This document shows, piece by piece, positions 1-36,483 of a DNA stretch of 36,483 nucleotides. Position 1 is the stretch's first letter, and each line of letters starts with the position of its first letter. The notes under the pieces are model-generated. The model had not been told where the DNA came from. It ran no database searches and was given only the letters and a program-made list of their open reading frames with translations. The translations under genes were made by a program, and so were the position numbers. The DNA lies in the NCBI GenBank assembly GCA_024278345.1, contig JAJRTK010000034.1, positions 1 through 36,483 on the forward strand, in the 5' to 3' direction. The DNA is from a bacterium. GTDB lineage: Bacteria > CSSED10-310 > JAJRTK01.

Positions 1-2
1 GC

Positions 3-65
3 CAGTCGCCCATCACCGACTGCCCCATACTGGAGGCCCTGAACCCCGAAAGGACCAGAGCATGA
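3..65 (+). CDS. 3' end of a MerR-family-like metal regulator (truncated by window start)
   Basis: Frame 3 reads QSPITDCPILEALNPERTRA* with the stop at 63-65. The 'DCPILEAL' ending resembles C-termini of MerR-family metal regulators. The stop overlaps the next ATG (ATGA at 62-65). Only 20 residues are visible. Confidence 0.45.
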   Translation, partial: QSPITDCPILEALNPERTRA

Positions 66-1240
66 CCAGCGACAACTCCCCAAGACCACGCGCCAGAAAG
101 AGGCCCGCCTGCCCCGGCTGCGGAGTTGGCGGAAGAGCTGTCAAAGCCGTAACTCTTGAGTCCTTAGTGCGTCCAGAAATCTTGGGACGGCTGAGCCAAC
201 TGGACGGGTTCCGCTTCTGCGCGGAGCCCACCTGCGATGTCGCCTATTACCAACCTGAAACAGGCGACCGTGTGAAGCGGGCGGAAGTCACTGTCCGCAT
301 CGGCCAAAAAGAGACCGCCGCCCCGCGAAGGGTCTGTTACTGCTTCCAATACACTGCTGAACAAATCGAAGAAGATGTGGCAAGGACGGGAAGTTCCTCC
401 ATCCCCGAAACCATCGCTGAAAAGTGCCGTCAGGGGCTGGATCGGTGCGAAGAGACGAATCCCCAGGGAAGCTGCTGCCTCGGCAATGTCCAGAAGGCCC
501 TGGCCGCTGCCCAAGAGAAGGTCTCTTACCCTGACGCTTCCCCGCTCAAGCCACGGATGAAGCCGGGAGCCATCCTCCAAGTGGGAGCTCTTCTATCGGC
601 GATGCTGGCTTCGGTCTGCTGCTGGCTGCCGCTGCTTCTCCTGAGCCTCGGGATCTCCGGAGGAGCCCTGGCCGGAATGCTGGAGCCCTGGCGACCGGTC
701 CTTGTGCCGGTGACACTGATCCTCTTGGCCGCCGCCTTCTATTTTACCTACCGCCAACCAAAACCAGGGATTCCGGGGGCCGCTGGTGAAACGGACAGCT
801 GCTGTGAAATCCCGGAGACCAGCCAAGCGCCATCCTGCTGTCCTTCGGCGGGCAGGCGGGGCTTCACGATCAAAAAGCTCAATAAGATCATGCTCTGGGT
901 CGTCACCCTTTTCGTGCTAGCCTTCACCTTCTTCCCAAACTACGCCGGAACTCTACTGCGCGGCAAGAAGGAGGTCGCCAAGACTGTTGGCCTGGAGCGG
1001 ATCACCGTGCGGATCGAGGGGATGACCTGCGCGGCCTGCGCTGTCACCATCGAAAAGTCCTTGGACAAGGTTCCCGGCGTGGCCGAAGCTGAAGTGAGCT
1101 ACGAAAAACGGCAGGCCATCCTGGGGTTCCAGCCAGGCGCCAAACCTGTTCGGAAGGCCATTCTGGACGCAATTCAGGAAGCGGGGAATTACCAGACGAC
1201 GTTCCAGGATGACCCCGAGATTCCATCCTGGGCTCCGTAA
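62..1240 (+). CDS. Fusion metallochaperone/transporter: CopZ-type Zn/[2Fe-2S] N-terminal domain, MerT-like membrane domain, MerP/HMA-like C-terminal domain
   Basis: N-terminus has CPGCG...FCAEPTCDVAYY...VCYCFQYT...GSCCLGNV, as in Archaeoglobus-type CopZ. Middle has MerT-like 'ASVCCWLPLLLLSLGISGGALAGMLEPWRP', a Cys-rich loop and a further TM helix. C-terminus has the HMA motif 'GMTCAACAVTIEKSL'. Confidence 0.85.
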   Translation: MTSDNSPRPRARKRPACPGCGVGGRAVKAVTLESLVRPEILGRLSQLDGFRFCAEPTCDVAYYQPETGDRVKRAEVTVRIGQKETAAPRRVCYCFQYTAEQIEEDVARTGSSSIPETIAEKCRQGLDRCEETNPQGSCCLGNVQKALAAAQEKVSYPDASPLKPRMKPGAILQVGALLSAMLASVCCWLPLLLLSLGISGGALAGMLEPWRPVLVPVTLILLAAAFYFTYRQPKPGIPGAAGETDSCCEIPETSQAPSCCPSAGRRGFTIKKLNKIMLWVVTLFVLAFTFFPNYAGTLLRGKKEVAKTVGLERITVRIEGMTCAACAVTIEKSLDKVPGVAEAEVSYEKRQAILGFQPGAKPVRKAILDAIQEAGNYQTTFQDDPEIPSWAP

Positions 1241-1283
1241 GTAGCTTGCGCGGTTCCCGATTTCGGGTGGTGCTCCCGCCCCG

Positions 1284-1428
1284 GGGCAATGGAGCGAAGG
1301 CGGCGACAATGGCGAGGAGCGGGCGCCGCGGGGAACTCGCGCCACAGGCGCGGGTCGAACCGATGTGAGCGGAACGCAACAAAAAGAAAACAAAGGGTAT
1401 TTCAATAATTACGCCCTAAAAGAAGAGC
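1284..1428 (+). repeat. Dispersed modular intergenic repeat, copy R1
   Basis: Shares a 45-bp identical block (1284-1328), a 21-bp block (1360-1380, ccgatgtgagcggaacgcaac) and a 19-bp block (1410-1428) with the reverse complement of 35244-35365. The cassette between the first two blocks differs. Confidence 0.9.
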
Positions 1429-1576
1429 ACGGCCTCAATCCAAGACCTGCCCCAACAACGTCCGGTTCCTCACAGGATTTGCCGGTTGTTGAGAGGAACT
1501 GTAGTCTAAAGTTATGTTCTCACTGTTCCGCTTGTCTCAAAAAGCTCTATTTCGCCATGGTTGGAGGGCATGAGCC

Positions 1577-2107
1577 ATGGATGATACCGCGGTTCGCGCT
1601 GCTCGAGTCATGGGGAGCCAGTCCGCCATGCTGCGACGCCGGATGTCCCTGAGCCAGCCGGATTACGGCGAAGCTCCCACGGGTATGCTCTTCAAACGAA
1701 CCGTGAAGGTGCCCAAAGATGCCGATCTCCAACGGCTTTTGGCTAAATGGAACCCAGGCATGAGCCAAACAGCCCTTGGCGATCTCATGGGAACGGTGCT
1801 TCGTTGGAACGGTCTTCCCCGCCCTACAGCGGCGGCCCCCGGACAGAATCTGTTGATTCCCACGGTGGTTCCCCACGGCCAGCGGCCTTCCATGGCTCGG
1901 CCTACCCAGGATCCCTTGTCAAGAAAAGGCCTTCACGCCGTCAAGATGCCGCGATCCGATCAGTTTACTCTGAAAGCTCGATTGGCCGAGCATCGGGCCC
2001 GGACAAGCCACGGCATCTGGGTCACCGACACCGACAGCGGCCAGGCGCTGGGGGGAAGCCAAGTCAAAATGCAGTTCCAAACCAACCTTTGGGGCTCCCG
2101 GGCTTAA
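1577..2107 (+). CDS. Hypothetical protein with a possible degenerate LysM-like segment
   Basis: 176-aa ORF with ATG start. The segment 'VPKDADLQRLLAKWNPGMSQTALGDLMGTVLRWNGLPRPTAAAPGQNLLIPTVVP' has LysM-like spacing (xxNGL...PGQxLxIP). Several overlapping ORFs, so coding status is uncertain. Confidence 0.4.
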   Translation: MDDTAVRAARVMGSQSAMLRRRMSLSQPDYGEAPTGMLFKRTVKVPKDADLQRLLAKWNPGMSQTALGDLMGTVLRWNGLPRPTAAAPGQNLLIPTVVPHGQRPSMARPTQDPLSRKGLHAVKMPRSDQFTLKARLAEHRARTSHGIWVTDTDSGQALGGSQVKMQFQTNLWGSRA

Positions 2108-2171
2108 CCTGTTTTCTGGCTAAGATTCTCCCTTGCCACCAATCTTTCCCGCAGGGAAGGGATCCCCGCGG

Positions 2172-5100
2172 CTAACTCGCCCCCAGATGACCCACATTGA
2201 ACAACCAGTGGCGCAAGCTCTCGGGCAAGTTGGGGATTTCGTCCACGGCTTCTCCCCGAAAGATGACTCCACCCGCATCGAAGGTATCGATGGAGCGTCG
2301 GAGCCGCCGGAGCGCATCCTCGACTTCGCTCTCAGGTGCGAGTTTTTTTCTGCACGTCAGCTCTGAGGCCAGGCGCAGGAGTTTCCTCGCTGGCCGGCCT
2401 TTGGCCAACTCCAGGTGGCCCAGCTCGCAGAAGCAGATCGCCTCGAGGAGTTCGAGGCCCACGGTTCTGGCAAGTCCGTGGGCGCGCTGCAACAAGAGAT
2501 CACTCTCCTCGAGGCAGCCTCGCCGCCTCTCGAACACGGCCATCTGGAGCAGTGTTTGGGGCTCGCCAAGACGATCGCCAGTCTCCCGATGATGGTCCAA
2601 GGCTAGCCTGAAGAACCTTCTGGCTTTTTCCGCCTTGCCTTGTCCGGCGTAGACACTCGCCAAATTGCCCAGAGTCGCGGCAACGGCTTGCCGGTTTCCC
2701 ACCTCTCTAAAAAGGGCCAGCGCCCGTTCGCAAGCGATTTTGGCCTTGGCGAGCTGTCCAAGGAATCGGTGGAAGCCCGCCAGATTATTGAGGACTCGCC
2801 CCATTAGATCGGAGTTTCCCTCCGCGCGATGGAGTCGGAAGGCTTTCTCCGAAAGTCGGCGAGCCACTTCGAGTTCACCGCCTTTCCAGTGGCAAAGGGC
2901 CAAAAACGTCATGGCTCTGGCCTCTCCGCCACCATCACCGGCATTGCGAAAGAGGGTGATGAGCTCCTCGAAGAGCCGGAGAGCCTGCCGCAATCGGCCC
3001 TGGAGCAGACGGATGCGAGCGACTCCGTAGAGACTTTCTCGCTGCCCCTCTTGCCACTGAATGGCCCGGGCTTCCTCGTGTGCCCAGTCGTGTTGGGCGG
3101 CGGCCTCTTCCAGTCGGCCCTGGACGAGCAACACCTTGGTTGCCAGCTCGTTGCGGGCTTTCACGCTGCATTTGGTCCACTGAGGAACAAGCCCCAGATA
3201 GGCTTCATAGAGCTGCTCGGCATCTCCATGGACATATCGGGCCCCGGCATAGCGTGCGCCAGCCAGGAAGCAATCCTGGGCCTTGTCGATCTCGCCGGCC
3301 TCCCTCCAGTGGCTGCCGGCTGGGGCGAGGAATTCTTCTCCAAGCCCCTCCATCGCCTTGGCGACCTTCTGGTGCAATCCACGCCGTTGCTCCGCGGCCA
3401 TCTGATGATAGAGAACATCCCGGATCTTGTCGTGGACAAAGCGGAGAGCATCGAGGGAACCGAGCTCCAGGATCTGCATTCGCACGAGCTGATCCACGGC
3501 ATGGAGCATTTCCATTTCAGTAAGATCAGTGGTCTGATTCAAGAGATCGAGGTCGGCTTCCCGGCCAATGGTGGCAAGGATCGAAGCGACGGACTTGGCA
3601 TTGGGTGGAAGCCTCCGCAACTGCCGTTCCAGGAGATCTCGGAGCGCGTGCGGCAACGGAATCGCTTGGTAAAACGCGGCGTCATCCTCGATCTCTCCCA
3701 GCTCCAGCACCCGCCAACGACCATCAGGATCACGATAGAGTAAACCTTCGGCCAAAGCAGACCGGAGGTATTCGGAGAGGAAGCGGGGATTGCCTTCGGA
3801 CTGGCGGTGGAGAAACCGTATGAAAGCCGCTGGCGGCCGAGGGATCGCCAGCATGTCGATGACCATCTGGGTGATGGATGAGAGATCCAGGCGTGGAAGG
3901 GTCCAGTGGACAAGCTTCGGTTCCTCAAGTAAGCGCCGCAACCCTGACCTGGCCTCTCCCTCAAGATGGGTTCCGACGATGAGGAGCGGGGTTTTGGCCA
4001 ACACCTCTGACCGGACGATGAATTGAAGGCATCCCAGGGTCAATTCATCAGCCCAATGGAGGTCATCAAGGATAAGCAAGAGGGGATGCCGCTTGGACAA
4101 CGCGGTCAATGTTTCGGTGAGGTCGGCAAAAAGGCGGGCCCTCGCCTCGGCGGCGGGCAGTTTGGCCGGATCGGGATGGAGCCCCTGTCCGGCGAGGATT
4201 CCCAGGGATGGTTCGTACATGGAGAGAACCTTCCCTCGGCGGCCCAGAATCCGCTCCGCCTCCGCCCCCCCAAGCTCGCGACAGTGATCCGCTATCGTCT
4301 GGAGTGGTTTCCGAAAAGCGTGGAACGGGGTTCCACGGCCAGGCAAGGTGAAAGAGGTGTCCCCGGCACTGGGCTGCGGGTAGCAGTCGCCGGCAAGAAC
4401 AAACACCCCCATATCCCTGGCAAGCCTGGCGATCTCGGAAGCCAGTCTGGTCTTGCCGATCCCGCTTTCCCCGGTAAGAAAAACAAGAGTTCCCTTCCCG
4501 GCAAACAGGTTATTCAACTGCCGCTTGACCCATCCTAGCTCAGCCTCGCGCCCGGAAAAACCTGGGTGGTAGAGATAGGATCGCGAAGGCGGTCCAGGCC
4601 GGGAAATCTGGGCCGCCCCGAGTCGTCGCAGGGCGACCGCCAGATCGTCGGCGTAACCAAGGCGAGCTCGGGGCTGCTTGGCAAGGAGTTTCACGACTAG
4701 AGTGTCCAGTTCTGGAGCAATCCCGTCCACAAGGGCAGAGGGAGGCGTTGGCCTCGCTTCGAGATGCATCCTGGCGAGCTCGGCTGCCGAGTCTGCCCTA
4801 AACGGGAGATGCCCCGTTAATAGCTCGTAAAGGATACAGCCTATAGAGTAAAGGTCAGCCCTGGCATCGACAGATTCACCACGGATTTGTTCGGGTGCGC
4901 AGTACAAAATGGTGCCGAAGGCTCCCGCGTCCAAGTCAAGAGTTTCTCGTCCGGGTTGCCGACCGGCAAGGGCTACGAGGCCGAAATCGAGAATGATCGG
5001 CAGGCCGTCTTTTCCCACAAGGATGTTCTCTGGCTTGATATCCCGATGCACAATCCCTTCGCCGTGAAGAAAAGCCAGTGGCCCGCAGAGCTCGGCGATG

Positions 5101-5693
5101 AGGGTGAGAGCCCTTTCCAAATCACCTCCCGCGGCTGCCGGCCGGTTCTCCGCCGCACTCCGAGGCCAAAGAGATTCGCTTTCATCCCCGGAAAAAGCCG
5201 CCTCCAGACTCTCCTCCGCCAAACGTGCCGTGGAAATATCCCACTCGGTGGCCCTGTCTCTGGGAAGATCGGGCGCCAACAAGTATGAAGCCACCTTTTC
5301 GGTCCACCAGCCTCCATCGCTCCAGTGCCTTGTAGATGGAGGGGCGGAAGTCGATTCTCCCACCACCGGCTGCCCCGGGACCGGGATTTTCCATAGCTCG
5401 TGGCGGGCGAAATGGCGGAGCGTCTGCCCTTGGAGCCATTTCATTGCGTACCATGGGACACCATCTTCCACGCCTTGGGAAACGATGGGCACAACGCCGG
5501 GATGCCGCACTCGCGCCAGGGCATCAATTTCCCGCCGGATAGCCTGGACGGCGCTCCGTTGCAGGTGGACCACCGTCTTGAGTGCGAAGATCTCCGAGGT
5601 TTCGGGGTGGCGTGCAGCATAAACAACGCCCATCCCGCCCTGGCCAAGGGGTTGAAGGATTTCGTAGGGGCCTATGTTTTGAGGAATTTTCAT
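2172..5693 (-). CDS. Ser/Thr protein kinase with AAA_16-type ATPase and TPR repeats (PknK/MalT-like layout)
   Basis: Start taken at MKIPQNIGPYEILQPLGQGGMGVVYAARH (5693). Kinase motifs HRDIKPENIL and DFGLVAL; Walker A 'LTGESGIGKTRLASEIA'; 'LLLILDDLHWAD'; C-terminal TPR-like repeats. Confidence 0.92.
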   Translation of the reverse strand: MKIPQNIGPYEILQPLGQGGMGVVYAARHPETSEIFALKTVVHLQRSAVQAIRREIDALARVRHPGVVPIVSQGVEDGVPWYAMKWLQGQTLRHFARHELWKIPVPGQPVVGESTSAPPSTRHWSDGGWWTEKVASYLLAPDLPRDRATEWDISTARLAEESLEAAFSGDESESLWPRSAAENRPAAAGGDLERALTLIAELCGPLAFLHGEGIVHRDIKPENILVGKDGLPIILDFGLVALAGRQPGRETLDLDAGAFGTILYCAPEQIRGESVDARADLYSIGCILYELLTGHLPFRADSAAELARMHLEARPTPPSALVDGIAPELDTLVVKLLAKQPRARLGYADDLAVALRRLGAAQISRPGPPSRSYLYHPGFSGREAELGWVKRQLNNLFAGKGTLVFLTGESGIGKTRLASEIARLARDMGVFVLAGDCYPQPSAGDTSFTLPGRGTPFHAFRKPLQTIADHCRELGGAEAERILGRRGKVLSMYEPSLGILAGQGLHPDPAKLPAAEARARLFADLTETLTALSKRHPLLLILDDLHWADELTLGCLQFIVRSEVLAKTPLLIVGTHLEGEARSGLRRLLEEPKLVHWTLPRLDLSSITQMVIDMLAIPRPPAAFIRFLHRQSEGNPRFLSEYLRSALAEGLLYRDPDGRWRVLELGEIEDDAAFYQAIPLPHALRDLLERQLRRLPPNAKSVASILATIGREADLDLLNQTTDLTEMEMLHAVDQLVRMQILELGSLDALRFVHDKIRDVLYHQMAAEQRRGLHQKVAKAMEGLGEEFLAPAGSHWREAGEIDKAQDCFLAGARYAGARYVHGDAEQLYEAYLGLVPQWTKCSVKARNELATKVLLVQGRLEEAAAQHDWAHEEARAIQWQEGQRESLYGVARIRLLQGRLRQALRLFEELITLFRNAGDGGGEARAMTFLALCHWKGGELEVARRLSEKAFRLHRAEGNSDLMGRVLNNLAGFHRFLGQLAKAKIACERALALFREVGNRQAVAATLGNLASVYAGQGKAEKARRFFRLALDHHRETGDRLGEPQTLLQMAVFERRRGCLEESDLLLQRAHGLARTVGLELLEAICFCELGHLELAKGRPARKLLRLASELTCRKKLAPESEVEDALRRLRRSIDTFDAGGVIFRGEAVDEIPNLPESLRHWLFNVGHLGAS

Positions 5694-5955
5694 CCTTGGC
5701 TCTGCGGTCTCCAGCGGTGATCGATTGGGTTTTTGGAGCACCAACGAGCAGCTTGGCAACGAACACAAGCCTCGGGATGCTTCGGCCTCCCACGAGAGTG
5801 GGCGAATAGCATCATAACAAGCAAAAAAGTTGATTGTCACGACTATCCGGGCAAGACGTGGGAATCTGCTGCTAGAAAATCGACCGACAGAAGAATTTCA
5901 AGAGCGGGTCTGGTAGGATTGGTGAGACGTGGTCCTCCCCCAAGAAAGCAAGTCA

Positions 5956-6768
5956 ATGCTCATGTTTAAGAGTCAGATAACACCTGTAAAAACAGATCCT
6001 GGTGGAGTTCTTTTTTTTTCCGACGTTCACTTGGGAAGTCCCTTGGCGCCTCCACAGGAGCGGATTATTGAATTGCTGGATCGGCACCGCCGTAAAATTC
6101 GCTCGGTTTTCATTTTGGGGGATTTGTTCGATTTTTGGTACGGTTACAAGACAGTGATCTTCCACCGATTTTTGCCCTTGTTATTCCAGCTCCGCCAGAT
6201 CACGGATTCTGGGATTGCGGTGCATTACATTGCCGGCAACCACGATTTTCGGCTGGGTCCCATCTTCTCGGATCATCTGGGGGTGAAGACCTACGATGGC
6301 GCTATTGAGACCTTTATTGGCGGGCTTCGACTCTATTTGGCCCACGGTGACCTTGTGGACACGAAGGATCGGGGCTATCGCCTGCTCCACAGGCTGGTGC
6401 GGAGTCGCCTCATGGACTGGATGATCCGGATGGTTCCTCCCGACCTTGGCTGGAAACTTGCCATGGCGGCATCTCACGGTTCCCGGGGCACCTCGTCCAA
6501 GATTCCGGGTCAGCGGCGGGAACTGTTCGGCCGCTTTGCGGACCAACTGTACAAGCAGGGCTTTGACGGAGTCATTTTGGGTCATGCCCACGATCCTCAC
6601 CTGCTCTGGCGGGAACGGGAAGGAAAGAAATGCCTTCTGGCCAATGGGGGAGATTGGCTCCGGGGTGGCACTTATCTTCTCTACCGGCCAACGGTGGGGT
6701 TTTCTCTCCACACGGCCGGTAATGTGGCCAAAGAGGGGGATCTCCCCACGCCCCTTGGGAAAGGTTGA
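5956..6768 (+). CDS. lpxH: UDP-2,3-diacylglucosamine hydrolase-like calcineurin phosphoesterase
   Basis: FFSDVHLGS, LGDLFDFWYG, AGNHDFRLG, LAHGDLVDTKDRGYRLLHRLVRS and LGHAHDPHL match LpxH-type metallophosphoesterases. ATG at 5956 or 5962; the track starts at GTG 5929. Confidence 0.8.
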   Translation: MLMFKSQITPVKTDPGGVLFFSDVHLGSPLAPPQERIIELLDRHRRKIRSVFILGDLFDFWYGYKTVIFHRFLPLLFQLRQITDSGIAVHYIAGNHDFRLGPIFSDHLGVKTYDGAIETFIGGLRLYLAHGDLVDTKDRGYRLLHRLVRSRLMDWMIRMVPPDLGWKLAMAASHGSRGTSSKIPGQRRELFGRFADQLYKQGFDGVILGHAHDPHLLWREREGKKCLLANGGDWLRGGTYLLYRPTVGFSLHTAGNVAKEGDLPTPLGKG

Positions 6769-6773
6769 AGGAG

Positions 6774-9236
6774 ATGGTTCTGGAATGCCCTCAATGCGAT
6801 ATGCTCGAACCTGACGGCGCGGAACTGTGCCCACGAGATGGATCTAGCTTGGAACCCCTCTTCGAAGGGACAGCCATTCTGGCAGGCAAGTATCAGCTCC
6901 TGCGACGGATGGGGCGGGGCGGGATGGGCGGCATTTACCAGGCATTCCATCTGGGGTTGAGAAAGATGTTCGCCCTGAAGCTCATCTTGCCCCAAAAGGC
7001 CACCGAGCAGTCATTTTTCGCAAGGTTCCGCGTGGAAGCCGAAGCCCTAGGCCGCCTGGAGCACCCAAATATTGTGGCGGTCACCGATTTTGGGATCGAA
7101 CAGCGGGGAGATGGGCTACCCTACCTGGTCATGGAGTATCTCACGGGGCAGGATCTGGCGACCCACTGTGAAGAGCATGGCCCCCTTTCGCCGGATGAGG
7201 CACTCCCAATCTTGGAGGCCATCGCTTCGGGAATCGATTACGCTCACCGGCAAGGCATCCTTCACCGCGACCTCAAGCCGCGAAACATCTTCCTTGCCCG
7301 CAATGAAGACGGAAAGATCACCGTTAAGATCCTGGATTTCGGCCTTGCGCGGATTATGGTGAGCCAAGGGGAGTTTCCGTGTCCGGCATCTTTCGGGATG
7401 GTGGAGGCGCCTTCGGGAGTTCTCCGTACCGCCAACCCAGACGACGAGACCATGACCATCGGTGCCGCACTTCAGGATCGGCTCTCGTCCGCGGGAGCGC
7501 CAATCAATGCAACCCCGTCGCGGGCAGTTTCATCACCTCCAGCCAGTACTGCGCCAGCCCGGGCAGGCTCCACGGACAACACGCTGGTTCTGCCTGAGGG
7601 CCTCGACACTCCGGATGATTCGGCATCGAGGGCGGCAAGCCCATGGGACCAGACGCAGGTTATTGCCGGCGCGGCAAACGCCAGCACGGCGGAGCCGCCC
7701 GGAATGGCCCGTAGACTTAGCGAAATGGGGCTGTCCGTGGGTTCGACGGAACGGCTAACCCAGATGGGAGCGGTGGTGGGAACGATCCGGTACACTCCGC
7801 CGGAAGTTCTTCAAAACCAAGATGCTACTCCTGCATCAGATATCTATTCTTTTGGAGTTCTGGCGTACGAGCTTCTGACCGGCCGGCCCCCCTTCGAAGG
7901 GAGCGTCATGGAAATTGCCGGGCAACACTTGCTGGAGTCCCCTCCCCGGCCTTCGGAAGTTGGGCACCACCTAGCGGAAGAATTGGATGAGACGATTCTC
8001 CGGCCCCTGGCAAAGGCTCCGGAAGAGAGGCCCCGGACGGCAAAAGTGGCTGTGGAGGAGATCGCCCTTGCCATGGTTGGCCTCCGGAGGCGGGAATGGC
8101 GGAGACACCAGATTCCTCGGCGCCTGGCGATGGCCGCGGCCATCGCCCTATTGGCGGTGGCCGCTTCTGGATGGGGACTGGGCAACGAGCTGTTCCATCG
8201 GCTGGAGAACATCACCCTTGACAGCCGTTTCCTTCAGACCCCATTGCGGGAGCCAGCACCAGGGTTCCTTTTGGTTTCTATCGATGACGAGGCGCTCCAA
8301 AGCCAGGATGACCCGCTTTCGGTCCGGGCCGAGGAAATCTGCTCGACATTGGCTCAGATCCTGGAAGCGGGAGCTCGCCACGTGGCCATCGACTTCTTTT
8401 TTCCCAAGTCGTGGTCTCGATCTGCCGCATTTCGGAGGCTCATTCTGAAGTACTCTGATTCCTTGACTCTGGCTTCCCTCTCCGGGGGAAATAACAAAGT
8501 GGTGGGTCCGGATTCCTTGTCACGCCTCTTGGCGGTGGCTCTCGGACCTGAGAAACTCCGTGGGCTCTTCGCATTCGTCAATCTTGACCATGACTCCGAT
8601 GGACTCATTCGCCGAGCCCGTCTGGGCTACGAGATCCTGGACGGGACGATCCATCCCACGTGGCCTGCCCACGCCGCGAAAAGCGTACAGGGGGAAGATG
8701 CCCTAAAAACCCCATCGACACAGCGTTTCCTCATCGATTACTCGGTGGATCCCAAGAAGCTCCCGCGAATTCCATGGAACAGCGTTTCCAAGCTTCTCCA
8801 AGCCAATCCGGAGCGTTTCAGGGACAAACTTGTGTTGTTCGGCGGGGATTTCACTGGATCGGGGGACATTTTTACGGTACCTCACCACCAGACCAGACCG
8901 TGGCAACTTCCAGGGCTGACCCTCCAAGCCCTTGCGGTGAGCACGATCTTGAAAGGATTTCCGGTCCACCACGCCAAGTTGTTTCCGGTACTGCTCGGCC
9001 TCGGGTTTTACTTGGCGGCCCTGACCGCGGTCATTCTCTGCCTTCGGCGGCTGTGGGCCGCCCTGGTCCTGGGAGCCGCGGGAATGAGCTACATATTCAT
9101 TGCATTCGCCGTCTTTCACAAGAGCCTCCTTCTGCTGCCCATCGTGATGCCCGTCACCGTTGCCACCGCCGCCGCCGGAGCAGCCTGGCTCCTTCGAAGG
9201 AGGCTCTCTCCCTTCCCAGCCCAAGGAGATGCTTAA
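6774..9236 (+). CDS. Ser/Thr protein kinase with N-terminal zinc ribbon, CHASE2 domain and C-terminal TM helices
   Basis: CPQC...LCPRDG zinc ribbon; GRGGMGGIYQAFH; ILHRDLKPRNIF; DFGLARI; TPPE; CHASE2-like region 'DSRFLQTPLREPAPGFLLVSIDDEAL...HVAIDFFFPKSW...VLFGGDFTGSGDIF'; C-terminal TM segments. ATG 6774 preferred over TTG 6765, with an AAGGAG just upstream. Confidence 0.9.
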   Translation: MVLECPQCDMLEPDGAELCPRDGSSLEPLFEGTAILAGKYQLLRRMGRGGMGGIYQAFHLGLRKMFALKLILPQKATEQSFFARFRVEAEALGRLEHPNIVAVTDFGIEQRGDGLPYLVMEYLTGQDLATHCEEHGPLSPDEALPILEAIASGIDYAHRQGILHRDLKPRNIFLARNEDGKITVKILDFGLARIMVSQGEFPCPASFGMVEAPSGVLRTANPDDETMTIGAALQDRLSSAGAPINATPSRAVSSPPASTAPARAGSTDNTLVLPEGLDTPDDSASRAASPWDQTQVIAGAANASTAEPPGMARRLSEMGLSVGSTERLTQMGAVVGTIRYTPPEVLQNQDATPASDIYSFGVLAYELLTGRPPFEGSVMEIAGQHLLESPPRPSEVGHHLAEELDETILRPLAKAPEERPRTAKVAVEEIALAMVGLRRREWRRHQIPRRLAMAAAIALLAVAASGWGLGNELFHRLENITLDSRFLQTPLREPAPGFLLVSIDDEALQSQDDPLSVRAEEICSTLAQILEAGARHVAIDFFFPKSWSRSAAFRRLILKYSDSLTLASLSGGNNKVVGPDSLSRLLAVALGPEKLRGLFAFVNLDHDSDGLIRRARLGYEILDGTIHPTWPAHAAKSVQGEDALKTPSTQRFLIDYSVDPKKLPRIPWNSVSKLLQANPERFRDKLVLFGGDFTGSGDIFTVPHHQTRPWQLPGLTLQALAVSTILKGFPVHHAKLFPVLLGLGFYLAALTAVILCLRRLWAALVLGAAGMSYIFIAFAVFHKSLLLLPIVMPVTVATAAAGAAWLLRRRLSPFPAQGDA

Positions 9237-9238
9237 CC

Positions 9239-10225
9239 ATGAAACGAAAGACGAGATTCCCAAAGATATTTCTGCTCCAGGAGTCACTTAGTTCATGTAC
9301 AGCGGCTCCCGTGTCGCGAACTCCGCGACGTGTCGTCAGGACTCTGGGGCTGCTCTTCTCTTGGTGTCTGACTCTGTTCTCCCCCTTCCATGCCGCGGCG
9401 CAAGAGCCCGTGGCCATCGTGACATCGCTCAAGGGTCCCGTCCAAATTCCGCATCGGGGGGAGGATCAAGAAAAGGCCAGCCTGGAGCTCTTCCAGGCGC
9501 TGGAACCAAGCTCGGTTCTGGAGCTGGCCCCCGAAGCCACGGTCATCCTGGCGTTCGTGGACGGTTCCCGTTACGAGATCCGGGGACCTGCCAAGGTGAC
9601 CATGGCGCAAAGTGGCCCGCGGAGAACTTTCGGCCGCGTCATGGAATTGACCAAGGTTTCACCGATCCCCGAGCTGCCAGCCATCGCGGTAGCGCAGAAT
9701 ACAGGATCCCATGGTGGTGCTATCTCTCTGTCCAGAAAGTTCAACGCAAACAAGAATCGATGCCCGGCAAGCTACGTGATAGCCTCGGCCCCGCGACTGC
9801 TTTTCTCCCCCATCGAGGGTGCAAAGGGGTATCTTGTCATCATCGAAGTCAACGATGAAACCCCTGCCTACCGGGGGGAAACCAAGACGACGGAGCTTGT
9901 GGTGCCGAAGGGAAAGCTCGATCCGGGAACCCATTACAAATGGCGTGTCGAGGCGATCTTCGAGTCTGGAGAAAAGAGGGCGGTCCGTGGGCCGTACCGG
10001 TTCTGGACCCTCCCGGCGAACCGCGTGGAAGCCCGCACCAAGCTTCTGAAATCGGTGGAAGGCATCGGTGATGCAAGCTCCTGGTCCCTTTTGGCGGCGA
10101 TTGACCGCCAACTGAATCTCCGTTTCGATGCGATCCACGATTTGCGGACCGCCCTGAAGCTCGATCCCGACAACAGGCAGTTCAAGAAAGCCCTGAAACT
10201 CCTGGAACAGCAAAGTCTGCGTTGA
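9239..10225 (+). CDS. FecR-like secreted protein with fibronectin-III-like and short TPR-like C-terminal regions
   Basis: In-frame ATG at 9239, just after the kinase stop. Signal-like hydrophobic stretch ending AAAQEP. 'SSVLELAPEATVILAFVDGSRYEIRGPAKVTM' is FecR-like; 'YKWRVEAIFESGEKRAVRGPYRFWTL' is Fn3-like. The track's start at 8660 lies within the kinase gene. Confidence 0.8.
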   Translation: MKRKTRFPKIFLLQESLSSCTAAPVSRTPRRVVRTLGLLFSWCLTLFSPFHAAAQEPVAIVTSLKGPVQIPHRGEDQEKASLELFQALEPSSVLELAPEATVILAFVDGSRYEIRGPAKVTMAQSGPRRTFGRVMELTKVSPIPELPAIAVAQNTGSHGGAISLSRKFNANKNRCPASYVIASAPRLLFSPIEGAKGYLVIIEVNDETPAYRGETKTTELVVPKGKLDPGTHYKWRVEAIFESGEKRAVRGPYRFWTLPANRVEARTKLLKSVEGIGDASSWSLLAAIDRQLNLRFDAIHDLRTALKLDPDNRQFKKALKLLEQQSLR

Positions 10226-10273
10226 TCTGAGATCCGGCTTGCCCGGGAGGGAGGAAATTCGGCCGGCTTGGTT

Positions 10274-10332
10274 GGCGAGGAACGGGAGCGGATGCGAGTG
10301 GGCCGAGCGGAACACAACACAAGAAAAGAAAC
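10274..10332 (+). repeat. Dispersed intergenic repeat, copy R2 (no hairpin cassette)
   Basis: 'gcgaggaacgggagcggatgcgagtgggccgagcggaacacaacacaagaaaagaaac' contains the core gagcggaacncaacncaaraaaag plus the upstream 'gcgagtgg' seen in R3 and R5. Confidence 0.65.
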
Positions 10333-10512
10333 TTCCAGACGATGGGTTTTGGAGGTTTGGGGGAGAGGATTCGGGGAACTTTTGCACGATTCGCGGAGTG
10401 GGGAGAGTGAACGTCGGGAAACCGCAATCAATCCGACCATCGGCTTTTCCATTGAAGGGTCCGCGGAATGTGTGGTTTCCGCGTGATGCACCCCCCATGG
10501 AGGAAGAAGACG

Positions 10513-11385
10513 ATGTCGAAGCACTCACTCCGCTACCTGGTTCTGGGACTGGTTCTCCTGGCACCCTTGGCCCACGCCGAAACACTGGACGAGGTCCTGG
10601 CGAAGAATTACGAGGCCCGAGGCGGTCTTGAGAAAATCAGGGCGCTCAACACGGTTCGGGTTGAAGGCAAAATGGTCATGGGCGGAATGATGGAGGCGCC
10701 CTTCACGCTGCTTTGGAAGCGACCGAACAAGATCCGGATCGATTTCGTTTTCCAGGGCAAGACGGGTAGCCAGGCCTACGACGGCGAGACGGCCTGGATG
10801 TACATACCGTTCATGGGAAAGGCCACGGCCGAGCTCATGGGCGAAGACGAGCGGAAGGCTATCGAGGATCAGTCGGATTTTGACGGGGCCCTGGTGGATT
10901 ACGCGGAAAAGGGGCACAAGGTAGAGTATCTTGGCATCGAAGAGATCGATGGAACCGAAGCCCACAAGCTGAAGCTCATCAAGAAGAGCGGTGAAGAGAT
11001 TCTTCTCTACCTGGATGGCGAGTACTACTTGGAGATCAAGTCGGTAAGCCGCCGGACGATCCGCGGGCAAGAGGTGGAAATCGAGAGCGTAATGGGTGAC
11101 TACAAAGATGTGAAGGGCCTGATGATCGCGCATTCGGTGGAGATCAAGCGCGTAGGCATGCCTCAGGGCCAGATGATGACCCTGCAAAAGATTGTCCCCA
11201 ATGTGGAAATCGACGACTCGAAGTTTGTCATGCCCAAAGAGGAGGCTGCGAAAGATCCGGACGAAGCGGCACCAAGCGATGAGGGCCACAAGGGGCAGGT
11301 GAAGAGGGAAGAAAAGGAGGGCGAATCGGATAAACCGGCTGGCAAGAAGGGTTCCGAAACCCCAATAACCGACGACGGGGAGTGA
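10513..11385 (+). CDS. LolA-like outer-membrane lipoprotein-sorting protein
   Basis: Signal peptide MSKHSLRYLVLGLVLLAPLAHAET; 'NYEARGGLEKIRALNTVRVEGKM...PNKIRIDFVFQGKTGSQAYDGETAWMY' is typical of LolA-like proteins. Acidic/basic low-complexity tail. Confidence 0.75.
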   Translation: MSKHSLRYLVLGLVLLAPLAHAETLDEVLAKNYEARGGLEKIRALNTVRVEGKMVMGGMMEAPFTLLWKRPNKIRIDFVFQGKTGSQAYDGETAWMYIPFMGKATAELMGEDERKAIEDQSDFDGALVDYAEKGHKVEYLGIEEIDGTEAHKLKLIKKSGEEILLYLDGEYYLEIKSVSRRTIRGQEVEIESVMGDYKDVKGLMIAHSVEIKRVGMPQGQMMTLQKIVPNVEIDDSKFVMPKEEAAKDPDEAAPSDEGHKGQVKREEKEGESDKPAGKKGSETPITDDGE

Positions 11386-11394
11386 GGCGACGCC

Positions 11395-14300
11395 ATGAGA
11401 CACCTTTCCAAGATGACGAGCTTGTGTCTGGCCGCGGTTACGGTTTTGCTTTGCTGGAACGGGGTTGAGGCCGGCACTAGGATTGATTCGAACACTTTCG
11501 GCGCGCTCCGGGCGCGGGCCATAGGCCCCGCCGTGATGAGCGGCCGTATAAGTGCCCTGGACGCAGTCCAGGAAAAGAGCCTGACGATCTATGTGGGCGC
11601 CGCCACGGGGGGCGTCTGGAAATCCATCGACAGTGGGACAACGTTTAAGCCGATCTTCGATGAGTACACGCAATCCATCGGCGCAATCCGGATCGATCCG
11701 GGGGATCCCAAAACCGTCTGGGTAGGAACCGGCGAATCCTGGACGAGGAACAGCACGTCGGTGGGCACGGGTCTTTACAAGAGTACGGATGGCGGCAGGT
11801 CCTGGAAGCTCACGGGCCTTGAAAAATCGGAGCGGATCGCCGATATTCTCGTATCGCCGACTGACGGTAATATCGTCTACGTCTGCGCGACGGGGAGGCT
11901 TTGGAGCTCCGGCGGGGAGAGGGGTGTCTACAAGACAATCGATGGCGGCAAAAGCTGGGAAGCGGTGCTCACGGTGGATGGAGAGACCGGCTGCGCCGAC
12001 ATCTCCATGGACGCGAAACAACCGGACACTCTATTTGCGGCCACGTGGCAATTCCGTCGGCAACCTTGGACTTTTTCATCGGGAGGCCCCGGCAGCGGCC
12101 TTTACAAGACCACGGACGGCGGGAAAAACTGGAAGCCCGTGACCCAAGGGCTTCCGGAGGGTGAGCTGGGGCGCATCGCGGTAGCAGTCGCTCCTTCGGA
12201 CCCCAAGATTGTGTATGCCACCGTGGAAGCGAAGGATACGGCGCTTTACCGGTCGGAAGATGGAGGGGAGAGCTGGGCGAAAGTGAACTCCTCGTTCCTG
12301 GTCCGGGCGCGGCCCTTCTATTTTTCGGTGCTGACGGTGGATCCTACCGATTCTGACATCCTGTACAAGCCAAGCCTCATGCTGGGGATCAGCACCGACG
12401 GCGGAAAGTCCTTCAACTCGATGTTCTCCGGCGGTTTCGGAGGGGCAGTTCATCCCGATCACCACGCTCTTTGGGTTAACCCAAGCGACCCGCGGCTCGT
12501 CTTGTTGGGTACGGATGGGGGCCTCTACATTTCGCGAGACCAGGGGCACCACTTCCAACATGTACGTTCGCTTCCGGTCTCCCAATTCTACCGGGTGAGC
12601 TACGACATGGACTACCCGTACAACGTCTATGGCGGACTCCAGGACAACGGGTCGTGGCGGGGACCATCGGCTTCGGGAGGCGGTATCGAGAACCGGGACT
12701 GGGAGAACGTGGGTTTCGGTGATGGCTTCTACGTTTGGAAAGATCCCGGAGATCCGGAGCTCCTCTATTCAGAGTATCAAGGGGGTGAGATCCAACGGTT
12801 GAACCTCACCACAGGTGAGTACAAGGAGATTAAGCCTTACCCCGCGGCGGGTGAGCCCAAGTACCGGTTTCACTGGAACGCGCCTATCATCGTTTCACGG
12901 CACTACGATGGGACACTCTACTTTGGCGCCCAGAAGCTCCTTCGCACGATGGATCGCGGCGAGAGCTGGGAGGAGCTGTCCGGGGACCTGACCACCAACG
13001 ACCCCGACAAGCTGAAGCAGGAGGAGTCTGGCGGTCTGACCATCGATAACTCGACGGCGGAGAACCATTGCACCATCTACACCATCAGCGAATCGCCCCT
13101 GGATCCGGCACTGCTCTGGGTGGGCACGGACGACGGCAATCTCCAGGTAACCAGAAACGGCGGCAAGAGCTGGACGAACGTCATCAAGAATGTTCCCGGG
13201 CTACCACCCAACACCTGGGTAACGGGCGTCGATGCCAGCAACCATGACCGCGGCACTGCCTACATCACTTTCGACGGGCATAGAACCGGCGATATGGAGA
13301 CCTACGTCTACCGCACCACGGATTATGGAGAGAGCTTCAGCACCCTGACGACCGACCAGATCGAGGGTTACGCGTTGGTGATCCGCGAGGATCTCCAAAA
13401 TCGGGAGCTTCTCTTTCTGGGAACGGAATTCGGACTGTACATCTCCCTGGATGGTGGCGCCAACTGGGCTCGTTTCAAAGGGGACCTGCCGAAGGTGGGC
13501 GTCCGGGATCTAGCGATTCATCCCAGGGAAAACGACCTGATCATTGGGACCCATGGCCGCGGCATCTTCATCCTGGACGACCTGACGCCGATCCGCTCCT
13601 TGACGTCGCAGATCCTTGGGTCGAAAGTGGCACTTCTTCCGGCGCGGCCCGCGATCCAGCGGCTCTCTGGCGGTGGCCAGGGCTGGCCGGGTGGCGATGA
13701 ATTCGTGGGCCGCAATCCACGGGCGGCCGTAGCCATTACTTACTACCTCAAGCGACGCCACATCTTCGGTGACCTGAAGTTGGAGATTTACTCTCCGGAT
13801 GGCGAGCTCCTCAAGACATTGCCAGGCGGCAAGCAGAAAGGGATCAACCGAGTCTACTGGCCCATGCGCCTGGAGCCCCCGAAGATCGCTCCCGCCAGTT
13901 CGCTGGTTCCGGCCTTCGCTGGCCCCCGCGTGGCGGAAGGCAGTTACCGGATCAAGCTCATCAAGGGAAAGAAGAGCTACGAAGCGGAGTATGAAGTGAG
14001 GGCCGATCCGCGATCACCTCATTCTCCTGAAGAGCGGCGGCTTCAGTACGAGACGTCCATGAATCTCTACAGGATGCTCGAACGTCTTACCTACCGCGTC
14101 GATTCGCTGGTCGATCTTCGGGATCAGGCGAATGCCCGCGCCGAAGGTCTTCCCAAGGAAAGCGGCCTCCGGAAACAGCTCTCGGGCTATGCCAAAGAGC
14201 TGGACGACTTCCGAGCCAGTATCGTGGCGACTAGCGACGCCGGGTGGCTTTCCGGAGAAGAAAAACTACGGGAGCGACTGGGCGCCTTGTACGGCGGTGT

Positions 14301-14499
14301 TGTGGGCTACGACGGGAAGCCCAGTAGATCTCAGCTCGATCGGATGGTGGTTCTGGAAGCCCAGCTGGCCAAAGCTGAGAAGGCGCACGCGACACTGACC
14401 GGCTCGCCGGTGGAAGAATTGAACAACTCCTTGGCATCGGGTGGGCTTGAGCCTCTCCGACTCATGAGGCAGGAAGACTGGAAAAAGGAAAAGTCCTAA
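11395..14499 (+). CDS. Secreted Asp-box/BNR repeat (VPS10/sortilin-like beta-propeller) protein
   Basis: Signal peptide and about eleven SxDxGxxW-type motifs (STDGGRSWKL, TIDGGKSWEA, TTDGGKNWKP, SEDGGESWAK, TMDRGESWEE, SLDGGANWAR and others). Confidence 0.9.
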   Translation: MRHLSKMTSLCLAAVTVLLCWNGVEAGTRIDSNTFGALRARAIGPAVMSGRISALDAVQEKSLTIYVGAATGGVWKSIDSGTTFKPIFDEYTQSIGAIRIDPGDPKTVWVGTGESWTRNSTSVGTGLYKSTDGGRSWKLTGLEKSERIADILVSPTDGNIVYVCATGRLWSSGGERGVYKTIDGGKSWEAVLTVDGETGCADISMDAKQPDTLFAATWQFRRQPWTFSSGGPGSGLYKTTDGGKNWKPVTQGLPEGELGRIAVAVAPSDPKIVYATVEAKDTALYRSEDGGESWAKVNSSFLVRARPFYFSVLTVDPTDSDILYKPSLMLGISTDGGKSFNSMFSGGFGGAVHPDHHALWVNPSDPRLVLLGTDGGLYISRDQGHHFQHVRSLPVSQFYRVSYDMDYPYNVYGGLQDNGSWRGPSASGGGIENRDWENVGFGDGFYVWKDPGDPELLYSEYQGGEIQRLNLTTGEYKEIKPYPAAGEPKYRFHWNAPIIVSRHYDGTLYFGAQKLLRTMDRGESWEELSGDLTTNDPDKLKQEESGGLTIDNSTAENHCTIYTISESPLDPALLWVGTDDGNLQVTRNGGKSWTNVIKNVPGLPPNTWVTGVDASNHDRGTAYITFDGHRTGDMETYVYRTTDYGESFSTLTTDQIEGYALVIREDLQNRELLFLGTEFGLYISLDGGANWARFKGDLPKVGVRDLAIHPRENDLIIGTHGRGIFILDDLTPIRSLTSQILGSKVALLPARPAIQRLSGGGQGWPGGDEFVGRNPRAAVAITYYLKRRHIFGDLKLEIYSPDGELLKTLPGGKQKGINRVYWPMRLEPPKIAPASSLVPAFAGPRVAEGSYRIKLIKGKKSYEAEYEVRADPRSPHSPEERRLQYETSMNLYRMLERLTYRVDSLVDLRDQANARAEGLPKESGLRKQLSGYAKELDDFRASIVATSDAGWLSGEEKLRERLGALYGGVVGYDGKPSRSQLDRMVVLEAQLAKAEKAHATLTGSPVEELNNSLASGGLEPLRLMRQEDWKKEKS

Positions 14500-14504
14500 C
14501 CTGT

Positions 14505-14534
14505 AAAAGGGGCGGTTCGTGAACCGCCCCTTTT
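14505..14534. terminator. Bidirectional intrinsic terminator between convergent genes
   Basis: AAAAGGGGCGGTTC-GT-GAACCGCCCCTTTT: 14-bp perfect arms with an A-tract and a T-tract, between a + gene ending 14499 and a - gene ending 14556. Confidence 0.9.
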
Positions 14535-14555
14535 GATGGTTAGAGGCTCTAGAAA

Positions 14556-15818
14556 TTACTCCATTGAGCCCACGGGCTTCACCACCGATTTCTTGTATCT
14601 TAGATCTTCGGCCATGGCCTTGATCTCGGACAGATCGCGCACCATCTCACTCCAGCCGTACCACAAGGCGTAGTCGGGATTCATATGGAAGGCTCCCTGG
14701 AAGGCCCTCATCCGGTGCTTGAGGTGCATGACGAAGAGCCTCTGCTCGATGGGGGTCGGTGCGTCGTGGAAGGTCAAGAGGTCAGGGAACGGGTAGGCGT
14801 AGCTTTCGGGTTTTGGAAGAACGCCATCCTTGTAGAGGCCGGCGATGACCCGGATTGCTTGGGCCAACAGATGATCGACCCGTCGAATAAGGTCGTCGCC
14901 CTTCTTGAACTCCGCCCGTGCAAAGTTCTCCGAGTGGCACTGGCTACAAGCCTTGAGAAGTTTGTTGCGCTCCTTGTCGAAGGCCTCCTGTGTGAGGCGA
15001 GCAACGTCGGCCGCCTTGACCACTTCCAGCCGCGCAGTGGGATTGCCCTGGGGATCGAGAACACCAAGAGCCTGGAGAATGGTCACCTGATCCGCTTTCC
15101 ACTGTTCGTCTTCGGGAAGTGGTAGTCGAACGGCAAGGAAGCCCCACGGCGTCCGCACCTCGTGATCTCCATCCTGCATGTGGCAGGTCTGGCAGGTGGG
15201 GGCTGCCGAAGATTCTGGAAGAATCCCGTTCTGCTTCAAGAGGGCACGGACTCCGTGTTTGGAGGAGGAGTACATCTCCCACTGAGGATGGTCGAAGCCC
15301 ATGTGGCAAGTCTGGCAGGCCTGGGGTTGAAGCGCTTCCTTGACGGAAAAGAGGTGGCGCGTGTGGCACGCATCGCACGAAGCAAGTCCAAAGCCCGCGC
15401 CCGCCTTCTTGATGGCCTTGATATCGTCCTCGCTTTTGAGACCGATCTTATGGCAACCGCCGCACCCTTTCATCCCTTCGGAGAGGGCCATGGGAAGCCA
15501 ATGAGTCGTAGGCATGGCCTTCATCGCGGCCCAAGCAAGGGCATGCTTGCCTCTGCTAAATTGATCGACCCTTTCTTGGTGGCAGGTTGCGCAGGTCTCC
15601 GGAGTGGGGATCTGGACTTTCTCCACGTCCTGGGCCGACGTGTGACCCTCGCCGTGGCAAACCGAGCAATCGACCTCATTCTGGCTATGTTTGCTCAATT
15701 GCCAATCCGTGACGATGCTGGGTGTGACCTCTTTGTGGCACTCAACACATTTCTGGGCCAAAGCACTGGACTCCAAAAGGAGAATCGTGCAGATGAGTAT
15801 CATTCGTTTCAGGTTCAT
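14556..15818 (-). CDS. Octaheme c-type cytochrome, resembling the HAO/Multi-haem_cyto group
   Basis: Signal peptide MNLKRMILICTILLLESSALAQ and eight CxxCH motifs (CVECH, CSVCH, CATCH, CGGCH, CDACH, CQTCH, CQTCH, CSQCH). 'CVECHKEVTPSIVTDWQLSKHS' and 'EMYSSSKHG' are HAO-like. Start ATG at 15818. Confidence 0.92.
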   Translation of the reverse strand: MNLKRMILICTILLLESSALAQKCVECHKEVTPSIVTDWQLSKHSQNEVDCSVCHGEGHTSAQDVEKVQIPTPETCATCHQERVDQFSRGKHALAWAAMKAMPTTHWLPMALSEGMKGCGGCHKIGLKSEDDIKAIKKAGAGFGLASCDACHTRHLFSVKEALQPQACQTCHMGFDHPQWEMYSSSKHGVRALLKQNGILPESSAAPTCQTCHMQDGDHEVRTPWGFLAVRLPLPEDEQWKADQVTILQALGVLDPQGNPTARLEVVKAADVARLTQEAFDKERNKLLKACSQCHSENFARAEFKKGDDLIRRVDHLLAQAIRVIAGLYKDGVLPKPESYAYPFPDLLTFHDAPTPIEQRLFVMHLKHRMRAFQGAFHMNPDYALWYGWSEMVRDLSEIKAMAEDLRYKKSVVKPVGSME

Positions 15819-15893
15819 TGTGAGTCTCCTGGTGTGGGTCAAGCTCAAGATTGGATCGTGGGACGCCCATAGGGCAGAACTCTTGAAAACCGC

Positions 15894-15955
15894 TTTCTTT
15901 TCTTTGAGTTGGGGTCCGCTCGCGGCGGCGGCAGTCCGTCCGCCGCCACTCGCAC
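15894..15955 (-). repeat. Dispersed intergenic repeat, copy R3 (GGCGGC hairpin subtype)
   Basis: Reverse complement contains gcgagtggcggcggacggactgccg (15929-15953), a 25-bp exact match to 28374-28398, then gcgagcggaccccaactcaaagaaaagaaag. Confidence 0.85.
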
Positions 15956-16179
15956 TTCATCGGCCCCAGACGGGGCTCAAAGCCCTGAAAACGCATCACG
16001 AACCGACATTTCTGAAACCATCAAGTAGGGATATCCCGCCAGAAAAAGCCTCCGCGGGCAGGTTCCGGCCAGCGAAAGGTCCCGGTCTTCAGCACGCGAC
16101 GAGCCAGGCTCCCTAAAATAGAATAAAGAATAGGAAACTCTCAAATGCTCCACATTGATCCTTGAGGGACGGCGTCGCC

Positions 16180-16950
16180 ATGAGGGAAACTGCTTCGCGA
16201 GTGCTCCAGCGGCTCCTGGATCTTGCTTATCCTCCACTTTGTATCCACTGCCATGGACCCGTGGAGACCGGTCATGACAAAGCTCCTTCGGCTCTTTGTG
16301 CCGATTGCTGGAACGACTGTGTGCCGATTACAGAGATTGCCTGCACAAGATGCGGACTGCCGACGATGGATCAAGAGGTAGCCATGGCAGAATGCGAGGA
16401 GTGCCAGCAGCACCCTCCGCCATGGATTGCCTCCCGCTCCGCCTTCATCTATCGGGAATCTCCGCCTCTTCGTTCGATGCTGCTTCGCCTCAAGCACTCC
16501 AGCGATCTGACACTGCCGGGAGAGCTCGCGCTCCAAATCCATCGAGCCGCGGCGGAAGCGGCGGAGCAGCTAGAGAGGTTCTCTCTCTGCCCAGTGCCCC
16601 TCCACTGGACTCGCCGACTGCGCCGTGGTTTCAACCAATCGGAGCTCCTGGCACGCGACCTGGCCAAGCTCCTTGACGCCTCGGTCAGCCAACCCTTGAT
16701 GCGACCGCGGGCAACCCGTTTCCAGAAAGGGAGCCGAGCCGAACGCCTTCGATCCATGCATGGGGCCTTCCGAGTGGGCTCCGGGAGCGTAGTTCAAGGG
16801 CGGGATTTCTTGCTCATCGATGATGTCATGACAACGGGCGCGACGGCGGGAGCATGCGCATTTGCTCTACTGGAGTCGGGAGCACGGCGGGTAGCGGTGG
16901 CAACGATCGCTCGGTCGCGCCTCCCGAGTTCGATGGAAAGCCTAGAGTAA
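16180..16950 (+). CDS. comF: ComF family phosphoribosyltransferase-like protein
   Basis: N-terminal CxxC zinc-ribbon pairs (CIHC, CADC, CTRC, CEEC), 'CPVPLHWTRRLRRGFNQSELLARDLA' and the PRPP motif 'FLLIDDVMTTGATAGACA'. Confidence 0.92.
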   Translation: MRETASRVLQRLLDLAYPPLCIHCHGPVETGHDKAPSALCADCWNDCVPITEIACTRCGLPTMDQEVAMAECEECQQHPPPWIASRSAFIYRESPPLRSMLLRLKHSSDLTLPGELALQIHRAAAEAAEQLERFSLCPVPLHWTRRLRRGFNQSELLARDLAKLLDASVSQPLMRPRATRFQKGSRAERLRSMHGAFRVGSGSVVQGRDFLLIDDVMTTGATAGACAFALLESGARRVAVATIARSRLPSSMESLE

Positions 16951-19248
16951 CGCCGACCCACTTCTCCATCGGGCGAGATCGGCCACAGTCAGATCGCACT
17001 CCTTGGAGAGCTGTGCAACCAACCGTTGAAGTTCCTCCGGGGAGCCTGACTTCGAGGATTCCTCAAGCCGTTTCGCGAACGCGGATATCGTGACAAGCCC
17101 GAGCATAGCCGAGCTTCCCTTGAGAGTATGGGCGCCGGCCCAGATTTCGTCGGGATCGACCGCTGCGAGAGCACGAGCCAGTCTGTCCAAGTTCTTGCCC
17201 CTGGTTTTGACGAAGGCTTCGATGGCCTCGTCCACTCCATCGACACCGATAATGGTCTGGAGTTGTTCGAGGCGAGACAAGTCAAGTCGGTGGAGACCGA
17301 GGTCAGGGTCCGAGGAGTTTTCCCCGCTCCCTGGTTCCACTTCCAGTCCTTGCGGTTTTCGCGGCAGAGGCTCAGGGGTCTCGACCCGGGCAGGCAACCA
17401 GCATCGGAGAACGGCAAATAGTTCTTCGTCGGTATAGGGTTTGGCAAGGTAGTCATCCATCCCGGACCGGAAACACTTTTGTCGCTCTTCCTCCAACGCG
17501 TGTGCCGTCACCGCGATTACGGGAAGGTGCTCCGTTTCCCCCTCTCTGGCCCGAAGCCGCCTCGTGGCCTCGTAGCCGTCCATTTCGGGCATTTGGCAAT
17601 CCATAAAAACAAGGTCATACGACTCCTTCTCGATGGCTTTGAGGGCCTCCTGACCGTTTTGCGCGGCATCGACCTCGTGCCCCATCTCCACAAGGAAACG
17701 TTCGAGAATTAAACGGTTCACGGGATGGTCCTCCACAACCAAAAGACGACAAGGGGCCAGTGGCACAGCCTTCTTCATCGACCGGACTTCCCCATTTTTT
17801 GGCAACTGGGTCCCGGGAAGCGGGATTTCAAACCAAAAGCAGGAGCCCACGCCGACTTCGCTTTCTGCGACGAGCTCCCCCCCCATAAGCTCCACAAGGC
17901 GTCTGGAAATAGTGAGCCCAAGGCCGGTTCCTCCCATGAACTTTCTTGTGGAACTCGCCTCCTGGGTAAAGGGCATAAAAATTTCAGAAAGCTTGTCGGG
18001 GGAGATCCCAATCCCAGTATCCCTTATGGAGAAGAGGATCCAATCTCCTCCCCTGGTCTCTGAAGGCCCCGCAGTCAGGCGTATCGAGCCCCCTCGTGTG
18101 AACTTTACAGCGTTGCCAAGTAGATTGACCAAAACCTGGTGCAGCCTCTGTGGATCTCCCAGGTGCCAGCCGGACACAAGTTCTGGAAGATCAACCCGGA
18201 TCTTGGTTCCCGCCTCCTGAGCAGACGGGCTCAAAACGGCGACAACTCCGTCGATGACATGATGGAGATGAAAGGGCGCGGAATCAATGGTGAGCATCCC
18301 CGCTTCGATCTTACTCAGGTCGAGGACGCCATCAACCAGCCGTCGCAGTGAACTCGCCGTGGCGACCAGCATTTCGGCATACTCACTGCCGCGCTCGGGC
18401 AACTCCACCCTGCGCAACAAGCTGGAGACTCCGATCATGGCGCTCAAAGGCGTCCGGATCTCGTGGCTCATGTGAGCCAGGAATTGGCTCTTTGCCTCAC
18501 TGGCTGCCACGGCCGCATCCTTGGCCTCCTCAAGCTCTTTCATGATGCGTTTCCGCTCGGTAATGTCCTGGGCCAGACAGACGATCGCCTCTGGTTGACC
18601 AGAGCGGTCATAAACGATGGCTGCGGAGACTGACATGGACATAGAGAGTCCAAACTGAGTCCTGTACTGCTTTTCCAGGCCTTTCAGGACCCCTTCCTCC
18701 AGCAAGCGCCTTGATTCCTCTTCCGAAAAATAAGAGCCTTCGACCACCAGCTTGGAAAGAGCGGTTCCCGCCAACTCGCCTTCTTCACAGCCCAAAAGTT
18801 GGAGCAACGCAAGGTTTGCACTGACAATGTTTCCCCGCGGGTCCGCGACAACGAGATGATCGGCCATGGAACCAAGAATCTCGCCAAGAAAGCTCTTCTC
18901 GACGGTGGTCACCTGAAGTGCTTTGGCCATCTGGCCAATCTCTTGGACCAGAAGTCCCATGGTCCCGACATCATCGGTTGAGCCATCTGCCTTAACGGAG
19001 ACCGGCTTGCCGTCGGAAGCGCAAAGGGCGATTTCCTTCAGGTTTTGAAGGGGTACAACGATGGAGCGATCCAGCCAAACCGCGACTCCGATAACAATGA
19101 GAAGAGACACTCCCCCCAACGAGATCACAAGGGCCGCAGCCCCGCCAAGAACCACCTGGCACACGACAAGACAAGCCGCCGCGGCAGCTCCAGCGGCAGC
19201 CAGTGCCACGATGGAAAGTCCCACTAACACCTTTTGCCGTGTCCGCAT
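16942..19248 (-). CDS. Membrane hybrid sensor histidine kinase: TM, PAS, HisKA, HATPase, REC, HPt
   Basis: Two N-terminal hydrophobic segments; PAS-like region; H-box 'FLAHMSHEIRTPLSAMIG'; 'DTGIGISPDKL'; 'GGTGLGLTISRRLVELMGG'; REC 'VFMDCQMPEMDGYEATRRLR'; HPt 'GAHTLKGSSAMLG'. Confidence 0.95.
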   Translation of the reverse strand: MRTRQKVLVGLSIVALAAAGAAAAACLVVCQVVLGGAAALVISLGGVSLLIVIGVAVWLDRSIVVPLQNLKEIALCASDGKPVSVKADGSTDDVGTMGLLVQEIGQMAKALQVTTVEKSFLGEILGSMADHLVVADPRGNIVSANLALLQLLGCEEGELAGTALSKLVVEGSYFSEEESRRLLEEGVLKGLEKQYRTQFGLSMSMSVSAAIVYDRSGQPEAIVCLAQDITERKRIMKELEEAKDAAVAASEAKSQFLAHMSHEIRTPLSAMIGVSSLLRRVELPERGSEYAEMLVATASSLRRLVDGVLDLSKIEAGMLTIDSAPFHLHHVIDGVVAVLSPSAQEAGTKIRVDLPELVSGWHLGDPQRLHQVLVNLLGNAVKFTRGGSIRLTAGPSETRGGDWILFSIRDTGIGISPDKLSEIFMPFTQEASSTRKFMGGTGLGLTISRRLVELMGGELVAESEVGVGSCFWFEIPLPGTQLPKNGEVRSMKKAVPLAPCRLLVVEDHPVNRLILERFLVEMGHEVDAAQNGQEALKAIEKESYDLVFMDCQMPEMDGYEATRRLRAREGETEHLPVIAVTAHALEEERQKCFRSGMDDYLAKPYTDEELFAVLRCWLPARVETPEPLPRKPQGLEVEPGSGENSSDPDLGLHRLDLSRLEQLQTIIGVDGVDEAIEAFVKTRGKNLDRLARALAAVDPDEIWAGAHTLKGSSAMLGLVTISAFAKRLEESSKSGSPEELQRLVAQLSKECDLTVADLARWRSGSALL

Positions 19249-19332
19249 CCCGCCTCCTTTTTATCCTATTTCATAGCACCAAAATTGGAGCTGTCCAAGA
19301 AAAGGCAAGGCCCAAAAGGTCGAAGGAAGGTG

Positions 19333-21933
19333 TCAGCCCTCTGCTCTAAAACCGTTGGGAATGCGATGAAGACGAAAGCCTCCTTCACTCCAGTCGATGC
19401 GAAGTAAATCTCCGGCCTGGATCTCTTCGGCGAGGATTTTGGGGGCCAAAAAATCCTCGATGCGCCGCTGCAAAACTCTTTTGAGGGGCCGCGCACCGAA
19501 GTCGGGATCGTAGCCTTCCCTGGCGATTTGGAGTCGAGCCGCCTCTGTGAGTTCCAGTCTCATCTCCCGCTCCACCAGGCGTTGGTTAAGACGCTGGAGC
19601 TGGAGTTCGACGATCCGCACCAAATCTTCCTCCCGGAGGTTCGTGAAGGTCAGGACTTCATCGACGCGGTTCAAGAACTCTGGCCGGAAGATCCGTCGAA
19701 GCTCCCTCTTGAGGAGCTTGTCAAGGTCCTTACGGGGGACGTTGGAATCCGCGATGAGATGTGAGCCTATGTTGGAGGTCATGATGATGACGCTGCTCCT
19801 GAAATCCACGGTCCGCCCTTTGGAATCAGTGAGTCGGCCGTCGTCGAGAATCTGTAGGAAGATGTTGAAGACGTCGCCATGAGCCTTTTCTACTTCGTCG
19901 AAGAGAATGACGGAGTAGGGCCGCCGTCGGATGGCCTCGGTGAGCTGTCCCCCTTGGTCGTGGCCCACATATCCGGGAGGCGCGCCAATGAGGCGGGCGA
20001 CGGAGTGCCTTTCCATGTATTCGGACATATCGATGCGGATCATCGCCTGGTCGTCGTCGAAGAGAAAATCCGCCAGCGCCCGAGCCAACTCGGTCTTACC
20101 GACACCGGTCGGCCCTAGAAAGAGGAAGGATCCCAAGGGTCTATTGGGATCAGAGAGTCCTGATCGCGATCGCCGGATGGCGTTGGAAACCGCTTCTACC
20201 GCCCGATCTTGACCCACCAAGCGACGATGGATACGGGATTCCATGGCCAGGAGTTTTTTTCGTTCTCCCTCCAAGAGCCGAGTGAGGGGAATCCCGGTCC
20301 ACTTGGCGATAATCTGTGCTATATCCGCGGGGCGGACCTCTTCGCGGAGCAAGCTTTGCTCGCCGCTGAGCTCCTGAAAGCGCTCTTCGTGGTGGGCGAG
20401 TTTACGCTGGAGATTTCGGAGGACGCCGTACCGGAGCTGGGCGGCTTTTTCAAGGTCTCCTTCCCGGCTCGCGGCTTCGGCGGCAAGGCGCGTCTGCTCG
20501 ATTTCCTCCTTGATCCCCCTGATCCCCAGGAGTGCCTCCTTCTCGTTCTGCCATTGTGCCTTGAGAGCCGACGCTCGCTCAGAAAGGTCGCCGATTTCTT
20601 TTTCGATGATCTGAAGCCGCTTCCCACTAGCCTCATCCACTTCGAGTTTTACGGCTTCGCGCTCAATCTCTAGCCGCCGAATCCGACGCTCCAACTCATC
20701 GAGCTCCGCTGGCATGGAATCGATTTCCATTCTGAGGGCTGCCGCGGCTTCATCAATGAGATCGATCGCTTTGTCAGGAAGAAACCGGTCCGCGATGTAC
20801 CGGTGGGAAAGCGCCGCGGCTGTCACCAACGCGCCATCCTGGATCCGGACGCCATGATGCACTTCATACCGCTCTTTCAGGCCGCGGAGGATACTGATGG
20901 TGTCTTCCACCGACGGCTCCGCCACGTAGACCGGCTGGAATCTTCGTTCGAGAGCGGCATCCTTTTCGATGTACTTGCGGTATTCATCCACGGTGGTTGC
21001 ACCAACGCACCGAAGCTCGCCCCGCGCAAGGGCGGGTTTCAGCATATTTGAGGCATCCATCGCCCCCTGGCCGGCGCCGGCTCCCACAAGGGTGTGCAGC
21101 TCATCGATAAAGAGGATGACCCTGCCTTCGGCCTGGCTGATCTCTGAAAGAACCGCCTTCAAACGGTCCTCGAACTCTCCGCGATACTTGGCCCCGGCAA
21201 TAAGAGACCCGAGGTCCAGGGAGAGCACCCGTTTTCCCTTGAGGGTTTCAGGGACATCCCCATGGGCGACTCTCCTGGCAAGCCCCTCGGCGATGGCGGT
21301 CTTCCCCACGCCGGGGTCACCGATGAGAACGGGGTTATTCTTGGTGCGCCGTGCCAAGACCTGGATCACTCGCCGGATCTCTTCGTTCCGTCCGATGACC
21401 GGATCGAGATTGTCCTTCTCGGCCTGCTCTGTGAGGTCGATGCAATACCGCTTGAGTGCCTGGTACTTCTCCTCGGGGTTCTGGTCCGTGACCCGCTGGG
21501 TTCCCCGAACTTCCCGCAAAACCTGGTACAGAACCTCCAGCCGTAGTCCATGGCGTGAAAAGAGGGCGGCAAGCTTACCGTCAGCTTCCTTCACGATCCC
21601 TAATAAAAGATGCTCCGTGGAGGCAAACTCGTCTTGGAGGCGGGCCATCTCGTTCTTGGCAGCCTGAAAAACCCTTTGGAGGCGATCTCCCACCGCCTGC
21701 CCGACACCGTGGACCTTGGGGAAGGAGTCGAGGATCGGTGCAAGCTCCGCCTGGATCTGATGGGGCCGGGCGCCGATCCTCTGGAAGATGGGTACGACCA
21801 CTCCCTCGCTCTGTTCAAGGAGGGCCACCAGCAGATGCTCAGGCTCCACCATCTGGTGATCCTGTTTTTCCGCGATCTCCGCGGCATTTTGGACTGCCTC
21901 TTGTGCCTTGATGGTGAATCGCTCGAATCTCAT
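19333..21933 (-). CDS. clpB: ATP-dependent disaggregase ClpB
   Basis: [39 protein letters not shown]; Walker [16 protein letters not shown] and [15 protein letters not shown]; ClpB middle coiled-coil; '[33 protein letters not shown]'. Confidence 0.97.
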
Positions 21934-21977
21934 GAGTTTTCCCTCCGGGGAAGCTTACTTTTAATGACTCTACTACG

Positions 21978-22006
21978 CTCATAAGACCTGAGTTTCCTAC
22001 TGTCAA
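21978..22006 (-). promoter_or_regulatory. Candidate sigma70-type promoter for clpB
   Basis: Reverse complement has TTGACA (22001-22006), a 17-nt spacer and TATGAG (21978-21983), about 45 bp before the clpB ATG. Confidence 0.45.
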
Positions 22007-22431
22007 GTTATTTATATTTCGCAAAACTCTTCCCGGCAGTCAAGGAGCCGGGCATGCCGACAGAAAGTGCCGTGCCCAAGGGTCAACAGCGCGAGAGGCC
22101 GCGAGCGATGAGAGCGGAAGTCAACGCAAGGCTGAAGCGACAAACTTATCGTGAAAGTACACGCAAAGCAGATAATCGTCTTCTTAGCTTACGGGCAACG
22201 CCGCGCTCCGCGTTTTTTTGCCGCTCCGCGTCTTTTCTTCTTCTTCGGGGTGGTTCGATTGTCCCATGAACGTTGAGGCTGAGGGATCATGGCCAGGGAT
22301 GGAATAAAAGCGCAGGATCACTGTTTTACACGGGTACCGATAGGCAGTAGCCCAGCAAGCAAGGAACGAAGGAACTGGGCTTGGCCGAAAACCACATCTT
22401 TTGGCCACCCCGTGGGTTGGAGATCTGAACC

Positions 22432-23592
22432 ATGAACCGAAACGCTGAACATCCTCTTTTTTTCGGCCTTGGAGGGATACTTTTTGCCATGCTCCTGTTC
22501 TGGGGAATCTTCACGATTTTGGCGGGAGCCGGCCAGGCGGACGGCCCCACAACCCGGAAGGTTGGGAAAGAAGCCGCAGACCGGGAAAACAGGTTCCAGA
22601 AGCCATCGGAAAGCTCGCTCCGGTCCCGGCTTTCGACTTTGGAGTACAGCGTGACTCAAGAGGCGGGGACCGAGCCTCCATTCCGAAATCGTTATTGGGA
22701 CAACCACAGGCCCGGCATCTACGTGGACATCGTGTCTGGTGAGGCGCTCTTCAGTTCATTGGACAAGTTTGATTCGGGGACGGGTTGGCCGAGCTTTCTG
22801 CGGGCTTTGGAACCGGAAAACATCGTTCGCCGGCGGGATCGGAGCCTCTTACGGGAGCGCACCGAGCTTCGTTCCAGGGGAGCGGATTCGCATCTTGGGC
22901 ATCTTTTCGATGACGGGCCAAAGCCCACGGGTCTTCGGTTCTGCATCAACTCAGCGGCGCTCCGGTTCATTCCGGTGGAAGATCTGGAGGGTGCGGGTTA
23001 CGGTCGATACGTCCGGATGTTCGAGAATGCTGGTACTTCTTTGGTTCCGTCCAAGAGGTCGCTGGAGCAGGCAACCTTTGGTGGTGGCTGTTTTTGGTGT
23101 ATGGAGGCTCCCTTCGACGCTTTGGAGGGAGTGATTTCAACGACGGCGGGGTACGCGGGGGGGCACTCAATCAATCCGACCTACGAAGAGGTTTCGTCGG
23201 GGCTGACGGGTCATGCCGAAGTCATCCAAGTCCTTTTCGATCCGCGGAAGGTCTCGTATGGACAGCTTCTGGAGGTTTACTGGCACAATGTCGATCCAAC
23301 CAGGAATGACGGGCAGTTTTGCGATAGGGGATCCCAGTACCGGCCGGTGATCTTCACCCACGAAGCAACACAAAGACGCCTTGCGGAGGAGTCCTGGCAG
23401 AAGATCGAGGCAAAAAAGAGATTTCCCGATGCCCTCGTCGTGGAGATCCGGAATGCCAGTAATTTCTATGCCGCGGAGGAGTACCACCAAGATTTCTACC
23501 GGAAGAACCCCGGCCGGTACAGAGCCTATCGGGAAGGATGCGGTCGTGATCGACGCCTATTGGAGCTTTGGGGGAACTCGCCAAATCATTGA
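22432..23592 (+). CDS. MsrB-MsrA fusion methionine sulfoxide reductase with N-terminal membrane anchor
   Basis: MsrB-type '[41 protein letters not shown]' and '[13 protein letters not shown]', then MsrA-type '[19 protein letters not shown]' and 'GYAGG'. N-terminal TM '[20 protein letters not shown]'. Confidence 0.92.
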
Positions 23593-23716
23593 TGACTGGA
23601 CGCCAGTGGTCTCTGTGAGCTAGAAAGTCCTTGAGTCCGTTTTTCCGCCGCGGTGCCTGGCAGTTGATCCGGAGTGGCTGCCGCCGGGCTCGATAGACTC
23701 TTTCCTGGAGGCTGGC

Positions 23717-25489
23717 ATGGAATCTCATGAATCCCCTCAAAAGTCCCATGGGTCGGGAAGTTTTTTTTGGTGGCTCGGCGCGGGGTCTATTGTCTGGCTT
23801 CTTTTGCGAAGCGGCCGCAATCCGAAGCGGCTAGCCTATCCTTGTCAGCAGGCGGCCCTGGCGGGAAGTCTGGGCTTCCTGTGGTCACTTCTGGCTGCAT
23901 TGGGAATGGCCGGTTTGCTTCATCGTCTGCGCAGGACGGCGTCAGGGGCCCGGGCCCTGGCGTTTGCGGGCGCTCTGGCGGTGCTCTTCCTGTTTGGAGT
24001 CACCCAGGGTCCGTCAACGCGGGCCAGAGCAACTTCGGTGACGCTTCCCGGTTGGACGAGCGCGGCGGCCGTATCCTCCGTCTTCGTGGTCCGTCAGGTC
24101 CCAGTCCCTACTTGTAGTTTGGACGGCGGTATCCTTCCCTCGGCACCTCCGTGTAATTCGCCTGAAACAGCCTTTGCCGATGCTGGCATAGACCGTTTGG
24201 TGTCGGAAATGGAGGGAAGGGGGGACTACTTTTTCAGAACGGGAAGCCACCCCACGGGAATCGTTGGAAGCGATGCGGTTGTGGTCCTAAAGATCAACAA
24301 CCAGTGGGGAGCTCAGGGCGATGGGAATGGCTTGGGCCGGCTCACCACTAATACGGATCTACTCAAGGGCCTTATTTGGCGTATCTTGAACCACCCGGGA
24401 GGTTTTTCCGGCGAGATCGTTGTGGCGGAGAACACTCAGGATGTCAATGCCAACTGGGACACGACTCCAGCGAATGCCGAGGATCAGGGCCAGTCTTTCC
24501 GGGACGTGGTCAATGCTTTCCGCTCACAGGGGCATCCGGTTTCTTTCTCGGACTGGGACTCGTTGAACTGGACCCTTGTCTCTGGCGGATCGGTCCATGG
24601 GAATGGCTATCCGGCCGGGGAATACGCCCAAGGCGATTTCGATGACGGTTATATTTTGCTGGACGATCCGGATTCCTCTGGAACGAACGAGCTTTCGTAC
24701 CCGAAATTTCGGACGGCGGAGGGCCGTTATGTGAGCTTGCGCTACGGGGTCTGGAATGGAACTGGGTACGACTCATCCCGCCTGACTCTTATCAACATAC
24801 CGGTCTTGAAGAAGCACGTAATGGCTGGTTCCACCATCGCTTGGAAGAACCTCATCGGGTTCATCACCATCTCCAACGAAGGAGGCCGATTCGGCGGATG
24901 GGACAGGATGCACGATTTCTTTTGGGGTTACACCTCCGGCACAAACGCGGGCTACGGGCTCATCGGGCGGCAACTCGCGCTCATCCGGGCACCGGACCTA
25001 AACATCGTGGACGCCATCTGGGTTGCCACGGATGACAACACGGCGGGCAACGCTGTTCGGGAAGATGTTGTCCTTGGGAGCCGCGACCCTTTCGCCGTGG
25101 ACTGGTATGCCTCGGAATACCTTCTAGAGCCGCTTGTGAGCTGGGATAACGCGGATTCTTCGGCTGCTCGGAGGGGTGTTTTTCGGAGCGCCACCCGCGT
25201 CAATCAAAACTCCGCGCAGGCAACCTGGCCGAACGGTGAGTACCCGTACATCGATCTGCTAGATGGCGTAGACGGCAACGACCCGGTGGTCGCGGAGCAG
25301 AACCAGATGAATGTCTACGTGGTGAACGGTAGCGGCGGCGCACCCACGCCAACCCCCACAACCGGGCCGGGAACCGCGGTTCCCATCTGGTCCCCTTCGA
25401 CGCGGCTCCCCATCTTGGCACTCCTCCTAGGTTTGTTTGCATTGGGCGCTTGTGCCATCGGCAGACCGACAAGGCGGAGCAAACTGTAG
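23717..25489 (+). CDS. DUF362-like protein with N-terminal TM helices and C-terminal PTPT linker/TM anchor
   Basis: 'VVVLKINNQW...TNTDLLKGLIWRIL...GEIVVAENTQ...LTLINIPVLKKHVMAGSTIAWKNLIGFI...SRDPFAVDWYASEYLLEPL' matches the DUF362 layout. C-terminus is PTPTPTTGPGT...LPILALLLGLFALGACAIGRPTRRSKL. Confidence 0.72.
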   Translation: MESHESPQKSHGSGSFFWWLGAGSIVWLLLRSGRNPKRLAYPCQQAALAGSLGFLWSLLAALGMAGLLHRLRRTASGARALAFAGALAVLFLFGVTQGPSTRARATSVTLPGWTSAAAVSSVFVVRQVPVPTCSLDGGILPSAPPCNSPETAFADAGIDRLVSEMEGRGDYFFRTGSHPTGIVGSDAVVVLKINNQWGAQGDGNGLGRLTTNTDLLKGLIWRILNHPGGFSGEIVVAENTQDVNANWDTTPANAEDQGQSFRDVVNAFRSQGHPVSFSDWDSLNWTLVSGGSVHGNGYPAGEYAQGDFDDGYILLDDPDSSGTNELSYPKFRTAEGRYVSLRYGVWNGTGYDSSRLTLINIPVLKKHVMAGSTIAWKNLIGFITISNEGGRFGGWDRMHDFFWGYTSGTNAGYGLIGRQLALIRAPDLNIVDAIWVATDDNTAGNAVREDVVLGSRDPFAVDWYASEYLLEPLVSWDNADSSAARRGVFRSATRVNQNSAQATWPNGEYPYIDLLDGVDGNDPVVAEQNQMNVYVVNGSGGAPTPTPTTGPGTAVPIWSPSTRLPILALLLGLFALGACAIGRPTRRSKL

Positions 25490-25531
25490 GGGCCTCACCG
25501 GCCACCGATGACCGATGCGGGATGAACGGGG

Positions 25532-25760
25532 TGGTCATCGGTGATGCCTTCGGCCACCGGCCAAAAGCGCGAAGCGTACAATGATGTGGGTCCAGGGAGC
25601 GCGCTCCCTGGCGTGGGTCTGGGAGCAGCGCTCCCAGCGGAGGTTCGGAGGCCGCCTCCGCCGGGTTCCAGGGCTGGAAGCCCTGGCGCTGGACCCGAAA
25701 TTCACTGGGTGGCCGGGTCCGAGCGACAGCGAGAGCTGCCGAAGGCACCAACGATGACCA
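25532..25760. repeat. Large inverted-repeat, multi-hairpin intergenic element (R10)
   Basis: Terminal inverted repeats tggtcatcggtgatgccttcgg / ccgaaggcaccaacgatgacca (20/22). Inner stem gggtccag/ctggaccc (25588-25595/25689-25696) encloses four hairpins at 25592-25611, 25619-25637, 25637-25661 and 25668-25686. Confidence 0.88.
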
Positions 25761-25787
25761 GCCCCGGTTGAGGCTTATACGCCGTGG

Positions 25788-26588
25788 TTATTTCGACGGT
25801 TTCGTGGTAGGACCCACTGCGGCAGCGGCTTCCTTTTCGCCCATGCCACCTGGTCCCTTCATCATGGGGCAGGGTGAATCTTCACCCTTCATCGCATGCT
25901 TCACGTGATGCATCATGTGTTTCGCCATGCCATGCATCGAATGGGCAAGCTGATCCCTCAGGACTTTGCGCTGCCTAATCAACTCGGTAAGCACCGCGGC
26001 CATGGCTTTGGTTTTCCCTTCGCCTTCCAGCTCATTCATGGCCGCAACGAGGCCAGCGAGCTTGCCGTCCATGGATTCCATCTGGGCAACCATGTCCTTG
26101 TGGCCCGCCATCATAGCCTTGCAGCGATCCATCATGCCGCCATGCTTCTTGCAGGCCTCTTTGCCCTTCTCACCATGCTTCTTGCAGCACTTTTTGCCCT
26201 TCTCACCATGCTTCTTGCAGGCCTCTTTGCCCTTCTCGCCATGCTTCTTGCAGCACTTTTTGCCCTTCTCACCATGCTTCTTGCGGGCCTCTTTGCCCTT
26301 CTCGCCATGCTTCTTACAGCACTTTTTGCCCTTCTCGCCATGCTTCTTGCAGGCTTCTTTGCCCTTCTCACCATGCTTCTTGCAGGCTTCTTTGCCCTTC
26401 TCGCCATGCTTCTTGCAGGCTTCTTTGCCCTTCTCACCATGCTTTTTGCAGCACTTTTTCTCTTTTGTCGGCTGCGAGGTCACGGCATCGACCGGAGCCG
26501 GTTTCGTTGCAGGCTGATCCTGGGCCATGGTTCCCAACGGAAGCAGCATGGCGGTGAACAAAAACATGGCGGTTCGGAAAGTTCTCAT
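25788..26588 (-). CDS. Secreted Cys/His/Lys tandem-repeat protein with Met/His-rich C-terminal domain; putative metal-binding
   Basis: Signal peptide MRTFRTAMFLFTAMLLPLGTMAQ; ten 11-aa units of K[KE][CA][CR]KKHGEKG; C-terminal domain with CKAMMAGHKDM, HSMHGMAKHMMHHVKHAM and CPMMKG. Confidence 0.88.
   Translation of the reverse strand: MRTFRTAMFLFTAMLLPLGTMAQDQPATKPAPVDAVTSQPTKEKKCCKKHGEKGKEACKKHGEKGKEACKKHGEKGKEACKKHGEKGKKCCKKHGEKGKEARKKHGEKGKKCCKKHGEKGKEACKKHGEKGKKCCKKHGEKGKEACKKHGGMMDRCKAMMAGHKDMVAQMESMDGKLAGLVAAMNELEGEGKTKAMAAVLTELIRQRKVLRDQLAHSMHGMAKHMMHHVKHAMKGEDSPCPMMKGPGGMGEKEAAAAVGPTTKPSK
26130..26459 (-). repeat. Tandem 33-bp coding repeat, ten units (330 bp)
   Basis: Period-33 repeat of ctt(g/a)cag(g/c)(c/a)ctctttgcccttctc(g/a)ccatgcttc on the + strand, encoding the 11-aa units. 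Confidence 0.95.
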
Positions 26589-26930
26589 AAGGTTTTCTCC
26601 CTTTCAAGAGTTATCCAGAAAGTCTCCAGAGATCTGCCGCTACGGCGACTCCACGTCTCCACCAGCGGTCCTATCGATTGGGCATCTGACCCACCACCAA
26701 TCCGCGCCAAAAACACCGGGACTCTCCGTATTGTTTTTGGGGTTGGATTCTGACAGCAATGAACCACTAGCCAGATTTGCCGCGGTGTGCAACTATTGGT
26801 GAGAATCGATCTCTAGTTCAACGCGGTGGGCTCTACATGTCATTCGACGGTGGACAAAGAGGATCGCGACCTGAGTGGGTAAATCCGCGGCGGAGTTCTT
26901 TACCGTCTTGGAACTCGGAGATGACGTGAT

Positions 26931-27404
26931 ATGCTGGGAAACCTAAAAGGTGTGAACTCTGGAGAAGGCGATTCCGCAGGGAGCAATCAGCCTTCGAGGA
27001 GTGGCCGGGATCGGCGGCATTCAAAACGGGTTCCCTATGGCACCAAAGTCATACTGCGGTGGGCGGATCAACAGGCGGAAGTTCAATCGATCAATCTGTC
27101 CGTCTCTGGTATTTTTGTGGAAACGACGGCGGCGCTTCGCGCTGGAAGCATGGTGGTACTCCGGTTTTTGTGTGATGGTAGAAGGGTCGATGCCATGGGC
27201 CGGGTGGTGAGATGCGTCACCCCCGAAGCCGCCAAGCGGCTGCGCCTGGTTTCCGGATTGGGCATCGAATTTCAAAAACTTCTTGCCGGGCAAGAAGAAC
27301 TTGAGAAATTCATCGCCCACAGGGTTCAACCATGGGGCGCCACACCGCGACTGCGAGCTACAATCCACACCAAGGAGGGAGAACCGGGCGGCAGTTCACG
27401 ATGA
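26931..27404 (+). CDS. PilZ domain protein
   Basis: 'RRHSKRVPYGTKVILRW...AEVQSINLSVSGIFVETTAALRAGSMVVLRFLCDGRRVDAMGRVVRC...GLGIEFQKL' fits the PilZ pattern (xRxxR, N/DxSxxG). Confidence 0.8.
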   Translation: MLGNLKGVNSGEGDSAGSNQPSRSGRDRRHSKRVPYGTKVILRWADQQAEVQSINLSVSGIFVETTAALRAGSMVVLRFLCDGRRVDAMGRVVRCVTPEAAKRLRLVSGLGIEFQKLLAGQEELEKFIAHRVQPWGATPRLRATIHTKEGEPGGSSR

Positions 27405-27841
27405 GCCAGAACTGTGTTGCGCAGCGGCCCAATCCCAAAACTAGGACTTTTTCAGCCCATCAACCAGGTGTGGCGCGGAGGGCCACTCTGCGTGAACTTG
27501 AGGTCAGACTCTCCCGGCCAACTTCTGTCCGGTCCCTTACCACCGAAGTCGATGGGGCCTGTAAAAGCCTGATCATTCGCGAATTCCGACAGGAGAAAGC
27601 AAGGACCAACCGGGTTTCCGGGGAACAATGGCCGGGAAGTTCTGGACTTGAGGTTCTCTGGGCTTCTGGCACTGTGCAACCCCTTCCTAGATGAAACTCC
27701 CACGATGAAACTCACGCCACGCATTGCAAAACGACTGCGACCGGCTCCGCCATCCGCGCTCCCATAAACCGGAGCCTGCTGTTCCTTGAATCAAAAGCCC
27801 AAGCTCTTTCATTCCTCATTCCCTAGGTGGAGGTTTTTGTC

Positions 27842-28306
27842 ATGCTTACTCGACTCGCGGGCATCTTCCTTGTGGGTCTCCTCTGGACGCCGGGCGCGGT
27901 TGCTCGCTTCACCGATCACCTTCTTGAAACTCCCGGCCGCGCCATCGTTGAGTTCAAGGAAATGACTCGCGACCAGGAATCGGGCTGTTGCGTCTGGTAT
28001 TCTCTCACACCCAAGAAGATGACCCAAGACGAGAAGATCTATTTCAAAGAAATCTACGCGGTGGTATTTCAAGGGCGAATCGCCCAGGTTTTTCTTCAAT
28101 TCACATCCTACCAGGCGGCGGATGAATACGCCCGCCGCATCCGGGAAAAACTTGGGCCAGGAAAAACCAAGGATGACGGTCGATTCGTGACGGAGACCTG
28201 GAGCACTCGGACAAGGAAAATCGTGCTCACACTGGATCCAGCTTTCCAAAATGCGGGCCTTCAGCTCTCCAACCCAATCCTGGAAGCAGCCATGCAACAA
28301 AAGTAA
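27842..28306 (+). CDS. Small secreted hypothetical protein
   Basis: ATG at 27842 with signal-like MLTRLAGIFLVGLLWTPGAVARF; about 150 aa of soluble, non-repetitive sequence. Confidence 0.6.
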   Translation: MLTRLAGIFLVGLLWTPGAVARFTDHLLETPGRAIVEFKEMTRDQESGCCVWYSLTPKKMTQDEKIYFKEIYAVVFQGRIAQVFLQFTSYQAADEYARRIREKLGPGKTKDDGRFVTETWSTRTRKIVLTLDPAFQNAGLQLSNPILEAAMQQK

Positions 28307-28372
28307 GGGAAGAAACCCAAGCGGCAGATCCCATCACGCTTCCAGGAGACGAATCATGCTAACCCATGGAAA

Positions 28373-28423
28373 GGCGAGTGGCGGCGGACGGACTGCCGTC
28401 GGCGCGAGCGGACCCAACCCAAC
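28373..28423 (+). repeat. Dispersed intergenic repeat, copy R5 (GGCGGC hairpin subtype)
   Basis: 25-bp exact match (28374-28398) to the reverse complement of 15929-15953, followed by gcgagcggacccaacccaacg. Confidence 0.8.
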
Positions 28424-28593
28424 GCTCATGGAAACGCTGGCGGGCACTACTTGGGAAGATGTGAAGACAACAATCAGTTTACGGTGACTTTACGGGCAGG
28501 AAACAAGCGTTTCTTATGGGCTCAGCCCCCGCTGGAGGAGACGATCCGACAGGAATCCGCTCCCCAACTGGTCCCACAGAGTCCGAACCTGGG

Positions 28594-29592
28594 ATGGATC
28601 TGATGGCATCGAACGACAAGACTGGCACGCCCCCTTTCTCGCGACGTGACTTCATCCGTTCCGTCGCTACCGCAAGCTGCGGCGCGGCAATCTCGGGACT
28701 CAGCGGATTTGGCTGCGGCGGAGACGACACCGAGATTCCTCCTTCGGACACCCTGCCGACCCGACCGCTAGGACAAACGGGGTTTCGTGCCAGCATCCTC
28801 GGCATGGGTGGTGTCTACCTCACCGACGGCTCCGAAACCCAAATCATGGCCGTCCTGGACCGCGCTCTGGAATTGGGGATCAACTACTTTGACACGGCGG
28901 CGAACTACGGTGAAGGCGAATCGGAGCGTAGACTGGGGAAGTGGCTCCGAAAGCTTCAAGACGCTGGCCGACGCAGTGATATCTTTGTAACGACGAAGAG
29001 CGATGACCGGGGCTACGACGACTCAGCGCGGCAGATCGAAGCAAGCCTGCGCCACCTGCAATCCGATTCGGTGGATATGATCCTGGTCCACGGAGTGGGC
29101 AATCTTGATACCTGGGCAGACGTGAGCGGTCCCTCGGGTTCTCTCCAAGCCATCAAGGCAGCCAAGGAAGATGGCAGGGCGCGATTCGTGGGCATTTCAG
29201 GCCACCGCGATCCGCGGGTGCTGCTCCGAGCCATCGAAGAATACCCATTCGACTGTGTTCTCTGTCCACTGGGGATTACGGATCGAATCCACGTGCCTTT
29301 TGTCCGGGATCTCCTGCCGACTCTGCTGGGAAAAAACCTTGGGATCATTGGGATGAAAGTCTTTGCCGAAGGACACCTGCCCGACGTGAACGCCAATCTG
29401 GAACGCTGCCTCCACTACTCCCTTTCCCTCCCCTCCGCCACGTCTATCGTGGGCATGTCCTCCCTGCCCCAGGTGGAGCAAAACGTGGCCTGGGTTCGTT
29501 CTCTTGTGGAAATGACTCAGGAGCAGATGGATGAGCTTGCGTCAGAGATCGCGCAAATCATCGATCTGGAGGCGCTGTGGTGGAAATCCTGA
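28594..29592 (+). CDS. Tat-exported aldo/keto reductase, possible lipoprotein
   Basis: 'SRRDFIRSVATASCGAAISGLSGFGCGG' has a twin-arginine motif and a lipobox-like LSGFGC. AKR features: 'PTRPLGQTGFRASILGMGGVYL', 'FDTAANYGEGESERRLGKWL', 'SVDMILVHGV'. Start 28594 or 28603. Confidence 0.85.
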   Translation: MDLMASNDKTGTPPFSRRDFIRSVATASCGAAISGLSGFGCGGDDTEIPPSDTLPTRPLGQTGFRASILGMGGVYLTDGSETQIMAVLDRALELGINYFDTAANYGEGESERRLGKWLRKLQDAGRRSDIFVTTKSDDRGYDDSARQIEASLRHLQSDSVDMILVHGVGNLDTWADVSGPSGSLQAIKAAKEDGRARFVGISGHRDPRVLLRAIEEYPFDCVLCPLGITDRIHVPFVRDLLPTLLGKNLGIIGMKVFAEGHLPDVNANLERCLHYSLSLPSATSIVGMSSLPQVEQNVAWVRSLVEMTQEQMDELASEIAQIIDLEALWWKS

Positions 29593-29650
29593 GTTTGTCG
29601 CCAGAGGGCCAGGAAGATGTCTCACGGCCAAGCTCTGGTTGAGCCGGTTG

Positions 29651-29720
29651 TCTTTCTTTTGGGTTGCTTTCCGCTCCCATCGGCACCGACCCGCGCCTTC
29701 GGCGCGAGGTCCCCGCGGCC
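29651..29720 (-). repeat. Dispersed intergenic repeat, copy R6 (with hairpin cassette as in R1)
   Basis: Reverse complement 'ggccgcggggacctcgcgccgaaggcgcgggtcggtgccgatgggagcggaaagcaacccaaaagaaaga' aligns closely with 1323-1390 of R1. Confidence 0.88.
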
Positions 29721-29883
29721 GCCGCTGGTCGCCTTTTTACGCGGTTGCAAATGGCTGTTTGGGGGTGCATGATAGCGGAAGGCGTTTTGCATTGCCGTTT
29801 TGGCGTTGCGCGAATGAGCTGAATTCGTGCCGCTACAAGGCGAGCATCGCTTTTCCCGAGTCGGACAAATAGGAGGAACTGGC

Positions 29884-30810
29884 ATGAAGGTTCTCGTGAC
29901 TGGCAGCTCTGGCTATTTGGGGCAGCGCATCGTCCAATTGCTTTCCCAAGACACGGAAGTCAAAGAGATACTCGGGGTTGATCTGGCACCGCCCAAGATG
30001 CAGCCCGACAAATTCCGGCACATTCAACAAGATGTGACCATCCCGTTCGACAGTTTGTGCGAGGACGTGGACGCCGCGATCCATCTGGCCTACGTCCTGA
30101 ACCCGATGAAGAATGATTCTCTGCAACAGAAGATCAACCTTGGGGGAACCGTCAACTTTGTGCGGGCAGTTCGCCTCCACCGAGTCCCCGTGGTCATCGG
30201 ATTCTCATCGGCCACGGCCTACGGCGCCCACCGGGACAACCCGATGTTGCTAAGCGAATCCTGTCCGCTCCGCGGGAACGTCGATTTTCCGTACGCCCGG
30301 GACAAGGTGCGGCAGGAGGCGATCTTCGGAACGCTGCGCGAGCCGGGCATCACGGTGAAGCTCGTTCGACCGGTGGTGGTCATGGGGCCCACGATCCAGA
30401 ATTTTATCTCCCGGTACATCCTGAAACCGGCGGTTCTGGTACCGGCTGGTCACGTGCCCCCGATGCAGTTCGTCCACGAAGATGACCTGGCACGGGCCGT
30501 GGTGACTCTTCTCCGAAAGGGGAGCGCGGGACCCTACAACATCGGTGCCGACGGTGTCGTCAACGCCAAACAGATGGCGGCCAGGCTGAAGAGGCCTGTC
30601 ATTCCAGTACCCATGGCAATCATGGAAGCAATTATGGGGTTTGCATGGGCAGTGGGGCTGAAGGCGATCACCGAAGCTCCTCCGGGACTGCTGAGCTACA
30701 TGGCCTATCCCTGGGTCGTCAACAGCAACCGCCTCAAGGAAGAGACCGGCTTCGAGTATGAGTTCACGACGGCGCAGGCGTTCGAGGCGTTCGCGGCGGT
30801 CCAAGGATAG
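29884..30810 (+). CDS. NAD-dependent epimerase/dehydratase (extended SDR)
   Basis: MKVLVTGSSGYLGQRIVQLL Rossmann motif; 'GFSSATAYGAHRDNP'; 'YARDKVRQEAI'. Strong SD aggaggaa just upstream of ATG 29884. Confidence 0.88.
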   Translation: MKVLVTGSSGYLGQRIVQLLSQDTEVKEILGVDLAPPKMQPDKFRHIQQDVTIPFDSLCEDVDAAIHLAYVLNPMKNDSLQQKINLGGTVNFVRAVRLHRVPVVIGFSSATAYGAHRDNPMLLSESCPLRGNVDFPYARDKVRQEAIFGTLREPGITVKLVRPVVVMGPTIQNFISRYILKPAVLVPAGHVPPMQFVHEDDLARAVVTLLRKGSAGPYNIGADGVVNAKQMAARLKRPVIPVPMAIMEAIMGFAWAVGLKAITEAPPGLLSYMAYPWVVNSNRLKEETGFEYEFTTAQAFEAFAAVQG

Positions 30811-31016
30811 ACAGGAGGGAGTTATCCGCCCTTCACGCACCACGGCGATGGCTCCGCCTCTCCCCGTGTTGGGGGAGCTGCGCCTCAGATCGCCTCGCTG
30901 CAACCCGTGCTGAGGCGTGGGAACATCCGTTGGGCAAGAATGACCAATGGAGCATGACAGGGGCGTTGGCAATCCCGCGCCGCGATTCCATCCATCTCCC
31001 CGAAGCGAGGTCCATC

Positions 31017-34000
31017 ATGCACCGTTTGCCCTCTTTTCTCCTTGGCATCGTCCTTCTGGCTCCCTCCGTGGCTCTGGCGCAACAAACGCCGACGCTCATG
31101 GCCAAGAATGGCAGCGGCTCCCAAGCAATGGAGCTGCGGCGTTTTCAAGTGGAAACCACGATCCACGGGTTTATGGCCGAAACCCGGATCACCATGGGCT
31201 TCCATAACCCGCATGACCGGATTCTGGAGGGCGAGCTCCTCTTCCCTCTTCCCGACGGCGCCACGATTACCGGACTGGCCTTGGATATCCACGGAGTCAT
31301 GGTGGAAGGAGCCAGCGTGGAAAAGGAACAGGCTCGCCGAGTCTTTGAAAAGGTGGTCCGGCAAAATATCGATCCCGCGTTGGCGGAACTGGTGCGCGGC
31401 AACCAATTCAAGGTCCGTGTCTATCCACTGCCGGCCCGTGGCGAACGAACGGTGAGAATTCGGTATGTGAGCGACCTGTCGTTGGGACCGGACGGCGCCT
31501 TCTACGAGCTCCCGCTCGTGCTCAAACAGCCCATCGACGAGCTTGTGGTCTTATTGGAAGTCGTTCGCCACGATGATTCGCCCCGTCCGAGAGTTGTCCA
31601 AGGAGCGCCGGCGGACCTGAAGTTTGGCCCCTGGCGCCAGAGCTGGCTGGCCAAGGCCCGGCTCCGGAAGGCGACCCTGGACAAGCCCTTGCGAATCGAG
31701 ATCCCCTCTGCTCGACGCGAAGCAGCCGTTGGGATAGAGCGAAACGCCGAAGGCGAGATCTTTTTCGTAGTCCACGATGAGCCAAGACCACCGGCGGCGG
31801 TGTTTCCGGCGCCCGATCCCGCCCGAATCACCATCCTTTGGGATGCCTCGGGCTCCCGAGGCCAGGACCACAAGAAAGAGCTCCAGTTCCTGAAGGACTG
31901 GATTGGGGCGCGGGAGAATCCCGATCTCGAGGTCGATTTGATCCTCTTTCGAAACGCCCCGGGCAAGGCCGCGAAGATCCAGATCAAAAACAGGGACGCA
32001 ACACCGCTCCTGGAAGCAATCTCCAAGGCGGTTTACGACGGAGCCACCTGCCTGAGTTGCCTTGAGACTGCCGTCTCTCCGCTGCAACCGGAGTTGGTCT
32101 TTCTTTTTTCCGATGGGTTTTCGAGCTACGGTTCCCGGGACCTGCCCAGCTTCGGGGCGCCCCTCTACGCCCTTACGGCGGCGACAACAGCGGATTTTTC
32201 GCTGCTCCGGGCCCTGTCCGCCAAGAGCGGCGGCAGATTTTTTGACCTGAGCAAGATCGATGAAAAAAGCGCGGCGCGGCAAGTGGGTCAGCCCATTTTT
32301 TCATTCATTTCGGCCAAGCTGGAAGGGGCGGACGGCGAGGTCTATCCCGCCCGGCCGCGGCCCGTGGATGGGTCTTTCTTTCTTGCGGGCCGCCTGGAGG
32401 GCGCCCGCGCCCAACTCACCCTCAATTACGGAATCGGCGGCCAGATCCTTGAGAGCCGATCCTTCGAGATCGACTCGCAAAAGGCGACGGCCGGGCGGCT
32501 CTTCGAGAACGACTGGGCCAGGCGCAAACTGGCGGCGCTCCTTCTGGAGCCGGGCAATCAACGGAAGAAAGTCATCGCCCACGCCCAGAAGTATGGCCTG
32601 GTCTCGCCCTATACCTCGCTTCTGGTTTTGGACAGCCTGGAACAGTATCTCCAAAACGAGATCCGGCCGCCAGCCAGCCTTGCCAAGATGCGCGCGGAAT
32701 GGGATCGAGAGATGGCAAGGCGGGCAGAAGTCACGAAACAGGGAGAGAAGGAGCATCTGGAAAGGGTTGTGGAAAAGTGGCAAGAAAAGGTCCAGTGGTG
32801 GCGGACTCGATTCGAGGGCCGGAAGGCCGCCCCTGGCAATTCAGGGGAAGGAGGGGGGGAAATGGAGACAGCCAGGCCAGCGCCAATGTTACGAAGGATT
32901 CCGCCCCGCGAAAACAACGGGGGCGACCATGTTCCATCCGAACAAATCCCCACGGATGAGCTCTCCAGATTGGGGTACCTGGGGTCGGTCGAAGATCCCG
33001 CAACGGAGACCATCGCCAATGAGTTCGTTTCGCTGGACGAAGAGATCGTGATGGAGGACCGAGATGGGCAGGCGACGGATTCCCATGGCGCACCGCGGGA
33101 ATCTTCCACTCCAGGACGAGCCAAGGGCAAGAAAAAGAAGAACGGCAACGGCGGTCCCGAGGTGCCCGAGCCAGCGGTTGTGCTGGCGCCCTGGAACCCG
33201 AAGACCCCCTACCTGAAAGCCCTCCGCTCAGCGCCGGCGGAGAAGGCGTTTTCGGTCTACCTGACGCAGCGAGTCGAATACGGACAATCACCAGCCTTCT
33301 TCCTGGACTGCGCGGATCATTTCCTGGGGCAAAAAGAGCGCCTGCTTGGGCTCCAGATCCTTTCGAATATCGCCGAAATGCGGCTCGACGATCCGGCGCT
33401 CCTGCGGGTGGTGGCCCACCGCCTGAGCCAACTGGGCGAGCCCGATGAGAGTATCCGCCTGTTGGAAAAGGTCCTGGAGCTCCGGGGAGAGGAGCCCCAG
33501 TCTTACCGGGATCTGGCTCTGCTCCTAGCGCGAAAAGGGGAGATCGCCAGGGCTCTGGAACTCCTGGCCCACGTGGCGGTCCACCCTTGGGACGCCCGGT
33601 TTCCCTCCATCGAAATCATCGCCCTCACGGAATTGAATCATCTTCTTCGGAAAGCACCTCCGGGAACCACCCGGCAGCTTGGACTTGATCCCCGCCTCCT
33701 GGCAGCCTTGCCGGTGGCCTTGAGGATCGTCCTCACCTGGGATGCCGATCTCACCGACATCGATCTCTGGGTTCTCGAACCTTCGGGAGAGGTGGCGAGC
33801 TATAAGAACCAGCTCACTGCCATGGGAGGGCGGATGTCCAGTGACTTTACCGGTGGCTATGGCCCGGAAACCTACTCCTTGCGCAAAGCGGTTCCGGGGA
33901 TGTACAAGATCCAGACGAATTTCTTTGGGAGTCGCGCCCAAAAACTCCTGGGAGCGGTGACCCTCCAGGTGGAGATCTTCACGGACTACGGTGGCCCCAA

Positions 34001-34076
34001 TGAGGCCCATCGAGGGGTGACGCTCCGGCTGACGGAACAGAAAGAGACCATCGACATTGCAGACCTCGAGTTTTGA
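31017..34076 (+). CDS. Secreted VIT-VWA domain protein with C-terminal DUF2135/YfaP-like domain
   Basis: Signal peptide MHRLPSFLLGIVLLAPSVALAQ; VIT 'VETTIHGFMAETRITMGFHNPHDRILEGELLFPLPDGATITGLAL'; VWA-like 'ITILWDASGSRGQDHKKELQFLKDW'; TPR-like region; C-terminus 'LRIVLTWDADLTDIDLWVLEPSGEVASYKN...SDFTGGYGPETYSL'. Confidence 0.88.
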   Translation: MHRLPSFLLGIVLLAPSVALAQQTPTLMAKNGSGSQAMELRRFQVETTIHGFMAETRITMGFHNPHDRILEGELLFPLPDGATITGLALDIHGVMVEGASVEKEQARRVFEKVVRQNIDPALAELVRGNQFKVRVYPLPARGERTVRIRYVSDLSLGPDGAFYELPLVLKQPIDELVVLLEVVRHDDSPRPRVVQGAPADLKFGPWRQSWLAKARLRKATLDKPLRIEIPSARREAAVGIERNAEGEIFFVVHDEPRPPAAVFPAPDPARITILWDASGSRGQDHKKELQFLKDWIGARENPDLEVDLILFRNAPGKAAKIQIKNRDATPLLEAISKAVYDGATCLSCLETAVSPLQPELVFLFSDGFSSYGSRDLPSFGAPLYALTAATTADFSLLRALSAKSGGRFFDLSKIDEKSAARQVGQPIFSFISAKLEGADGEVYPARPRPVDGSFFLAGRLEGARAQLTLNYGIGGQILESRSFEIDSQKATAGRLFENDWARRKLAALLLEPGNQRKKVIAHAQKYGLVSPYTSLLVLDSLEQYLQNEIRPPASLAKMRAEWDREMARRAEVTKQGEKEHLERVVEKWQEKVQWWRTRFEGRKAAPGNSGEGGGEMETARPAPMLRRIPPRENNGGDHVPSEQIPTDELSRLGYLGSVEDPATETIANEFVSLDEEIVMEDRDGQATDSHGAPRESSTPGRAKGKKKKNGNGGPEVPEPAVVLAPWNPKTPYLKALRSAPAEKAFSVYLTQRVEYGQSPAFFLDCADHFLGQKERLLGLQILSNIAEMRLDDPALLRVVAHRLSQLGEPDESIRLLEKVLELRGEEPQSYRDLALLLARKGEIARALELLAHVAVHPWDARFPSIEIIALTELNHLLRKAPPGTTRQLGLDPRLLAALPVALRIVLTWDADLTDIDLWVLEPSGEVASYKNQLTAMGGRMSSDFTGGYGPETYSLRKAVPGMYKIQTNFFGSRAQKLLGAVTLQVEIFTDYGGPNEAHRGVTLRLTEQKETIDIADLEF

Positions 34077-34204
34077 GAAGACCGAATTTGATGGCAGCGG
34101 GAATCAAGATGGGCCACCGCTGACGACCGCTGCCAATGAGCCGGTTTCCGCACTACCGGATGGATCAGGATCCAAGGGTGCGGAACCGGTTTCTTCGGCG
34201 AAAC

Positions 34205-34275
34205 CGGCGAGTAGCAGGTGCGGGCCCGCACCTGATGGGAGCGGAACTCAAGGCAAAAAAAAGAAATCCTCGACT
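34205..34275 (+). repeat. Dispersed repeat, copy R7, with a 20-bp perfect palindrome
   Basis: CAGGTGCGGGCCCGCACCTG (34215-34234) followed directly by atgggagcggaactcaaggcaaaaaaaagaaa, matching the core of R6 and R1. Confidence 0.7.
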
Positions 34276-34311
34276 TCTTCCTTAGACCGCCCCTTTCCGT
34301 TCTCCGCGCGG

Positions 34312-35154
34312 TTGCTGGGAACCTTGCTCCGATGGTGCGGCCACCTTTCACCCCAGTTCGCAGCCTGGATCGCCGAAGGCAGATTTCGAAGCCCACAGCG
34401 GTTCAAGCAGCCCCAACGGGAAAAGGCCTGGATCGCCAAGGCGAAACCGTTGACCTTCTCCTCCAAGAATGGGCCGCTCAAGGGAATTTCGTGGGGCAAC
34501 GCCCAAAGAACCGTTCTGCTGGTCCACGGCTGGTCCGGCCGAGGCGCCCAACTTGGGGCCTTTGCCCAACCCTTGGTGGACCGGGACTTTCGTGTCGTGG
34601 CTTTCGACGGCCCGGGACATGGGGAATCACCTGGCAAACAGACGAGCGTTTCCGAATTCGCCGACACCCTCTTGGAGGTGGCGGAGCAGCTTGGGCCGCT
34701 TCATGGCATCGTGGGCCACTCGTTCGGGGCGGCGGCGGCAACGATTGCCCTTCACAGGGGACTTTCTTTGAAGCGGGCGGTCTTCGTGGCACCGCCCTCG
34801 TCACCAGAGCGGTATCTCCGCTATTTTTCCCGGCAGTTTCGCCTTCCTCCGGCGCTCCTGAATGCTCTTCGCGCCCGGTTGGTCAAGAGGTTCGGAGTGC
34901 CGTGGGAGGAGGTCGATCTGCACCGGCTGGCGCCCTCGATGCGGATTCCGCTCTTGATCCTCCACGACCTGGAGGATCGGGATACTTCGCCGGAGCTGTC
35001 AAAGAAACTGGCCCGAAGCTGGCCCGAAGCGCTCCACAAGACGACGAAAGGCCTGGGGCATACCCGCATTTTGCGAGATCCTCGGGTGGTGGAAACGGCG
35101 GTTCAGTTCCTTGGGAGCAGCCCCCTTGACCAGCCGGAAACCTTCCAGCCATGA
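34312..35154 (+). CDS. Alpha/beta hydrolase
   Basis: 'VLLVHGWSGRGAQLGAFAQPLVDRDFRVVAFDGPGHGES', 'GIVGHSFGAAAATIAL' (nucleophile elbow), 'PLLILHDLEDRDTSPE', 'GLGHTRILRD'. No in-frame ATG at the 5' end. The track starts at TTG 34057; TTG 34312 is one plausible alternative, so the start is uncertain. Confidence 0.85.
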   Translation: MLGTLLRWCGHLSPQFAAWIAEGRFRSPQRFKQPQREKAWIAKAKPLTFSSKNGPLKGISWGNAQRTVLLVHGWSGRGAQLGAFAQPLVDRDFRVVAFDGPGHGESPGKQTSVSEFADTLLEVAEQLGPLHGIVGHSFGAAAATIALHRGLSLKRAVFVAPPSSPERYLRYFSRQFRLPPALLNALRARLVKRFGVPWEEVDLHRLAPSMRIPLLILHDLEDRDTSPELSKKLARSWPEALHKTTKGLGHTRILRDPRVVETAVQFLGSSPLDQPETFQP

Positions 35155-35243
35155 GATTGTGGGTCCTCTTGCCCTTCGAGGAAACAGAGCCCATGAAACA
35201 CAAGCTCGCTGCCCAACTCCCACAGCCCAGAAATTTGGGCCGG

Positions 35244-35365
35244 GCTCTTCTTTTAGGGCGTAGTTGTTGGCAAACCCTTTGTTTCCTTTGCGTTGCGTTC
35301 CGCTCACATCGGACGCCATCCGGCGCCCGCTCCTCGCCATTGTCGCCGCCTTCGCTCCATTGCCC
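35244..35365 (-). repeat. Dispersed intergenic repeat, copy R8 (no hairpin cassette)
   Basis: Inverted copy of R1: exact 45-, 21- and 19-bp blocks, with a short 'gatggcgt' in place of R1's hairpin cassette. Confidence 0.92.
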
Positions 35366-35377
35366 TAGGGATGGAGG

Positions 35378-35470
35378 TGGTCATCGGTGGTGCCTTCGGC
35401 AGCTCTCGCTGTCGCTCGGATCCGGCCACCCCCAAAAAAGCGCGAGGCGCACAAAAATGTGGGTCCAGGG
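35378..35470 (+). repeat. Partial copy of the R10 element
   Basis: 35378-35431 matches the reverse complement of 25707-25760 at 52/54. 35434-35470 (aaaaagcgcgaggcgcacaaaaatgtgggtccaggg) matches R10's left arm at 25563-25597. Confidence 0.9.
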
Positions 35471-35489
35471 CATGTTTTTTTGACAACGT

Positions 35490-35525
35490 CTTTCTCTTCT
35501 TTGGGTTGCGCCCCGATCACATCGG
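35490..35525 (-). repeat. Dispersed intergenic repeat, copy R9 (core only)
   Basis: Reverse complement 'ccgatgtgatcggggcgcaacccaaagaagagaaaga' matches the core of R6 and R1. Confidence 0.75.
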
Positions 35526-35571
35526 TAGAAAGTCCCAGCCGGGAAAAATTATCTTGACATGGAGAGGTAGA

Positions 35572-36483
35572 ATGCTGGATCCATCGACGACCCTTGCGGA
35601 CCGGGAGGGCGGGCGGGCGACTTTCCCTCCCGGAAAGCGCCAGAGCTGGCTGAGGCCGGCAGGTAAACTCTTGGCCTGCATCGGGGGCCTCGCCCTTCTT
35701 TTGGGCGTGGCCGTTGGCATCTGGGGTTGGATCTGGCTCCAGGGGAGTCTGCCGCAACTGGAGGGTACACGGGTGGTTCCCGGGCTATCCGCTCCAGTTC
35801 GCATCGAGCGGGACTCTCTGGGTGTTCCCACGATCCGGGGCGAGAGCCGCATCGACGTGGCACGGGCCACAGGCTTCCTCCATGGGCAGGAACGCTTCTT
35901 CCAGATGGACCTGCTCCGGCGAAGTGCGGCGGGAGAGCTGGCGGAGCTGGTGGGAAGAGCGGCTCTCCCCAGAGACCGCGAGATCCGCCTCCACCGTTTT
36001 CGGAGTGTGGCTCGCGGGGCCGTCGAAAGAGTGACGGAACCGGAGCAAAAAATCCTGGCCGCCTATACCGAAGGCGTCAATACCGGCCTCACAGCCCTGG
36101 AGACGACTCCTTTCGAATATGGTCTCCTGGGAGTGGATCCGGAACCCTGGCTTCGGGAAGATTGCGCCCTGGTGGTGCTGGCAATGTTCATCGACTTGCA
36201 GGATGAACGGGGAAGCCGTGAATCCGCTTTCGGTGTGCTCCATGACGTTTTACCGGAGCCACTGGCCCGATTCCTCGATCCCGGCGGCACGAGCTGGGAT
36301 GCGCCTCTGGTGGGAGCGGCGATTCAGCAGCCTCCAGTGCCCGGCGCCGAGATCTACGACCTGCGAAACAGAAAATCCGGGCTGGCGGCGGGCGGGCGGC
36401 GGGGGAGCTCGGAGCAAGACTCCGGGGAAACCGCCTCGCTACGCTTGGCGGCGGGCGGGCGGCGGGGGAGCTCGGAGCAAGAC
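35572..36483 (+). CDS. Penicillin acylase family protein, truncated by window end
   Basis: Open for 304 codons to the last base. One N-terminal TM, then 'VRIERDSLGVPTIRGESRIDVARATGFLHGQERFFQMDLLRRSAAGELAELVGRAALPRDREIRLHRF', the penicillin amidase N-terminal signature. Absent from the ORF track because it has no stop. Confidence 0.88.
   Translation, partial: MLDPSTTLADREGGRATFPPGKRQSWLRPAGKLLACIGGLALLLGVAVGIWGWIWLQGSLPQLEGTRVVPGLSAPVRIERDSLGVPTIRGESRIDVARATGFLHGQERFFQMDLLRRSAAGELAELVGRAALPRDREIRLHRFRSVARGAVERVTEPEQKILAAYTEGVNTGLTALETTPFEYGLLGVDPEPWLREDCALVVLAMFIDLQDERGSRESAFGVLHDVLPEPLARFLDPGGTSWDAPLVGAAIQQPPVPGAEIYDLRNRKSGLAAGGRRGSSEQDSGETASLRLAAGGRRGSSEQD
36383..36483 (+). repeat. 38-bp perfect direct repeat (63-bp period) at window end
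   Basis: tggcggcgggcgggcggcgggggagctcggagcaagac at 36383-36420 and 36446-36483. The window ends exactly at the end of copy 2. Confidence 0.95.

Follow-up and report, generated by a model that had tools for sequence, protein, structure and literature searches.

The gene at 25788–26588 of the window (the whole stretch of DNA analysed here, 36,483 nucleotides) appears to encode an envelope-localised sponge for soft metal ions, most likely for Cu(I), with Ag(I) or Hg(II) as further possibilities, a reading to which we assign a probability of about 0.6. The C-terminal domain of the product (~100 aa) belongs to a conserved, uncharacterised and unnamed family of exported proteins that has no Pfam or NCBIfam model. 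The array of Cys- and His-containing repeats that precedes this domain looks like a lineage-specific extension, found only in the window genome among the 290 genomes checked. Periplasmic copper/silver sponges are a known class; the family is unnamed and the architecture of array plus hairpin was seen only here.

In the ORF list of the window, 25788–26588 is a minus-strand frame encoding 266 aa, and further frames through the 33-bp repeat are also open. Since the ribosome-binding site, the signal peptide, the array and the conserved domain are all in frame only on the minus strand, this frame is the real one. Its features are as follows:

25788–26588, minus strand: whole gene, coding for 266 aa and ending with its stop codon, the sole gene on that strand between plus-strand genes
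26597–26603, minus strand: ribosome-binding site AAGGGAG, 8 nt ahead of the ATG, from reading of the sequence
26523–26588, minus strand: Sec-type signal peptide, aa 1–22, MRTFRTAMFLFTAMLLPLGTMA, predicted by inspection and the −3/−1 rule
26460–26522, minus strand: Pro/Thr-rich linker, aa 23–43, from the sequence (AlphaFold2 pLDDT mostly under 50)
26130–26459, minus strand: ten 11-aa repeats, aa 44–153, from the sequence and Tandem Repeats Finder (low confidence in AlphaFold2)
26034–26141, minus strand: predicted hairpin helix 1, aa 150–185, with the invariant Cys156 and Met159 (AlphaFold2 pLDDT mostly above 87; invariant alignment columns)
25890–26024, minus strand: predicted hairpin helix 2, aa 189–233, ending in the Met/His cluster M221, H224, M225, M226 and H228 (AlphaFold2; invariant alignment columns)
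25860–25871, minus strand: invariant CPMM motif, aa 240–243, just past helix 2 (invariant alignment columns)

By the −3/−1 rule the signal peptide is likely to be cleaved before QD, and signal peptides are also present at the start of the related proteins described below. We found no promoter or terminator matches near the gene. It is adjoined on one side by a convergent DUF362 gene, followed by an MsrAB gene, and on the other by genes for a PilZ protein and an aldo-keto reductase, and there is no metal gene among these flanking genes. The MsrAB gene (22432–23592, plus strand), which lies 2.2 kb from the repeat-protein gene, codes for an MsrB–MsrA fusion with the SelR domain first, the PMSR domain second and an N-terminal membrane segment, and its product is probably an envelope methionine sulfoxide reductase. 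Elsewhere in the window, 62–1240 (plus strand), ~24.5 kb from the repeat-protein gene, codes for a product of 392 aa in which zf_CopZ, MerT-like and HMA domains are combined, a predicted fusion for the transport or chaperoning of a metal (mercury or copper), and 14556–15848 (minus strand) codes for a multihaem cytochrome of the Multi-haem_cyto/cytochrome c554 type.

A preliminary description, made from the letters of the DNA, had pictured a secreted, highly basic protein in which ten 11-aa units, one with Arg for Cys, supply about 13 Cys and 10 His. All of these counts were correct on recount, the net charge of the array is ~+29, its commonest residue is Lys (43 of 110), and export is predicted from the signal peptide. 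Two types of unit were likewise distinguished correctly, A (KKCCKKHGEKG) and B (KEACKKHGEKG); they do not strictly alternate as had been stated, the order being ABBBABABAB. Four units are of the KKCC type and six of the KEAC type, including the sixth of the array, in which Arg replaces Cys (KEAR), and the tenth, which is shortened to KEACKKHG and runs straight into GMMDRC. The Met/His-rich C-terminus, including CPMMKG, is as had been quoted. Tandem Repeats Finder reports a single array at 26140–26459 with periods of 33 and 66 bp (scores of 491 and 554, 89–94% matches), although the exact number of repeats could be an assembly estimate, the source being a draft MAG of 550 contigs. Units of the same type differ mostly at synonymous positions (pS 0.29 versus pN 0.05), which suggests that the array is under constraint at the amino-acid level, the units being few and non-independent.

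Searched for separately, a degenerate pattern of two successive units was found at 8 places in the window and nowhere in the 289 other genomes of the 290 searched. No CKKHG array was seen in any of the relatives that we read, including 14 that were aligned, and a literature search for the repeat string gave no match. Because no relative carries the array, its role has to be read from its composition. In the full-length AlphaFold2 model the array is drawn as a helix with pLDDT of ~42–66; it may be either disordered or ordered by metal.

The C-terminal domain is modelled with more confidence. From an alignment of 15 rows, AlphaFold2 predicts two helices (aa 150–185 and 189–233) with pLDDT mostly between 87 and 98, the CPMM tail being less certain. 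If, as the helix boundaries imply, the two pack as an antiparallel hairpin, C156 and M159 would be brought near M221–H228 and the CPMM tail. The columns that are invariant across the 15 sequences include C156, M159, M221, H224, M225, M226, H228, C240, P241, M242 and M243, and are thus dominated by possible ligands of soft metals (all of those listed except P241). Searches of Pfam, NCBIfam and the PDB with the whole protein, the C-terminal domain and the family returned chance-level matches only. A match to the NCBIfam model PspC (E 0.0003) was rejected as compositional, reflecting richness in Lys and Glu, and its score of 19.7 is far under the cut-off of 500. A PDB fold search with the hairpin found no real match (best E 2.1), which says little, since a simple hairpin would be expected to behave in this way.

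The relatives of this domain came to light in steps of increasing sensitivity. A single-sequence search of 98 genomes with the window protein found one relative (in G011, E 1.4e-9), and a contig search with its C-terminal domain alone found none, so that an alignment of relatives was needed. With a two-row profile, 386 genomes yielded two copies in G359 and one relative in G293. A four-row profile found relatives in 34 of 394 genomes (~9%) in an Acidobacteria-centred sample around G359, as well as at 17 named loci, which belong to Acidobacteria, Armatimonadetes, Verrucomicrobia, one MAG each from Desulfobacterales, deltaproteobacteria and Bacteroidetes, and others. No relatives were found in viral contigs or in plasmids. 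A match in G042 proved to be an unrelated Lys/Pro repeat protein. The window domain is 30–40% identical to 14 of the named-locus relatives and matches the family profile with E 4e-43, a value obtained with an alignment that contains the window sequence itself. The preliminary description had recognised no named family: no library model fits, as it implied, and the domain does have a conserved, uncharacterised family of its own.

Members of the family are short exported proteins in which Met, His and Cys together make up a median of 23.5% of the residues after the signal peptide. They share the core C[KQ]xM ... M(D/Q)xxL...MN...K...AxV...QR...MMxHMMxHM...CPMM, to which the window domain conforms. 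The first Cys is absent from some members of the larger set (L047, L051, L053 and L058), which makes CPMM and the Met/His stretch the firmer signature of the family. Several members have a Met-rich (MPMPMQPGQSMQMPMQQ) or His-rich (GHHKDSAAGAKHHAD) tail between the signal peptide and the core; with ~132 aa, the corresponding segment of the window protein is the longest by far, the family median being 21. Three members have unusual reading frames. The Armatimonadetes relative (L004, 9907–10337) has an in-frame TAA inside the conserved core and is either a pseudogene or the victim of a sequencing error. At L023 (5842–6684) the family domain continues in frame into a Cupin_2 domain, possibly as a natural fusion and possibly through loss of a stop codon, and at L066 (822–2291) a second family copy, lacking CPMM, continues in frame into a region resembling an outer-membrane barrel (PF13557, E 0.0006).

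The genomic surroundings of the relatives point to copper. We searched 43 placements of the family in 37 genomes with PF00122 and found a P-type ATPase within 3 kb of nine of them, at distances of 0.5–1.7 kb in every case. From the number of ATPases and the genome sizes 0.27 would be expected (Poisson P ~2e-11), a probability that is generous in that related genomes are counted as independent and PF00122 takes in P-type ATPases for substrates other than copper. HMBD or YHS metal domains are present in many of the ATPases seen near family genes. In a set of 129 neighbour proteins (within ~2.6 kb), E1-E2_ATPase was the Pfam family encountered most often (10), ahead of HMBD (8) and YHS (7), and there were also three CusA-type RND pumps, two multicopper oxidases and two DUF302 proteins. 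A CusA-type pump gene lies 197 bp (L064) and 279 bp (L065) from the family gene, and a multicopper oxidase gene 34 bp (L068) and 151 bp (L020) from it. The ATPase linkage is confined to part of the family, and many loci have unrelated neighbours. DUF302 genes are found downstream of the family gene at two acidobacterial loci (L028, 8915–9322; L030, 8323–8706). At L004 a 110-aa Cys-rich, Csp3-like ORF (9556–9888) lies 18 bp upstream of the family gene; it has a weak full-length match to RkCSP3 (phmmer E 0.31), and a search with PF03860 (DUF326) did not confirm its identity as a Csp.

Since the neighbours of the window gene are not metal genes, the metal reading is carried over to it from the relatives and from composition. 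Established here are the gene and its repeats, the existence of a conserved family, the prediction of a hairpin and the genomic link between the family and metal efflux; that the protein is exported, that it binds metal, which metal this is and that sequestration is its function are inferred. The best explanation is a sponge that would work like SilE/PcoE. The signal peptide would direct the protein across the inner membrane, and at the open end of the hairpin the Cys of helix 1, the Met/His face of helix 2 and CPMM would form a site of thiolate and thioether character made of Cys, Met and His. The ten flexible Cys/His units would serve as a high-capacity, metallothionein-like trap ahead of the hairpin, in which the Lys adjoining each Cys would favour the thiolate and formation of Cu(I)–thiolates would offset the positive charge. 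The metal so caught would be held, or handed to efflux pumps whose genes lie in other parts of the genome. Two further considerations count against a sponge. In an oxidising periplasm the 15 Cys of the protein could form disulfides, and a net charge of +29 disfavours the binding of cations until thiolates have formed. Part of the earlier proposal of metal scavenging or storage, namely metal binding in the envelope, gains from the copper and heavy-metal efflux genes that lie near the relatives more often than chance would allow. A composite arrangement, in which the array stores many Cu(I) ions and the hairpin of the new family passes them on to RND or P-type efflux, is offered tentatively, as a possible way of working that we would not yet favour.

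Alternatively, the hairpin might handle metal and the array serve mainly as a polycationic tether to LPS, peptidoglycan-linked glycans, extracellular DNA or polyphosphate. The abundance of Lys and the net charge of the array would suit this role, and the relatives manage without an array; Cys and His, however, are needless in a polycation, yet 13 Cys and 10 His are kept at fixed positions in copies that vary mostly synonymously, and the shorter Met- or His-rich tails found in the same place in relatives suggest selection for metal ligands. We consider a tether unlikely. Binding of polyanions by the +29 array, which the preliminary description had suggested, is conceivable. Protection from Hg(II), Cd(II) or Zn(II) instead of Cu(I) or Ag(I) also seems rather improbable: such ions bind well to Cys/His arrays and the window encodes the zf_CopZ/MerT-like/HMA protein, but that gene is ~24.5 kb distant, Cu(I) and Ag(I) are better suited to the invariant Met residues, and genes for CusA-type pumps and for multicopper oxidases are found near members of the family.

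There is little to recommend a thiol/methionine redox buffer or a haem binder over a metal store. Cys and Met are abundant, a membrane-anchored MsrAB-type gene is 2.2 kb away and the CP of CPMM, which could be a Cys-Pro haem motif, is invariant across the family. The MsrAB gene, however, is on the opposite strand with DUF362 in between, the neighbourhoods of the relatives indicate copper rather than haem, and the c-type cytochrome motif CXXCH is absent from the window protein, which leaves covalent c-type attachment, one form of the haem binding suggested earlier, unsupported. Least probable of all is that the array is a functionless product of slippage, recently expanded on an ordinary domain: 33-bp tandem repeats are prone to expansion and the 14 aligned relatives and 289 other genomes lack the array, but the excess of pS over pN suggests that it has persisted under amino-acid constraint, and its pattern is broken just twice, where Arg replaces Cys and where the tenth unit is cut short.

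The soft-metal sponge remains the preferred reading, and its interest extends beyond the window. Some 9% of the genomes in the Acidobacteria-centred sample, and members of other phyla, carry a recurrent, uncharacterised family of exported proteins that is found beside copper efflux genes and, if it binds Cu(I), would be a candidate to fill a gap in envelope copper handling outside the proteobacteria. The window protein may illustrate how a hairpin scaffold gains a tandem Cys/His array, which could be of use in engineering metal capture.

Several known systems resemble parts of this protein. Metallothioneins are flexible, have Cys beside Lys and carry many thiols per chain, and in each of these respects the window array is like them. 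To our knowledge, bacterial metallothioneins are small cytosolic proteins without 11-aa repeats, whereas the window protein has such repeats and is predicted to be exported; metallothionein models gave no match to it at E up to 10. CpxP, Spy and ZraP are exported helical hairpins, some of them metal-binding, and the window protein is predicted to be an exported helical hairpin as well. The invariant Cys and CPMM of its family have no counterpart in these proteins, and their Pfam models were not among the matches listed at E up to 1.

Csp proteins store Cu(I) in bacteria by means of Cys residues that line a four-helix bundle, as outlined in the literature (PMC5171941). A comparable high-capacity, Cys-based storage of Cu(I) is proposed for the window protein, and Csp1, of the Csp1/Csp3 (DUF326) group, is exported too. 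In contrast to Csp proteins, most Cys of the window protein are in the repeat region modelled with low confidence, and the Csp/DUF326 models of Pfam and NCBIfam do not match it.

SilE is exported, rich in Met and His and tied to RND and P-type efflux, and has been described as a 'molecular sponge' for up to eight Ag+ ions, which it binds through His and Met, the apo-protein being disordered (PMC5008109). Its motifs are MxxHxxxxxHxxM and HxxMxxxHxxM (PMC5008109). Both motifs are absent from the window protein, which differs further in its invariant Cys, its predicted folded hairpin and its Cys/His array. A tblastn search of 72,556 plasmids, a collection that presumably includes pco/sil plasmids, found nothing with an E value of 1 or lower. 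Like SilE and PcoE, the window protein is predicted to be exported, has Met and His spaced at i, i+3/i+4 on the faces of its helices and is proposed to take up many soft-metal ions, and the association of SilE/PcoE with RND and P-type ATPase efflux is shared by the window family, through the relatives. SilE would be the closest working analogue of the window protein, and the plasmid search did not reveal it as a homologue. If the composite of storing array and delivering hairpin holds true, the role played by Csp1 or SilE would here be filled by an unrelated design.
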